Part shown: positions 1-49,552 of the stretch, piece after piece
Layout of the letters: the number at the start of each line of letters is the position of its first letter
Position numbering within the stretch: the stretch's first letter is position 1
Assembly (NCBI GenBank): GCA_039938515.1
Contig: JBDUUL010000018.1
Location: 1 to 49,552 of the forward strand
Source: Nitrososphaera sp.
GTDB taxonomy: Archaea > Thermoproteota > Nitrososphaeria > Nitrososphaerales > Nitrososphaeraceae
Direction: 5' to 3'
DNA length: 49,552 nt
Notes under the pieces: generated by a model
Seen by the model: the letters and a program-made list of their open reading frames with translations, nothing else
Databases searched by the model: none
Told to the model about the DNA's origin: nothing
Position numbers and translations under genes: made by a program

Positions 1-134
1 AATGGCTGGATACTCCCGGCCACGCGTCGTCGGAGAAAAAGCCGTTTATGAAGAGGGAGAAGGACTGCATATTCTGCCTGGCATGCGAGAACGTCTGCCC
101 GCCTCAGGCAATCAAGATATTCAAGAAAGGATAG
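1..134 (+). CDS. Ferredoxin-type 4Fe-4S protein, C-terminal end (partial)
   Basis: Only the last 43 codons are in the window; reading starts at base 3 and stops at 132-134. The visible end carries a CxxCxxCxxxCP-type cluster motif (CIFCLACENVCPPQAI), which binds one 4Fe-4S cluster in bacterial-type ferredoxins and ferredoxin-like subunits. It ends shortly after in a basic tail (KIFKKG). The start and any other domain lie to the left, so I cannot tell a stand-alone ferredoxin from the end of a larger redox subunit. coaD follows 35 bp downstream on the same strand. Confidence 0.8.
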   Translation, partial: WLDTPGHASSEKKPFMKREKDCIFCLACENVCPPQAIKIFKKG

Positions 135-169
135 TTGCGCTTGTCGCAGGCCTAGGACTCGTCTGAGAG

Positions 170-658
170 ATGGCTCAGCAGTTCAAAGTTGCTGCCACCG
201 GAGGCACCTTTGACGAGATTCATGCAGGCCACATTGCTCTTCTTTCAAAGGCCTTTGAAGTAGCAGACCACGTAATCATCGGAGTGTCAAGCGACAAGTT
301 TGCAGCCAAGCGCGGCAAAAAGCTCAACCACGATTACGATACCAGAGTTTCAAACCTAAAGAGGCTGATAGCGCAGAAATTTGGTACCCCGGACTATACA
401 ATCGCAAGGCTGGAGGGCGAATTTGGGCCGGCCGTCACCACCGGGCACGTCGACGTCCTTGTCGCAAGCTCCGAAACCGCGGTTAGAGGCGAGGAGCTCA
501 ACGCGACAAGAAAAACCAGGGGCCTAAAGCCCGTCGCTGTCATATCAGTAGATCTTGTACTGGCGGAGGACGGCAACCCCATATCGTCGACGAGAATCCG
601 GCGGGGCGAGATAGACGCACAGGGGAAAATCCTGAAATATTCAGAACGGCCATCGTGA
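170..658 (+). CDS. coaD: Phosphopantetheine adenylyltransferase, archaeal type
   Basis: A 162-residue nucleotidyltransferase that would transfer AMP from ATP to 4'-phosphopantetheine to make dephospho-CoA, the next-to-last step of CoA synthesis in the cytoplasm. The N-terminal motif GGTFDEIHAGH is the (T/H)xGH nucleotide-binding signature of the family, and ISSTRIRRGEI near residue 140 is the C-terminal ISSTxIR signature. Length fits the archaeal PPAT group. The ATG at 170 is the only good start; it lies 35 bp after the ferredoxin stop, so the two may be co-transcribed. The function assignment rests on family motifs and is secure at family level. Confidence 0.93.
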   Translation: MAQQFKVAATGGTFDEIHAGHIALLSKAFEVADHVIIGVSSDKFAAKRGKKLNHDYDTRVSNLKRLIAQKFGTPDYTIARLEGEFGPAVTTGHVDVLVASSETAVRGEELNATRKTRGLKPVAVISVDLVLAEDGNPISSTRIRRGEIDAQGKILKYSERPS

Positions 659-697
659 AAAACAAAAAAAGAGGGGGCCGCGTGCGCGGCTGTGGCT

Positions 698-1840
698 TTA
701 ACCTAGGACAGGCTGGCCCTTGTAAGTCAGCGAGTGCAGTGTCGCGTTGTCAACCTGCACGACGCCACTTGGCAGAGGCACGTATGACAGCGTCTGAGAG
801 ATCTGCTGGCCGTTGGTGATTATCCACTGGATAAAGTTCGCCACCGCCTTTGCCTTGTCTATGCTGTTGATGTTCGTGCTCATGTCCTTGTAGACAAGAA
901 GATAGGTGAAAGTTGCGATTGGATACGAATCGCTTCCCGTCGCGTTGAGTAGCGAGACGTGGGCCCATGACTCATTGCCTGCAGGAAGTTGCGTTGCGGC
1001 TGCCGTGACTGCGGCCAGTGTTGAATTTAGGGTAGGCTCGACAAAGTTACCGGCTGCATTTTTGATAAAGCCGTAGTTGAGATGTGAGGTCAGCGCATAA
1101 GCCAGCTCGACATATCCGATGGCATAGGGTGTTGAAGAGACCGTGTTGGCGACGCCGGGATTACCGTTCTCACCCAGGCCTGTCGGCCATGAGACGGAAG
1201 TTCCGTGGCCTACAGTCGTGTTCCAGTCAGTGCTTGCTTTCGAGAGGTAACTTGTCCAGACAAATGTTGTTCCAGAGCCGTCAGACCTGTGGACGACTAC
1301 TATCGGCTGGTTTGGCAGGTTGGCAGTCGGGTTGAGTGCCTTGATTTCCGGGTCGTTCCAGTTCTTCACCTTGCCCTGGAAAATGTCGGCAAGTACAGCA
1401 CCTGTGAAGTTAAGTCCCTTGTGTGCAAACTCGGGCAAGTTGTATGCTGCAACTACTGAACCTATCGTTTCTGGAATGTGCACCACTGGTGCCGAAAAGT
1501 TCGATGTCTGTGAAGCGCTCAACGGTGCATCTGATGCACCGAAATCAATTGTCTTTGCCATCAGTTGCTTGATGCCAGCACCGCTTCCAATCGGCTGGTA
1601 GTTGATGTTGACCGAAGGATTGCTCTTGGTATAGTTCAACCTCCATTCGTTGATAATCGGGGCAGGAAACGTTGCACCTGCGCCGTTGATGGTAACGGAG
1701 GAACCGCTCTGTTGTCCTAGTTGTGAAGGCGCCAGAACTTGGGCATTCGCCGCTGACATGCTTGTCATTGCAAAGGCCGCTGCAGCCAGAAAAAAGACTG
1801 CTGCAAATCCGGATGCCTTTTTGGTAGAGAGTTTCGACAT
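698..1840 (-). CDS. pstS: Phosphate-binding protein PstS (ABC transporter)
   Basis: A secreted, probably membrane-anchored phosphate receptor. A signal sequence (MSKLSTKK, then a hydrophobic stretch to AANAQ) precedes a PstS fold with the hallmark phosphate-binding segments: INGAGATFPAPI near the mature N-terminus, GASDAPLS, and VVHRSDGSGTTF. The ATG at 1840 is preferred because a TATA-like CTTTATC lies about 26 nt before it; an in-frame TTG at 1876 would add 12 residues. The permease and ATPase genes (pstC, pstA, pstB) are not in the window. The gene is convergent with coaD, with a short A-rich gap between. Confidence 0.92.
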   Translation of the reverse strand: MSKLSTKKASGFAAVFFLAAAAFAMTSMSAANAQVLAPSQLGQQSGSSVTINGAGATFPAPIINEWRLNYTKSNPSVNINYQPIGSGAGIKQLMAKTIDFGASDAPLSASQTSNFSAPVVHIPETIGSVVAAYNLPEFAHKGLNFTGAVLADIFQGKVKNWNDPEIKALNPTANLPNQPIVVVHRSDGSGTTFVWTSYLSKASTDWNTTVGHGTSVSWPTGLGENGNPGVANTVSSTPYAIGYVELAYALTSHLNYGFIKNAAGNFVEPTLNSTLAAVTAAATQLPAGNESWAHVSLLNATGSDSYPIATFTYLLVYKDMSTNINSIDKAKAVANFIQWIITNGQQISQTLSYVPLPSGVVQVDNATLHSLTYKGQPVLG

Positions 1841-2007
1841 GCCCGCATAGGTCAAACATCCGATAAAGCGGTTCAATACATGATCTCTACGATCTATCTA
1901 TTTTCGGTCACATGTGTTGACAACCTTGACTTTTGCAAAAAGCCAATGAAGGCTGCATGACAACCTGCACAGCACAAGCAAGCGAGCAGTCTAGGCGAAC
2001 AGGTCAG

Positions 2008-2286
2008 CTAACCTGCATCGCTCGCATTAGGTTCAGGACACAGAAACGTCCTGTACATATCAGACATCAGGCAGTGATAATTGACAAGTGACTTGTCGTC
2101 GCTTGTTTTGAGCATCGTAGCCATTTCCGCATGATAGACGACATTTGCCTTCATGGTACTCTGAAATGCGTCTTTTAGCTTTCCGGGGATAGCCTCATTA
2201 TGGCCGTCGGCATATTTGGCGACGATTTCATTCATCCAGTTCTCAAGAGTCTGCATAAACTCGTCTCTGCCATCGCGTCTAATCAA
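2008..2286 (-). CDS. Hypothetical protein downstream of a receiver domain
   Basis: A 92-residue helical protein that I do not recognise. It has several Met residues, a 'YHAEMATML' helix and a short Cys-containing tail (FLCPEPN). Its ATG at 2286 overlaps the end of the receiver-domain gene by 8 bp, which suggests translational coupling and a job in the same signalling output; an alternative ATG at residue 11 would remove the overlap. No membrane segment or signal peptide is visible. A small partner or histidine-phosphotransfer-like helix bundle is a guess, not shown by motifs. Confidence 0.6.
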   Translation of the reverse strand: MIRRDGRDEFMQTLENWMNEIVAKYADGHNEAIPGKLKDAFQSTMKANVVYHAEMATMLKTSDDKSLVNYHCLMSDMYRTFLCPEPNASDAG

Positions 2287-2632
2287 GCTGGCGTATCACA
2301 TCTATTAGCTGATTTACGTGGAACGGCTTGGTCAAAAAGCCGTCAATGCGTGTGGAAGGCAGTACTTTGTCAAACTCGTCACTATTTATTTCGAATGCAG
2401 AGGTCAGGATAACACTTAGGTCTTCTCGTATCTCCTTTACTATTCTTGCAAGCTCAAAGCCTGTCATATTCTCCATCCTAGAGTCCGAGACAACCAGATC
2501 TGCAATCTTGGGATTTTTCCACAGATCCTGCAATGCCTTATTGGGGTCTGTAAAGACAAGGACATTAAATCCCTGATTCTCCAGCTCTTTTTCAAGGGTC
2601 GCTAATGCGTCGCCGTCGTGGGCAACAATCAT
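2279..2632 (-). CDS. Stand-alone response-regulator receiver domain
   Basis: A 117-residue CheY-like receiver with no output domain. The acidic pocket is at the N-terminus (AHDGD), the phospho-acceptor Asp is in VVSDSRM near residue 50, the switch Thr/Ser is in VILTSAF, and the conserved Lys is in LTKPF near residue 102. It would be phosphorylated by a histidine kinase not present here and act by protein contact. The first acidic motif is slightly unusual: a His stands beside the Asp where most receivers have paired acids. It leads a two-gene unit with the overlapping hypothetical gene. Confidence 0.85.
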   Translation of the reverse strand: MIVAHDGDALATLEKELENQGFNVLVFTDPNKALQDLWKNPKIADLVVSDSRMENMTGFELARIVKEIREDLSVILTSAFEINSDEFDKVLPSTRIDGFLTKPFHVNQLIDVIRQLD

Positions 2633-2883
2633 TATAGAAAGTGTCTTATCGGTACCGTAATCGGGCGTTGGACTTCAACGGTCCCACCATTTTGATGATA
2701 TACAGTCTATCTTGCCTCGCACTTTATTACGTGTTCTAGTATATAGATTAGACCCGCTATTTTTCTCAAATTACAAGATTGGCTACCAGACTGCTTCTTT
2801 GACGAGTCGGTAAAATGCTTTAATCATCGTTTATGCATAGTGCAATAAACATTGATTATCAATCTTTTATTTTCTAGCTGAAA
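2633..2883. promoter_or_regulatory. Divergent AT-rich promoter region
   Basis: A 251-bp AT-rich spacer between the divergent receiver-domain gene and the hypothetical gene at 2884. It has several TATA-like stretches (around 2749, 2818-2832 and 2865-2874). I see no further coding frame or structured RNA in it. Confidence 0.5.
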
Positions 2884-3231
2884 TTGGGCCTCGTGATAGC
2901 AGACGACCCCCTTGACCTGGCGTCAGGCAGAATCGGACAAGGCGTAAAGAACCTCAAAGAGGGCCTAGACCCCGAGGTTCTTGCTTACTGGTTTAGGCGA
3001 ATAGAGGACAGGTCAATAGAACTTGTTCCGGACCACCTCAAGGATAAGGTTCACTTTGAGCAGGACAGGATACTTTGGATGAAGTTCAAAATGAATGTGT
3101 CAAAGCGCGCGGTTCCCTATGTCATGCAGGTAATCGAGGACTATATTCCAATGATGCCGTATTCGACCGGCCTGTACTTTCGAAAAATTCAGGAAATACT
3201 CACAGATGAACTGAACAAAGACCTGCGTTAG
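2884..3231 (+). CDS. Conserved-looking hypothetical protein, non-ATG start
   Basis: A 115-residue soluble protein of mixed charge without a motif I recognise. There is no ATG; the start is TTG at 2884 or GTG at 2893. A TATA-like CTTTTATTTT near 2865-2874 places transcription start close to the GTG, so a leaderless GTG start is possible. The segment VLAYWFRRIEDRSIELVP and the Tyr/Pro-rich YIPMMPYSTGLYF look like a folded domain. It converges on the next minus-strand gene with a 4-bp overlap. Function unknown. Confidence 0.65.
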   Translation: MGLVIADDPLDLASGRIGQGVKNLKEGLDPEVLAYWFRRIEDRSIELVPDHLKDKVHFEQDRILWMKFKMNVSKRAVPYVMQVIEDYIPMMPYSTGLYFRKIQEILTDELNKDLR

Positions 3232-3551
3232 CCGGATATGCCGTCGGCAGACGCCGGCCGGGCGACAAGCTCGATCAAGGCCCTCCGGCCAAAACAGCTG
3301 CTGGACGAGACAGCATATTTACCGCCGGCAACGGCCTGGATGAGCTTTTGCAACTTTACCGCGTCCTCCTCGCTCGCCAGGACCACCGAGTGCGATGAGC
3401 CGTCCCGTAGTTTGAGAATAATCTCACTTCCCAATAGCGTGCTCAACCCCGCGATAAATGTCGAGCCGTCTTTTTGGACCGCTGTCATGCCTGCTAGTTT
3501 TTCCGCCTCGTAGTCGTCCTCGCACTCGATTGAAAATATCATCGGAACCAT
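3228..3551 (-). CDS. Hypothetical protein directly downstream of trpS
   Basis: A 107-residue protein I do not recognise. Its ATG (3551) follows the trpS stop directly (TGAATG), so the two are surely co-transcribed. The first 70 residues alternate in a beta-rich pattern (MIFSIECEDDYEAEKLAG, then GSEIILKLRDGSSHSVVL), and the tail contains SSSSCFGRRALIE. An ATG at residue 4 is equally possible. The link to tRNA charging is only by position. Confidence 0.65.
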   Translation of the reverse strand: MVPMIFSIECEDDYEAEKLAGMTAVQKDGSTFIAGLSTLLGSEIILKLRDGSSHSVVLASEEDAVKLQKLIQAVAGGKYAVSSSSCFGRRALIELVARPASADGISG

Positions 3552-4718
3552 TCAGGCCTCAAACGGTTTGTCGTCGAACATGAATTTCGTCACCAGGTCT
3601 TTGGCGCGCTCGCGCCTCTTTTTGAAGGCCGCGATAAAAGGTTTGGCACCCTTGGAAAGATCCGATTTGCACTCGCCACACAGGAGGCCCCCGCTCTTGC
3701 ATTTGAGCATCCGCTCGTCCGACTGCCTTTCGTTGTCAAAGAAATATCGCAGGTACCAAAAGACGGGGCAACCGAGCGCATTTGCGCCCAGCTCCCTCTG
3801 GAGCGCCACAGTAGGCTGGCCACCAGTAAGCGCAGTGGATACCTTTTTGTCAATGACCTCCGGATCGTCGGTCGTAAATACGGCAGTTTCCGGTTTTGAA
3901 GACGACATCTTGCCACCGATGCCGAGAGCAGGCAGGAACTTGCTGTGGATTTGCGCGGGCTTGTAGTACCCCAGCCGGTCCGCGACATCGCGGGTCATGC
4001 GCCAGTACGGATCCTGGTCGATTGCGGCGGGAATCAAGACTGGCACCTTTTTGCTTTCAAGTACTGATGGAAGAAAGCATGGCGCAGCCTGGACCGGCGG
4101 GAAGCCTATCATCCCAATGTTTGTAGAGTTTGTAAATCCAAACACGGACTTGGCAGTGGAAAAAGTGATTTTCTTGGCAATTTCCGTTGCGAGGGGGTAG
4201 AGGCTTGCGATATGCTTTGTGTCAATTATTATTTTGGTCTTCTCATGGTCAAAACCGGTCGCAATTACGTCCAAGATATTTTCATATGTATACCGCCTTA
4301 TCTCCTCGCGAGTCCTGTCGGCTCCGTAAAGATACTTTTCATCGTCCGTGAACTGAAACAGGAGTTTTGAGCCGAACTTGTCCTGTAGATACTTTGTGAA
4401 AATCCAAGGCAGAATGTGACCCATGTGCACGGGCCCGGAAGGCCCTCTGCCGGTATAGAGGTAGAAATCCTCGCCCTTCTCGGACCTGTCCAGTATCCAG
4501 TCAAAATCACGGTGTGAAAAAAAATAAGACATCTTGAGCATCGGATGAATTTCACCGGTCATGTGTCGAACCTTGGCGAGAATTTCGGAAGTAATTGGCT
4601 GTGTGCCGAATTTTTCCACCAGGCGCGTGTAATCGACCTGTCCCTCGACCTCCCAGGGAGTGACGACGAAATCACCTGGCTCGCCGCCGGCTCGCTCGCC
4701 GTTTTCATCTTTTTCCAA
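3552..4718 (-). CDS. trpS: Tryptophanyl-tRNA synthetase
   Basis: A class I aminoacyl-tRNA synthetase of 388 residues that charges tRNA-Trp. The HIGH-type motif reads GPVHMGHILP near residue 96, and the KMSKS-type motif is GGKMSSSKPE near residue 270. Between them lies the Rossmann fold with QFTDDEKYL and PAAIDQDPYWRMTRD, typical of the archaeal/eukaryotic TrpRS group. A CxxC pair near the C-terminus (CKSGGLLCGECKSDL) is common in archaeal enzymes. It diverges from pheS across a 56-bp promoter gap and leads a two-gene unit with the 107-residue hypothetical protein. Confidence 0.95.
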   Translation of the reverse strand: MEKDENGERAGGEPGDFVVTPWEVEGQVDYTRLVEKFGTQPITSEILAKVRHMTGEIHPMLKMSYFFSHRDFDWILDRSEKGEDFYLYTGRGPSGPVHMGHILPWIFTKYLQDKFGSKLLFQFTDDEKYLYGADRTREEIRRYTYENILDVIATGFDHEKTKIIIDTKHIASLYPLATEIAKKITFSTAKSVFGFTNSTNIGMIGFPPVQAAPCFLPSVLESKKVPVLIPAAIDQDPYWRMTRDVADRLGYYKPAQIHSKFLPALGIGGKMSSSKPETAVFTTDDPEVIDKKVSTALTGGQPTVALQRELGANALGCPVFWYLRYFFDNERQSDERMLKCKSGGLLCGECKSDLSKGAKPFIAAFKKRRERAKDLVTKFMFDDKPFEA

Positions 4719-4774
4719 TGGTTTCTCAGCTTTCTGTTAAACGTTTAAAAAGTATTCTTTTGCAAGCAAGTTTT
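4719..4774. promoter_or_regulatory. Bidirectional promoter between trpS and pheS
   Basis: Only 56 bp separate the divergent synthetase genes. The A/T-rich core GTTTAAAAAGTATTC at about 4743-4757 supplies a TATA-like box whose centre is about 26 nt before the pheS ATG at 4775. That favours the ATG at 4775 over the in-frame ATG at 4718 and implies a leaderless pheS mRNA. Confidence 0.6.
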
Positions 4775-6316
4775 ATGAGTGATTTTTCAAATGATCATAC
4801 TTCCAAATCTCTGTCCATTTCCGATCTTCATCCGATTGAAAAAGACATCCTCCGCCATCTTGCCTCCGCTGAAATGGCCTCTGCAGAATCACTCGCTGCC
4901 AGTACCGGCAGAGTCATAGACCAGATTAGACGCGGCATAGAATGGCTGCGGCTCAAAAATCTTGTCTCTGTCTCTGAGGTAGTACAATCGGAACTCGTCT
5001 TGGGAGAACTGGGCGCCATAGCCTCTGAAAAGGGGCTGCCTGAGCGCAGGCTGGTATACGCCGTAAAAGCAGGGGCGAGAACAATCGGCGAAGCAATAGC
5101 TAGAGGGTTTCTTGAAAAGGAAGAAGCCAATGCTGCCGTGGCAGCTGCCAAGCGCTCCGGCTGGGTCAAGTTCGATCAGGGCACGCTCGTCTGTGTGGAC
5201 ACTGCCGTGGCAGAATTGTCGGCCGAGGAGCGCGCGATTGAAACCCTGAGAAATCGCTCGCCCCTGAATGAAGCGCAGCTGTCAGAGCAAGAAAAGAAAG
5301 GCGTAGACCTGCTTAGAGTCAGACCCAAATACATCGTCCTGGTTGAAAGAAAGAATGCGCAAATAACTCTCACAGAGACAGGCAGGCAGGCAGCTTCGCA
5401 GGTGAGCCTTTCTAAAGGAGGCTCTGACGAGCATCAAGTCCGAAAGCTGACGCCTGAGTTAATTGCGACAGGCAAGTGGAAGGAGGTATCGGTAAGCCCG
5501 ATTGATGTCGAGGCTCCCGCTCCCGAAGCCTACCCGGGCAGAGTTCATCCGCTGACCCTGATTATAGACGAGATAAAGGAAATATTTGTCGGTCTTGGCT
5601 TTGCGGAAATAGACGGAGACTTTGTACAGTCAGCCTTCTGGAATTTCGACGCCCTCTACACTCCCCAGGACCACCCGGCTAGGGAAATGCAGGACACGTT
5701 CTATCTATCGCTGCCAGGCCGGTCAATCCCAGCAAGCGCTGATCAGATTTCAAAGATTTCAAAGGTTCATGAGAAGGGATGGGGCCCCAGGTGGAGCAGG
5801 GAGGAAGCCGAGCGTCTTGTCCTGCGCACGCATACGACCCCTGTCACCCTTCAGACATTGGCGCAGGCGAAACCAGAAAGTGCCCGGTATTTTTCGGTCG
5901 GCAGAGTCTTTAGGAATGAAAAGGTGTCCTACAAGCATCTTGCCGAATTTCACCAAGTAGAGGGTGTAGCCACATACGAGGGCGCGACCCTGCGCGACCT
6001 TGTAGGGCTGCAGACTGAATTTTACAAAAAGATGGGCATCAGCAAGATCAAGTTTTGGCCGACGTTCTTTCCCTACACAGAGCCTTCGCTTCAGAGCATG
6101 GTCTATAACGATTCGCTCGGCAAATGGGTCGAGCTGTTTGGTATGGGGATCTTTCGGCCCGAGGTCACACGGCCGCTTGGCATAAAAAATCCGGTCTTGG
6201 CTTGGGGCGGAGGGTTAGAACGCATTGCGATGCTGCGCTTCGGGCTCAATGATGTGCGCGATTTGTACAGTAGCAGGCTTTCTTGGCTGAGGCATGTTCC
6301 CGAATGCCAGTTGTAA
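4775..6316 (+). CDS. pheS: Phenylalanyl-tRNA synthetase alpha subunit
   Basis: Catalytic alpha subunit (513 residues) of the heterotetrameric PheRS that charges tRNA-Phe. The N-terminal 130 residues hold winged-helix repeats (LHPIEKDILRHLASAEMASAE; SRPLNEAQLSEQEKKG-like region) as in archaeal enzymes. The class II core follows: motif 1 around VHPLTLIIDEIKEIF, motif 2 at SVGRVFRNEKVSYKHLAEFHQ, and motif 3 at AWGGGLERIAML. The phenylalanine-pocket region with FWNFDALYTPQDHPAR is present. ATG 4775 is chosen from the TATA spacing. The stop overlaps the pheT start by 13 bp, so the two are translated as a coupled pair. Confidence 0.95.
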   Translation: MSDFSNDHTSKSLSISDLHPIEKDILRHLASAEMASAESLAASTGRVIDQIRRGIEWLRLKNLVSVSEVVQSELVLGELGAIASEKGLPERRLVYAVKAGARTIGEAIARGFLEKEEANAAVAAAKRSGWVKFDQGTLVCVDTAVAELSAEERAIETLRNRSPLNEAQLSEQEKKGVDLLRVRPKYIVLVERKNAQITLTETGRQAASQVSLSKGGSDEHQVRKLTPELIATGKWKEVSVSPIDVEAPAPEAYPGRVHPLTLIIDEIKEIFVGLGFAEIDGDFVQSAFWNFDALYTPQDHPAREMQDTFYLSLPGRSIPASADQISKISKVHEKGWGPRWSREEAERLVLRTHTTPVTLQTLAQAKPESARYFSVGRVFRNEKVSYKHLAEFHQVEGVATYEGATLRDLVGLQTEFYKKMGISKIKFWPTFFPYTEPSLQSMVYNDSLGKWVELFGMGIFRPEVTRPLGIKNPVLAWGGGLERIAMLRFGLNDVRDLYSSRLSWLRHVPECQL

Positions 6317-8016
6317 ACCTGACAAAGAGCCGGCTGGAAGAACAGCTGCCGGAAATCCCCCTTGATAGACTGTTAGAGGCTCTGCCATTTATCGGTCTGG
6401 ACATCGAAGGCGAAGACGAAACTGCAATCAGGGTGGAATACAACCCGAACAGGCCGGATTACTCTTCCCAGTACGGTATCGTGCGCGCGCTCAAGGGACT
6501 GCTTGAGATCGAGATTGGTATGCCAAAACTGGCAATATCCGGTTCAAGCGGAGTTTCAATAAAGGTCGAACCGGCTGCAGCTGCTCTTCGGCCCTTTGTC
6601 GTCGCGCTCGCGGCTACCGGAGGAAGACTTGACGACGACGACATCAGGCAACTGGTCGCCATGCAGGAGGACCTGCACAACGGCCTAGGTCGTAAAAGAA
6701 GAAAGGCTTCAATCGGGGTTCACAACATGGACCGAATTAGGCCGCCATTGTTGTACAAGGCGGTTGACAGCGGATTTTCTTTTGTGCCTCTTGGAGAAAC
6801 CAAGAAAATGAGCATGCTCGAGGTCCTGGAAAAGACCGACACCGGCATTACGTATGCGCCGCTCGCGTCGGATTGGAAAGAGCGCGGCTCGTTTCCTATC
6901 ATTTGTGATTCCAGAGGCACGGTTTTGTCCTTCCCTCCAATCATAAACGGCGCAGATACCCAGGTAGACGTTACCTGCCGCAACCTGCTAGTCGAGGTCA
7001 CGGCAACAAGCAGGGTAACAGCCCTTGATATTCTCGCGGTAATAGGCATGAACCTTTCGGATGCAGGGTTTAAGATAAGAAGCGTCAAGGTCATCGAAAG
7101 ATCAAAGGCTGAGATCACTCCCGAATTTCGGGCAAAGAAAATTTTTACGACTCCCACCTTTCTGAATCAAATAGTCGGCACTTCCTTATCGCCGCGGCAG
7201 GTTTTGCACTGCTTGAAGAAGTGTAGACTCGGTGCGTCTTTGAGCGGGAAGCGAATCGTCTGCACCATCCCGAGGTACCGTACCGACATCCAGTCAGAAA
7301 TCGACCTTGCGGAAGAGCTTTCAATAGGATACGGTATACAAAACCTGCTCCCTTCTCTGCCATCGGTTTTTTCGGCTGGCAGCAGGAGCCTTCAGTCAAT
7401 GCGTTTTGACGCGATCAGGTCTGCATTGGTAGGCCTGGGAATGATAGAGAACTTGAGTTTCTCGCTTACAGGACAGGGCTCTGGCGACGGCCCGGTCTCA
7501 GATACGCAGCAAGCCGGCGCAAGGATCTCGGTGGATTCTTCAAAAAGCGCCGAGCATGTGCTTTTGCGAAGCTCGCTAGTTCCCTCCCTGCTTCAGGCGC
7601 TCTCGAGAAACGTGCACGAACACTATCCGCAGAGGCTGTTTGAAATAGGAAGGGTGTTTACACTGTCAGAGTCAAACGCAGTGTCCGAGAAATGGATGGT
7701 AGCAGCAGCCATCTGCCATCCCGACGCTGACTTTGTCGAGGCTTTATCATCGGCGCGGGCGGTGCTCGAATTGTCTCTGGGATTGAACGGCCTTGTTACT
7801 CGCCGATTGCAGGACGGGGCGGGCAACATGGAAACCCTCCCTTCGCAGTCGAGTCTCTACATAAATGGCCGCCACGCAGAGCTGGTCGTTGGCGGCAAAA
7901 ATTCGGGTCATGTAGGCGAAATAGCCCCTGCAGTCCTGGAGGCTCTTCGGCTTCGAATGCCGGCGTCCGTCTTTGAACTTGACCTCTCAGCCGTACAGGA
8001 AAAGACAAATACCTAG
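6304..8016 (+). CDS. pheT: Phenylalanyl-tRNA synthetase beta subunit
   Basis: Beta subunit of PheRS, 570 residues from the ATG at 6304 (MPVVNLTKSRLEEQL), which overlaps the end of pheS; an in-frame ATG at 6283 would add seven residues. It has the short archaeal/eukaryotic architecture without the tRNA-binding OB domain of bacterial PheT. A B3/B4 editing region is suggested by NGLGRKRRKASIGVHN and the FPPIINGADTQV segment, followed by B5 (ITPEFRAKKIF onward) and the pseudo-catalytic core (LLRSSLVPSLLQALSRN; PQRLFEIGRVF). Together with PheS it forms the alpha2-beta2 enzyme. Confidence 0.95.
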   Translation: MPVVNLTKSRLEEQLPEIPLDRLLEALPFIGLDIEGEDETAIRVEYNPNRPDYSSQYGIVRALKGLLEIEIGMPKLAISGSSGVSIKVEPAAAALRPFVVALAATGGRLDDDDIRQLVAMQEDLHNGLGRKRRKASIGVHNMDRIRPPLLYKAVDSGFSFVPLGETKKMSMLEVLEKTDTGITYAPLASDWKERGSFPIICDSRGTVLSFPPIINGADTQVDVTCRNLLVEVTATSRVTALDILAVIGMNLSDAGFKIRSVKVIERSKAEITPEFRAKKIFTTPTFLNQIVGTSLSPRQVLHCLKKCRLGASLSGKRIVCTIPRYRTDIQSEIDLAEELSIGYGIQNLLPSLPSVFSAGSRSLQSMRFDAIRSALVGLGMIENLSFSLTGQGSGDGPVSDTQQAGARISVDSSKSAEHVLLRSSLVPSLLQALSRNVHEHYPQRLFEIGRVFTLSESNAVSEKWMVAAAICHPDADFVEALSSARAVLELSLGLNGLVTRRLQDGAGNMETLPSQSSLYINGRHAELVVGGKNSGHVGEIAPAVLEALRLRMPASVFELDLSAVQEKTNT

Positions 8017-8148
8017 AAGGGGCATCTTTGTGTGAACCCCGTCAAAGAGCATGTTGAGGGCAATCAAATTGATGGCTAACCTGTGAAAGCATGTGGGTCA
8101 GAGGCGGGGCACATTAATTTTTATTACGACCAGGCGCGCCTCAACTAG

Positions 8149-9186
8149 ATGGCACTCCCAGAACCGGCAAAGAGCGAGCCCAAGAAGCCGCTGGCTGTGG
8201 CGCTACTATCTGGTGGGCTGGACAGCAGCCTTGCCGTTCGAATGATGTTGGAACAGGGCATTGATGTCGAAGCCGTTGCCATCAAGACGCCTTTTTGTGA
8301 CTTTGACTGTGGCAAGGGATGCGGCCACCGCGTAAAAGAGGTAGCAGACGAGCTGGGAATCAAGCTCAAGACGGTTTACTTTGGCGAAGAATACCTGAGG
8401 ATGTTAAAGAAACCAAAACATGGCTATGGGTCAGGGATGAACCCTTGCATTGACTGCAGGGCAATGATGTACCGGGCAGCCAAAGATCACATGGATAATA
8501 TCGGCGCCGACTTTGTGATCACCGGCGAGGTTTTGTTTCAGCGCCCCATGAGCCAGAACAACAGGGCCCTTCATATCATAGAGGATGAAACAGGCATGGC
8601 AGGAAAGGTACTCAGGCCACTATCTGCCAAGCACCTTCCTCCTACCGAAGCAGAGAAAATCGGCCTAGTCAACCGCCAGTCGCTTGGCGACATCAAGGGA
8701 AGGTCGCGCAAGGGCCAGCTGCAATTGGCGAAAGAGTTTGGCATTGAAGACCCACCCAATGCAGCTGGGGGTTGCCTCCTGACAGACCCAGCTTTTTCCA
8801 AGAGGGTCGAAGACGCGATAGATCACGCAGAGGATATTCCGTCACTAAATGACATTGAGCTGCTAAAGGTCGGCAGGCATTTCCGGCTAGACGAAAGGTC
8901 AAAGCTGATAATCGGAAGGAACAAGGACGAAAACGAGATAATTTCGTCGCTCTCGGCCCCTTCCGATATCGTGATTGAAGCACGCGACTACGTCGGGCCC
9001 ACTTGCCTGCTGAGGTCAAGCTTCCCAGTTCAGGAAACAGTAGAGCTTGCCGCGGGCATCGCGCTGAGGTATTCGGACGCCCCCAAGGAAAGCCAATCGT
9101 TTGTACGAGTATCGACTGGCGGCTCAACTTCTGAAATCCAGTGCTCCCCTGCAATTGACGACGGGTTTCAGGAACTCCGCATCTAA
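8149..9186 (+). CDS. PP-loop ATPase, probable tRNA-thiolation enzyme
   Basis: A 345-residue N-type ATP pyrophosphatase. The PP-loop is LLSGGLDSSLAVRM near residue 20, followed by Cys clusters (FCDFDCGKGCGH and NPCIDCRAMMYR) and GADFVITGEVLFQRPMSQN, as in MnmA/ThiI-like enzymes that adenylate uridine and insert sulfur. The C-terminal part (HFRLDERSKLIIGRNKDEN) resembles the small NFACT-R-like domain found fused to such enzymes. The substrate base cannot be read from sequence. A TATA-like ATTAATTTTTATTA at 8112-8124 lies 26-30 nt before the ATG, fitting a leaderless transcript. Confidence 0.82.
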   Translation: MALPEPAKSEPKKPLAVALLSGGLDSSLAVRMMLEQGIDVEAVAIKTPFCDFDCGKGCGHRVKEVADELGIKLKTVYFGEEYLRMLKKPKHGYGSGMNPCIDCRAMMYRAAKDHMDNIGADFVITGEVLFQRPMSQNNRALHIIEDETGMAGKVLRPLSAKHLPPTEAEKIGLVNRQSLGDIKGRSRKGQLQLAKEFGIEDPPNAAGGCLLTDPAFSKRVEDAIDHAEDIPSLNDIELLKVGRHFRLDERSKLIIGRNKDENEIISSLSAPSDIVIEARDYVGPTCLLRSSFPVQETVELAAGIALRYSDAPKESQSFVRVSTGGSTSEIQCSPAIDDGFQELRI

Positions 9187-9323
9187 GCGGGCCGTCGCGC
9201 CGACATGCTAGTTCGCCCTTGGTAAGAAATCCTAGACTTTGAGGTAAACCGGAGCTGACCAGCATGACTATTGAGATGTAGGATCACCTTTCACCTCACC
9301 CAAGCTGAAGCAGAAGGAATCAG

Positions 9324-9602
9324 ATGCAGACCCAAAAAACACCTGTTTACTTGAAGGCAATTACGCTTCGCGACGCGAGCGACGTGGCTGCCGTCAAAGA
9401 CGACATTAAGAAGCACATGATACTGATCCTCAGGGTCACTCCTCTGGCACAGAAGGACGTCGAGGAGCTTCGGAAAGTAGTCGAAGACCTGTATTCCTAT
9501 GCGCAATCTGTCGGAGGCGACATCGCGCGTCTGGGCGAAGAGAGGGTCGTGATTACGCCGCCGGGCGTCAAAATCTGGCGAGGCGCATACGACCTAAAGT
9601 AG
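9324..9602 (+). CDS. sepF: SepF-like cell-division protein
   Basis: A 92-residue SepF-domain protein. In archaea with FtsZ, SepF anchors the ring to the membrane. Matches are YLKAITLRDASDVAAVKDDI, HMILILRVTPLAQKD (the beta-strand and helix of the SepF dimer) and RLGEERVVITPPGVKIWRG at the end. Many SepF proteins carry an N-terminal amphipathic helix; here only about eight residues (MQTQKTPV) precede the domain, so membrane binding would need another partner or a different start. The tail overlaps the convergent fttA gene by 9 bp. Confidence 0.85.
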   Translation: MQTQKTPVYLKAITLRDASDVAAVKDDIKKHMILILRVTPLAQKDVEELRKVVEDLYSYAQSVGGDIARLGEERVVITPPGVKIWRGAYDLK

Positions 9603-11477
9603 CTTGACGGCCTCTTGGACAAGAGGATGCTGCGTTTGTATCTTTAGGCTTTTGCTTATGGAGCTTGCAAGGTTTTGTGCCTTTGGCTTTTCGCCGTGGT
9701 TGACAAGCACCCTTCGGAGCTTTGGTCTCAGCCTGGCGACATAGGCCATGAGCTGGTTGTAGTCGCTATGGCTATCAAGCCCATGCAGTCTTTCTATCCT
9801 ACACCTGAGCTCGACCTGCTGGCCGGCATGTTCGGATGACTCTTGAGGGAATGACAAGCTTTTTGCCCGGCCTTCCAGAATTGCCCTCCCTAGAGTGTCA
9901 AGCGGTTGGTAGGATACGAATAACAACATATTTTTCGGGTCGCCTGCGATTTGGCGCAGATATTCAAGTGAATTGCTTCCTGAAAGAAAAGCAGAGGAGG
10001 ATATCACGACCGTCGGCTTTTTCAGGCTGACGACGGTATCAGAGCGTACGAAGTTATCGCTGAACCCAAATTGCGTGGATTCGGACCTGAGTATTCGACT
10101 TCGCAGGTCTCTGTCAAGGTATTCCGGAAACGCCTCGTAAAGCGACGAGGCCTTGGCTATCAAGCCGTCGACAACGACGTCGACCTGAGGGGAAACCTTG
10201 CCTGACTGGATCAAAGAGTCAAGCAGAAGGACAAGTTCCTGTGATACACCGGCGACCGGTGCAGGGACAAGGATGTTCCCCCCTGCGCCCGCAACAGAGT
10301 TGATAAACTGCGCGAACAAGGCTTCTGCCCTTTCACGGGGCTCAAATACATCGTCTCGGCCGCCATACGTGCTTTCTATTATCAGGGTTTCAACGCGTGC
10401 AAAATTCCAGGAGGCGTTCTCGAGTGCAATGGTCTTGCCGAACTTCAGGTCTCCGGTATAGACCAGATTGTGATCCCCGTTTCCGATGTGAAGGTGTACT
10501 GACGAGGATCCGATAATGTGTCCCGTGTTAGAAAGCACCAGACGGACGTCAGGCGAGATGTCCGTCACCGTACCGTAAGTCAGGGTGATTGTCCGAATGA
10601 CCTCTTCGGCAATGTCTGTAGCAGAATAAAGTGCGTTTGAGCCTTTGCGCTCGACATAATCATGCTGGAGAAGATACATCAATCCAAGCGTAGGGTCTGT
10701 GCAATAGACAGGTCCACGATAGCCGTATTTGAAAAGAGCAGGCAGAAATCCTGCGTGGTCCATATGGGCGTGTGTAAGCACGACTCCATCGATTTGCTCC
10801 ATGAGCAGGCCCGAAACGTCGAATCGAGGCAGAGCGCTCAACGAGTCGTGTGCTGCGGTGTTGATTCCACAGTCAAGAAGAATCTTGCTCTCTGACGTCA
10901 GGAGCAGGATGCACGATCTCCCGACTTCTGCAAACCCGCCCAGCGCGACGACGCTGGCCTCTGCTTCGTTTGTCAATCTTTCGCGAAAGATCTTTTCGCC
11001 CACATCGCGATAAAACCGCATGCGCTCTGGCGCATGGGCTGTTAGCAAATCATAAACCGTGCGTAGGACAGAGGTGTCCACCGGCGCTCGTTTGATTTTT
11101 ACCCTCCATCCCGTCTTTTCCAATAGCTCTATGCTGTCATAGTCGTCCCCTGCCTGAGCTACCAGCCACGGTTTCTTTACGAATGCGATTGCCTCGCCGG
11201 TCACAGAATCAAAGAATGTCTCAACAAGCCCGACTTCGGACGAAAGTGATTTTGAAATGATTGACGCACACTCCTTTTCGGAGCTTCGAATGGATTCGTC
11301 TGTCCTGACAACTATCCTCTTTTTTATCGCGTTTACAATGTTGGAAACCAGCTGGTGGTTCTGGACCAAGTACGAAGGGTTTCTGGTGTACAGTGCTATT
11401 CGAGGACCTTCGTATTCAATTTTGGTAAGGCCAGCCTCCTGCGGCAGGCTCTGCAGGATAACTGCCATGAAACTCAT
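9594..11477 (-). CDS. fttA: FttA/aCPSF1, archaeal transcription-termination ribonuclease
   Basis: A beta-CASP metallo-beta-lactamase RNase of about 627 residues, related to CPSF73 and known in archaea as the factor that cleaves nascent RNA and ends transcription. Order: N-terminal KH-type region (IEYEGPRIALYTRNP, then VVRTDESIR), MBL domain with motif 2 VLTHAHMDHAG near residue 245, motif 3 NTGHIIGSSSVH, motif 4 VYTGDLKFGKT, beta-CASP insert with ESTYGGRDD, and C-terminal HGLDSHSDYNQL and VLVNHGEKPKA. All metal ligands expected are present. Starts possible: ATG 11477 (used), ATG 11468, GTG 11492. Confidence 0.93.
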   Translation of the reverse strand: MSFMAVILQSLPQEAGLTKIEYEGPRIALYTRNPSYLVQNHQLVSNIVNAIKKRIVVRTDESIRSSEKECASIISKSLSSEVGLVETFFDSVTGEAIAFVKKPWLVAQAGDDYDSIELLEKTGWRVKIKRAPVDTSVLRTVYDLLTAHAPERMRFYRDVGEKIFRERLTNEAEASVVALGGFAEVGRSCILLLTSESKILLDCGINTAAHDSLSALPRFDVSGLLMEQIDGVVLTHAHMDHAGFLPALFKYGYRGPVYCTDPTLGLMYLLQHDYVERKGSNALYSATDIAEEVIRTITLTYGTVTDISPDVRLVLSNTGHIIGSSSVHLHIGNGDHNLVYTGDLKFGKTIALENASWNFARVETLIIESTYGGRDDVFEPRERAEALFAQFINSVAGAGGNILVPAPVAGVSQELVLLLDSLIQSGKVSPQVDVVVDGLIAKASSLYEAFPEYLDRDLRSRILRSESTQFGFSDNFVRSDTVVSLKKPTVVISSSAFLSGSNSLEYLRQIAGDPKNMLLFVSYQPLDTLGRAILEGRAKSLSFPQESSEHAGQQVELRCRIERLHGLDSHSDYNQLMAYVARLRPKLRRVLVNHGEKPKAQNLASSISKSLKIQTQHPLVQEAVKLL

Positions 11478-11492
11478 GAATCTAATCTCCAC

Positions 11493-11893
11493 TGTAGTGT
11501 TTCAATGTGTTTTTTTGTTTTCTGAATCAATGCATATTCCCGTGTGGAGCGGCCTTTGTGATACGCTCAGCTGGGCCCGTGTATTCTTAGCTCCTCCGGT
11601 GCCTTAATTAAGCATTTGGCTCGGGCCGACAGTCCCCAGCCTGCAATTCTGACAGCAATACTATCAAAACCTTTCAAAAGATTGATGGTCACAAGACGGG
11701 ACATCGACTTTTCACTTTGTCAGGAAACGGGCCTACGGCCCGGTTAGCCGTTAGGTGACTGCACATGGACAACAGCGAAACGTCTTGTTGCTATTTCGCC
11801 CAATCCCTCTGCGCCAAAATCATCGCTATAAAGAATCCGGGCGCCATCGGCGTAACTCTTAATTCCTTTGTCTTTCCAAAGCGGAGTTAACCT
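11493..11893. other. Intergenic region with promoter and GC hairpin
   Basis: About 400 bp between fttA and the small Cys/His protein. On the minus strand a TTAATTAA box near 11604-11611 could start an fttA transcript with a leader of about 100 nt. On the plus strand there is a perfect 6-bp GC hairpin, CGGGCC-TAC-GGCCCG (11728-11742), and further along TATA-like elements (CTATAAAG near 11826 and CTTAATTC near 11858). A minus-strand frame ending at 11744 has no usual start near its plausible part; I do not call it. Confidence 0.45.
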
Positions 11894-12022
11894 ATGTCGA
11901 CCCAGATGCACTGTGTTTCGTGCAAATGTAATTCTGACGAGGAATGCATACAGAATGAGTGCTCGTGCTGTACGGAAATGATCCACCACCATCCGAATCA
12001 CAACCATTCCGGCTTTGCCTGA
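11894..12022 (+). CDS. 42-residue Cys/His-rich putative metal-binding protein
   Basis: A very small frame with 7 Cys and 6 His in 42 residues. The N-terminal half holds HCVSCKC, a lone Cys, then CSCC; the C-terminal half holds HHHPNHNH. This is the pattern of a metallothionein-like or metal-sequestering peptide that could hold Cu, Zn or another soft metal in the cytoplasm. A TATA-like CTTAATTC lies about 30 nt before the ATG, so the mRNA could be leaderless. No family assignment is possible from sequence alone; composition this skewed is unlikely by chance in a 42-codon frame that starts with ATG and has its own promoter. NirK, a copper enzyme, is 4 kb away. Confidence 0.6.
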   Translation: MSTQMHCVSCKCNSDEECIQNECSCCTEMIHHHPNHNHSGFA

Positions 12023-12183
12023 ACTTTCCCGGTGAATCATTCGCCGCTCGCCGGACATACGGAAGTGTGCCCGCGCTCGCTATAGGCAGCCAGAAGCCGA
12101 GAATTAAAGTGAAAGGTGCCCGCCAGTTAAGAAAAGTCAGGGTACTCTGCAAGTAGAGACTTGCTCAAGATTAATTAGTTGCC

Positions 12184-13269
12184 ATGGCCCTTTTTGCTCC
12201 GTTGGAATCTTCGCCGGTACATCTCATGGAGCTCCCGCGCAAGATTCTGATCGGAGACGGAGTCGTGTCACAGGCAGGCTCTTTTGTACGCTCGATTGAG
12301 TCTGGCGTCCGGAACATTGCGATAATTTCAGGAAGAACCGTAAAATCGAGGGCAGGGGCGCAGCTGGAGCAGTCGCTCGCAAGCGAGTCGCTTTCATGCT
12401 CATGGTACATAGTAACCGATGCGTCGATGGATACGGTGCTGAAGCTGCGGGAAAAAATAGGCGATGGCAACGCGCCCGACATCGTAATTGGGTTTGGTGG
12501 CGGACGCTCGGTGGACATTGCAAAAATGACCGCCTTCAAAATCTCAAGACCGTTTGTCAGCGTCCCTACCTCGGCTTCGCACGATGGCATTTCAAGCCCC
12601 TTTGTCTCTGTACGGGGCACAGACAAACCACATTCCATAAAGGCAAACACGCCCATAGGGGTGCTGGCAGACACGACGCTCCTTTCGCAAGCTCCTCCAA
12701 GGCTGCTTGCCGGGGGGTGCGGCGACCTGGTTGCCAAGCTTACGGCGGTGAAGGACTGGGAACTTGCGCGTGACAGCGTAGGAGAGTATTTTGGAAGTTA
12801 CGCCGCGAATCTTGCTTCCATGAGCGCAGAGATCATTCTCGACAATGCCGACAGAATTGTTGACAGGCAGGGATTTGGTATCCGGACTGTGGTAGAGGCC
12901 TTGATTTCTGCAGGCGTGGCGGCATGTATCGCAGGTAGTAGTAGGCCTTGCTCCGGCGCGGAGCACCTATTCAGCCACGCGCTCGAATACGTTGTGGGCG
13001 CGGAATGCGGCCTTCATGGCGAAAGAGTTGGCCTTGGCACAATCATGATGGCAAAGTTGCACGGCCTTGACTGGCAGAAGATAGTAAATGCGCTTCAGAA
13101 AGTCGGAGCCCCTGTCAGGGCAAGAGATATAGGAATTGGCGACGAGCAGGTTGTAAAATCACTAGTCGCTGCCCAGGGTCTGCGACCGGAGCGCTATACC
13201 ATCCTCGCTAGAGAAAAAATAGACTCTAGCGCGGCAAGACAGCTGGCGCACTCGGTCGGTGTAATTTAG
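12184..13269 (+). CDS. egsA: sn-Glycerol-1-phosphate dehydrogenase
   Basis: Makes sn-glycerol-1-phosphate from dihydroxyacetone phosphate with NAD(P)H, setting the stereochemistry of archaeal membrane lipids. Nucleotide binding: VIGFGGGRSVDIAKM near residue 98. Family motif: VPTSASHDGISSPFVSV. Zinc and active-site region: CSGAEHLFSHALEY near residue 258 and GLHGERVGLGTIMM. The ATG at 12184 sits only about 10 nt after a TATA-like GATTAATTAG, so an internal ATG at 12226 (MELPRKILIG) may be the true start, giving 347 residues, the usual family length. Confidence 0.94.
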   Translation: MALFAPLESSPVHLMELPRKILIGDGVVSQAGSFVRSIESGVRNIAIISGRTVKSRAGAQLEQSLASESLSCSWYIVTDASMDTVLKLREKIGDGNAPDIVIGFGGGRSVDIAKMTAFKISRPFVSVPTSASHDGISSPFVSVRGTDKPHSIKANTPIGVLADTTLLSQAPPRLLAGGCGDLVAKLTAVKDWELARDSVGEYFGSYAANLASMSAEIILDNADRIVDRQGFGIRTVVEALISAGVAACIAGSSRPCSGAEHLFSHALEYVVGAECGLHGERVGLGTIMMAKLHGLDWQKIVNALQKVGAPVRARDIGIGDEQVVKSLVAAQGLRPERYTILAREKIDSSAARQLAHSVGVI

Positions 13270-13733
13270 CCTTCCAGCGGATTACCAGTTTCAAGGGCCG
13301 AAATGGTTGCCTGCTTGCGGGCCTGAAATATCTTGGAAATTGTAGAGTAGGCATAGCCTTCGAATAACCCTCCGAGCGGGCCATACGGCAGCTCAAACAG
13401 GCCGCTGTCAGCGACCAGGGTGACACCGGGCTCGACCGTCCTGAAATCGTGGATATGTTTCCATGTCTTGAAAGGGCCACTTATCATCTCGTCTTCATAC
13501 CTGTAGGGACGCAGCAAAGTGATTTTTGTATGCCATCGCAAATGAAAAATCATAGGTCTTGCATCTAGCCAGACGTCCGCCCCCTCGACCATGGCGTGAC
13601 CGCAGCTTGACCTTACAACCCTTAGCCTGAGCGCCTTTGGTGTTATGACGTCCAGGTGCCTCAGGTCAGTGTAAAAGTTCCAGACAGCCGGAAGGTCCGC
13701 GCGAACTTCAAAGGTAAATGAAAAGTTCTTCAA
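13266..13733 (-). CDS. SRPBCC/START-like ligand-binding protein
   Basis: A 155-residue protein of the SRPBCC (polyketide-cyclase/START-like) helix-grip fold: FTFEVRADLPAVWNFYTDL at the N-terminus, the central PMIFHLRWHTKITLL strand pair, and a long C-terminal helix after LPYGPLGGLFEGYA. Such proteins bind hydrophobic ligands; the ligand is unknown. The frame stays open upstream through the tRNA-Cys gene, so the in-frame TTG at 13733 is chosen as start; no ATG is available between the tRNA and the domain. It overlaps egsA by 4 bp tail to tail. Confidence 0.72.
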   Translation of the reverse strand: MKNFSFTFEVRADLPAVWNFYTDLRHLDVITPKALRLRVVRSSCGHAMVEGADVWLDARPMIFHLRWHTKITLLRPYRYEDEMISGPFKTWKHIHDFRTVEPGVTLVADSGLFELPYGPLGGLFEGYAYSTISKIFQARKQATISALETGNPLEG

Positions 13734-13816
13734 GTCAAGGCAGCCGCCCGCAATCGATCGAGCACTAGAAGGAGCCAGTATTTGAATCTCCCATTGGCCT
13801 TGTGCGAGACAGCAAA

Positions 13817-13907
13817 AGGTGGGGAGGGGATTCGAACCCCTATAAATCCGCTGACTGCAAGGGCAATCCCACTGCAGGCGAACGCATGGCCGCTCTGCCA
13901 CCCCACC
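13817..13907 (-). tRNA. tRNA-Cys (GCA) with a 19-nt intron
   Basis: Read on the minus strand: 7-bp acceptor GGTGGGG/CCCCACC, a short D stem (GCA/TGC), anticodon stem TTCGC/GCGGA, loop CTGCAG-intron-A with anticodon GCA, T arm AGGGG-TTCGAAT-CCCCT, and discriminator U73, the known identity base of tRNA-Cys. The 19-nt intron sits at the canonical 37/38 position and forms a bulge-helix-bulge with a central CTGC/GCAG helix. CCA is not encoded. A TATA-like TTTAAAATA at about 13961-13969 is well placed upstream. Confidence 0.93.
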
Positions 13908-13958
13908 ACTTGCCGAAGCCCTTGGTGGACTTTGGCAAGCCTTGATCGCAAGCGAGTA

Positions 13959-14435
13959 CTATTTTAAAGCATGGGAATACGAGCGCGCGACGAGTTTTGC
14001 AACTCTTATTGGCTCTGGTAGGGCGCCTTGGAGGTTGAATCTGTTTGTGACTTTTTGTGCCTGTTTCAGGTCAAGGCCCCAGTAGCGGATGTAGACCTGC
14101 TTTCCAGTGTCAAGAGTGATTTTATCGCGCACGCCAAGGGTGTGGTAAATTTCAAGCCGCCTGTCCGAATCGGGAAATCTGTCGCGTATGATTTTCTCGA
14201 GTCCCTTTGAGGGTCTAAAGGTGACTGCTACAACCGGAATTCTGGCGCTTGATACGATTCGCGCTGGCTCAATAATGTTGTACATGCTGATTATCAGCCC
14301 GTCAAGCATTACGAAATTAATGTCGGTCCTATCTAGCGCTTGGTACATTGACAAGATAACATCGGTGGCATCGAGTCCTTCCCGAGTCGCTTTGCCAAGA
14401 ACAACGCCATCTATTACCCAGTCCTTACGCATCAC
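13959..14435 (-). CDS. DUF99 (UPF0215) family protein, start codon uncertain
   Basis: A DUF99 protein, a family with an endonuclease V-like fold and unknown role. Visible: DWVIDGVVLG, INFVMLDGLIISMYNII, IPVVAVTFRPSKGLEKII, and the C-terminal RVAKLVARSYSHALK. The first usual start is GTG at 14435 (ATG at 14432), but the frame runs upstream 52 more codons to the stop of the next gene, and those codons encode family-like sequence (HLEKKGIRVFAVAESCARG, SALAGIV). No ATG, GTG or TTG occurs in that extension. Either a rare start codon is used or the protein lacks its first strand. Confidence 0.8.
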   Translation of the reverse strand: MMRKDWVIDGVVLGKATREGLDATDVILSMYQALDRTDINFVMLDGLIISMYNIIEPARIVSSARIPVVAVTFRPSKGLEKIIRDRFPDSDRRLEIYHTLGVRDKITLDTGKQVYIRYWGLDLKQAQKVTNRFNLQGALPEPIRVAKLVARSYSHALK

Positions 14436-14591
14436 AATGCCAGCAAGCGCAGAGTGTGCTCTTCCCCGGGCACAACTTTCAGCTACTGCAAAAACCCTGA
14501 TGCCCTTCTTTTCAAGGTGAAGCCGCTTGCTGTTCTCGATGCGAAGTTTAGCTTGATAAAGCGATATAAGACTACTGGCGGCGCGGAGCTG

Positions 14592-15548
14592 CTAGCGAAT
14601 CGGGCCACGGCCCACAATCCTTGTTGACGGACTGTCGGGCTTTAGCAATACGCAGTTCTGCGCAGACTCGACAGCAATAGGCTTCTCAATTGAAATTTCA
14701 AGCAGTTCGCCTTTTTCTCCTTTCACGCCCGTATGCTTGATCTTCGCAGAGCGGATTTGCGCCCCTACGGATATCAAATAAGTATGAGTATCAGGAAGGT
14801 CTCCCTTAAAAAAAGGGCTCTTGACGAAATCTATTGATATAGAATTTCCAGACGCCTTGACGCCTGGCTCGGCACCTTCTGGTTGCGCCAGCACATCGCC
14901 CCGAGAGATTTCGTCTGCAGTTACCCCCTTAAGAGCGAGTCCGACGCGGGCAGGACTTGACGCTTCCTGGACAGGGTCGTCGTGCATTTGTATCGATTTT
15001 ATCATCGCGCTCTTGCCAGAGGGTAGCAGCACAAGATTGTCGTACGCCTTGATGGCTCCTTTCCTTACGACTCCCAATGCTACGGTACCCACGCCCTTTA
15101 CGTCGAATGCGTGGTCAATCACAACCACTGCTTTGCCCGCTCCCGCGATGGGCTTGAGCGCCGCCATCTCCGCTTTTAGCGAGTCAATGTTGTCGAGAAA
15201 CTCGTAGTTTGAAATCTCGGTAGACTTGAGTAAACTCTTCAGTTTTTCTCTGTCAACTGAGTATCCGTGGAGGACGAATCCGGCCCTAGGACCAGCAGCG
15301 TCAAGTGACATCACTTGTTCGCCTAGAAACTTGTCGAGCTTGTCGACGTTTAAAATGGCATATTCGCCGATGCTAACGGCCTGCATCAGCGGCTGAATCT
15401 TGTCAGGATAGGTGACCGGAGACGTCCATGTGTAAACGGTATCAGCAGTTTTCCTATCATAAATGACAAGGTCAGTGGCTGTCCCCTTTTTTCCTAATTG
15501 GGCGCCTAGGGAAGAGTCGCCAAGCAAGACAAAGTTAACGCTGTTCAA
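14592..15548 (-). CDS. EF-Tu/EF1A-like protein lacking a GTP-binding site
   Basis: A 318-residue relative of translational GTPases. The C-terminal two-thirds match EF-Tu domain II (VVVIDHAFDVKGVGTVALG, YDNLVLLPSG, ISRGDVLAQPEG) and a domain III-like end. The N-terminal G domain is shrunken: where the P-loop GHVDHGKT should be it reads LLGDSSLGAQLGKKG, and neither DxxG nor NKxD is visible. It probably cannot bind GTP and may bind tRNA, a ribosomal site or another factor. It sits upstream of the DUF99 gene on the same strand, likely co-transcribed. Confidence 0.82.
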   Translation of the reverse strand: MNSVNFVLLGDSSLGAQLGKKGTATDLVIYDRKTADTVYTWTSPVTYPDKIQPLMQAVSIGEYAILNVDKLDKFLGEQVMSLDAAGPRAGFVLHGYSVDREKLKSLLKSTEISNYEFLDNIDSLKAEMAALKPIAGAGKAVVVIDHAFDVKGVGTVALGVVRKGAIKAYDNLVLLPSGKSAMIKSIQMHDDPVQEASSPARVGLALKGVTADEISRGDVLAQPEGAEPGVKASGNSISIDFVKSPFFKGDLPDTHTYLISVGAQIRSAKIKHTGVKGEKGELLEISIEKPIAVESAQNCVLLKPDSPSTRIVGRGPIR

Positions 15549-15653
15549 TACTCTGATGCGTGTGGCTCTTCGTTGATAAAATCCTAACTCTATATTGAAG
15601 GAATGTCCTATTACCGAAAGCCATCGGGATTCTATTGACGGGCCAGATGCGGA

Positions 15654-16007
15654 CTAAGGCTTTGCTACCGGGATGAACGCTTCTTCTCGAAGCTCAGGAC
15701 TCGTCGAACTGGACCCGGCTTCGTCGAGTGTAAAGACAAACCTTGAGCCGACAAAATCTTCGGTGCCTTCCTTTTGCCAGTTAACTTTGTATTCCTTGGT
15801 AAGCTGCTTGCCTATTATTTTCACGGACTTTGGGGCTTCCGCGTACAACTTTTCAACTTTTTCAGGGTTTTTTGTCATGAGCAGGGATCGCCTGCGCCTC
15901 ATGAGGTACTTTACTGCCACGTTCCTGTGCACCTGGCCCTCGACTGGGATCTTTTCGGCACCGATATCAATTATGAATTGCCGCTTGGTCAATCCGTTTT
16001 TTTTCAA
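15654..16007 (-). CDS. Hypothetical basic protein
   Basis: A 117-residue protein I do not recognise. It has a basic centre (KYLMRRRRSLLMTKNPEKV) and alternating beta-type segments (RQFIIDIGAEKIPVEGQVH; KEYKVNWQKEGTEDFVGSRF). The final 20 residues are Ser/Thr/Glu-rich and look unstructured. Nucleic-acid binding is possible from charge alone. ATG at 16007 is followed by MKKNGLTKRQF; a T-rich stretch lies upstream. Separate from nirK by 58 bp on the same strand. Confidence 0.6.
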   Translation of the reverse strand: MKKNGLTKRQFIIDIGAEKIPVEGQVHRNVAVKYLMRRRRSLLMTKNPEKVEKLYAEAPKSVKIIGKQLTKEYKVNWQKEGTEDFVGSRFVFTLDEAGSSSTSPELREEAFIPVAKP

Positions 16008-16065
16008 TTATAAGAATAGAAAAGCTTTGCGGCACAAATCAAAAAAAGGAAAAAGGAGGGGGAGC

Positions 16066-17160
16066 TTAGCCGCTCATCGACATGCCAGCCATCTTCATGT
16101 TTTCAGACATTGAGGATGGTCTGGTCCCGTCTGGCTGGTCGCCATCGGTTGAAGCTGGGTCGGCCACTACAGCAAACGCAGCGCCCTTGAGCACGTGCGA
16201 CATGTTGTGGTCAACACCTACGTACACGCCCGGATCTGGGAATGTTGCCTCGATTACTGATGCGGAGCCTGGTGGAATGGTCCATGTCTCGTCGTTCCTT
16301 ACGATTGTACCATAGCGGTTCATGACAGAGCCGTCCTTGACATCAAGTTGGCCTGCGATGAAGTGGAACGCGACATAGCTGTCTGTACCTGGGTTGACGA
16401 CATACCATCTTGTCAGTTCACCCGGCTTGACTTTGAAGACTGTCGCATTCTTGTTCAGTGTAATCTTGGACACTGTTCCAATGCTTGGTACGTACTTGTG
16501 TGCCATGCCGTTGGTCAGTATGAGGTCTGGTTGCTCGTTGACTAGTTTGCCTACGTCAAATGAGCCAACTACTCCGTTTGTGCCCTTGAAGAGACCCTGG
16601 TCTGCAGTGTTGTAGAGGTCACTGAATACCATGTAGAATTCCTTTGCTGGCTTTTCGTACCGTGGGTGCACTACGATTCCGCCATACATGCCGTTTGCCA
16701 TGTGCTCCCATACGCCGTTGAGGCCGTCAGCACCGCAGTGATATAGGAATGCTCCTGCGCTTACTGCATCAAGTTCCCATGTCTTGCTCTGATTTGGCTT
16801 TACAGAGCCAGAGAGAGCATGAGTTGGACCGACGCCTGCGTGGAAGTCAAGACTGTGAATGTTCTTGCCCTGGTTTATCAGGGTGATCATGACCTTGTCG
16901 CCTTGGTCCACAGAGATTACCGGACCCGGGATTGTGCCATTAAAAGTCATGGCGTTGTACATGATGCCGCCAGGGTGCAGAATGTTATCTGGAGCTACCT
17001 GCACTTGTTTCTCAATTGCGATCAGCGTTACGTGCCTAGTTCCGCCCATCATAGACTGAGCAGTGGCATTCGATAGCGAGGAACCCGAAAGAAGTGGGCT
17101 CAAAAGTAGTCCTACTACGAGAACGCCGGCAGCCAGTCCTGCAAGGATTGCCTTGTTCAT
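16066..17160 (-). CDS. nirK: Copper-containing nitrite reductase, NirK type
   Basis: A two-cupredoxin-domain multicopper enzyme with an N-terminal signal/membrane segment (MNKAILAGLAAGVLVVGLLL), acting outside the membrane. Type 1 Cu ligands: the first His of HSLDFH, Cys in YHC, His and Met in WEHMANGM. Type 2 Cu ligands: second His of HSLDFH, His of YHC, and His in VDHNMSH; the catalytic Asp (SLDFH) and His (VAFHFI) are also present. In ammonia-oxidising archaea NirK is linked to NO metabolism. A Met-rich tail (MSENMKMAGMSMSG) may bind copper. ATG 17160 is chosen because the TATA box at 17183-17191 is 26 nt upstream. Confidence 0.92.
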   Translation of the reverse strand: MNKAILAGLAAGVLVVGLLLSPLLSGSSLSNATAQSMMGGTRHVTLIAIEKQVQVAPDNILHPGGIMYNAMTFNGTIPGPVISVDQGDKVMITLINQGKNIHSLDFHAGVGPTHALSGSVKPNQSKTWELDAVSAGAFLYHCGADGLNGVWEHMANGMYGGIVVHPRYEKPAKEFYMVFSDLYNTADQGLFKGTNGVVGSFDVGKLVNEQPDLILTNGMAHKYVPSIGTVSKITLNKNATVFKVKPGELTRWYVVNPGTDSYVAFHFIAGQLDVKDGSVMNRYGTIVRNDETWTIPPGSASVIEATFPDPGVYVGVDHNMSHVLKGAAFAVVADPASTDGDQPDGTRPSSMSENMKMAGMSMSG

Positions 17161-17182
17161 CAGGTACATGGCGAGAGGGGTA

Positions 17183-17191
17183 ATATATAAA
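17183..17191 (-). promoter_or_regulatory. TATA box of nirK
   Basis: On the minus strand the sequence TTTTATATA, part of a longer A/T run, is centred about 26 nt before the ATG at 17160. This fits a strong leaderless promoter and argues against the longer frames starting at 17169 or 17214. Confidence 0.65.
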
Positions 17192-17316
17192 AATTTTCGC
17201 TTAGTTAGTAGCATATCTGAATTCTAGAACACTATTGGCGTCCGGGGCAGAATTTCAGGAAAAGGCCCCCGGCACTCCAGTTAGATTTAACTGGAACATG
17301 TGCGGATATCGTAAGG

Positions 17317-17613
17317 ATGTCGCATTTTGCCCCGAAAGGCCGCAAGCCCCGGTCCGCCAGGCGAGCAAGAAAGCCTCTCCAGGACGGCTGGGTCAAGATA
17401 TCCAGAGGAACATGGATCAAGTGCACATATGCTAAATGCGGCTACCAGTGGGAATACTTTGGAGGCCACAGATGGGCGGAGTGTCCCGCCTGCCATTGTT
17501 CAATGAAGGTCTCGGCGGCTCGTAAGGAGTATCTCCTCTCTAGTCGATATACAGTGAATCAGAACTGGGCAAGAGACGAAGAGCCACGGAGTTCATTTGG
17601 CGGTCGTGTATGA
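17317..17613 (+). CDS. Small basic zinc-ribbon protein
   Basis: A 98-residue protein with a very basic N-terminus (KGRKPRSARRARKPLQ) and a zinc-ribbon-like core: IKCTYAKCGYQW ... AECPACHCSM, i.e. CxxxxC and CxxCxC pairs around residues 36-62. The layout suggests nucleic-acid binding, for example a small transcription or ribosome-associated factor, but no family is recognised. Its last 74 bp overlap the convergent minus-strand gene at 17540. ATG 17317 is the first start compatible with the core. Confidence 0.65.
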   Translation: MSHFAPKGRKPRSARRARKPLQDGWVKISRGTWIKCTYAKCGYQWEYFGGHRWAECPACHCSMKVSAARKEYLLSSRYTVNQNWARDEEPRSSFGGRV

Positions 17614-17776
17614 CCGCAACGGCTTCACCGATCTTGTTCTGCTCCCCAATTGCCTGCAAATAAAAATTCAGCGTCTGCATGTCCTCAAATGTCCTTGAAG
17701 AGACAAGGGAAAGATCCGACTTGTATACCTCCATTGAAATTGTGTCTGGGGCTTTGGTTATCTTTATCACGTGCAT
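17540..17776 (-). CDS. Hypothetical protein convergent with the zinc-ribbon gene
   Basis: A 78-residue protein from the ATG at 17776 (MHVIKITKAPDTISMEVYK); a longer frame from 17809 is less likely because it would overlap the surface-protein gene. The pattern of strand (HVIKI), strand (ISMEVYK), helix (TFEDMQTLNFYLQAIGEQN), strand (EAVAVIHD) resembles a small alpha/beta domain. Function unknown. Follows the PEFG-CTERM-like gene on the same strand by 17 bp. Confidence 0.55.
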   Translation of the reverse strand: MHVIKITKAPDTISMEVYKSDLSLVSSRTFEDMQTLNFYLQAIGEQNKIGEAVAVIHDRQMNSVALRLLPSSDSLYID

Positions 17777-17792
17777 GGCACAAAGCCCCCTA

Positions 17793-18881
17793 TTACAGGC
17801 GGCCCGCAAGGGCCGACTTTGACCTTATCGCGACAACGGCTAGTACAATCGAAGCGGCAAGGGCAAGTGGTGCAATTGGATATTCCGGGACCACCGCGAC
17901 ATTTTCAACCTGGACATGGTGTTCGCCCTTTGGAATAAAGAGGTTGATTGAAACGGTGCTGCCATCTGAAACAGTCGAATTTGAGCCAACGGGAGAGCCA
18001 TCCATCAGCACCTGCACGTGCTGATCCTTGGATAACTGTGGAATCTTGAGGCCTATCGGTCCGCCGTCCGGATTATAGTGAACCACGTCAAAAACAATAC
18101 TGTTGCTAGAGTTGTCATACCTGAGAGAGGAGACTTTTGCAAGCGCCCTCAGATCGAAGGCCAAGAACTTGCCGCCGCCCAGGTCAAGTGTGGTTATCGG
18201 GTCCCGGAGGTCAACTCCGGCGCAGCTGTAGTAGAGCACTTTGGACCTTATTGCAGGGTCAGGAGAAGCCACGAACGCGGCAATCTGGCCGGGCTTCAGT
18301 ACAGGAATCACGTTGCTTTCAACGCTGTCAAGCTGTGTCATGTTGATATCATGCACCGAGGCAAAGATCCTCACATCGTAAACGGGAAATTGGCCGTCAT
18401 TTCGAACCGTTCCCGTAAGGGACCTTGATTCGCCTACAGCCATGTTGGTGTAGTTCAGCGTCAAGACGCCGATATTTGGTTGGTCAACCGGCCTGGCGTC
18501 TGCAATAAATGCGGCTCCTACTGGCTTTTGGTTTGCGGGCAAAGTCAGCTTGAATGGAGAATCAGTCGATGGCCAGATCACGTGGCCATATGTGCTGTTA
18601 GAAATAGAGCCGCTTTGCTTGCCGTCTGATACATTCACTCCAATCTGCACGCTCAAGGGTACAGTATCGGTGTTCCGGACAGTACCCATTACGTTTAGTC
18701 TGCCTGCAGAGTCAGTAAATGTCGATTGTTCGAGGAACTTTATGCTCGGATGACCGGAGGCGGTAGGCATTCCCGTCTTGCCGCCAGGTTGTATTTCCCC
18801 AGATGAAGCAGAGGCTGCGCACACCATCGAGCAGAGCATTACAATACTAGCCGTAAGCGCGATTAGCGCTCGTGCGAGCAC
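17793..18881 (-). CDS. Secreted protein with PEFG-CTERM-like sorting end
   Basis: A 362-residue surface protein with a GTG start at 18881. A signal peptide (MLARALIALTASIVMLCSM, cut near ASAS) is followed by at least two beta-sandwich repeats of the FxLYD/CARDB type (LNVMGTVRNTDTVPLSVQIG; SRSLTGTVRNDGQFPVYDVRI). It ends in VPEYPIAPLALAASIVLAV plus a basic tail, the tripartite pattern of PEFG-CTERM signals that archaeosortase processes in thaumarchaea, with PEYP in place of PEFG. No archaeosortase gene is in the window. Probably cell-surface and possibly glycosylated. Confidence 0.8.
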   Translation of the reverse strand: MLARALIALTASIVMLCSMVCAASASSGEIQPGGKTGMPTASGHPSIKFLEQSTFTDSAGRLNVMGTVRNTDTVPLSVQIGVNVSDGKQSGSISNSTYGHVIWPSTDSPFKLTLPANQKPVGAAFIADARPVDQPNIGVLTLNYTNMAVGESRSLTGTVRNDGQFPVYDVRIFASVHDINMTQLDSVESNVIPVLKPGQIAAFVASPDPAIRSKVLYYSCAGVDLRDPITTLDLGGGKFLAFDLRALAKVSSLRYDNSSNSIVFDVVHYNPDGGPIGLKIPQLSKDQHVQVLMDGSPVGSNSTVSDGSTVSINLFIPKGEHHVQVENVAVVPEYPIAPLALAASIVLAVVAIRSKSALAGRL

Positions 18882-18912
18882 AACGCTGCTTTGCGGAAGA
18901 GCAATTTAAGTC

Positions 18913-19083
18913 TCATCCCCCGGCATTTTCGCCAGTAAAAGCCAGGCTGTCAAGATAGGCGTCTATGAGAATATTAATGGCGTGAACATAATCGACGTCA
19001 GCCTTTTTCTCGCTTGAAAGGTCGCGCACTATGCTGGTAAGCCGCTTGAATGTCTGATCGTCAAGGGAGATGGTATGGGCCAT
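18913..19083 (-). CDS. 56-residue helix-rich protein, possible ribbon-helix-helix
   Basis: A short frame from ATG 19083. It opens with a strand-like MAHTISLDDQTFKRLTSIVR, then a helix with a charged face and a final amphipathic helix (HAINILIDAYLDSL). The order strand-helix-helix and the 'SLDDQTFKRL' opening fit a ribbon-helix-helix DNA-binding protein or antitoxin-like regulator, though it is not a firm match. It ends 31 bp before the surface-protein start, on the same strand, so it may control or accompany that gene. No toxin-like partner is seen. Confidence 0.6.
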   Translation of the reverse strand: MAHTISLDDQTFKRLTSIVRDLSSEKKADVDYVHAINILIDAYLDSLAFTGENAGG

Positions 19084-19244
19084 CGGGGCTTCTGAAGCGG
19101 TAACGCTATTTATTGCTTAGAAGCTCCGCTCTGAAAGACTGTCCCAAAGTCCCTGCAGAATGAAGCACCGTTACTCCAAAGGTACTCGACGGACTTTTAA
19201 CCGGCGTGGCACAATATCGGAGAACGGCTACATTGGAGCGATAC

Positions 19245-19793
19245 ATGGTTCATTTGAAGAACGTCTCGTACTCGCCGAGGGAGGCACAGGAACTATTGAA
19301 ACTGGCGTCGGATCTTGTGGCGAACGGGGTCATTGTTCGCGACGCAAGGGTTTCAAAGAAATACGTAGAGTTTGACGTAAGCCTTCCCGAAGAGGCTTCA
19401 CTTGAAGCCGTTCTCCGGGGCCTTGAAAATATTTCACCGGTTGTGGAATTTGAACAGGTAATCGAACGCCACATGACAAAGGAAGAGGCTATTTCAAGGG
19501 CAGTCCGCCTATTTAATGACGAAAAGTACTGGAGCGCCCACGAGGCATTGGAACAAGTCTGGAAGAATACGTCCGGTAGCGAGAAGGCGCTTCTCAACGG
19601 ATTAATATTGATTGCAGCGGCCTTTGTCCACGACGAGAAAGGCGAGGCAGATATCTGCAGGTCCATACTGTCGAGGGCTGCGGCCAAGTTTGCCGGGATA
19701 TCAGGGTCGTACCACGGACTAGATATTGATTTGATAAAGTCGCAGGTCCAGGATATCCTTCAGTCAGGGACCATACTCAGGTTTTCAATCTGA
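19245..19793 (+). CDS. DUF309-domain protein with N-terminal extension
   Basis: A 182-residue protein whose C-terminal half is a DUF309 helical domain: AVRLFNDEKYWSAHEALEQVW, with the family's (E/D)xxYWxAHExxExxW signature, followed by ALLNGLILIAAAFVH. The function of DUF309 is unknown. The first 75 residues (SYSPREAQELLKLASDLVANG and a strand-rich segment) form a separate small alpha/beta unit. ATG 19245 is chosen because a TATA-like ACTTTTAA at 19193-19200 would put the transcript start downstream of the other ATG (19206). It overlaps the convergent CFI-box gene by 17 bp. Confidence 0.78.
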   Translation: MVHLKNVSYSPREAQELLKLASDLVANGVIVRDARVSKKYVEFDVSLPEEASLEAVLRGLENISPVVEFEQVIERHMTKEEAISRAVRLFNDEKYWSAHEALEQVWKNTSGSEKALLNGLILIAAAFVHDEKGEADICRSILSRAAAKFAGISGSYHGLDIDLIKSQVQDILQSGTILRFSI

Positions 19794-21120
19794 CATATCG
19801 GTAAGCCGCCACCGGACTCGCACTCAGGGCGCTGATAACAAGGATAGACGAGCCCAACATAGCAAGAAACGGATTCGAAAATAGCACTCCGAATAGAACG
19901 GCGGCTGCACCTGAGCAAGAGGCAATTAGCACGGTTCTAATGACAAGCCCTGACCTCGGGCCCGGTCGGCATCGCGTTGCAAGTGCGATCGAGGCGGCAA
20001 CCGGCGCTAAATAGAGGGCTCCTATGAGCAAAGAGGCAGCCAAACCGCTGACAATTATCGCAAGTTCCGGCGACGCATAACCCTGTACGCTGATGTCAAT
20101 GCCCCTGCTGATCTCAAGGGCAAAGAGCAGCGGCTGAATTGCAATACGGACAGACTGCTGCATCCATGGGGCAGATCTCTCATAATCCGCGACAGCAGGG
20201 CTGAATGAGTAATACCACTGGTTGAAGACCAGCATGAAATTACTGCCTGCAAAAGTTCTAAGCGCGATGTCATCTCGAAATTCTCTGAGCGTCTGTACCT
20301 GCGGCGCAAAGTCGCTTCCAAACGCAGCGGTAGCTATCAGGCACCTAGGTACGGTTTTGCCAGGTGCAGGGGTAACGCTGTAGGAACCAGATTTTGCATC
20401 CAGGTCAACAGGAGAGGACTTGAACTGATCCGACTGCAGAACCACTGTATAGCGGACCGCCTTGTAAGTCTGCGATTTCTCCGTTACGGCTATGCCAAAC
20501 GCGCCTGTGGTATTCGCTGGTATGTCGGCGCTGCCAGGCACAGACTCGGCAAGGGCCTTGCCAATTGCAATCACGTTGCCATCCTTGTCATACAGGGTCG
20601 CAACTGCCAGCGCATCGGTTGCAGTCACGTTCGCCTGGTTCTGCGCAACCAGGTTGACGTAAAACGTACCCAAGAGATCCAGCCTTGAATCAGATGAAAG
20701 AACTCTGAGCAGGTTCGCAAGCGGAGACTGCGCGGGATCTGATGAAACGGTCAGGGTGTAGTTTGCGACTCGCGATGCGTTGCCGGTGCTCAATAGCTGA
20801 ATCTCAACCGGGGACACGTCACCGGGGTCCAACTGGCTCAGTGCGGATGACGTGTTGCTCGACCCGATTCTGGCCCCTGACCTGTCAAAAAAATTCGCTG
20901 TCACGACAATATTCTTGCGAGACACCTGCAGATTGTTCTTGATATCCGCGTAGACGTGCAGGATTTTGCTTTCATCAACAAACGATGACTTGTTCATTAG
21001 TTGCAGAGACTGAACCTGTGCGCCCTCGGCACTCGCCGGCACGAATTGAAATTGTGCCAATACGAGAAGGCACATTGCACCGGACATAGGCACGCGAATA
21101 GAGCGCCATCCTGCAAGCAA
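19777..21120 (-). CDS. Secreted membrane protein with CFI-box-CTERM domain
   Basis: A 447-residue surface protein, start TTG 21120 (ATG 21087 possible). Signal peptide to about ASAEG, then two FxLYD-like beta-sandwich domains (SKILHVYADIKNNLQVSRKN; LDLLGTFYVNLVAQNQANV). A CFI-box-like segment follows: CLIATAAFGSDFAPQVQTLR EFRDD region with YYSFSPAVADY, near residues 258-310. The last 100 residues contain at least three membrane segments. CFI-box proteins are exported and their Cys may be modified; the role is unknown. It shares the FxLYD-like design with the PEFG-CTERM-like gene 1 kb away. Confidence 0.78.
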   Translation of the reverse strand: MLAGWRSIRVPMSGAMCLLVLAQFQFVPASAEGAQVQSLQLMNKSSFVDESKILHVYADIKNNLQVSRKNIVVTANFFDRSGARIGSSNTSSALSQLDPGDVSPVEIQLLSTGNASRVANYTLTVSSDPAQSPLANLLRVLSSDSRLDLLGTFYVNLVAQNQANVTATDALAVATLYDKDGNVIAIGKALAESVPGSADIPANTTGAFGIAVTEKSQTYKAVRYTVVLQSDQFKSSPVDLDAKSGSYSVTPAPGKTVPRCLIATAAFGSDFAPQVQTLREFRDDIALRTFAGSNFMLVFNQWYYSFSPAVADYERSAPWMQQSVRIAIQPLLFALEISRGIDISVQGYASPELAIIVSGLAASLLIGALYLAPVAASIALATRCRPGPRSGLVIRTVLIASCSGAAAVLFGVLFSNPFLAMLGSSILVISALSASPVAAYRYVRLKT

Positions 21121-21239
21121 TCACACCGGAGCGACTTTTGGTCACTTTTGAGTGTATCTTGAAAGCCGCGGGAGTCACGGAAACCAGTTGGCGAAATAAT
21201 AGATATTAAGAGCCACTCGCTTCCCTTCAAGAAACCCCG

Positions 21240-22178
21240 ATGGACCCTCCACTTATGGTCCTGCCCGGACCGTCATCGCACGAGCTGGCCGGCAGGATTG
21301 CATCCCAACTCGAGGCCCCGACTTTGCCTGTTGATGTCAGAGTTTTTTCAGACGGGGAGAGCAAGGTCCGGCTGGGCGAGCAGCCCCCGCTTTCGGCACG
21401 GGACAAGCGGTGCGTAATAGTCCAGTCCACCCATCCGCCGGTTGACAGAAACCTTATGCTCCTGCTCATGATGGCGCAGGGCTGCAGGCGGCTCGGAGCT
21501 GCCGAAGTAATCGCGGTTGTACCTTATCTCGGCTATGCCCGGCAGGACAAGTCTTTCCTGCCCGGAGAGGTGGTCAGTATTGAGCTGGTGGCAGACCTGA
21601 TGCAAACGTCAGGCATATCGCGGCTGATTACCGTGGATATCCATAGCAAGCAGGCAGAATCTCTTTTCCAGATTCCCGTTCAGGCGGTATCGGCCGTGCC
21701 CCAGCTGGCAAGCAGCATCTTGGATATGGGGCTCAAGAATCCCGTTGCTGTTTCGCCGGATACCGGAGGCGTCGCAAGGGCCAAGGAATTTGCCCGGCTG
21801 ATGCAGGCTGATTTTGGCGCGCTGAAAAAGACTCGCGACAGGCAGACCGGCGACGTCTCCATTGACGAAAAGATAGATTTTGACGTGGTAGGAAGAGACG
21901 TGGTACTTGTTGACGACATGATAAGCAGTGGCCACAGCATCGCCAAGGCGGCGCGGGTCCTGCTTCGCAACCGCGCGTCTGCGATTTATGCAGCATGCAC
22001 GCATGCGCTCTTGATGGACGACGCCACGTCCAGGATGAAGGAGGCCGGCGTTTCTGAAATAATCGCGACCAATTCTGTCCCGAACATTTTTGAGCGAGTA
22101 AACCTAGCTCCCTTACTGGCCGATGCCATAATCAATTATCCGGTAATCAACAGCTCGATGGGCGGAAGGCTATCTTGA
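21240..22178 (+). CDS. prs: Ribose-phosphate pyrophosphokinase (PRPP synthase)
   Basis: Makes PRPP from ribose-5-phosphate and ATP, feeding nucleotide, His and Trp synthesis. Motifs in order: RVFSDGESKVRL near residue 35, VVPYLGYARQDKSFLPGE, VTVDIHSKQ-type metal site (LITVDIHSKQAE), SPDTGGVARAKEFA, and the PRPP loop VVLVDDMISSGHSI near residue 222. Length of 312 residues is normal. A TATA-like AATAGATATTAAG lies just over 26 nt before the ATG. rnz follows 40 bp downstream on the same strand. Confidence 0.95.
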   Translation: MDPPLMVLPGPSSHELAGRIASQLEAPTLPVDVRVFSDGESKVRLGEQPPLSARDKRCVIVQSTHPPVDRNLMLLLMMAQGCRRLGAAEVIAVVPYLGYARQDKSFLPGEVVSIELVADLMQTSGISRLITVDIHSKQAESLFQIPVQAVSAVPQLASSILDMGLKNPVAVSPDTGGVARAKEFARLMQADFGALKKTRDRQTGDVSIDEKIDFDVVGRDVVLVDDMISSGHSIAKAARVLLRNRASAIYAACTHALLMDDATSRMKEAGVSEIIATNSVPNIFERVNLAPLLADAIINYPVINSSMGGRLS

Positions 22179-22218
22179 CGCTTCGTATGACACGACTCTC
22201 CAAAGCAGGTTGGCCCCG

Positions 22219-23139
22219 ATGGTAAACCTGACAATCACCTTCCTGGGAACGTCATCGGCTGTTCCAACGCCGGAACGCGGCCTCTCTTCCATCGCGATAA
22301 CGCGGGGAAGCGAATTGCTGCTTTTTGACACCGGCGAGGGCATGCAGCGGAACTTCATAAAGGCCGGACTTGGAATGAACCGCAAAATGAAGGTCTTTAT
22401 CAGTCACATGCATTCAGACCACTGCATAGGGCTGCTTGGTCTCATGCAGACCATGTCGCTGCAGGGCCGCACAAATCCACTTGATGTTTACGGCCAGCCG
22501 GCTCTGAGGGAGTTTATAGTAGAGAACATGAGGATAATCCGTTTTGGACTGGGGTTTGACGTCAATGTACATACAATAGAAAAAGAGGGCGTCATCGCGA
22601 CCGAGCCGGATTACAGGATATCATGCCAAAGCGCGTCGCATTCAATTCCTGCACTTTCATTTTGTTTGGAAGAATTCGAACGGCCGGGAGTCTTCAGGGT
22701 CGAAAGGGCCAAGGAGCTCGCCCTGCCTGAGGGCGAGCTGTATTCCAGGCTCCAGCGCGGCGAGGACGTCGAGTATCAGGGAAGGAAAGTAAGGTCGGCT
22801 GACATGCTCGGTCCGCCCAGGCGAGGCAGGAAGATCTGCATTTCAGGAGACACAAGGCCCACCGATGAGCTGGCCGCTTTTTTCGATGCCGCTGACGTCC
22901 TTGTTCACGAGTCTACTTACAGCACCGAAAAGCAGGACAAGGCGATAGAATACTTTCACTCGACAGCCCGCGAGGCCGCAGCAATCGCCAAGAGAGCGAA
23001 CGTCAAGAAATTGTTTCTCACTCACTTTAGCGCACGCTACGACGAAACGGAACTGCTTCTGAAGGAGGCGCTGTCAGTCCATCCAGACGTAACTGCTGCA
23101 GATGACTTGATGGAAGTCACCGTGCCCTACAGCGAATAG
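22219..23139 (+). CDS. rnz: Ribonuclease Z (tRNA 3' processing)
   Basis: A metallo-beta-lactamase RNase of 306 residues that cuts tRNA precursors after the discriminator base, needed here since neither tRNA in the window encodes CCA. LTITFLGTSSAVPTPERG at the N-terminus, motif 2 SHMHSDHCIGLLGL near residue 61, CISGDTRPTDEL, VLVHESTY, and HFSARYDE near residue 270 carry the zinc ligands; the exosite arm is the short archaeal/bacterial form. ATG 22219 is preferred to a TTG nine bases upstream. Confidence 0.94.
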   Translation: MVNLTITFLGTSSAVPTPERGLSSIAITRGSELLLFDTGEGMQRNFIKAGLGMNRKMKVFISHMHSDHCIGLLGLMQTMSLQGRTNPLDVYGQPALREFIVENMRIIRFGLGFDVNVHTIEKEGVIATEPDYRISCQSASHSIPALSFCLEEFERPGVFRVERAKELALPEGELYSRLQRGEDVEYQGRKVRSADMLGPPRRGRKICISGDTRPTDELAAFFDAADVLVHESTYSTEKQDKAIEYFHSTAREAAAIAKRANVKKLFLTHFSARYDETELLLKEALSVHPDVTAADDLMEVTVPYSE

Positions 23140-23188
23140 TCAGCACTTAATTCATTCCCTCCTCTTCTGCGGTTTTTGAAGGCTCTGT

Positions 23189-24556
23189 CTACTTGCGAAT
23201 CACGTAAAAGTCGTACACTGGAGCCTTTTTGGAGCTGTTCTTCCTCACCTGGTATTCTATCATTGCGTAAAATGCGGGAAACGTCTCCACCAGGCCGATT
23301 ATGGGACTCAGAACAAGAGTCTGCACATGAATCAAAAGCCTCTTTGCCAAACGCACTTCAGAATGCCGGAGATTCAGGAATAACCCGACCTGGTACGATG
23401 ATAGCCAGACCAGCGAAGTGAACAAGAGCAGGATCCCCACTGCAACGTCCACGGGCCCTAGTTTTACCACGGACTGGAGCATTGATTCCAGTGATATCGA
23501 AGTTATTGCATTTGAGGAAAATGACAGTAGTGCAGAGCCGAATTGATAATTGGTCCGGGGCAGTTCGAGGAGGAAGGGCGCGTAATTGTTAATTGAAATT
23601 GCCACCGAGGCGACTGCGGAAGCAAAGCCCATGAAGTAAGTGACCGATTTGAACATCAGTTTGAATCTGTGCCATGCAGGAAAGCGGGCCATGTTCTGCA
23701 TCGTTCCAAGGACCCACCTTCTCCGCTGGAAAAAGTGGTCTTTCAGGTTCAGGGGCGGCTGCTCGAGCAGCATTCCGCCGTGCCAGCCCATTGAATCCCG
23801 GCCGTAACGCTCGTAGACTTTGTAGCCGAACATCTGGTCCTCGGCGAGAGTTGGGCCGAACTTCCACTCGATTGTATCCTCAACATCCGACCTCACAAGA
23901 AGATTGCTTCCGTGCATGTGCAACGGCGGCGGGTTGGTCATCTGTGACACGCAGTCATAGCACGTGAAAGGACGGATTGACTCGGCAATGGCAGTCATCC
24001 TGTTAGCGCTTTCAAACTTTAGCGGATAGAATATGGGCCCCTCGGCTGCAACGCCCCTGCGTTCGCGGATGAATTTCAGTAATGCAAGCAGGGTCTGCGG
24101 AACCACATAGCTTTCATCGTCCATGTGAAAAATCCAGTACTTGTCGGATGCTTTGGCGTTCTTTCGGCGATGCTCGACCGCGTACTGGAGCGCCCGTCCC
24201 TTCTTGACGGCATTCGTCCGAAATTGCTTGTTTACCACCACGACCTCGCACATGCCGGATAGCGTGCGAATATCTTCCGGGTCGTCAGACACCACGCAGA
24301 CCTGATACGAGTGGTAATTGAGCCTGGCTGCCGCGGACTTTACCGAGTTTATGCCACGGACTACTACCGGAGTTTTTGTCGCAGACCTGGTCGTAATCTG
24401 GAAAATAATCACAGGGTCGTTGTGGACCCGAGTTAGGTCCTTCTCTACGAATATCCTTCTGTTTTGAATTATGCGATGGACCGAAATGGCTGCGATGGGG
24501 ACGTAGGAGAGCCAAAAAAAAGTCGCGATAGAAATCAGAATCAGGTCAAGCAACAA
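23189..24556 (-). CDS. Membrane GT2 glycosyltransferase, egghead-like
   Basis: A 455-residue processive-type family 2 glycosyltransferase. An N-terminal membrane helix (LILISIATFFWLSYVPIAA) precedes the GT-A domain: IIFQITTRSATKTP, VVSDDPEDI, catalytic WIFHMDDESYV (DxD-like), PTLAEDQMFGYKV (general base) and FFQRRRWVLGTMQN (Q/RxxRW acceptor motif). Three or more membrane segments follow. This arrangement is like egghead beta-1,4-mannosyltransferases of animals and archaeal relatives. Donor and acceptor sugars are unknown. Start is TTG at 24556. Four kb from the Pel-like locus, so it may serve the same glycans. Confidence 0.82.
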   Translation of the reverse strand: MLLDLILISIATFFWLSYVPIAAISVHRIIQNRRIFVEKDLTRVHNDPVIIFQITTRSATKTPVVVRGINSVKSAAARLNYHSYQVCVVSDDPEDIRTLSGMCEVVVVNKQFRTNAVKKGRALQYAVEHRRKNAKASDKYWIFHMDDESYVVPQTLLALLKFIRERRGVAAEGPIFYPLKFESANRMTAIAESIRPFTCYDCVSQMTNPPPLHMHGSNLLVRSDVEDTIEWKFGPTLAEDQMFGYKVYERYGRDSMGWHGGMLLEQPPLNLKDHFFQRRRWVLGTMQNMARFPAWHRFKLMFKSVTYFMGFASAVASVAISINNYAPFLLELPRTNYQFGSALLSFSSNAITSISLESMLQSVVKLGPVDVAVGILLLFTSLVWLSSYQVGLFLNLRHSEVRLAKRLLIHVQTLVLSPIIGLVETFPAFYAMIEYQVRKNSSKKAPVYDFYVIRK

Positions 24557-24737
24557 GTCTTAATGAGCACGATGCTTTAATAAGAGGTGCATAGACGTTG
24601 ACGGTGAAATTCTCTAATATTGACAGAATAATGTCTTGTAAGATTAGTCCAGAGCGCATACAAGAGAATATTCATGTTTGCTAGAAAATCAAAGGATAAG
24701 AGCGCCGTTCCTGCGATTCTCTGAATTCTAGAAAAAC

Positions 24738-24751
24738 TATAGATAATAAAA
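24738..24751 (+). promoter_or_regulatory. TATA box of tfb
   Basis: CTATAGATAATAAA is centred about 26-30 nt before the ATG at 24772 and fits a near-leaderless transcript. The rest of the 24557-24771 gap is AT-rich and has no other feature that I can support. Confidence 0.55.
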
Positions 24752-24771
24752 CATTCGGCGACTTGCAATCT

Positions 24772-25728
24772 ATGGATGCAGCTGACCAACAAATACAATC
24801 AGACAGGCCCGGACTGGAGCTTGGCGGACGGAAAGGCGACAGTCCCGCTTGCGATCACTGCGGCAATCAGGCAATAATACTTGACACCTCATCTTACGAA
24901 TTTGTATGCTCATCATGTGGTTGCGTTTCCGAAAAGCATGAAGACGTGCAGAGCACTGCCGAGGCTTTTGCTTCGCCCGAGTATGGGGACAGGTCAAGGA
25001 CGGGAATGCCGGATTCTCTGGCAGTGTACCACAGGGGCCTTTCGACGCTCATTGGCCTGGACGATACCGACGCGCGCGGAAAATCACTCGAACCCGCGCA
25101 GCGGCTCAACATGCAGAGGCTCCGGACCTGGAATAACAGGTCCCAGCTGAACGATTCAATTTCGCGCAACCTGGAAAAGGCGCTCAAGTTCCTCACGAAC
25201 TTTGGCGACAAGCTGTATCTCAGCCAAGCGGTAATGGAAAGCGCTGCATACATCTATAGAAAGGCCGCCGGCAAAAGGCTGGCCAAGGGCAGGTCGACTC
25301 TCGGCCTGGTCGGAGCCTCGCTTTATGCAGCCTGCCGCGAAACTGCCACACCCAAGACCATTGCGGATATTGCGGGGGTCTGCAACCTTACCAGCAAGGA
25401 CGTGATGTCGCATTACAAGCTGATACTGAGGGAGCTGTCGCTTCAGATGCCTGTCCTAAACGGGCCGGATTACGTCACGCTTATTGCAAACCGTCTGCGT
25501 CTGTCAGAGAAGACAAAGAGGGAAGCGCTGGGCATCTACGCTCGGGTGCAGCAAAACGGAATTTCTCTTGGAAAGAATCCACGGGCTTTGGCAGGGGCCG
25601 TGATTTACCTTGCATCACAGAACTGCAACGAATTCTTGCGGCAGGTTGAAATCTGTCAGGTTGCCGACATTTCAACTGTGTCGCTCCGCAAGCGCTGCAA
25701 GGAAATCAAAGGGGCACTAGGTATCTAG
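24772..25728 (+). CDS. tfb: Transcription initiation factor IIB (TFB)
   Basis: Archaeal TFIIB homologue of 318 residues, bridging TBP-DNA and RNA polymerase. N-terminal zinc ribbon: CDHCGNQ ... FVCSSCGCVSE (residues about 25-50), followed by the B-reader/linker, and two cyclin-like repeats: ALKFLTNFGDKLYLSQAVME with GRSTLGLVGASLYAACRE, and LRLSEKTKREALGIYARVQ with NPRALAGAVIYLAS. Thaumarchaea carry several TFB paralogues, so this may be one of many. ATG 24772 is preferred to TTG 24763. Its 3' end overlaps the convergent phosphatase by 12 bp. Confidence 0.94.
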   Translation: MDAADQQIQSDRPGLELGGRKGDSPACDHCGNQAIILDTSSYEFVCSSCGCVSEKHEDVQSTAEAFASPEYGDRSRTGMPDSLAVYHRGLSTLIGLDDTDARGKSLEPAQRLNMQRLRTWNNRSQLNDSISRNLEKALKFLTNFGDKLYLSQAVMESAAYIYRKAAGKRLAKGRSTLGLVGASLYAACRETATPKTIADIAGVCNLTSKDVMSHYKLILRELSLQMPVLNGPDYVTLIANRLRLSEKTKREALGIYARVQQNGISLGKNPRALAGAVIYLASQNCNEFLRQVEICQVADISTVSLRKRCKEIKGALGI

Positions 25729-26703
25729 CACGTGGACATACTTCAGGAGGCTCTCGCAGTCTGACACCTTTTCGATCTCTTTCGAGCCGATGTCCAGGTA
25801 GGCTGCCTTGAACCTCGGGTATGCCTCAACAGTCGAAAACAGGGTCAAGACCTTCGACTTGTGGTCAGTCCTGTAGCCAAGGCATGGCTCATGGCCTCGT
25901 ATCAACACCTTTGTGCCCGTCTCCGCGATCCAGCTGTCCGTGACGGCCTGTCCGAAGTGCTTGCCGTATCCGCGCCTTGAGCGCTCCCAGTTCATGCCGG
26001 CAGGCAGGTCTCTGGGATCGTTCCAGAGAATTTCTTCATAGCAGCTGTCGCTGTTGTGATTCTCCCTTGCCTGCGAAATGGTCTTGATTGGATCATGGAC
26101 GGATGCCACCGGCAATCCGCCGTGGACAAGCAGCGCAAACCCTTCCACTATTGCCCCAAGACTCAGAAGGTCGAAAAAGGCCAGAATTTCCCGGTATACA
26201 GAATGTGAATCGCGGGCTCCAAAACGTGTCATGACCTGATAAGGGAGATCGTGGGAGGCAAAAGGCAGTTCGACAGGGCTTTCATGGTTTCCTCTGAGCA
26301 GGACTATGGAATCAGGGTACTGCGCTTTTAGGGACGCAACAGTATAGAGCACTCCGAGAGAGTCGCTCCCCCGGTCCACATAATCCCCGAGAAAGACCAG
26401 CTTGTTGCGCGGTTCGGCGAAAAAGTCCGTGCGGTTCAGGCTTTCCAGAATCCTTGCAAGGCTCGCGCGGTCGCCGTGAATGTCTCCTATGACCGCGACG
26501 CGTTGCGCGGAGGAGATCTGGACGAGTTCGCCGCAGACCCTCGAGTCTGCCTGACGGCCACAAGTCCGCTCATTTTTCAATACCAGCGAGGCGGAAGACA
26601 GAGCGTCAATTAGTTTTGTCCGGAACTCTTCAGTCGAGTCTGGGCTGTCGGCGACGCGAGTATTCAATTGCAAGTCGGGATTATTACCAGAATGGCGCCT
26701 CAT
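25717..26703 (-). CDS. PPP-family Ser/Thr protein phosphatase
   Basis: A 328-residue metallophosphatase of the PPP type. The signature residues appear in order: VIGDIHGDRASL near residue 72, VFLGDYVDRGSDSLG near 104, LLRGNHESPVELP near 135, LVHGGLPVAS near 193, and VLIRGHEPCLGYRTDH near 272. These bind two metals and remove phosphate from Ser/Thr. The 60 residues before GDIHG may be regulatory. Eukaryotic-like protein phosphatases of this size are found in several archaea; targets are unknown. Divergent from the ATP-grasp gene. Confidence 0.88.
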   Translation of the reverse strand: MRRHSGNNPDLQLNTRVADSPDSTEEFRTKLIDALSSASLVLKNERTCGRQADSRVCGELVQISSAQRVAVIGDIHGDRASLARILESLNRTDFFAEPRNKLVFLGDYVDRGSDSLGVLYTVASLKAQYPDSIVLLRGNHESPVELPFASHDLPYQVMTRFGARDSHSVYREILAFFDLLSLGAIVEGFALLVHGGLPVASVHDPIKTISQARENHNSDSCYEEILWNDPRDLPAGMNWERSRRGYGKHFGQAVTDSWIAETGTKVLIRGHEPCLGYRTDHKSKVLTLFSTVEAYPRFKAAYLDIGSKEIEKVSDCESLLKYVHVLDT

Positions 26704-26789
26704 TTATGCCGACTCTGATTATATAAGGTATAACTCTTCTAGGACGATCTGCTGCCTAACGTGAAAAGGCGCGGTTTCCTGAAAATTCC

Positions 26790-27860
26790 GTGGTAAATAA
26801 AACAGTACTTGTCACTGCCGCCGGGAGCATCGTCTCGCAGGGCATAATCAAGGCGTTGAGGCTAGCCAACAAGACGGTTCATGAAACAAATGCCGTCAAC
26901 TACTCGATAGTCGCCACAGACATGAGCCCAACGGCCGCAGGGCTGTACAGGAGCGACTCTGGGCATATTGTTCCGCCGGCCAGTTCGGAGGGATTTATTG
27001 ATGCAGTTGTCAGTTTGTGCAGAAAGAATGCTGTGGACGCGATATTCATCGGCTCAGACGACGAACTACAAAAACTCGCAGAATCCAGAAAGCGGATTGA
27101 GAATGAGTCGGATGCGAAGCTGCTTGTATGCTCCAGCCAGGCGCTTTCAATAGCGCGCGATAAATGGCGCACTTTTGAGTTCTGCAGGGAAAAATCGCTC
27201 CCGGTTGCCCCGACGGCGTTGCCGGAAGATGCTGCGAGCCTGGCAAGCGAGTATGGCTATCCCCTGGTGGTGAAGCCTAGAGAGGGGTATGGGTCGGTGC
27301 ACGTTTACGTGGCAAAGTCTCAGGAGGAAGTCGGCCAGGCCATCGAACGGATCGAAGGCGCATCATGGAAACCCATTGTCCAGAAGTTCATCGGAGGGGA
27401 CGAGTTCACTTCTGGCGTAACGGTCGACCGGAGCGGCAAGTACGCGATGTCTTCAATTTCAATCCGAAAATTTCTAAAACATGGCCAGACCCACAAGGCG
27501 TTTATCGAGGACAACCAATCTGTACGAAAGTCTGCAGAAGAAGTCGCACTCAAGCTCGGAGTAGTCGGACCGGCAAACATCCAGGTGCGGATTGACTCAG
27601 GTCAGCCGGCGGTAATAGAGATAAACCCAAGGTTTTCTGCCACCTGCCCGATGAGGGCGGTAGCGGGTGTAAACGAGCCGGACATTGTCTTCCGCAACGC
27701 TGTCCTTGGGCAGGAGATAAAGGTCGAAGGGTTCAGAAAGCTAGTTTGCCTGCGCTACTGGAATGAAGTATACGTGCAAGAGTCGGCGGTAAAAGACGCA
27801 GAGCTTGCGGGATTCGTCGAAGATGGCAAGAGTGCGTCTTTTGTGCCCGACTACTTCTGA
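26790..27860 (+). CDS. ATP-grasp ligase, CarB/PylC-like
   Basis: A 356-residue ATP-grasp enzyme starting with GTG (the only start compatible with the N-terminal Rossmann-like VNKTVLVTAAGSIVSQGII). The pre-ATP-grasp domain ends near residue 110; the ATP-binding part has ARDKWRTFEFCREKSLPV, YPLVVKPREGYGS and the metal-binding PAVIEINPRFSATCP near residue 280. This is the form of stand-alone carbamoyl-phosphate-synthase-like ligases that join a carboxylate to an amine. The substrates are unknown. Position beside the glycan operon suggests amino-acid or acyl decoration of a sugar, which is inference only. Confidence 0.82.
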   Translation: MVNKTVLVTAAGSIVSQGIIKALRLANKTVHETNAVNYSIVATDMSPTAAGLYRSDSGHIVPPASSEGFIDAVVSLCRKNAVDAIFIGSDDELQKLAESRKRIENESDAKLLVCSSQALSIARDKWRTFEFCREKSLPVAPTALPEDAASLASEYGYPLVVKPREGYGSVHVYVAKSQEEVGQAIERIEGASWKPIVQKFIGGDEFTSGVTVDRSGKYAMSSISIRKFLKHGQTHKAFIEDNQSVRKSAEEVALKLGVVGPANIQVRIDSGQPAVIEINPRFSATCPMRAVAGVNEPDIVFRNAVLGQEIKVEGFRKLVCLRYWNEVYVQESAVKDAELAGFVEDGKSASFVPDYF

Positions 27861-27863
27861 TTT

Positions 27864-27909
27864 TTTGTTTGCCTATACGTAACGGGTTTGTTTGCCTATA
27901 CGTAACGGG
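27864..27909. repeat. Exact 23-bp tandem duplication at the end of the pelG-like gene
   Basis: TTTGTTTGCCTATACGTAACGGG occurs as 27864-27886 and again as 27887-27909 with no difference; in part, the copy is TTTGCCTATACGTAACGGG. The second copy contains the last codons and stop of the minus-strand flippase gene (ARYV-stop); the first copy repeats them just beyond the stop. It looks like a recent replication-slippage duplication in the convergent intergenic gap. Confidence 0.9.
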
Positions 27910-29539
27910 CAAACAGCCTGCTAGCAGCCTTTTTCAGTGTCTCTGACATTACGATCGAGCTTGTAATCGCGGCGAGAGTCGTGCCTGCAAGGTATCCCAG
28001 GGTTATCTTTTCAAAGCCGAACAAGACGGCCATTATCACTCCCCCGGCAATCACTGTCGCGGCTGCAAGGATTGAGATTATGGCAAGCTCCTTCGTTCTG
28101 CCCAGAAAGATCATAAATATTGCGTTTGCAGCAAAGACTGAGAGCATTACCGCGCCTGCTGAAGCATACATCAGAATCCGGTGGCTGACCTCGTTGCCTC
28201 CGATCCTCTCAAGGATAGCAGGGCCGACGACCAAACTCAACAGCGCCGCCACGGAGATTGATACCACCAGGGTCGACACCAGCGTCTTGGCGTAGCTGCG
28301 CCTTATGAACCGGTCAACCTTTCTTATTTCCCGCACCCGCAGGCGTATTGCCTTGTTGTGAGCCATCGCGTATATTGGCTCTGTAAGTATGTATTGAAGG
28401 ATGGCGACGGGTATTATTATGAGAAGCGCCAGATCCGCCCCTGCGTGATACACGGAATTGAAGGCAAGAGGCAGTTGTGCTCCGTTGCTTGCAGTCACTG
28501 TGTGCGGGTTGAAGATCCATGAAAGAATCCTGTCTGCGAATATTATTATGAAGTAGCAGCTTCCGTAAAGAAAGTACGGGAGAGACTCCCAGAGCTGGAC
28601 TGAGTATCGCGATGTCAGCGTTTTGTCGTTTACAGTAAGCGGGCTGTAAAAGTGGGGGGCGTTTCTGGCAACTATGGCGGTAGTGCTGCCTGCAAGCAGC
28701 CTGTGATGATAGTATGCTGCAAAGCCGGAGAGGACGGCAAATGCAGATCCCAGTGCCGCTAGGTACCTTGCAGTCACGTCAGGGATTGTCGGTTGCAGCA
28801 AGTAGAACAGGCCCAGGACCACGGCGAAGGCAATCGAGTAGGATATGGCGATCTGGCGAAGCTTCTTCATTGCATAGAGAACGACATAGCTCAGCCGGTG
28901 GAGCGAGATGGTGACCATTCCTATCGTGGCGATGGAGGCAAGCTGCACGGGTAGCGACCAGTTCTCTGCTGCAAGGTACACAAGGGCTACGGCAACGGAT
29001 AGAATCGCGCCAGCTAGTGCATAGTTTCTCTTGATGCTTCTGCGCACTTCGCCGACATTTGTCTGCGAATAGTAGAATGAAAACAGCCGGTGGAGATTCT
29101 GGGCCATTCCTTCGGTGATTGCGAGCCCCGTAAAGACGCCGGCAAGAAATGCCGTGGTTACGGCGGCAGGCAGTCCCCAGGCCATCCAAAGGGAAACGCC
29201 GGCAACCGCGAGCAGAACGAGCGATCCGATCCAGGGGAACATCATTGTCAGGCTTTCCTTCAGGCGCCTGGTCTTGCTTGACACCGCGAGTTTGCCGGCG
29301 GACCAGTCGATCTCTTTTTCCTCATACGCATCGACAAAGTCATAGACGTATCTCCCAAGGGCTTCAAGGTTTTCAAAACCGTGCTTCTTGGCATCATTAT
29401 CGTTGTATCCGAGGACCTCGAGGAGTACTACTACATCGGCCATGTTGTTCACGTTAGACTGTATCTCTGCTATTGAACGGGCAATCCTGTTGGCAAAGGC
29501 TTTAGACGACGCGGACTGGCCGGCTGCTTCCTGTGCCAT
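27896..29539 (-). CDS. PelG-like polysaccharide flippase
   Basis: A 547-residue integral membrane protein with about 12 membrane segments, preceded by a cytoplasmic domain of about 100 residues (IAEIQSNVNNMADVVVLLEV; RYVYDFVDAYEEKEID). PelG-type MOP transporters move Pel polysaccharide across the membrane; shared traits include GSCYFIIIFADRILSWIFNP, with the acidic residue in a membrane helix, followed by a long loop and LALLIIIPVAILQYIL. A strong Shine-Dalgarno (GGAGGAGGTG) lies 6 nt before the ATG, which directly abuts the epimerase stop. The N-terminal domain is extra compared with bacterial PelG. Confidence 0.78.
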   Translation of the reverse strand: MAQEAAGQSASSKAFANRIARSIAEIQSNVNNMADVVVLLEVLGYNDNDAKKHGFENLEALGRYVYDFVDAYEEKEIDWSAGKLAVSSKTRRLKESLTMMFPWIGSLVLLAVAGVSLWMAWGLPAAVTTAFLAGVFTGLAITEGMAQNLHRLFSFYYSQTNVGEVRRSIKRNYALAGAILSVAVALVYLAAENWSLPVQLASIATIGMVTISLHRLSYVVLYAMKKLRQIAISYSIAFAVVLGLFYLLQPTIPDVTARYLAALGSAFAVLSGFAAYYHHRLLAGSTTAIVARNAPHFYSPLTVNDKTLTSRYSVQLWESLPYFLYGSCYFIIIFADRILSWIFNPHTVTASNGAQLPLAFNSVYHAGADLALLIIIPVAILQYILTEPIYAMAHNKAIRLRVREIRKVDRFIRRSYAKTLVSTLVVSISVAALLSLVVGPAILERIGGNEVSHRILMYASAGAVMLSVFAANAIFMIFLGRTKELAIISILAAATVIAGGVIMAVLFGFEKITLGYLAGTTLAAITSSIVMSETLKKAASRLFARYV

Positions 29540-30529
29540 CTAAGCCACCTCCTCCGGGGCAGTGATTCTGGCAGCAGGCCTCTGCGTTTCTCGCCGGGCT
29601 GCCTCTATCACACTCTTGAGACCCTCCTGGACTGCGAAGCGGGGCTTGTAGCCTAGCACACGCTGGATCTTGTCTATTGAGGCTACCCCGAACTTCATGT
29701 CGCCGGCCCGGGAGGGCATGAACTGGCATGTCACGTCGGTGTATCCGATAAGACCCTTGATTGCCTGGACAAGTTCAAGTATGCTAGTTGCCCTGCCGGA
29801 AGCTACGTTGAATACTTCGCCAACCGCACTCTGCGAATCCATTGCCAGCATGTTGGCCTGCACGATGTCTTCGACATGGACAAAGTCCCGCACCTGTGTC
29901 CCGTCTCCATAGATAACAGGGTTTTCACCCTGAAGCATCTTGTTGACAAATGTCGTTATCACGCCGCTGTAGTCGCTGAGTCGCTGTCTGCGGCCATAGA
30001 CGTTAAAGTACCTTAGCGCTACCACCTCAAGTCCGTAGGTCATGTGGTATGCGTTCAGGTAATTTTCTACCGAGAGTTTTGACGCTCCGTATGGCGAGTT
30101 CGGCCTGCAGGACATAGCCTCCGAAGCGCTTGACCCTTCGATTATTCCATACACCGCAGCTGTAGACGCAAACACCAGCCTCTTTACCCCTCTGCTAACG
30201 CAGAAATTCAGGAGCTCAAGGGTTGTATTCACGTTCACATCGTGCACCAGCAGTGGGTGGGTTACCGATTTAGGCACGCTTGCGATTGCCGCTTCGTGAA
30301 AAACAATGTCGATATTGACATTGGGCAGAAGCGACTGCGCATTGCGTACATCGCCGACGATTACGTGCAGCATGCTAGATTCCTTGTGCGCGGCGAGGTT
30401 GTCAAGAGAGCCGGTCGTCAGGTTGTCAATAACGTATGTTTCAATTCCCCTCGAGAGAAGCTCGTCGACGATATGGCTTCCGATAAAACCTGCCCCTCCC
30501 GTTACAAGCGCCGTATTCACTGCTCTCAT
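29540..30529 (-). CDS. NAD-dependent UDP-sugar 4-epimerase (GalE/PelX-like)
   Basis: A 329-residue extended SDR epimerase. NAD motif GGAGFIGSHIVDEL at the N-terminus, FASTAAVYG, catalytic PNSPYGASKLSVENY (YxxxK), RYFNVYGRRQRL, and the substrate segment ENPVIYGDGTQVRDFVHVED. Enzymes of this type interconvert UDP-Glc/Gal or UDP-GlcNAc/GalNAc; bacterial pel loci contain a similar epimerase that supplies UDP-GalNAc. The ATG shares one base with the pelF-like stop (TAATG) and has a GGAGGTG ribosome site 8 nt upstream, so translation is coupled. Confidence 0.88.
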   Translation of the reverse strand: MRAVNTALVTGGAGFIGSHIVDELLSRGIETYVIDNLTTGSLDNLAAHKESSMLHVIVGDVRNAQSLLPNVNIDIVFHEAAIASVPKSVTHPLLVHDVNVNTTLELLNFCVSRGVKRLVFASTAAVYGIIEGSSASEAMSCRPNSPYGASKLSVENYLNAYHMTYGLEVVALRYFNVYGRRQRLSDYSGVITTFVNKMLQGENPVIYGDGTQVRDFVHVEDIVQANMLAMDSQSAVGEVFNVASGRATSILELVQAIKGLIGYTDVTCQFMPSRAGDMKFGVASIDKIQRVLGYKPRFAVQEGLKSVIEAARRETQRPAARITAPEEVA

Positions 30530-32016
30530 TATGCGTGCACCTCCGCAAACTGGACTGGAAGACTCTGCTTCTGCCCTGTCAGGCGCTCATACTGCTCCCG
30601 GTAGAGCCCCAGGGATTGTTCTATCGTGAACCCTTTGGTTGCCTTGTCAACCGCAGCCCTGCCGAAGTTCTCCCGCAATTGCTTGTCCTGCAGCAACTTG
30701 ACTATTGCTTCGGCAAGTTCCACCGGATGGCTGCTCCGCACGAGTAGCCCGCAGCCATCAAGCGCTTCCCTGATCCCGCCTACGTCCGTCGCCACAATTC
30801 CCCTCCCACAGGCCATCGCCTCGATAATAGCAAAGGGAAATCCTTCCGTTATGCTGCTGATTACGACCACGTCAGCAGAGTTGTATGCGACTTCCGGATC
30901 CTTGACCTTACCTACAAACTGGACATTCTCCTCCAGGTTAAGCGACTTTACGGCGTTGATGCAGCGGAGCGAGTATTCCAGATCAGTCGAGGACCCGTAA
31001 ATGAGACAGAGGATATCAGGGATCCTCTCCTTTACGCGCCGGATTGACTGGACGAGGTTAATGATGTCCTTGAATATGTCGACCCTGCCCACGCACGCCA
31101 CTGTAGGCCGGGCGTTTTCGGGCATGCTGATTGGCCGGAACTTTGAGACATCGACTCCATTGTAGATGACTTTAACCTTCGACGGATCCGCCCCGAGGCT
31201 TGTTTCCCATTTGGCATTGGCATAACAGACAGGGGAGATTACGTCCGAGGCCCAGTAGATGGTCCGGACAATGTTCTGAGAGAACTGCTTCCAAAAGATA
31301 TTGGACGGCTCGTCTCTCAGGTACGCATTGTAGTAAAGCAGGAGTTCCCGAAACGCGACACCGTGTTCAGTAATCATGACGGGCACGCCTGTTTCCATCT
31401 TTGCCGCGACGGCCATCATGGAGGGAAGCCATGCTAGAGACGAATGGATAAGGTCAACTTTGGGGATTTCGATGGCAAGGATCTGCATGTTTCTCTGGAT
31501 TATCTGAAACGCGGTCAGTGCCTCGCGAAGTGTCATCTCCCTGTAAAGCGGGTCTTGCTCAAGATGGCCCAGGAACGTCTCCCAGGCAATGGCACTTTCC
31601 ATGCATTTTCGGCTGTCGTGGTTGCGCAGGAACTTGTGAAGTTGAAGGATTGTATTGGCAAGCCCCGACGGGTCGGTGTTGCTCTCGAGAGCTTGGCTCA
31701 GGAATTTGTCAAAGAGCGGAACGAAGGACCGCGAGATTGCCCTGGAGTCCGTCCTAGCGATCTTGTCCAGCAGGCCGGAATTCTTTTCGCTGTAGAATTC
31801 CTCGAATCTGTGGGACCCGAACAGAGGGACATCGATTACTCTGGAGACGTTGGGGGGAACGGTATAGCGGCCATTCACGTTGGGGTTTGAGAGCATGTTG
31901 ACTACCGTAAAGTCAAAGTCGCTGAGGCTTTCGACGAGGAGCTTTTCCCAAGAGTATACTCCGCCGCTCGTCACGTTGGGATAGCTGTCCCAGTTAACTA
32001 ACAATACCTTTTTCAT
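30529..32016 (-). CDS. PelF-like family 4 glycosyltransferase
   Basis: A 495-residue cytoplasmic GT-B enzyme. PelF-type features: SGGVYSWEKLLVESL near residue 17, YTVPPNVSRVIDVP, a long helical insert, DLIHSSLAWLPSMM, VMITEHGVAFRELLLYYN, then the C-terminal GT4 domain with VIYNGVDVSKFRP, VACVGRVDIFKDI and the ExxxxxxxE motif SSITEGFPFAIIEAMACG. Bacterial PelF uses UDP-sugars to make the Pel polymer. ATG 32016 is chosen because AGGAGG sits 11 nt upstream; ATG 32025 would leave only 2 nt. It overlaps the upstream gene by about 23 bp. BshA, also a GT4 enzyme, is the alternative reading but is shorter. Confidence 0.83.
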   Translation of the reverse strand: MKKVLLVNWDSYPNVTSGGVYSWEKLLVESLSDFDFTVVNMLSNPNVNGRYTVPPNVSRVIDVPLFGSHRFEEFYSEKNSGLLDKIARTDSRAISRSFVPLFDKFLSQALESNTDPSGLANTILQLHKFLRNHDSRKCMESAIAWETFLGHLEQDPLYREMTLREALTAFQIIQRNMQILAIEIPKVDLIHSSLAWLPSMMAVAAKMETGVPVMITEHGVAFRELLLYYNAYLRDEPSNIFWKQFSQNIVRTIYWASDVISPVCYANAKWETSLGADPSKVKVIYNGVDVSKFRPISMPENARPTVACVGRVDIFKDIINLVQSIRRVKERIPDILCLIYGSSTDLEYSLRCINAVKSLNLEENVQFVGKVKDPEVAYNSADVVVISSITEGFPFAIIEAMACGRGIVATDVGGIREALDGCGLLVRSSHPVELAEAIVKLLQDKQLRENFGRAAVDKATKGFTIEQSLGLYREQYERLTGQKQSLPVQFAEVHA

Positions 32017-32659
32017 CGATTGCATTGCCTCCTGATAGGTCGAGTGACCTTGTCACCTCTGACGCGTCAAACGGGCCGTCCCCTTCGTCTGTCTGAAGAG
32101 ACCTTGGTTCGGGCCATAATGGAGCTTTATTTAAAAAGGCATCAACCTCGGCATCAAGCTCCGGAGCATTCTCGATTTTGACTCCGGCGCTCTTTACGTG
32201 TTTGGCATAATCCCGGAGTGTCTGCAAGTCGTCCTCGGCCTTTGCTCCGCTCGCAAACGGGTTTACCCGGGCTTCAAGCGCGCGCAGACTTTTTCGAATG
32301 CTTGAAGCAGAGTCATAATCGTCTGCAAGCACATAATTTTCCAATGCCTCGTTCATTGACCACATGGCTTCCCTAACAGACGCCGCCATCGTCTGCTGCG
32401 CGTTTAGCAGGTAGAGGTTCGCAGCATGCACGTAAAGCTTGTTTGCGCGCTCGCTGTTGCCAATCCGTGAGAGGCACCTCGCCGCGCAGGAGCAGCTAAG
32501 CGCATGTCTTATGATCGATTTTGCCTCCGCCGATTTCTGTGCGTCTTTCAAATAATAAGAAACGGCAGAAACCAGATCTCCGTCGTCTTCGGCCTTTATT
32601 GCATTGAACCAAAGACTAGACTCGTCTGTCAGCTTCTCTAGCCATGTTCTAACCTTCAT
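31994..32659 (-). CDS. Helical-repeat protein, first gene of the Pel-like operon
   Basis: A 221-residue protein, mostly alpha-helical, with TPR/SNAP-like repeats (WFNAIKAEDDGDLVSAVSYY; AARCLSRIGNSERANKLYVH; ALENYVLADDYDSASSIRKS). The C-terminal third is acidic and probably disordered. No signal peptide or membrane helix. As the first gene, overlapping pelF-like, it may scaffold the glycosyltransferase at the flippase; bacterial pel loci also contain TPR proteins, but those are membrane or periplasmic, so equivalence is not shown. Confidence 0.68.
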   Translation of the reverse strand: MKVRTWLEKLTDESSLWFNAIKAEDDGDLVSAVSYYLKDAQKSAEAKSIIRHALSCSCAARCLSRIGNSERANKLYVHAANLYLLNAQQTMAASVREAMWSMNEALENYVLADDYDSASSIRKSLRALEARVNPFASGAKAEDDLQTLRDYAKHVKSAGVKIENAPELDAEVDAFLNKAPLWPEPRSLQTDEGDGPFDASEVTRSLDLSGGNAIDEKGIVS

Positions 32660-32827
32660 GTTCCAAGCAAGCCTTTAAGCGGCGCTTTTTAAGGAAACAG
32701 CAATTTTGTATACTGAAATTCAATCTCGTTATCAGGCCTGACGAAACCAAGATTCTCCTGCGGGCTGGTAGCGCGAATAGAACAAAATTAGTTCATTGAT
32801 AAATAATGACTGGCAGGATTTGCAAGC
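32660..32827. promoter_or_regulatory. Divergent promoter between the two glycan-module arms
   Basis: A 168-bp AT-rich gap. On the minus side CTTTTTAAGG-like sequence lies near 32683-32695; on the plus side GATAAATAATG near 32798-32808 could serve the deacetylase gene (GTG 32828). A shared control region for both arms is plausible. Confidence 0.45.
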
Positions 32828-33529
32828 GTGAACATTCTAGCAATTGGCGCACACCCGGATGACATCGAACTTGGTTGCGGCGGGCTTTTGATCAAGGCAG
32901 CTCGGCAAGGCCATGATGTGTACATGTACACGCTTACCAGGGGAGCAGTCTCGGGAGACCCGGCCCAGCGCTCGAAGGAACTCATGCAATCTGCCAAGTT
33001 CATCGGAGCAAAGGCCCTATGGATCGACAATTTTGACGACACGCGGCTGACTGCAGGAACAGAGCTGATAAACCACATCGAATTTTTCATAAACAAGGCT
33101 GATCCGGACATAATCATAACCCATTCGCTTGGAGATGTTCACCATGATCACAAGGCTGTCGCGTCCTCGACCATTGAGGCTGGCAGGTTTATCCCAAACA
33201 TAATGTCATATGAAATTCCGCTGACCAAGGAATTCAAGCCGCAGGTATTCTACGATATTTCAGACGTCGTCGACGAAAAGGTCGAGCTTATCAAGATATT
33301 CTGGTCCCAGCAGAGCAAGCTGTATCTGAAGGCCAATGCGATAAAGGGTCTGGCAGAATACAGGGCACTGCAGAGCAGGCTGAATACTTCCATAAACTAC
33401 GTCGAAGCTTTCGAGGTGCTAAAGCTTTGCTTTGGGAAGGAATTCAAGCTGTGGAAGGTTCCGAGCGAAAGAATTCCCAAGAACGAAGGGGCAGGCACCA
33501 GGCCCAACGAGATAATCGAGTTCGTCTAA
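32828..33529 (+). CDS. LmbE/PIG-L family N-deacetylase (BshB-like)
   Basis: A 233-residue zinc-dependent deacetylase of the LmbE family, which removes acetyl groups from GlcNAc-type sugars (PIG-L, MshB, BshB). Zinc site: AIGAHPDDIELGCGG at residues 5-19 with His and Asp pair, and DVHHDHKAV near residue 103 for the third ligand. Start is GTG 32828; the nearby ATG at 32806 is out of frame. The BshC-like gene starts only 22 bp after its stop, so the two are one operon, the same pairing idea as BshB-BshC in bacillithiol synthesis. Confidence 0.88.
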   Translation: MNILAIGAHPDDIELGCGGLLIKAARQGHDVYMYTLTRGAVSGDPAQRSKELMQSAKFIGAKALWIDNFDDTRLTAGTELINHIEFFINKADPDIIITHSLGDVHHDHKAVASSTIEAGRFIPNIMSYEIPLTKEFKPQVFYDISDVVDEKVELIKIFWSQQSKLYLKANAIKGLAEYRALQSRLNTSINYVEAFEVLKLCFGKEFKLWKVPSERIPKNEGAGTRPNEIIEFV

Positions 33530-33551
33530 GTCTGCGAGATCGTGATAACAG

Positions 33552-35231
33552 ATGGAAAATCCACAGACGACTGCAGCAGAAGCCGGCTCGATGGCCGGAG
33601 GCCAATCCCCAGTCGCAAAGTTTGCCGGGATAAACGATCCGGCCATCAGGGAATTTGTCTCAAGCATTCCCCATGACTTTCAGCAGACGGCAGCCATCCT
33701 AGCAGGTGCGAAATTTTTCGCCCCTGACAGGGTTTTGCAGAACAGGCTTGCCCTTGCCAGCAAGGCCCATTCCTTTCACGATGGCGCACAGACCAATAGC
33801 CAACGAGTGCAGGAAAGCATTTCCCGCCTGCAAGAGCCCGAAACCCTGGTCCTTGTTGCGACGCATCAACCCAATCTGTTCTCCTATGGCGGGATATTCA
33901 AGAAAGTAATACTGCTCGAAGCACTCAAGAGCGAAGTAGAGAGGCTTTCAGGCGGGCAGGTCAGCATCGTGAACCTCTTTCTCGTTGTCGACCATGACTT
34001 TCTGGACGAGACATGGATACGCGTGGCGCAGCTTCCGAGCCTGCAGAGCTCCGATGGCATCATGGACTTGCGTCTGCCCATCAAAGAGTCGCAGAGATGG
34101 AAGATGGTCTGCAACGTAATGCCGCCGGCGCATTCTGTCTTGTCTCACTGGAAGTCACAGTTGAAAAATTGGATAAGGTCCAACTCGCTGACAATCGCGG
34201 AGCGCAGGGAGCTATTTGGCAACCTGGAAGACCTCTGGTCCGAGTACGAGGCAGCTTACGCGGATGCCCGCTCCTACTCTGACCTTAACGCATTTTTCAT
34301 GTCGCGGATCGTAAATGCACGATGGAACTATTCGACAGTGTTTGTCAGGCTCTCTGAGCTGTCACAGATTTTCGCCGATGGATTTACTTTCCTGCTTGCC
34401 AATTTCAGAAAATATTCTGAAGGGCTTAGAAGGGCGGAGCGGGTCTGCATGGCCCATGGCATTGACACGGGCATAAGCGCGTCATCGCACCTTCACGCGC
34501 CGCTTTGGCTCCACTGCTCCTGCGGAAGCAAGACCTCGCCAAGACTCCGTGCAATTGGCAGAGAAATGGCCCTCGAGGGCTCGTGCATTTCGTGCGGCAA
34601 GCAGCTTCAGCTTGGCCTTGGAGACGCCGACCACATCGACATCAAGGAATCAGCGGGGCTGCTATCGCCAAAAGCAATCCCAATCCCGTTGCTTCTGGCA
34701 AGGGAAATCGGAATTTCAGGCTATGCCTCCGGCACCGGTGGACTAGGATACCTTGTCGATGGACAGGTGATAGCCAAGGAGCTGGGCATCAAGCTTCCCA
34801 CCACCCTTTTGTGGGCCTCCAAGGACAATTACATCGGCATAGGCCAGAGAGAGGCGGCTGCCGTATCGTCAAGGCTCAATGACCCTATCGTGTCGGCAAT
34901 AGCGGCGCTCAACGGAAGGCATCAGCGGCTTGAAAACCTCATACGGCCGCTCCTGCAAGAGCGTGCAGCAGCCGTCGGAACGCCGGGCGCCATGAAAGAC
35001 GTGCTTGACCGCATCTTTGCACTCAAGCAGCAGCAGAGAGAGATAAGATCGGAACTATCTGGTCTAACCAAAGTGCGTAACATACTGACATTGTCGCCTT
35101 GTTTTGTGGATTACGCGGTAAACTTTGGCGTCGAACACTCGGAAATGAAGTGGAGAAAACACCTGGTCGAAAGGGGCTCTCTTGCCGGCTCGGTAATGAT
35201 GCAAGCAGCCAGCGTCGCGGCAGCGTCTTAG
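33552..35231 (+). CDS. BshC-like putative cysteine/amino-acid ligase with zinc ribbon
   Basis: A 559-residue protein. Residues 97-155 read like the BshC core: LVLVATHQPNLFSYGGIFKK followed by SIVNLFLVVDHDFLDETWI, matching BshC's 'VVTGQQ-GLxGGPLYTxxK' and 'FWIAxEDHDxxE' pattern. BshC adds Cys to GlcN-malate in bacillithiol synthesis. Unlike bacterial BshC it has a zinc-ribbon-like insert (C322, C324, C345, C348) and a coiled-coil toward the C-terminus (ALKQQQREIRSEL). The match is by eye and partial; another amine-acceptor ligase is possible. It follows an LmbE deacetylase, which would expose the amine to be ligated. Confidence 0.6.
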   Translation: MENPQTTAAEAGSMAGGQSPVAKFAGINDPAIREFVSSIPHDFQQTAAILAGAKFFAPDRVLQNRLALASKAHSFHDGAQTNSQRVQESISRLQEPETLVLVATHQPNLFSYGGIFKKVILLEALKSEVERLSGGQVSIVNLFLVVDHDFLDETWIRVAQLPSLQSSDGIMDLRLPIKESQRWKMVCNVMPPAHSVLSHWKSQLKNWIRSNSLTIAERRELFGNLEDLWSEYEAAYADARSYSDLNAFFMSRIVNARWNYSTVFVRLSELSQIFADGFTFLLANFRKYSEGLRRAERVCMAHGIDTGISASSHLHAPLWLHCSCGSKTSPRLRAIGREMALEGSCISCGKQLQLGLGDADHIDIKESAGLLSPKAIPIPLLLAREIGISGYASGTGGLGYLVDGQVIAKELGIKLPTTLLWASKDNYIGIGQREAAAVSSRLNDPIVSAIAALNGRHQRLENLIRPLLQERAAAVGTPGAMKDVLDRIFALKQQQREIRSELSGLTKVRNILTLSPCFVDYAVNFGVEHSEMKWRKHLVERGSLAGSVMMQAASVAAAS

Positions 35232-35307
35232 AAATGTTCTAGGTTCTTGTAGATGATCAAAGTATGTTTAGTATTAAAAGCCATAACACAAGACTTTCTG
35301 TAGCAAC

Positions 35308-35610
35308 TTGCCATTAAATTCTGCCGGATGGAGCAACCGAGGGTGGCTTGAGATCATTGAGTTTATCCTTTTGATGTGTGAAGGGGGAGCCAGAAAGACC
35401 CATGTCATGTACAGGTGCAACCTGAATTCAAAACAAATCAACCAGTATCTGCAGTTTCTGCTCGACTCAAAAATGCTGGAAGTGACTCGAGAGCGACCAA
35501 ATTCGAAAAGATACATATACAAAACAACCGAGCTCGGAAAGAAGTTCATCGCGCATTACAAGGAGCTTGCAGACCTTTTCAGCAAGCCTCCGCCCGCATC
35601 CCTCACTTGA
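35308..35610 (+). CDS. Winged-helix DNA-binding protein 1
   Basis: A 100-residue winged-helix protein of the small archaeal Sso10a/PF14947-like kind: helix LEIIEFILLMCEGG, helix KTHVMYRCNLNSKQINQYLQFLL (recognition), wing MLEVTRERPNSKRYIYKTTELGKKF, and C-terminal helix AHYKELADLF. Start TTG at 35308; a TATA-like AGTATTAAAAG (35269-35279) lies about 30 nt upstream. A paralogue follows 70 bp downstream. Likely a local regulator. Confidence 0.8.
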   Translation: MPLNSAGWSNRGWLEIIEFILLMCEGGARKTHVMYRCNLNSKQINQYLQFLLDSKMLEVTRERPNSKRYIYKTTELGKKFIAHYKELADLFSKPPPASLT

Positions 35611-35680
35611 TACGATATTTCTAGCGGATAGTTCCACTCTAATTAAAAGAAATGTCTGAATGGATTTAACGTTCAGGTCA

Positions 35681-35980
35681 ATGAAGAATCGCAGCCGCTA
35701 CGAGGTTATAGCAGCAATTTTAAAGGCAGCCAGTAAGGAAGAAACGCGAACCAAAATAATGTACAAGGCCATGCTTAGCAACGACCAGTGTAAGCTTTAT
35801 CTCGACTCGTTGATGCGCAGCGGCTTGATGCAAGAGGTAGCAAATGGCGAGAAGACGGTGTACAGGGTCACGCAGAAAGGAAACAAGTTCCTGTCTTATT
35901 ATGACCAGATGAAAGAGCTTCTGCCTGTGGGTATCGAGGAGAACCTGGCAGGCGAATACTTTCATCATGTAAGCAGCTAG
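35681..35980 (+). CDS. Winged-helix DNA-binding protein 2 (paralogue)
   Basis: A 99-residue paralogue of the preceding gene with the same layout: NRSRYEVIAAILKAAS, TKIMYKAMLSNDQCKLYLDSL, wing with GEKTVYRVTQKGNKFLSYYD. The ATG at 35681 is chosen because AATTAAAAG at 35641-35649 is about 30-35 nt upstream; ATG 35660 is too close. The pair probably arose by tandem duplication and could form homo- or heterodimers. Its target is unknown; the adjacent glycan/BshC-like genes and the GvpD-like gene are candidates. Confidence 0.8.
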   Translation: MKNRSRYEVIAAILKAASKEETRTKIMYKAMLSNDQCKLYLDSLMRSGLMQEVANGEKTVYRVTQKGNKFLSYYDQMKELLPVGIEENLAGEYFHHVSS

Positions 35981-36009
35981 CGCAGCTTGGTTTGAGCCGG
36001 GCATCCTGG

Positions 36010-37485
36010 CTAGACTATCTGCTGTAGCACGAGATCGTTTTGCGGCGGCGTAAACACCATTGCAAAGACTGAAGAAGATGGGACAATCGTCTGAAGAATC
36101 AGGGTTCCGTTGACCATGTTCAATCGCAGATGAATGTCGGAGATTTCAGAAAAGTGATCAAGAGCTCGCGAGTCGGAAGTGCGAACCACTGCCAGAAGCA
36201 GATGTTTGTTCGACCGTATGCGAGAGGTGAGTTGTCGTGGTAGAGTGGCACCGGCGGCGCCCATACCGATTTCTTCCAGGAGCGACTGTCCGCCTGCGAT
36301 AGCAAACAGTGGGCGGTCGCCAAAAGCCCTGCTGAGCTTCTCGACAGCATCAATGTACTCCGACCCTTTCGACTTGCTTCCGGTCATGATGTAATCGGGC
36401 GGGTCCTTGGCTTCGGGCCGGCCGGCAGCGGCGAACACGCGAAGTGCGTTTTTGGTCTTTCTCTTGTCTGGCTCCGCGGGTATGAATTGGCTCAGAAACC
36501 TGTATGCAAGTACTGGATCCATCGAGTCAAAAGGATCGACGAGGACGGGATTGCCCCTTTGCAGATAACCCGAGATTGGCCTGCCCAGAAACTCGAGAGC
36601 TGCCCGCGTTGTCACATGCTGGCGCAGTTCAACAAGCACTACTCCAGCAAGGGGGAACCCGGTTCCGATTGCTTCATCAAGGCCCGGGTAGGATGTCGGT
36701 ATGTTTGCGGAGGGATGCGATGCTTTTGTCGGGCCATTTAATTGCGGCGAAACGGCCTTTGGTTTTTGTCTAGTCTTTTCTGCTTCCTTGGGAAGGAATG
36801 CCAGCGGAACAAAAGGAGAAATGCAACGAAACATTGTGCCCTCGAGCGTGTAAAAATATGACGGCCTGTTTATCCTCACGCCCCTCATCTTGAGCAAGGT
36901 CAGCTCTCTGAGCCTCGCACCATCGTGATGCACCTGTTTTAGTTCAACAATCCCGTCAACCAGAAAGTCGAGGGTTGTATCGCTTGGGTGCTCGCTGATA
37001 AAGACCAGTTTCGCGCCAGCCCTTTCCCGCCAGGTCTGGAGGACGCGTTCGTTGTTCAGGCGAGCCTCCTTATCCATGAAGGAGGCAATGGCATCCCAGC
37101 TGTCGATAATAATCACGGGTGACTTGATGTCCATCAACTGGTTTGTAATGCGCTCAAAGAGCGATTCAGGCTCGTCGAGTCGGGCGTCTTCAAAGCTTGC
37201 GGGGACGGCAGTGGAATGCTCGGCTGAGTCTTCTGCCGGCAACGAAGTCGTGTTCACAAACGAATCCAGCCACGGATAATACTGAAAGAGCTGCTTTGGC
37301 GATGTCCTGGTCGAAATATAAAAGAACTTGCTTTGCCTCTCAAGCGCGCGGAGGATTGTCAGTGACAGTGTTGTTTTTCCCGTGCCTGCGAGGCCCTTGA
37401 TAAGAAGAGAGTATGTGTCTCTCTTAATAAACTTGACAAGCTCGTCTGGCATGAATGAAAAATAGTCCACAGACTCTTCAGCCAT
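36010..37485 (-). CDS. GvpD/KaiC-like ATPase with a degenerate second half
   Basis: A 491-residue RecA-fold protein. The first half has SLLIKGLAGTGKTTLSLTIL (Walker A near residue 33), FFYISTRTSPKQLFQYYPWL and SPVIIIDSWDAIASFM (Walker B), as in GvpD-type P-loop proteins. The second half repeats the fold (SYPGLDEAIGTGFPLAGVVLV; DRPLFAIAGGQSLLEEIG) but has no GKT motif, so it is probably non-catalytic. GvpD regulates gas-vesicle genes in haloarchaea; no gas-vesicle genes are here, so another regulatory role is likely. ATG 37485 is preferred to TTG 37503. Confidence 0.8.
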   Translation of the reverse strand: MAEESVDYFSFMPDELVKFIKRDTYSLLIKGLAGTGKTTLSLTILRALERQSKFFYISTRTSPKQLFQYYPWLDSFVNTTSLPAEDSAEHSTAVPASFEDARLDEPESLFERITNQLMDIKSPVIIIDSWDAIASFMDKEARLNNERVLQTWRERAGAKLVFISEHPSDTTLDFLVDGIVELKQVHHDGARLRELTLLKMRGVRINRPSYFYTLEGTMFRCISPFVPLAFLPKEAEKTRQKPKAVSPQLNGPTKASHPSANIPTSYPGLDEAIGTGFPLAGVVLVELRQHVTTRAALEFLGRPISGYLQRGNPVLVDPFDSMDPVLAYRFLSQFIPAEPDKRKTKNALRVFAAAGRPEAKDPPDYIMTGSKSKGSEYIDAVEKLSRAFGDRPLFAIAGGQSLLEEIGMGAAGATLPRQLTSRIRSNKHLLLAVVRTSDSRALDHFSEISDIHLRLNMVNGTLILQTIVPSSSVFAMVFTPPQNDLVLQQIV

Positions 37486-37632
37486 GCGCTCAGACAAAGG
37501 CAACCATGGTAGAAATTATGATTATGTAAATCTATCCGTTCAATTCACGCGTAATTGCTGCGACACCGGTTTCTGAATTCATATTCTAGTCGATTATTAG
37601 TTAATATTCTGCATAGATGGGATGCTTCAGGA

Positions 37633-37935
37633 TTGGACGCTTGGATAGAGCTGTCGCCGTCGCCTGAGGCCAAGTCCGGTTCACTCATACCGTATGACCA
37701 GCGACTACCCGATCCTGTCAAGAAACTTTTCGAGCTGGCCAGGCAAACGATAGATCAGGCTGCAGGCAGTGCACAATGGGACCTGGCAATTCGGATCGAC
37801 AGCGAGCAATGTGACGACCTGATGCACCATGGCATTTTTGGCTCAGTCTACCACCATGAATTGGGCGACGAATATTGTGCCTTCGTGTCTTACGAGGGCA
37901 AGAGCTACAAAGTGGCCCTTTTCATCACGAAGTAA
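37633..37935 (+). CDS. Hypothetical protein upstream of rpl32e
   Basis: About 100 residues from TTG 37633; the frame is open from a TTG at 37555, but a TATA-like TTAGTTAATATTC at about 37595-37607 favours the shorter form. Sequence: DAWIELSPSPEAKSG, LPDPVKKLFELARQTID helix, WDLAIRIDSEQ strand, HELGDEYCAFVSYEGKSYKV hairpin. A small alpha/beta protein without known family. Not obviously linked with the ribosomal genes, which have their own promoter. Confidence 0.6.
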   Translation: MDAWIELSPSPEAKSGSLIPYDQRLPDPVKKLFELARQTIDQAAGSAQWDLAIRIDSEQCDDLMHHGIFGSVYHHELGDEYCAFVSYEGKSYKVALFITK

Positions 37936-37975
37936 CGTATTTATTGTAAAACTAGAGAACTGTCGTACCTACGGT

Positions 37976-38437
37976 ATGGTGATTAACGAAGAATTACTTG
38001 CTGCGAGGAAAAAAGTCTCCTCGAGGCGGCCCCGGTTTGTAAGGCAGGAAAGCTGGAGATACGACAGGCTGGCTGAGAACTGGAGGAAGCCCAAGGGCAA
38101 GGATAACAAGATGCGAAAGCAGAAGGCTGGGGTTCCAAGACTCGTCAAAGTGGGCTACAGAGGTCCACGCGTCTCTAGAGGACTTCATCCCTCCGGTTAT
38201 ACCGATAACCTCGTTTACAACACTAACGGTTTGAGCCTCCTGGATCCGAAAAAGGATGCCGTGCGGATTGCTGGGACCGTCGGACGGAGAAAGCGAGTCG
38301 ACATACTGGCCAAGGCGAAGGAAATGGGCCTCAAGGTCCTGAACCCGGGAAGGGCAGCTGTCGCAAAGGCAACAGAGGCGGCATCTAGCGATAGCGGTGA
38401 AGTCAAGAGTAAAGAAATGAAGGAGCAGGAAACCTAA
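37976..38437 (+). CDS. rpl32e: Ribosomal protein L32e
   Basis: A 153-residue large-subunit protein. Core: RRPRFVRQESWRYDRLAENWRKP-type region (RRPRFVRQESW, then RLAENWRKPKG), GYRGPRVSRGLHPSGY, and AVRIAGTVGRRKRVDILAKA. A Lys/Glu/Ser-rich tail of about 20 residues is added. A TATA-like TATTTATT at 37939-37946 lies about 30 nt before the ATG. Its stop and the L19e start share one base (TAATG), as in archaeal ribosomal operons where L32e-L19e are adjacent. Confidence 0.95.
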   Translation: MVINEELLAARKKVSSRRPRFVRQESWRYDRLAENWRKPKGKDNKMRKQKAGVPRLVKVGYRGPRVSRGLHPSGYTDNLVYNTNGLSLLDPKKDAVRIAGTVGRRKRVDILAKAKEMGLKVLNPGRAAVAKATEAASSDSGEVKSKEMKEQET

Positions 38438-38883
38438 TGGTCGTAAACATTCGGAAGAAAAGAGAGCTGGTCGCCAGGATTCTTGGTGTCGGCGCCAATA
38501 GGGTACGGTTTGAGCCCGACAAACTTGACGACGTGGCCGACTCGATCACCCGCGAGAACATCCGCTCGCTCATTGACAACGGCTCCATTTGGACAGTAAA
38601 GCCAAAAGGCACGTCAAGGCGGCGGGCAGAAGACAAGCGCGAGGCAGGAAGGATTCGCGGAAAGGGACCGGGTTCGAAAAAGGGTCGAAAGACTGCGCGT
38701 GTCGGCAAAAAGTCGGTTTACGTCAAGAGAGTAAGGTCAATGCGCTACCACCTGAAAGTAATGAAGGATCGCAACGACATCAGCCGGGATGTATATTGGC
38801 AGATTTACAAGAAGGTAAACGGCGGTCAGGTGAGGACGCTGGCACACCTTCGAGAACTGGTAAAACAGGCAACAACCCGCTAG
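38437..38883 (+). CDS. rpl19e: Ribosomal protein L19e
   Basis: A 148-residue large-subunit protein. VNIRKKRELVARILGVGANR and RVRFEPDKLDDVADSITREN at the N-terminus, the basic GSRRGRK-type middle (KGPGSKKGRKTARVGKK) and the helical DVYWQIYKKVNGGQVRTLAH end match the family over the full length. Coupled to L32e by a one-base overlap; the end overlaps the convergent MGMT gene by 4 bp. The usual next genes of the spc-type operon (L18, S5) do not follow, so this pair has been separated from the main cluster. Confidence 0.95.
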   Translation: MVVNIRKKRELVARILGVGANRVRFEPDKLDDVADSITRENIRSLIDNGSIWTVKPKGTSRRRAEDKREAGRIRGKGPGSKKGRKTARVGKKSVYVKRVRSMRYHLKVMKDRNDISRDVYWQIYKKVNGGQVRTLAHLRELVKQATTR

Positions 38884-39215
38884 AAAAGTACCGCGCGGAT
38901 TTCGTCAAATCGCTCAATCCGGTCCGACGAGCATTTGACTCCTTCTTTTTTCAGCAGGTCTTTCTTCATTTCAATTCCGCCGGCGTAACCGCCGATGCTT
39001 CCATCGGACTTTACGACCCTGTGGCATGGAACAATGACAAGGTTGGGATTTGCGTTCAATATTCTGCCCACCGCCCTGGCGCCACCGGGGCAGCCAGCAG
39101 CTTTTGCAAGGTCCCCATAAGTGGTAACGCTTCCTTCAGGGATTTGTGCCAAGAGAGCATAGATCTTTTGCGCTTCCAAGGTTCGATTTGCAGCGGGCTT
39201 GCTCAACGGTCTCAA
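38880..39215 (-). CDS. ogt: Methylated-DNA-protein cysteine methyltransferase domain (MGMT)
   Basis: A 111-residue minimal alkyltransferase: EGSVTTYGDLAKAAGCPGGARAVG (helix-turn-helix with Arg finger) and the active-site VIVPCHRVVKSDGSIGGYAGG with the acceptor Cys retained, so it should repair O6-alkylguanine rather than be an ATL-type protein. It lacks the N-terminal ribonuclease-like domain of full MGMT. Start TTG 39215; it lies 24 bp after the dtdA stop, in the same frame, and is probably co-transcribed. Confidence 0.88.
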   Translation of the reverse strand: MRPLSKPAANRTLEAQKIYALLAQIPEGSVTTYGDLAKAAGCPGGARAVGRILNANPNLVIVPCHRVVKSDGSIGGYAGGIEMKKDLLKKEGVKCSSDRIERFDEIRAVLF

Positions 39216-39239
39216 ATAGCCCGCAGCGGTATTTGAACT

Positions 39240-40091
39240 CTAGGCGCTAATCTGCTCAAGGCCGGAATTCTTTAGCATGGCGAGTATCCTGTCCTTCTGG
39301 CCACCTAACCCCTTTGAGTCAACCAGAGCATGAGTCACCTGCTCGGAGCTCCGCTCTATCATCTGTGCCACCATGTCCTCGTCTATTGATTCCAGGTTGT
39401 GCTTTGAAGCCACCGCGGCAAGCCCTATGTCGCTTTCGAGAAGCAGCTTGTTGAATTTTGACGGATAATGCGTCCCTCCGAACCCTATCGCGACTCTGCC
39501 GCAACTTTGGGACTTTTCACCAATACAACCAAGAAGCGACGAGCAGACGTAGTCGGCGGCTTTTGCGTCTACCCACTGGGGCTCGGACGAGCCAAGCTCG
39601 ATAAATATGGCAGGCTTTTTGAGCGAGGTCGGCCCGTGGTGCGTAGCCTCTATCACAATGTCATAGCCGGGCACCTTCGACCTTCCATTAAAGATCGTCT
39701 GCATGTATTTTTTTTGCATGCTTGGAAACGCAATCCCCAGTTCCCTGGGTTTTCCCCCGTACGGATTGTCGGAAAAATTTCCAACGCTGTGGCAGGTAAG
39801 CGTCGGGATGGCGCTGTCAGACTTGTGCTTGGACAAAAACAGGAATGCTTCGGCCAAGGGAAACAACTCATCAAGATCATCCATGAACAGAACGCTCTTG
39901 TTGGAAGTGTAAAGTATCGCGTTATCATAGAGTCCCGATGTGAAAATCTTGCCAGAGCCGGCCGTTTCCTCGGCGAGCTCGAACCGTCCCTCCGATATCA
40001 GGCTCTGCCCAAGCGTAATGCCGGCAGGATCCGTATTCGAAGCCGCCAAGACGAAGCCGGATTTCCTTCTGAAGGCCAACCGGTTCGTCAA
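39240..40091 (-). CDS. dtdA: D-aminoacyl-tRNA deacylase, archaeal/plant type
   Basis: A 283-residue zinc hydrolase that frees tRNAs from D-amino acids (GEK1 family). Signature segments: TCHSVGNFSDNPYGGKPRELG near residue 97, IVIEATHHGPTSLKKPAIFIELGSS near 145, and VAIGFGGTHYPSKFNKLL near 200, containing the conserved His residues. TTG 40091 is used; another TTG at 40079 is possible given the TATA-like ATTATAATTAC at 40104-40114. MGMT follows. Confidence 0.93.
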   Translation of the reverse strand: MTNRLAFRRKSGFVLAASNTDPAGITLGQSLISEGRFELAEETAGSGKIFTSGLYDNAILYTSNKSVLFMDDLDELFPLAEAFLFLSKHKSDSAIPTLTCHSVGNFSDNPYGGKPRELGIAFPSMQKKYMQTIFNGRSKVPGYDIVIEATHHGPTSLKKPAIFIELGSSEPQWVDAKAADYVCSSLLGCIGEKSQSCGRVAIGFGGTHYPSKFNKLLLESDIGLAAVASKHNLESIDEDMVAQMIERSSEQVTHALVDSKGLGGQKDRILAMLKNSGLEQISA

Positions 40092-40165
40092 GCCGCGGCT
40101 TGTAATTATAATGTTGACGGATTTTGCAGGTCAATAAACGCTAGACGGAATTGCCCGCATTCAAT

Positions 40166-40552
40166 TTAGCGGCCAAAAAATCCGGCGTTAAACAACAGAA
40201 CCACCAGCGAGTTGTTTGATATCAGCATGACGAGGGCCAATGACGGCAGATAGGCAAGCGGGAGCGAGTACCGCGCAAACTTTACAGAACTACTGGAGCC
40301 CTTTCTCGCAAAATACAGGGCAGTAAGTCCGAACACTGCAAGTTCGGACCAGAACGTGAAATAGGGCCATGTGTTCGGGAACGAGCGAATGAGATAGCCG
40401 GAGACAAGCCCCATTTCTCCGAACCTTGCCCCGAGCGATAACGAGGCGGCATAGGTAGTAAGGACGTCCATAAATGCCAGCCCACCGACGACGGCGATTA
40501 TCTTTAGTTCAGTAATTCCTCGTTGATTGCTTACAGAAGAATATGCAACCAA
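40166..40552 (-). CDS. Small integral membrane protein
   Basis: A 128-residue hydrophobic protein with about four membrane helices (LKIIAVVGGLAFMDVLTTYAA; WPYFTFWSELAVFGLTALYF; YLPSLALVMLISNNSLVVLL). An Asp and Glu lie within the helices (FMDVL, WSELAV). The layout resembles small DUF5658-type archaeal membrane proteins, but I cannot assign function. It stands alone on the minus strand. Confidence 0.7.
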   Translation of the reverse strand: MVAYSSVSNQRGITELKIIAVVGGLAFMDVLTTYAASLSLGARFGEMGLVSGYLIRSFPNTWPYFTFWSELAVFGLTALYFARKGSSSSVKFARYSLPLAYLPSLALVMLISNNSLVVLLFNAGFFGR

Positions 40553-40588
40553 ATCTGACTAAATGAACTATATACACCACTCGTACAT

Positions 40589-40598
40589 ATTATATATA
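40589..40598 (+). promoter_or_regulatory. Strong TATA box ahead of a possible micro-ORF
   Basis: ATTATATATA at 40589-40598 is centred about 26 nt before an ATG at 40620, which opens a 20-codon frame ending at 40682. Either a leaderless leader peptide or the start of a non-coding RNA could be made here. The gap 40553-40793 otherwise contains only the spt5 promoter (TTTATAAAT at 40757-40765). Confidence 0.4.
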
Positions 40599-40793
40599 GT
40601 AAAAAAACTTTCACAAATCATGGTCTGGCCTTCCATTTCTATAGTAGAAACCGGTAAGATTTACAGTATAAATTCAGCCTGACGATTGTTTTGTTCAATC
40701 TGTCGCCTTGACCTAATGCCTTCGAAGTCCGAGATCGCATTCCCTAACCAAGTAAATTTATAAATTGAAGGGTGCCCGGCATCACTGGATTAA

Positions 40794-41462
40794 ATGAGTG
40801 ATAAGGTTGACGATTTCGAGGAAGAGAATCTCGAAATCAGGGATCTCGATTCCGACCAGGCCGCAGAGTCGGAAGCAGAGTCCGAACCGTCAGGCAGTGT
40901 TGCGTCCAAAAAGGGTGCCAAGCTAACAGCCGACCGGTCGGTGCAAGCCGAATTAGCAGTTACTTCCAGCTCGCCTCCGGCAGGGGCTACTGCCCAAATC
41001 ACTCAGGACAAACCCGCCAGCGACTCAAGGTTCTTTGCCATCAGGACTACGGGCGGACAGGAAAGAATAGTCGTGAACATGCTGCAGAGCAAGATGGGCA
41101 GCAAGAAAATAGGAATTCGGTCAATCCTGGTTCTCGACTCCTTCAAGGGATACATTATAGTAGAGGCCGCAGACGCGAACTTGGCTTATGAGGCACTCTC
41201 GGGCATTCGCCATGTGAGGGGCCAGATTCGGGGCGACCTTCCATTCAAGGATATTGAAGGTTACCTCATCAAGAAACCAGTGGTTGCGGAGCTTAGCATC
41301 GACGACACCGTTGAAATAATTGCAGGTCCGTTCAAGGCCATGAGGGCAAAGATTACGCGCGTGGACTATGACAAGCAGGAAGCGACGGTGGTGCTGCTTG
41401 ATTCGCCATATCAGATACCTGTAACCGTTGATGCGAACTATCTCAAGAAAGTGCCTCATTGA
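40794..41462 (+). CDS. spt5: Transcription elongation factor Spt5 with acidic extension
   Basis: A 222-residue NusG/Spt5 protein that clamps RNA polymerase with Spt4. NGN domain: SRFFAIRTTGGQERIVVNML, ILVLDSFKGYIIVEA; KOW domain: DDTVEIIAGPFKAMRAKITR. The first 75 residues are unusual: highly acidic (DDFEEENLEIRDLDSDQAAE) and then Ser/Ala-rich, resembling the acidic N-terminus of eukaryotic Spt5, which most archaeal proteins lack. TATA at 40757-40765 gives a leader of only a few bases. Confidence 0.93.
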   Translation: MSDKVDDFEEENLEIRDLDSDQAAESEAESEPSGSVASKKGAKLTADRSVQAELAVTSSSPPAGATAQITQDKPASDSRFFAIRTTGGQERIVVNMLQSKMGSKKIGIRSILVLDSFKGYIIVEAADANLAYEALSGIRHVRGQIRGDLPFKDIEGYLIKKPVVAELSIDDTVEIIAGPFKAMRAKITRVDYDKQEATVVLLDSPYQIPVTVDANYLKKVPH

Positions 41463-41533
41463 CATTGGGATTTTCATGACGACCCGTGGCGCTGATAGGC
41501 ACTGCAGTCTAGGCAGCGGCAGACTGATGAGAA

Positions 41534-42202
41534 ATGATTGTTGACCTTAACCTTAAGGGAAAGCACGCCGTTGTCATAGGAGGCGGCACCGAGGGCACCC
41601 GTAAGGTCAAGGGCCTGCTTGGCCAGGATTGCAGGATAACTGTAATCAGCAACAGACTAAACAGATTTCTGATTGATGCCCAGAAGAAAGGGGCCATAGA
41701 ACTGGTCAAGGCAAGGCTCGACGGACCGGGAATCTTGGACAGGTTTGACGACCTGTTCGTCGTGCTGGCTGCAACTAACGACAAGCACCTCAACCGCCAG
41801 CTGGTCGAGAAAGGCCGCTCAAAAGGCGCATTTGTGTATGCAGCAGACGACCCCGCTGTCAGCGATTTTTCATATGCATCCGTCATTAACATAGAAGGCG
41901 TGATGCAGGTTGCCGTCTCGACATCCGGCAAGAGCCCCATTGTCGCAAGAAAGGTAAGGATCAGGGCCGAGCGCGTTTTGAGACGGGTCATACGCAAGAC
42001 AGACATTGACAATGCGAGGCTCCAGGAGTTTGCCCGCACAGCTGCAAAGCCGAGAATCAGGACCGTGGCGCGGAGAAAGGAATTCCTCTATTCGCTCATA
42101 AGCGACGAAGCGATACAGAAGCTTATTAAAGAAGAGAGGATTGAAGATGCTAAAAGGGCGACGCTGAATCTTTTACAATTGTGGAGTGATAAACAAGATT
42201 GA
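41534..42202 (+). CDS. Precorrin-2 dehydrogenase / ferrochelatase-like (Met8/SirC)
   Basis: A 222-residue NAD-dependent protein that would oxidise precorrin-2 to sirohydrochlorin. Rossmann motif VVIGGGTEGTRKVKGLL near residue 14, DDLFVVLAATNDKHLNRQL, VYAADDPAVSDFSYASVI with the catalytic Asp region, and VAVSTSGKSPIVARKVR. It heads a three-gene tetrapyrrole operon with hemA and hemB. The hemA TTG overlaps the stop (TTGA), giving 4 bp of overlap. In archaea sirohydrochlorin feeds the alternative heme route and cobalamin synthesis. Confidence 0.9.
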   Translation: MIVDLNLKGKHAVVIGGGTEGTRKVKGLLGQDCRITVISNRLNRFLIDAQKKGAIELVKARLDGPGILDRFDDLFVVLAATNDKHLNRQLVEKGRSKGAFVYAADDPAVSDFSYASVINIEGVMQVAVSTSGKSPIVARKVRIRAERVLRRVIRKTDIDNARLQEFARTAAKPRIRTVARRKEFLYSLISDEAIQKLIKEERIEDAKRATLNLLQLWSDKQD

Positions 42203-43533
42203 CAGTCGAGGAAAAATCTAAGTCTCCCGATCACTCCGTCAGCTTTCCGGTCATCAGTGCGAGAATAACATACAAGAATGCGCCGGTGCATGTCCTCGAA
42301 AAGTTCTGCTTCAAGGACATGCGAGAGGCACACACCATGTTCCGTGAAAGCGGCTATTCGGAGTGCGTGCTCCTCCAGACCTGCAACAGGGTTGAAGTTT
42401 ATGCAGTTTCAAGCAACGGCAATCAGGACAGCCAATACTTGCTTGAAACGTGGTGCAAGATCATCGGCCTTGAGCCGAGAGACTTTGCAGACGTCAGGGT
42501 TAGCGAGGGGCTTGATGCCGTCAATCACCTAATCAGGCTGGCATCCGGTCTGGACTCGCTTGTGGTCGGAGAAGACCAGATCCTGGGTCAGGTTAGAAGA
42601 GCCTTCGAGTTCTCGCGCACAAACAGGTTTTCCGGCCAGGCTTTGGCAGCGATTTTTGAAAAGGCAATAAGGGCAGGAAGTCGCATAAGGTCCGCCACGG
42701 GCATCAACAAAGGCAACGTTTCAGTCGCCTCTATCGCCATCAACATCGCCGAGGAATACTTTGACGATCTGAAGAATAAGAGGATAATCCTCATCGGAAC
42801 AGGCGAGGCTGCTACTCTGGTTGCAAAACTGCTAAAGACCCAGAACGTGGAATTTATGATTACAAGCAGGACGGCTGAGCGCGCCAAGTGGTTTTCCGAG
42901 ACCATCGCGGGTACCCCCGTCCAGTTTGATGAGGCCCTTGAAACTCTTCACGACGCGGATATCGTATTTGTTGCCACTACCGCGCCATACCTGCTCGTAA
43001 CCAATGAGCGGATTGAACTGGCCATGCAGGGCAGGTCAGATAGCGGAAGGGGAATGCTAATTTTCGATCTTTCCAACCCGCGCACGGTCGACGAGAGGGT
43101 GGAGAAGATTCACGGGGTAAAGCTGGTCACAATGGACCAGATAGGCGAACTTGCGGACAAGAACCTTCGCCTCAGAATTAGCGAATACGAGTCGGCGGAA
43201 AAACTTGTTGTAAGCGAGCTTAAATCAATAGACTCCAACCTGAGGCGGATGAAGGCAGAGCCGTCAATCGTTTCAATTTTCAAAACAGTCGACGCGATTA
43301 GGCAGAGGGAGCTTGATAAGGCCCTCCTCATGCTCGGCAAAGACCAGGTCCTCAGCGAAAGGCAGCTAAAGACCATTGAACAGCTGTCCTATGCGATAGT
43401 GGAGGGAATCCTTTCCGGACCTATGAACAACCTGCGCAGGCAACTCTCGCAGTCAGACAAGTACAATGAAGAGATATTGCAACTCGTCGCCAGGCTCTTT
43501 AATTATGAAGACGAGCAGCAAGGCCAACGGTAG
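42199..43533 (+). CDS. hemA: Glutamyl-tRNA reductase
   Basis: First enzyme of the C5 tetrapyrrole route, reducing Glu-tRNA to glutamate-1-semialdehyde. Catalytic Cys in CVLLQTCNRVEVYA near residue 55; substrate domain with SGLDSLVVGEDQILGQVRRA; NADPH domain IILIGTGEAATLVAKLL and MLIFDLSNPRTVDERV; C-terminal dimerisation helices. Length of 444 residues is normal. Start TTG 42199 is forced by overlap and reading frame. The end overlaps hemB by 29 bp. Confidence 0.95.
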   Translation: MTVEEKSKSPDHSVSFPVISARITYKNAPVHVLEKFCFKDMREAHTMFRESGYSECVLLQTCNRVEVYAVSSNGNQDSQYLLETWCKIIGLEPRDFADVRVSEGLDAVNHLIRLASGLDSLVVGEDQILGQVRRAFEFSRTNRFSGQALAAIFEKAIRAGSRIRSATGINKGNVSVASIAINIAEEYFDDLKNKRIILIGTGEAATLVAKLLKTQNVEFMITSRTAERAKWFSETIAGTPVQFDEALETLHDADIVFVATTAPYLLVTNERIELAMQGRSDSGRGMLIFDLSNPRTVDERVEKIHGVKLVTMDQIGELADKNLRLRISEYESAEKLVVSELKSIDSNLRRMKAEPSIVSIFKTVDAIRQRELDKALLMLGKDQVLSERQLKTIEQLSYAIVEGILSGPMNNLRRQLSQSDKYNEEILQLVARLFNYEDEQQGQR

Positions 43534-44599
43534 GACTGCCGCCGGGCGGTTGCCAGCAGCAACTCCGCCAGTAAAAGAGGCAGGCACCAACAGTTCAGGA
43601 TTTTTACACGCGGGTTTTCCCGACGTCAGGCTGAGGCGCCTCAGGAGGACAGCGGCAATCAGGGAGCTTGTACAGGAGGTCCGGCTGTCGCCCAAGGATC
43701 TTATTGCCCCGATTTTCGTCCAGGAAGGAATTAGAAAGCCTGAGGTCATAGGCTCGATGCCGGACATTAGCCGCATCCCTGTTTCTGACCTTCAGCGAGA
43801 GATCGAACAGACCCTTGGCCTTGGAATAAAGGCAGTCATCCTCTTTGGAATTCCTTCAAGCAAGGATGACAGTGGGTCTGCAGCCTATTCAGGCAAGGGA
43901 ATAGTGCAAAAATCAATTGAGGAAATTAGAAGCAGCTTCGGGGACAAGGTTGCGATCGTAACCGACGTCTGCCTATGCCAGTATACGTCTCACGGCCACT
44001 GCGGTCTGATTATCAATGATTCCATCGACAATGAGGGCAGCATTGTAACACTCGGCCGAGTCGCTGCAAGCCATGCTTCTGCTGGCGCCGACATCGTTGC
44101 ACCATCGGCAATGATGGACGGCCAGGTGGCAACTATAAGGAGAGCGCTGGATGACTCGGGCAATTCTGAAACGGCAATAATGTCCTATTCTGCAAAGATG
44201 GCGTCCCCGCTCTATGCCCCTTTCAGGGACGCTGCTCACTCGACTCCCGAGTTCGGCGATAGGAGGACGTACCAGATGCCGTACTCAAACGCGCGGGAGG
44301 CAATGCGCGAAGTGGCGGAGGACATTGCAGAGGGCGCAGACATCCTCATGGTAAAACCTGCAATTCCATATCTCGACATTATTTACAGGACGCGGCAAGC
44401 AAGCGACCTGCCGCTATGTGCATACAGCGTGTCGGGAGAATACGCATTGATAAAGGCGGCTGCAATGAGGGGCTGGCTTGACGAGAGGGCCGTCACGCTT
44501 GAGTTTGTGACCTCAATAAAAAGAGCCGGGGCTGACATGATAATTACATACCAAGCAAAGCAGGTCGCCAGATACCTGTCGGAAGAGACGCGGAAATAA
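43505..44599 (+). CDS. hemB: Delta-aminolevulinic acid dehydratase (porphobilinogen synthase)
   Basis: A 364-residue enzyme that condenses two ALA to porphobilinogen. Metal-site region TDVCLCQYTSHGHCG near residue 165 has the zinc-type Cys triad; Schiff-base lysines in SYSAKMASPLYAPFRDA and DILMVKPAIPYLD. The first 35 residues (MKTSSKANGRTAAGRL to GFLHAG) are an extra Gly/Ala/Thr-rich lead-in before FPDVRLRRLRRT. ATG 43505 lies inside hemA; translation is probably coupled. Confidence 0.95.
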   Translation: MKTSSKANGRTAAGRLPAATPPVKEAGTNSSGFLHAGFPDVRLRRLRRTAAIRELVQEVRLSPKDLIAPIFVQEGIRKPEVIGSMPDISRIPVSDLQREIEQTLGLGIKAVILFGIPSSKDDSGSAAYSGKGIVQKSIEEIRSSFGDKVAIVTDVCLCQYTSHGHCGLIINDSIDNEGSIVTLGRVAASHASAGADIVAPSAMMDGQVATIRRALDDSGNSETAIMSYSAKMASPLYAPFRDAAHSTPEFGDRRTYQMPYSNAREAMREVAEDIAEGADILMVKPAIPYLDIIYRTRQASDLPLCAYSVSGEYALIKAAAMRGWLDERAVTLEFVTSIKRAGADMIITYQAKQVARYLSEETRK

Positions 44600-44647
44600 C
44601 TCACTTTTTATTTGCTTGTGCGCCTGTTCTGTGTAGTAGCAAGGACA

Positions 44648-45271
44648 ATGTTTGCAGCTGATTCTTCGTCTGAAAGGGCAACAAGCATCCTGGACTACCA
44701 GACCACCTGCGCGGAATTCATCTCAGACATCAGCAAGGACTACATGGACTGGGTTGATAGGTACAACCTGGGCGAGACAGAGACGGCCAGGCGAAAGTCT
44801 CTAATCAAATCAATTGCCGCGACAACGCGCGATTGGATATTCAATTATGCGGGAACCATCAAGAAGGTGGATATTGTCATGAACGACGGCGTCAATAAAA
44901 TGGCCGAAAATACGGCAGGGTATCCGTTTGCGTTTGAAATTGTAATCGGTGGCGCCAGCCGTTACGTCCAGCAGCCTCTGACAAGCCAGTTGCAGCTAAT
45001 GCTCAAAGCTATTCCAAGAAATCAAAGAAAAGTCAGGGTGGGAAGATACCAGAAGGACCAGACCGTCCTGTTAAATTCGTCTGCAGACGTCAGGTACGCA
45101 GTCAGCGCCGAAAGTGAAAGGGGCGGCGACATGCTAAACGACATCTTTGTTCTGGATACGAGCCAGTGCAAGCGAAGCGACGTAATCTCGCTTACAGTAG
45201 TCGTCGAGGAATTCGACGAAGATCACGTCACAGAGAGCAGGGGTCTTTCGACACTCATCGTCCTGACATAA
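44648..45271 (+). CDS. Hypothetical protein downstream of hemB
   Basis: A 207-residue soluble protein from ATG 44648 (MFAADSSSERATSILDYQ); an upstream frame from TTG 44612 is less likely as TATA-like ACTTTTTATTT lies at 44604-44614. N-terminal helical half (CAEFISDISKDYMDWVDRYN; ARRKSLIKSIAATTRDWIF), then strands (KKVDIVMNDG, YPFAFEIVIGG, DVISLTVVVEEFDEDH). No family recognised. It is followed by the tRNA-Gly promoter. Confidence 0.65.
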   Translation: MFAADSSSERATSILDYQTTCAEFISDISKDYMDWVDRYNLGETETARRKSLIKSIAATTRDWIFNYAGTIKKVDIVMNDGVNKMAENTAGYPFAFEIVIGGASRYVQQPLTSQLQLMLKAIPRNQRKVRVGRYQKDQTVLLNSSADVRYAVSAESERGGDMLNDIFVLDTSQCKRSDVISLTVVVEEFDEDHVTESRGLSTLIVLT

Positions 45272-45321
45272 TTTAAATTACGTTGTCGTATGGCGTGATG
45301 TTAACGCGACCATGTAGCGGA

Positions 45322-45396
45322 GCGACGGTCGTCCAGTTTGGTCTAGGACATCAGATTGCCAATCTGGTAACCCGGGTTCAAATCCCGGCCGTCGCA
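45322..45396 (+). tRNA. tRNA-Gly (GCC)
   Basis: Acceptor GCGACGG/CCGTCGC, D stem GTCC/GGAC with a GG in the loop, anticodon arm TCAGA-TTGCCAA-TCTGG with anticodon GCC, T arm CCGGG-TTCAAAT-CCCGG, discriminator A. No intron and no encoded CCA. A TATA-like TTTAAATTA (45271-45279) lies about 47 nt upstream. The 3' end overlaps the tail of an opposing small gene. Confidence 0.95.
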
Positions 45397-45605
45397 TTGA
45401 ATTTGTTCATTGTATCTTGGATGTCGACATTTCCCACTTTGGAGATTTCCGCATCGAACCACGCCTCAACCTCTTCAGGCGATGTCCTGACCTTTGCCTT
45501 CATGGCCTGCAGTTCGTCAGCCCTTTGCTTCGCCATTTTTTCCAGCGCAGGCTTGTAGGCGGCTGCTGCATTTTGCATCAATTTTTCCATGAATTTGTCG
45601 AGCAT
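45378..45605 (-). CDS. 75-residue helical protein, 3' end inside tRNA-Gly
   Basis: A small helical protein (MLDKFMEKLMQNAAAAYKPA; KMAKQRADELQAMKAKVRTS; EEVEAWFDAEISK). It has coiled-coil character and no membrane helix. The last six codons and stop lie opposite the T arm and acceptor of tRNA-Gly (19-bp convergent overlap). Its ATG follows the stop of a 26-residue membrane frame by one base (TAAAATG), so the two are surely one transcript. Function unknown; perhaps a membrane-recruited partner of the microprotein. Confidence 0.65.
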   Translation of the reverse strand: MLDKFMEKLMQNAAAAYKPALEKMAKQRADELQAMKAKVRTSPEEVEAWFDAEISKVGNVDIQDTMNKFNATAGI

Positions 45606-45606
45606 T

Positions 45607-45687
45607 TTATATCAACCCAAACAAAACCTTGAGCAGGATTATGAGCACGATTATCCCGATTATTGCCCATACTATTGTCCATATCAT
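45607..45687 (-). CDS. 26-residue single-span membrane microprotein
   Basis: A tiny frame from ATG 45687 encoding one continuous hydrophobic helix (begins MIWTIVWAIIGIIVLIIL, ends with a single Lys and a Leu/Phe/Gly tail). An in-frame stop lies 7 codons upstream and no other start fits. A TTAAATC element about 35 nt upstream on the minus strand can act as promoter. It abuts the 75-residue gene. The composition and tight coupling support translation; the role is unknown. Confidence 0.55.
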   Translation of the reverse strand: MIWTIVWAIIGIIVLIILLKVLFGLI

Positions 45688-45748
45688 ACTGTCAGCTATG
45701 GCTCAACAAGCGATTTAACACTCGCGTGAAATTTCTATAGTCAAGAGT

Positions 45749-45988
45749 TCATTGGGTGCTTCCGCAGGCGCAGAAGCCAAATTCGTCGATTCGCTTGTCG
45801 CATATCGGGCAGCGCTCGCCGTACTGGACCTCCCAGGCGTGTTTTCCATAGAGGTGCAGGTGTGAATCTATTTCTTTTGGAACCTGCCCCGCAAACTCGT
45901 CTAGCTGCTTGTCCGAGTCAGCCGGTGTGGTCTTTTTCGCCAGGCGGTCTTTGGAGGTTTTAGAAGGCAATGCGAAGCTCCACCCCAA
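45749..45988 (-). CDS. Small protein with C-terminal zinc knuckle
   Basis: A 79-residue protein, start TTG 45988 (a second TTG at 45970). N-terminus is polar and Lys-rich; the C-terminal 20 residues hold RCPICDKRIDEFGFCACGS, a CxxC...CxC zinc-binding pattern. His residues (DSHLHLYGKH) lie before it. Possibly a small adaptor. It lies downstream of the 46026-49120 cluster on the same strand. Confidence 0.6.
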   Translation of the reverse strand: MGWSFALPSKTSKDRLAKKTTPADSDKQLDEFAGQVPKEIDSHLHLYGKHAWEVQYGERCPICDKRIDEFGFCACGSTQ

Positions 45989-46025
45989 TCAGGAAGTTAA
46001 AGACTGTAATGCTCATATAGTATCG

Positions 46026-46481
46026 CTATACCCGGCCAGGGGCGCGCTTGGCGTTTGATTTGATTATTTGAAGGGCTTTTCTTGCAGCATCGAGCTGCGG
46101 CAATTGGATCATGGGAAGGCCGGTGTACGAGCCCATGGAGGGGGCGAGCGCCAAGAGACCGGTCTCCGCCAGTGCTTCAAAGAACTCGAGCATGTCGTTT
46201 GCGTAATAGAGATAGTTTGCCTCATACAGGCTCTCGGACGTCCTGTTGTCGCGAAAATTTATCTGCACGTCGACAAATACATCCATGCCATCATAGAATA
46301 TGTCAAGGAGGGTTTCTGCCCTGAAGACTTTGCCTTGAATCTTTGATAGCAGCTCTTCATAGACCCTCGGACTTAGCAAGATGCAGGGAACCTTTTTTCG
46401 CTCGACCTCTGCGAGGGTGGCGCCATCCTGGTGAAGGTTGTTTCTAAACTCCTCGATAGTAGAGAAACTTCTCTTTGGCAT
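46026..46481 (-). CDS. Hypothetical protein in the ATPase cluster
   Basis: A 151-residue protein that I do not recognise. RSFSTIEEFRNNLHQDGATL resembles a small helical opening; then a strand-rich segment (VPCILLSPRVYEELLSK; AETLLDIFYDGMDVFVDVQI) and an acidic helix (NDMLEFFEALAETGLLAL). ATG 46481 lies 3 bp after the stop of the zinc-finger gene, so both are translated from one mRNA. Function unknown. Confidence 0.65.
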   Translation of the reverse strand: MPKRSFSTIEEFRNNLHQDGATLAEVERKKVPCILLSPRVYEELLSKIQGKVFRAETLLDIFYDGMDVFVDVQINFRDNRTSESLYEANYLYYANDMLEFFEALAETGLLALAPSMGSYTGLPMIQLPQLDAARKALQIIKSNAKRAPGRV

Positions 46482-46484
46482 CGA

Positions 46485-46739
46485 TTACTGGTTTTCTATT
46501 ATAGTTTCGGTGAAATAATCCTTGAGGTCAATGTTGCCGTGCATCTTTTTGTAAAGGTACTCGTGCCTGGTGCACAAGTAAAAAGGCATCTCATGGGAGT
46601 GAAGAATGTTGCCATAGTAGCTGTTTCTTCGCCTGACAAGTTCCAGCTGCACGATATACTCTGCGTTTTTACCGCAAATGTTGCACTTTACGGGACCGCC
46701 CGGAGGATACCCCGGCGACCAGACGCCTGTTCTTCCCAC
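46485..46739 (-). CDS. Small treble-clef-like zinc protein
   Basis: An 84-residue protein, GTG start 46739. VKCNICGKNAEYIVQLEL gives one CxxC pair; the second pair is Cys/His-type in MPFYLCTRHEYLYKK. That is the pattern of small archaeal zinc fingers that bind protein or nucleic acid. Tightly packed between the ATPase (47 bp upstream) and the 151-residue gene. Role unknown. Confidence 0.65.
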   Translation of the reverse strand: MGRTGVWSPGYPPGGPVKCNICGKNAEYIVQLELVRRRNSYYGNILHSHEMPFYLCTRHEYLYKKMHGNIDLKDYFTETIIENQ

Positions 46740-46786
46740 GACATCCCATGGAGAACTTGTGATAAAAGAGTTGCAGGGGCCGTCAT

Positions 46787-48436
46787 TCAGCAGAGTCGTA
46801 TGGACTTTGCCAGCAGCAGCGCCCTTTCCGAGTCGTCCTGGACCATTTCGTGGTTCTGGTACTTGTTGCTAAAGTAGATGAGGTCTATCATCTTGCAGCG
46901 GTCGATGTTGACCACAGTACTCCCTCCTGCCCCTCCGGCGGTGTTGGCGTTGGTGAGTATTATCAGCTTATCAACAAAGCCGGTAGACTTTAGGGTGTTT
47001 GAGATTTGCTCAAAGCTCCGCGCGTGCTCCTTGTTTATCACGACGGCAACGGCAACCTTTGTTCCGTAAGGATCGCTGAATATGACGTCGACGCCATTTC
47101 CCTTGCCTTCGGCGGCCAGCGGCCTTGCGACCAATCCAAACTCGTGGGCATAGTTGACGAGGTCCCTTACTGCGTTTCTCACGCCGGATTCAAGCGTCTG
47201 GGGGTCGACACAGTTTCTGCGAATGCGGATAAAGTCAGATATCGGAACGTCCATAACGCTTCCCCGGATGCGAAGGCCGGGATATGCGCTCTTGATCGTG
47301 TCGTCCACTGCCTGTTCGTCGATAACCGTCAGATTTCTTCTCGCGGCGTTTTCTGTTGCATGATACATGATGTTTAGCATTGACCGCACGTTGCGAAAGT
47401 CTGGGAACTCGTCGTAAATGACCCGAATCTTTGCGGCGAGGTCGCGCTGCTCGTCTTCAGAAAAAACGCTCCCTGACTTGTCGTAGTGGCGGATGTATTC
47501 GAGCACGATGTCAAGGACTTCTTCGACGCTGTTTGAGCCTGCAAGGTCGATCTTGTAGTTGGCCTTTTCCAGCCTGTCAAACACCGAAACGTTGGCTTTG
47601 CTCAGGGCATCGTATGACGACGGAGTGAAAATAAGCATCATTACCGTTGAGGGGAGATGCGCGTTAATCACTGCCTTGACAAAGTCGGTAGACTCTTTGT
47701 CCGGCTCGAACTCGTCCAGCTGGAAGAACGTGACTTTTCCAAGCAGCTTAAGATTGACCGAGGCGATAGTTGCCAAATTATCGATTGCGTCTTCGAGCGT
47801 CGAACAGGTGCCGACGCCCTCTGGGTTGAACCTTCTCTGCATTATCAGGTTGATAACGGAAATCTCGCCCGGAGTGTACTCGGAGCTGAGCAATTCAGAG
47901 ATGGCCTGATAACTAGGCTCGCTTTCTCCTGCCAGGACAAAACTTGCCTTGTCCTGGAGGCTCTTGCCCCTGAGGGCGTCGAAAAAGCCGTAGTTGAAAA
48001 CCCTCTTGGCGATTCCGATGTTCTTGTCGGCCTTGGCGAGCAAAAGTTTTACCGCGGCTCTCCTAATCTCTTGGAGGTGCTCCTCCGAGAAGCCGGCTAT
48101 CATTCCTGCAAATAGGCTCTGAATGTTTCGCGGAGAAATTTGTGACAGGTCGGCATACGCTGCGCACGTCATCTCGGAAATTTCCCTGGAGGTCTTTGTG
48201 TGGAGTGCGAGGTGGGTTTTCCCTGAGCCGACATCTTGGATTACGGTAATGAGCCTAAAGTCCCGCTCAGTTGACGACCTTTTTTCAACGACTTTTCCAT
48301 GCAGTTCGGAGACGCATGACACGATGGCCGTCTTTGCATCCCGGTGCCTTTTTCCACCAAGAACCTGCGCATCTGCAATCGTGGGAGTGGGGCTGCTGGG
48401 ATACGGATTCCTTTCAAGGCTGTATGGGTAAGCCAT
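46787..48436 (-). CDS. AAA-type P-loop ATPase with a nuclease-like C-terminal domain
   Basis: A 549-residue ATPase. Walker A: VIQDVGSGKTHLALH (residues 65-79); Walker B: KVTFFQLDEFEP (residues 234-244); a sensor-like LIFTPSSYDAL follows, then a helical lid and a winged-helix region (VIDEQAVDDTIKSAYPGL) as in ORC/Cdc6-like or STAND-like enzymes. The last 110 residues (GVDVIFSDPYGTKVAVAVVI then NKEHA, and DKLIILTNANTAGG) have the strand order of a restriction-endonuclease fold, but the ExK site is not intact. It abuts the winged-helix gene with no spacer. The biological role is unknown. Confidence 0.75.
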   Translation of the reverse strand: MAYPYSLERNPYPSSPTPTIADAQVLGGKRHRDAKTAIVSCVSELHGKVVEKRSSTERDFRLITVIQDVGSGKTHLALHTKTSREISEMTCAAYADLSQISPRNIQSLFAGMIAGFSEEHLQEIRRAAVKLLLAKADKNIGIAKRVFNYGFFDALRGKSLQDKASFVLAGESEPSYQAISELLSSEYTPGEISVINLIMQRRFNPEGVGTCSTLEDAIDNLATIASVNLKLLGKVTFFQLDEFEPDKESTDFVKAVINAHLPSTVMMLIFTPSSYDALSKANVSVFDRLEKANYKIDLAGSNSVEEVLDIVLEYIRHYDKSGSVFSEDEQRDLAAKIRVIYDEFPDFRNVRSMLNIMYHATENAARRNLTVIDEQAVDDTIKSAYPGLRIRGSVMDVPISDFIRIRRNCVDPQTLESGVRNAVRDLVNYAHEFGLVARPLAAEGKGNGVDVIFSDPYGTKVAVAVVINKEHARSFEQISNTLKSTGFVDKLIILTNANTAGGAGGSTVVNIDRCKMIDLIYFSNKYQNHEMVQDDSERALLLAKSIRLC

Positions 48437-49120
48437 CTAGGCTATGCACCTCACAAAGCCGTGCAGGAGGCCGCGTACCATAACGCCTTCGCCTCCGCCA
48501 GTTGAAAGTTCATACCTGTTTTGCTGCTGGAGCGTAATCTCGCTTACAAGCCGGTAAAACTCGTCGGTCCCAAGGTCATACTTTTCGCACAGTTCGTTCT
48601 TGATTTTTGCCAGCTCAACCCATCCGATTGAAGACGAGTTGCTCGCAAGGATAGTGTCAAACTCCTTCTGAAAATCAGCGGCCCTTAGCCGTGGGGCAGG
48701 CGCTGTATTTCCGCCGCGCTGTGCAGACGAGTCCGCTTGAGCGGATGCCTGGCCTGCCGCAGAGTAGTAGCCCTCCCTCTCTAGCACGAGTTTTGCCAGG
48801 TTGGACACGTTGCCAGAGAGCACTTCCAGGCTCTTGGCAACTTGGGCAGACGAGTTCTCGATGGATTGCTGCAGCGACGTGATAAGGTCGTAGGTCAACT
48901 TGAATTTCGGGTCAGAGTTTAGAAGGCTCTGCACATAGAATTCCCTGTGCCAGCAGTAGTACGCGCCTCCTCTCTTTTCTACAAACACGGCTCCCTTCTG
49001 GAGGGCGCTGTCAAGGGCTGCCTCGAACTGGTCGCCAAATTCCTTGCGCAGGTCTGTTTTTTTTATGCCATAAGTACCCGCAGCGAGTGTGCGCTCGACG
49101 AGGTTCTTCTCTAAACTCAT
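48437..49120 (-). CDS. Winged-helix/coiled-coil protein paired with the ATPase
   Basis: A 227-residue protein from ATG 49120, chosen because TATA-like CTTAAATACG (minus strand, about 49144-49153) lies 26-30 nt upstream. N-terminal winged helix (LERTL-type: KNLVERTLAAGTYGIKKTDL, then GGAYYCWHREFYV), a helical coiled-coil (LITSLQQSIENSSAQVAKSL), a Ser/Ala/Gln-rich linker and a second helical domain (IGWVELAKIKNELCEKYDLG). It leads the operon and may recruit the ATPase to DNA or be its regulator. No family recognised. Confidence 0.72.
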   Translation of the reverse strand: MSLEKNLVERTLAAGTYGIKKTDLRKEFGDQFEAALDSALQKGAVFVEKRGGAYYCWHREFYVQSLLNSDPKFKLTYDLITSLQQSIENSSAQVAKSLEVLSGNVSNLAKLVLEREGYYSAAGQASAQADSSAQRGGNTAPAPRLRAADFQKEFDTILASNSSSIGWVELAKIKNELCEKYDLGTDEFYRLVSEITLQQQNRYELSTGGGEGVMVRGLLHGFVRCIA

Positions 49121-49182
49121 ATTTGGTGTAGGTCTCAAAAGTTCGTATTTAAGCAAGGAAGCGACAACGAACGGAATTCTTT

Positions 49183-49198
49183 GTGAACATTTGTTCAC
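49183..49198. promoter_or_regulatory. Perfect 16-bp palindrome, candidate operator
   Basis: GTGAACATTTGTTCAC: 7-bp arms GTGAACA/TGTTCAC around TT. It lies just upstream of the minus-strand promoter of the winged-helix/ATPase operon and about 90 bp before the thermosome TATA box, so one dimeric regulator could act on both. Confidence 0.55.
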
Positions 49199-49283
49199 CG
49201 CATACCGCCCATTCTGCTTCGAGTTCCCTCACGGCGAGTATCTTTCTTCCCGCTAAAGAGAGATTTCGATCATAATTGGGGCA

Positions 49284-49331
49284 AATTTAAAATATCCGGA
49301 TCAAGTCAAGTAATTTTACAATTTTAGGAGG
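49284..49331 (+). promoter_or_regulatory. Thermosome promoter and Shine-Dalgarno
   Basis: TATA-like AATTTAAAATATC at about 49284-49296 predicts transcription start near 49317, leaving a short leader with AGGAGG at 49326-49331. The ATG is at 49345, 13 nt after it. Leadered, SD-bearing first genes are less common here than leaderless ones. Confidence 0.6.
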
Positions 49332-49344
49332 AATGTGAAGAAAA

Positions 49345-49552
49345 ATGTCCATACAACAAGCTACCGCCGGTGGAGTACCGGTTTTGATTCTGAAGGAAGG
49401 CTCATCGCAAACTAAAGGCCGCGATGCGCAAAAGAATAACATAACAGCCGCAAAGCTGGTTGCCGAGATAGTCAAGACAAGCCTTGGACCAAGAGGAATG
49501 GACAAGATGCTTGTGGATACTCTGGGCGACGTGACAATAACAAACGACGGAG
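49345..49552 (+). CDS. Thermosome subunit (group II chaperonin), N-terminal part
   Basis: The first 69 codons of a group II chaperonin, cut by the window edge. [20 protein letters not shown], then [20 protein letters not shown] and [17 protein letters not shown]: the TSLGPxGxDKM motif and GDVTITNDG nucleotide-binding loop are diagnostic. It forms the ATP-driven folding chamber in the cytosol. It diverges from the winged-helix/ATPase operon. Confidence 0.95.

Follow-up and report, generated by a model that had tools for sequence, protein, structure and literature searches.

A putative PelFG-type exopolysaccharide operon in Nitrososphaera sp. and other Thermoproteota

Organisation of the locus

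The window analysed here (the whole 49,552-nucleotide stretch of Nitrososphaera sp. contig JBDUUL010000018.1) carries four tightly packed genes predicted to encode a TPR/SNAP-like protein, a PelF-like glycosyltransferase, a GalE-type epimerase and a PelG-like exporter (Table 1). The pelF stop and epimerase start codons have one base in common (TAATG), the pelG start directly abuts the epimerase stop, and gene 1 and pelF share 32 bp, a figure that falls to 23 bp if translation of PelF begins at the Met at position 32016, as in its orthologues. The 1-bp overlap, the zero gap and the strong Shine–Dalgarno sites described in an earlier note on this DNA can all be read in the sequence, and inspection upstream of gene 1 found no evident Shine–Dalgarno site there. 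As PelF and PelG orthologues and the gene order are conserved in other genomes, chance can be excluded, and the four genes form a genuine, compact and conserved set.

Table 1. Positions of the predicted genes and features of the operon and its neighbours in the window.
Feature	Position	Strand	Remarks
ATP-grasp protein (PRK12767-like), convergent conserved neighbour	26790..27860	plus	Adjoins pelG in most loci
Gene 4, PelG-like MOP-fold exporter	27896..29539	minus	547 aa
Extra N-terminal domain of the PelG-like protein (~residues 1–95)	29255..29539	minus	hhalign
Shine–Dalgarno GGAGGAGGTGG, 5' of pelG	29545..29555	minus	Strong, read directly
Gene 3, GalE-type SDR	29540..30529	minus	329 aa
Shine–Dalgarno GGAGGT, 5' of the epimerase gene	30539..30544	minus	Strong, read directly
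Gene 2, PelF-like GT4 glycosyltransferase	30529..32025	minus	498 aa
Gene 1, TPR/SNAP-like protein	31994..32659	minus	221 aa
Shine–Dalgarno AGGAGG, 5' of pelF	32028..32033	minus	Strong, read directly
PIG-L deacetylase, divergent neighbour conserved in Nitrososphaeraceae	32828..33529	plus	Pfam PIG-L, 84.2 bits

The PelF-like and PelG-like proteins

PelF is the best family match for the gene 2 protein, which scores 148.3 bits against the NCBIfam PelF model NF038011 (cut-off 100) and 109.7 bits against Pfam DUF3492 (cut-off 23.3), with residues R314, K319, E394 and E402 invariant in all 11 sequences compared. On this basis it is a PelF-like GT4 enzyme, as proposed earlier, and the likely polymerase. 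It should be noted that canonical PelF reaches 688 bits on NF038011, far more than the protein in the window, and that a second, clearly different GT4 from two deep archaea scores 191 and 205 bits, so that this cut-off is lax and passing it is not proof of PelF function. Among solved structures, only general GT4 enzymes were matched.

The gene 4 protein scores 49.1 bits against Pfam PelG (PF16933; cut-off 29; residues 102–538), its best family match, and profile comparison with five canonical PelG proteins gave a probability of 91% (E 8.9e-7). Membership of the family is nonetheless marginal, since in whole-genome searches PF16933 was above cut-off in only two of the 12 genomes having a PelG orthologue. 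The structure model has a MOP fold matching MATE, MurJ and WzxE structures (best E 1.5e-5), and no relative of PelG was found among solved structures. These results agree with the PelG-like MOP flippase of the earlier note, which had also called for searches with PelF and PelG models; both models were above cut-off, and the matches are thus not merely to generic GT4 enzymes and O-antigen flippases.

The archaeal PelG-like proteins have an additional N-terminal domain, and the alignment of canonical PelG to them begins only at about residue 90. The domain is common to the membrane protein encoded beside PelF in PelD-less Deinococcus and Streptomyces clusters (hhalign probability 94%, E 1.2e-7, 57 columns). 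Canonical PelG and the Deinococcus-type membrane protein gave no direct match when compared, and are linked only via the archaeal proteins.

The first gene and the epimerase

The AlphaFold model of the gene 1 protein is helical throughout, and its best structural matches are the TPR proteins LGN and Sec17/SNAP, with Z up to 11.9 over 108–126 residues, which is within the range that helical repeats attain through their common arrangement; Foldseek alone found no match at E < 0.001. A distant homologue (L141:600-1079) is above the Pfam TPR_12 cut-off (38.1 bits vs 30.1), and the protein in the window is below every profile cut-off. A transmembrane-like segment is absent from 10 of 11 gene 1 proteins, with at least one present in all five PelE proteins compared. 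Judged by sequence and model, the product is probably a soluble helical-repeat protein of TPR/SNAP-like type, and the helical-repeat first gene noticed earlier is conserved with the operon. We rejected a divergent PelE as the identity of gene 1, as profile comparison with the five PelE proteins showed no similarity (probability 0.1%).

For the gene 3 protein the best match is NCBIfam galE (231 bits, below the cut-off of 262), and it scores 219 bits against Pfam Epimerase. The Gly-rich NAD motif and Y147/K151 are invariant; Gly281 is found in 12/12 sequences, and Ser occupies the aligned position of the three structures shown. The protein is likely a GalE-type SDR and putative UDP-GlcNAc/UDP-GalNAc 4-epimerase. 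Of the earlier description as GalE/PelX-like, the GalE part stands, and the only pointer to PelX is the small residue at position 281, which we take to be the gatekeeper site.

Distribution and phylogeny

A search of 151 genomes found PelF orthologues (52–71% identity) and PelG orthologues (37–60%) in 11 other genomes, and the two proteins occur in the identical 12 genomes (G039, with a partial PelG-like match at E 6.9e-4 and two internal stops, was left out). The TPR–PelF–epimerase–PelG order is retained in 24 of 26 distinct Nitrososphaerales loci, and the TPR–PelF–PelG core is present in deeper Thermoproteota. Candidatus Nitrosotalea devanaterra is one of the pelFG-positive archaea and has the operon.

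In the PelF tree, operon-type archaeal sequences, including those of deep Thermoproteota, form a single clade (98/95) that is separate from the two bacterial groups, which speaks strongly against a recent import from bacteria. The patchy distribution of the operon would suit a pel operon acquired from bacteria not long ago, but given this clade, and a gene layout and N-terminal PelG domain that are unlike pel, we consider such an acquisition extremely improbable.

Association with GH135 hydrolases and GlmS

Spherulin4 (PF12138), the profile of secreted GH135-type proteins resembling Sph3, was above cut-off in 12/12 pelFG-positive genomes compared with 3/139 negative ones, and Spherulin4 and pelFG are found in the same six of 49 genera (Fisher p = 2.4e-15 for genomes, 7e-8 for genera and 4e-4 within the window's genus, statistics which ignore shared ancestry). 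One genome (G000) has four copies. The archaeal proteins match the Aspergillus clavatus Sph3 structures 5d6t/5c5g at E 9e-13 (1.7e-17 for the window's genome), and both the GIFFDE motif and the equivalent of E222 line up. In an alignment of 14 archaeal sequences, used instead of a regular-expression search which overlooked most of the genes, the first acidic residue is D in 14/14, the second is acidic (E or D) in 12/14, and the E222 equivalent is E in 12/14 and D in the other two. Sph3 is described as an endo-α-1,4-N-acetylgalactosaminidase (PMC8546845) and as disrupting Pel-dependent aggregates of S. intermedius (PMC12345266).

Genes for GH135 and GlmS flank the operon in most Nitrososphaerales outside the Nitrososphaeraceae, with GlmS in 14 of 19 such loci (TIGR01135, 619 bits; cut-off 418). 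Both are absent from the fetched locus in all seven Nitrososphaeraceae loci, including the window's, and the four short loci from deeper Thermoproteota showed no Spherulin4. In Paraburkholderia (L122), galE, glmS and a polygalactosaminidase gene come after pelFG. The co-occurrence of secreted GH135 and the adjacency of GlmS point to a predicted GalNAc-type polymer, and these links, overlooked in the earlier note, bear most of the sugar argument.

A PelFG-type synthase might also make a polymer not based on GalNAc, with the resemblance confined to the machinery. The separate position of the archaeal PelF clade from canonical Pel and the Deinococcus/Streptomyces type is compatible with this, as are the SDR score below the GalE cut-off and the nucleotidyltransferase and oxidoreductase genes of most Deinococcus/Streptomyces-type clusters, which suggest other sugars. 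Against it are the GH135 and GlmS links and the endo-α-1,4-polygalactosaminidase genes found in five of seven fetched clusters of that type as well, and we think it unlikely. We regard as still less probable a lipid-linked oligosaccharide pathway in which a glycan assembled by PelF and the SDR on a lipid carrier is flipped by the MOP protein for S-layer N-glycosylation. The MOP fold also covers Wzx/MurJ lipid flippases (WzxE and MurJ being among the model matches) and GT4 enzymes generally often have such a role, but PelG is the sole curated flippase family matched, no AglB- or Wzy-like gene was seen among the scanned neighbours, and the GH135 link would be left unexplained. The operon is also patchy (12/151 genomes), whereas S-layer glycosylation would be expected to be general.

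The flanking ATP-grasp and PIG-L genes also occur in many pelFG-negative genomes (27 and 16, respectively), and for this reason we rejected them as dedicated operon parts; the ATP-grasp protein is a possible accessory candidate, and the PIG-L deacetylase is probably a separate unit. A bacillithiol-like small-thiol pathway would make PelF, PIG-L and a BshC-like protein the counterparts of BshA, BshB and BshC, and the PIG-L protein scores 95 bits against BshB1, PelF 88.5 bits against BshA (cut-off 273.7) and positions 33552–35231 18.9 bits against the BshC N-terminal domain, all below cut-off. However, the PelF model outscores BshA, PIG-L is found without pelFG as above and mostly does not adjoin gene 1 outside the Nitrososphaeraceae, and PelG and GH135 would be unexplained, which makes the probability of this pathway negligible.

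Proposed function and significance

We therefore favour, with a probability of roughly two in three, an archaeal PelFG-type exopolysaccharide synthase–exporter with a predicted GalNAc-rich product trimmed by GH135. The epimerase would convert UDP-GlcNAc to UDP-GalNAc, and PelF, judging from its family and catalytic residues, would assemble the chain on the cytoplasmic side for transport over the single membrane by PelG, as its family and predicted fold suggest. From its position and fold type, the soluble TPR protein may tether PelF to PelG as a c-di-GMP-free counterpart of the PelD/PelE assembly function. Secreted GH135, encoded beside the operon or elsewhere, may trim the exported acetylated α-1,4-GalNAc-rich polymer, which could serve as matrix or capsule in attachment or aggregation.

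More tentatively, and at somewhat less than even odds, archaea may have an ancient c-di-GMP-free Pel synthase of TPR protein, PelF and N-extended PelG across the Thermoproteota, to which ammonia oxidisers add the epimerase and secreted GH135. If so, the ability to make Pel-type α-GalNAc polymers would belong to archaea and bacteria alike, and control through PelD would have been added later in bacteria to a simpler PelF–PelG core that is also kept in Deinococcota and Actinomycetota. Ammonia-oxidising archaea form biofilms, and the available excerpts of PMC7554672, PMC11559005, PMC12448741 and PMC11561398 cover exopolysaccharide genes only generally; our literature search found no description of an archaeal Pel. 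The operon offers specific, testable chemistry for some of these genes. It predicts a sticky amino-sugar polymer akin to Pel in some archaea, and Pel reagents exist (Sph3 and an anti-(GalNAc)3 antibody). It also sets a minimal PelF–PelG core apart from bacterial c-di-GMP control, and the putative TPR scaffold provides a route to studying the synthase without PelD.

Comparison with known systems

The archaeal PelG resembles the MOP flippases MurJ, WzxE and MATE in predicted fold, but differs in matching the curated PelG family and in adding a non-membrane N-terminal domain. The hydrolases have the same family and catalytic motif as the GH135 enzyme Sph3 of the Aspergillus galactosaminogalactan system (Sph3/GH135 and Ega3/GH114), and GH114 itself (PF03537) was above cut-off in 0/12 positive genomes, where GH135-type proteins are found instead. 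Polysaccharide deacetylase (PF01522) was rejected as the absent PelA activity, as it is found in 87/151 genomes and does not track with pelFG.

As claimed earlier, neither PelD nor GGDEF was found above cut-off: PelD (PF16963) in 0/12 positive genomes, with a control set also at 0/14 so that the sensitivity of this search is unproven, and GGDEF (PF00990) in 0/18, with 8/14 in the control set. An archaeon with a single membrane would not be expected to have PelB/PelC outer-membrane export, and PelB and PelC are also missing from pelDEADAFG, the operon described for Gram-positive bacteria (PMC7112168). Like the Pel system (pelABCDEFG in Gram-negative and pelDEADAFG in Gram-positive bacteria), whose product is a partially deacetylated α-1,4-GalNAc polymer, the archaeal operon combines the PelF and PelG families, places an interaction-module gene 5' of pelF (gene 1 is in the slot filled by pelE in bacterial pelDEFG, and is repeat-type like PelE), is associated with α-1,4-GalNAc-cleaving hydrolases, and has a galE-type gene and, in many loci outside the Nitrososphaeraceae, glmS nearby, as do some bacteria (PMC7112168; L122). 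Unlike Pel, it has no recognisable PelE, its epimerase sits between PelF and PelG, and the associated hydrolase, of GH135 type, is encoded outside the operon. The earlier identification as the Pel export core thus holds for the PelF and PelG families and not for canonical Pel (148 vs 688 bits, with gene 1 not PelE), and the suggestion of a distinct archaeal layout is supported by the gene arrangement and the PelG N-terminal domain.

The PelD-less PelF clusters of Deinococcus, Streptomyces, Kocuria and Thermus plasmids (L065–L068, L123–L125) differ from the archaeal operon in having no TPR gene annotated 5' of PelF, a PelF in a separate tree group, a membrane protein with no Pfam PelG match (four tested) and, in most, additional nucleotidyltransferase and oxidoreductase genes. 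They nevertheless place PelF before a membrane protein with the archaeal PelG N-terminal domain, and the fetched clusters include a downstream SDR (5/7), endo-α-1,4-polygalactosaminidase (5/7) and Spherulin4 (2/7).

Operon structure and protein families

The earlier note had read this region as a helical-repeat gene followed by a PelF-like GT4 enzyme, a GalE/PelX-like epimerase and a PelG-like MOP flippase, tightly packed behind strong Shine-Dalgarno sites, and this description largely holds. The junctions are, in order, 32 bp (or 23 bp), 1 bp and 0 bp, with strong Shine-Dalgarno sequences, read directly, ahead of the last three genes, and the whole genome (2.56 Mb, 24 contigs, 99.8% complete) contains one PelG match.

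Profile searches placed the 498-aa protein with NCBIfam PelF (148.3 bits against a cut-off of 100) and with Pfam DUF3492 (109.7 bits; cut-off 23.3), and R314, K319, E394 and E402, which we take to be the catalytic set of GT4/PelF, are invariant in 11/11 sequences. The epimerase stands as a GalE-type SDR with the catalytic Tyr/Lys retained, while its top NCBIfam match, galE, falls short at 231 bits (cut-off 262); residue 281 of this 329-aa protein, presumably the gatekeeper site admitting hexosamines, is Gly in 12/12 orthologues and Ser at the aligned site in the three PDB chains compared. PelG was the sole Pfam family matched by the 547-aa protein (49.1 bits; cut-off 29), and its predicted structure (mean pLDDT 77) has a MOP fold, with structural matches down to E 1.5e-5 among MATE, MurJ and WzxE proteins. 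As the Pfam PelG model passes its cut-off in just 2 of the 12 genomes with pelG orthologues, the curated family scarcely extends to this archaeal clade.

The 221-aa gene 1 protein gave nothing over cut-off among Pfam and NCBIfam models. Its predicted model (mean pLDDT 78) is indeed a helical repeat; the structures it resembles most are TPR proteins, with Z reaching 11.9, a score helical repeats can attain without kinship. A distant homologue scores 38.1 bits with Pfam TPR_12, above the cut-off of 30.1. We rejected gene 1 as a PelE: comparison with five PelE proteins showed no resemblance, and 10/11 members lack PelE-like membrane segments.

Features of the window and of fetched loci (L) or genome contigs (G016, C) of relatives
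Feature	Location	Strand	Remark
Family-2 glycosyltransferase (Glyco_trans_2_3, 52 bits)	23189-24556	minus	kept near the operon in those Nitrososphaeraceae loci reaching that far
ATP-grasp protein (PRK12767-like)	26790-27860	plus	convergent with pelG in most loci
Four-gene operon	27896-32659	minus	ORFs on one strand
PIG-L/BshB1-like deacetylase	32828-33529	plus	88-90% identity among pelFG-positive Nitrososphaeraceae
Protein with weak BshC N-terminus similarity	33552-35231	plus	directly after PIG-L/BshB1-like gene
KaiC/GvpD-like ATPase	36010-37503	minus	near operon
MG2-domain protein, weak Ig-like matches	L033:12628-13572, L034:7834-8778		between pelG and ATP-grasp gene, two Nitrososphaera genomes
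WbqC-like gene	L037:2189-2896		near PIG-L gene, Nitrosotalea
Second PelF-like GT4	L138:183-1535, L139:6459-7817		205 and 191 bits, over NCBIfam PelF cut-off
KaiC-like ATPases	L138:6097-9779, L139:1191-1910, L140:10218-13250		adjoin pelFG, deep Thermoproteota
Partial Spherulin4 matches, including	G016 C16:16624-17054, C70:30825-31322, C88:9054-9242		pelFG-negative, window's genus
Membrane proteins sharing archaeal PelG N-terminal domain	L065:8481-9875, L066:8482-9888, L067:8458-10008, L068:8005-9267, L123:8575-9867		PelD-less bacterial clusters

Conservation across archaea

PelF was found at E <1e-30 in 12 of 151 genomes (our own plus 150 relatives) and PelG orthologues in the same 12; a thirteenth PelG match, in G039, is partial and contains stops. 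Named genomes were scanned as well; of the 21 loci obtained, nine repeat genomes already in the set and 12 are new, so that 26 distinct Nitrososphaerales loci were compared (the window, 11 relatives, two further genomes and the 12 new). The order TPR-PelF-SDR-PelG is kept on a single strand in 24 of these, gene 1 retaining first position as the earlier note had it. One operon (G120) is spread over two contigs, consistent with the common order, and G135 has its SDR on the opposite side, with gene 1 falling beyond the contig. The ATP-grasp gene also occurs in 27 pelFG-negative genomes.

A PelG alignment search of 398 genomes of the phylum produced 11 matches, seven in Nitrososphaerales and four weaker ones in other families. 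At all four deeper loci PelF (35-37% identity) adjoins a PelG-like protein, and the three of these proteins scanned pass Pfam PelG; a gene 1 homologue precedes PelF in three. Downstream of the PelF-PelG pair, L139 has an SDR and a second PelF-like GT4, and with L138 this is perhaps a two-transferase version. KaiC-Arf-like GTPase fusions also occur in L138 and L140, with a Roadblock/LC7 protein in L138; the KaiC-like ATPases and these partners are possibly a control module replacing c-di-GMP.

A PelF tree of 31 rows, including ten Nitrososphaerales and three deeper archaeal operon sequences, placed archaeal operon PelF in one clade (98/95*) separate from canonical Pel and the Deinococcus/Streptomyces group, with the branching order among the three groups unsettled. 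Both second-copy GT4 rows fell outside this clade.

Association with Spherulin4 and glmS

Outside Nitrososphaeraceae, genes for Spherulin4 (PF12138, GH135) adjoin pelG (131-149 bits in the first four scored). Within the fetched stretches, Spherulin4 occurs in 16/19 such loci and glmS in 14/19, divergent beside gene 1 in 12 of the 14; neither occurs in the seven Nitrososphaeraceae loci (window included), where a PIG-L gene adjoins gene 1 in 7/7. Our genome has four Spherulin4 copies unlinked to the operon, one of them with a glmS gene some 1.4 kb away, and its GlmS, like three locus GlmS proteins, passes TIGR01135.

PF12138 exceeded cut-off in 15/151 genomes, namely all 12 pelFG-positive genomes plus G016, G107 and G114, and the genera with Spherulin4 and with pelFG are the same 6/49. 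With kinship ignored throughout, Fisher p values for co-occurrence were 2.4e-15 across genomes, 7e-8 across genera, 1.5e-7 in 88 near-complete genomes (5/5 vs 1/83) and 4e-4 inside the window's genus. G016 has only partial matches, a stop being counted within three of the four, and these may be remnants after loss of the system.

The best copy in our genome matches Sph3 structures 5d6t (E 1.7e-17) and 5c5g (E 2e-17), and many printed archaeal N-termini resemble signal peptides by eye. Archaeal Spherulin4 aligns with Sph3 at the GIFFDE motif and the position numbered E222; we take the other acidic site to be Asp166/Glu167. One paper names Glu222 and prints the other residue as Asp196 (PMC12054363), and another has Sph3 cutting GalNAc-GalNAc links within acetylated regions (PMC8546845). 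The association suggests that the polymer sugar may be GalNAc.

Comparison with bacterial systems

The best-ranked plasmid-borne PelF relatives are from Deinococcus and Streptomyces (30-32% identity), and a Thermus match (34%) covers 64% of the query. Seven Deinococcus/Streptomyces-type clusters, fetched from 692 records with any PelF match, have no PelD, carry an unnamed membrane protein beside PelF, and mostly include an SDR, endo-alpha-1,4-polygalactosaminidase or Spherulin4 gene. The N-terminal domain of archaeal PelG resembles the N-terminus of this membrane protein (probability 94%, E 1.2e-7) and deeper archaeal PelG aligns over the greater part of it (probability 90%, E 1.6e-6), whereas canonical PelG gives no match (0.1%); the archaeal proteins thus bridge the two bacterial types. 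These membrane proteins appear to form a PelG-like exporter family that has not been described.

The bacterial complex is described as PelDEFG, with PelE a predicted interaction module (PMC12345266, PMC13254593), and PelFG-only operons are recorded in Gram-positives (PMC7112194). PMC literature, which leaves out most subscription journals, yielded no description of archaeal Pel; the accessible text of two Pel surveys (PMC7112168, PMC7112194) has no word starting 'archaea', and that of one ANME paper concerns the bacterial partners. The absence of GGDEF and PelD parts claimed earlier is consistent with our searches, in which no GGDEF exceeded cut-off in 18 genomes and no PelD domain in the 12 pelFG-positive genomes (the PelD control set being uninformative); GH114 likewise gave nothing over cut-off in those 12. 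The gene 1 TPR protein may substitute for PelD/PelE.

Family, fold and operon evidence together suggest that the four-gene set is a PelFG-type polymer synthase-exporter. The archaeal system would work like Pel yet lies outside Pel as defined, because that definition includes PelD and our search for it found none over cut-off. Its accessory set is comparable to that of a Paraburkholderia pel cluster, in which polygalactosaminidase, galE and glmS follow pelG.

Follow-up and report, generated by a model that had tools for sequence, protein, structure and literature searches.

Regarding the coupling of a sugar deacetylase with a BshC-type enzyme, the established example is bacillithiol synthesis, which ends with the deacetylase and BshC steps. 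For WbqC, a protein of sugar-modification and surface glycan loci, a role as a glycine transferase has been suggested; our literature searches on WbqC function, and those on a link of BshC or PIG-L to polysaccharides, returned nothing specific, and the literature that we searched did not mention Pel genes in archaea. In a published survey, a complete bacillithiol pathway was not found in archaea (PMC12719100), and another did not detect BSH in archaea and placed the homologues of BshA and BshC mainly in Asgard (PMC7278568). Genes for ergothioneine have been reported in ammonia-oxidizing archaea (AOA; PMC7554672), and the statement in an earlier note on the present DNA, that AOA thiols had not been described in the form it proposed, is thus to be qualified, in that a thiol route has, at least in part, been described for these archaea.

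In the present study, the window, i.e., the whole stretch of 49,552 nucleotides from Nitrososphaera sp. that was analyzed, was found to encode an LmbE deacetylase and a BshC-like protein on the same strand, with the gap of 22 bp between the two genes that had been described previously. The features of the locus are as follows.

26790-27860, + strand: ATP-grasp carboxylate-amine ligase-like protein of the PRK12767 group (NF009402, 295 bits, cutoff 218)
27896-29539, - strand: PelG-like polysaccharide exporter (PF16933, 49.1 bits, cutoff 29)
29540-30529, - strand: NAD-dependent sugar epimerase, GalE-like (PF01370, 6.5e-65; TIGR01179, 231 bits, just below the cutoff of 262)
30529-32025, - strand: PelF-type GT4 glycosyltransferase (NF038011 PelF, 148.3 bits, cutoff 100)
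31994-32659, - strand: TPR-like protein, at the head of the divergent Pel-like operon (weak TPR match; gene order conserved in 7 genomes)
32828-33529, + strand: PIG-L/LmbE family N-deacetylase, 233 aa, GTG start (PF02585, 1.4e-23)
33552-35231, + strand: ligase-like protein with a predicted BshC fold and a zinc ribbon, 559 aa, ATG start (PF10079, AlphaFold model, Foldseek match to 4wbd)
33864-33881, + strand: HQPNLF motif, residues 105-110, invariant and similar in form to the WbqC motif (alignments A2 and A3)
33990-34001, + strand: DHDF motif, residues 147-150, aligned with EDHD of BshC
34506-34595, + strand: Cys4 zinc ribbon (W319, C322, C324, K327, C345 and C348 invariant, 32 homologues aligned)

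The product of the first gene carries both of the zinc motifs that had been assigned to it, AHPDD at residues 8-12 (nt 32849-32863) and HHDH at residues 105-108 (nt 33140-33151), and belongs to the PIG-L family, the PF02585 cutoff of 28 being exceeded with 84 bits. Its top NCBIfam model was that of BshB1 (TIGR04001), at 95 bits under the cutoff of 182.5, and the nearest solved structures were LmbE-related 2ixd, TT1542 (1uan), diacetylchitobiose deacetylases (8bgn) and BshB1 (6p2t). Across six genomes, the identity to orthologues was 88-91% for LmbE, 45-50% for its operon partner and 42-80% for the other neighbours, and LmbE was conserved above most of the neighbouring genes compared. An unusually fast evolution of the BshC-like protein was considered and rejected because its identity is near the local background and LmbE is the conserved outlier.

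The core motifs attributed to the second protein, ATHQPNLFSYGGIFKK at residues 103-118 and LFLVVDHDFLDE at residues 142-153, are present as quoted. A search with the BshC family profile, as had been recommended, gave a mixed result: the match of PF10079 to the window protein alone was weak (E 0.001, 18.9 bits, cutoff 27), but 18 of 20 homologues matched it independently (best 1e-9). The PF10079 cutoff was exceeded in 4 of 150 genomes of the class, and TIGR03998 gave the window protein 15.3 bits, with a cutoff of 265.8. The comparison of a predicted structure with BshC was clearer. An AlphaFold model built from A2, an alignment of 32 homologues, reached a pLDDT of 91.7 and a pTM of 0.90, and its top Foldseek match was B. 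subtilis BshC (4wbd), over the whole length (E 1.2e-16, prob 1.00, TM 0.62/0.64, 566 columns). According to this model, the second protein is of the BshC fold, with the Rossmann core and the C-terminal coiled coil of the BshC architecture kept whole. The second match by fold was class I LysRS (1irx, Foldseek 1.6e-8), the TM scores to aminoacyl-tRNA synthetases (aaRS) being low, and a viral fold library gave one strong match without a name, the rest being tRNA synthetases. At the level of profiles, 4wbd ranked first among PDB sequences with A2 (E 0.0011) and was not recovered with the narrower A1 profile. The A2/4wbd alignment pairs HQPNLF with GQQAGLL, DHDF with EDHD and SGTGGxGY with AGPGEINY. 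The Cys4 insert, proposed earlier as a zinc ribbon, is real, C322, C324, C345 and C348 being invariant in the 32 homologues, and strand pairs are seen at residues 318-358 of the model. R65, HQPNLF, K118, G394 and D425 are invariant across distant archaea in A2, which suggests that the BshC-like protein has not decayed.

A relation to WbqC, which the earlier note did not mention, was detected when the BshC-like profile was compared using hhalign with 16 archaeal WbqC sequences (prob 95, E 2.9e-8, N-terminal half). The WbqC signature HQPxxxPxxGxFxK, in its looser form HQPxxxxxxGxxxK, is common to the BshC-like protein; PF08889 (WbqC) was absent among the Pfam matches of A1 members, the likeness being at the profile-profile level only, and the WbqC profile found no relative in the PDB. 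Judged from their neighbours, the BshC-like genes occupy the setting of WbqC genes, namely sugar-modification or surface glycan loci. On a Mycobacterium branderi plasmid (L165:6001-7394), the WbqC and PIG-L genes of an amino-sugar cluster overlap by a few bases, and a Mariluticola plasmid record has both in one pseudaminic-acid-type cluster; in two further bacterial plasmid records, no PIG-L gene adjoined WbqC. The neighbourhoods of WbqC with PIG-L and of the BshC-like protein with LmbE show that a deacetylase and a BshC/WbqC-type protein form a recurring cassette in sugar-modification loci. The genome of the window also has a true WbqC (G000:C1:423844-424503, 230 bits), at a locus (L076, L132) with an epimerase, a DegT aminotransferase, an APS-kinase-like protein and a 435-aa LmbE fusion.

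The arrangement of the genes varies. In layout A (the window and six relatives), the BshC-like and LmbE genes are divergent from TPR-PelF-GalE-PelG, which is followed by the ATP-grasp gene. In layout B (other genera), ATP-grasp A is divergent from PHP, BshC-like and ATP-grasp B genes, and LmbE is convergent; this conserved five-gene cluster occurs in Nitrosocosmicus and other genera (L057, L058, L059, L104, L107 and others), and its PHP gene encodes a PHP phosphoesterase-like protein. Other layouts combine LmbE and BshC-like genes with GT2, DegT, hexapeptide transferase and GNAT genes. The ATP-grasp protein at 26790-27860, also missing from the earlier account, was shown by a tree to be the orthologue of ATP-grasp B, the gene of which immediately follows that of the BshC-like protein in other genera. 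Strong orthologues occurred in 16 of the 21 relatives with the BshC-like gene and in 0 of the 40 without it (Fisher 1e-10 ignoring relatedness, 7e-4 within the genus alone). Five genomes had the BshC-like gene without a strong ATP-grasp; three of these are incomplete (G008, G025 and G030, 69-75%) and two have other layouts (G035 and G043). In layout A, genes for two small winged-helix proteins (35308-35980 in the window) follow the BshC-like gene, and, since their relatives also lie near the pair in L120, L124 and L125, they may be regulators of the pair.

The BshC-like family was present in 21 of 61 relatives, 20 of which belong to the same family (Nitrososphaeraceae). A second collection, partly from the same genomes, comprised 42 archaeal loci with a BshC-like gene, including Bathyarchaeota, Methanomethylicus, Hadesarchaea, Thermoplasmata, Euryarchaeota and Aenigmatarchaeota records; these were obtained with an alignment query, a single-sequence query of the contigs having matched none. 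Eleven loci lacked LmbE, five of which end at a contig edge where LmbE would sit (contig tails were checked by tblastn), leaving 37 informative loci. LmbE lay within 3 kb of the BshC-like gene in 31 of these and was not found beside it in the other six (L095, L098, L101, L108, L112 and L130). Considering that approximately 0.8% per locus is expected by chance (3 LmbE-like genes in 2.56 Mb), this pairing is not a chance occurrence. Pairing in a single genome, which would have spoken against the proposal, was not what we observed, as the pair spans several archaeal lineages.

The BshC-like proteins of Nitrososphaeraceae all fall into a single clade (100/100), and their LmbE partners belong to different LmbE subfamilies, identity being 88-91% within layout A and about 36% between layouts A and B. 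At one locus (L113), a BshC-like gene of the layout-B lineage lies beside an A-type LmbE gene. Such a renewal of the linkage with different LmbE genes argues strongly for consecutive steps of a single pathway, and, together with co-location across lineages, it makes a shared pathway very likely. Exceptions exist: G026 (99% complete) has the BshC-like, PHP and ATP-grasp genes and no LmbE match, some layout-B loci are without LmbE, and G022, G028 and G031 have a layout-B LmbE without the BshC-like gene, and thus each of the two may have other partners. A DUF2099 gene stands ahead of the BshC-like gene in two euryarchaeal loci (L129:4852-5742 and L130:3328-4350), neither of which has LmbE nearby.

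The genes at 27896-32659 (- strand) constitute an archaeal Pel-like exopolysaccharide operon, the order of which is kept in seven related genomes; its PelF and PelG proteins score above the cutoffs of the corresponding families of the Pel exopolysaccharide system. At other loci, the BshC-like gene has DegT, GT2, NDP-sugar transferase, hexapeptide and GNAT genes as neighbours, or UDP-sugar dehydrogenase, GT2 and epimerase genes. Since glycan genes are common in these genomes, some of these neighbours may be coincidental. Elsewhere in the genome of the window (L075:8829-10619, G000:C3), an LmbE gene adjoins that of an N-acyltransferase which is LpxD-like by sequence reading, and these two would make up a parallel deacetylation and re-acylation unit.

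On balance, and with moderate confidence, we favor the view that the two enzymes exchange, in two steps, the N-acyl group of an amino sugar of a surface polymer. An N-acetylhexosamine, which may be free, nucleotide-linked or lipid-linked, would be stripped of its acetyl group by LmbE; the BshC-like protein, which has a Rossmann fold of the class I aaRS type, would then use ATP to activate a carboxylate, most likely that of an amino acid, and join the activated acid to the freed amine. In Nitrososphaeraceae, the ATP-grasp ligase would probably add a further amide bond. The decorated sugar may then enter a surface polysaccharide or glycan, the likely consumer in the window being the Pel-like operon, which is transcribed divergently from the pair. 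The parts that we infer, with the chemistry taken from the protein families, are the formation of an amide bond, the identities of the amino acid and the sugar, the sequence of the steps and the connection with the polymer.

The first alternative offered by the earlier note was an archaeal bacillithiol-like low-molecular-weight thiol, with LmbE in the role of BshB and the second protein adding cysteine. The full-length BshC fold, the position of BshB1 as the top NCBIfam match of LmbE and the correspondence of the pair to the last half of bacillithiol synthesis are consistent with such a product; however, BshA was not found above its cutoff in the 41 relatives examined, two genomes with the BshC-like gene (G023, 90% complete, and G024, 94%) had no BshA-like match at all, and the remaining partner, BshB1/BshB2, is represented only by an LmbE below the BshB cutoffs. 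The bacilliredoxins BrxA/BrxB (PF06491) were detected in 0 of 41 genomes, a B. subtilis control being positive, and EgtD (ergothioneine) is present in the window genome, in agreement with the genes reported in AOA (PMC7554672). The HQP motif, as in WbqC, in place of GQQ and the published surveys without a complete archaeal pathway (PMC12719100) or BSH (PMC7278568) also argue against a thiol, which we regard as quite improbable. The BshC-like fold, the zinc ribbon and the coupling to LmbE have accordingly been retained from the earlier proposal, and its bacillithiol-like product has not. Because the neighbourhoods of the BshC-like genes are glycan loci, the amino-sugar ligation that it named as an alternative is favored, with a chemistry that we infer; the pair more likely serves the amino-sugar acylation of a surface glycan than thiol synthesis.

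A lipid head group is an equally improbable target. LmbE, which belongs to the PIG-L family, would deacetylate a glycolipid of the GlcNAc-archaetidylinositol type, as in the PIG-L reaction, and the resulting glucosamine would be aminoacylated by the BshC-like protein. A CDP-alcohol phosphatidyltransferase gene does lie near LmbE in layout-B genomes and G028, but it has housekeeping genes around it (S26e, NAD kinase and CTP synthase), and so this proximity may be local synteny only; moreover, the gene is absent beside the layout-A pair, and the operon neighbours that were examined in distant archaea included none. It is also unlikely that the second protein is a HUP-fold nucleotidyl- or other transferase, or has lost its activity, and is coupled to LmbE in some other modification of a sugar. 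Its identity of 14% to 4wbd, the low TM to aaRS and the replacement of GQQ by HQP point in that direction, while the residues invariant in distant archaea, the retention of the whole BshC architecture and the frequent pairing with a deacetylase that would free an amine point away from it.

Beyond the present locus, we tentatively raise the possibility of a widespread family of amino-sugar N-(amino)acyl ligases proper to archaea, which would form a branch of the BshC/WbqC superfamily with a zinc ribbon and a class I aaRS-like fold. In soil ammonia oxidizers, this family may act with LmbE and ATP-grasp in making a surface polysaccharide with aminoacyl or peptidyl substituents, in the window a Pel-like exopolymer. 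Most archaeal members sit under current family cutoffs, and the family connects BshC, a thiol enzyme, and WbqC, a glycan-locus protein, which have until now been treated apart; this suggests that amino-sugar acylation is a broader chemistry, of which BshC is one specialized form. For soil AOA, the biofilm matrix chemistry of which is little known, the family also offers a testable route to exopolysaccharides that bear amino acids, and archaeal BshC-like genes should not be read as evidence for bacillithiol.

In comparison with known systems, the archaeal protein resembles BshC (4wbd; PF10079/TIGR03998) in its full-length fold, DHD motif, glycine-rich GxGxxxY, C-terminal coiled coil and gene coupling to an LmbE/BshB deacetylase. 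It differs in being only 14% identical to 4wbd and usually under the family cutoffs, in having HQPN where BshC has GQQ and an extra Cys4 zinc ribbon, and in its glycan, not thiol, context without a BshA partner. With class I lysyl-tRNA synthetase (1irx) and the MshC-type aaRS-like ligases, it has the class I Rossmann catalytic core in common, although this relation is remote and no tRNA-binding role is evident. WbqC (PF08889) shares the HQP motif and has DegT, epimerase and PIG-L neighbours, but is shorter (approximately 220-280 aa), without the coiled coil and the zinc ribbon. The LmbE of the window has the AHPDD and HxDH metal motifs and PF02585 in common with BshB, MshB and diacetylchitobiose deacetylase, but is below the BshB1 family cutoff (95 vs 182.5 bits). 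The adjacent operon is similar to the Pel system in its PelF and PelG, both above cutoffs, and in its epimerase and TPR genes; PelA, PelB and PelD were not identified beside it by general profile searches, and the archaeon has a cytosolic LmbE in place of the periplasmic deacetylase of Pel.
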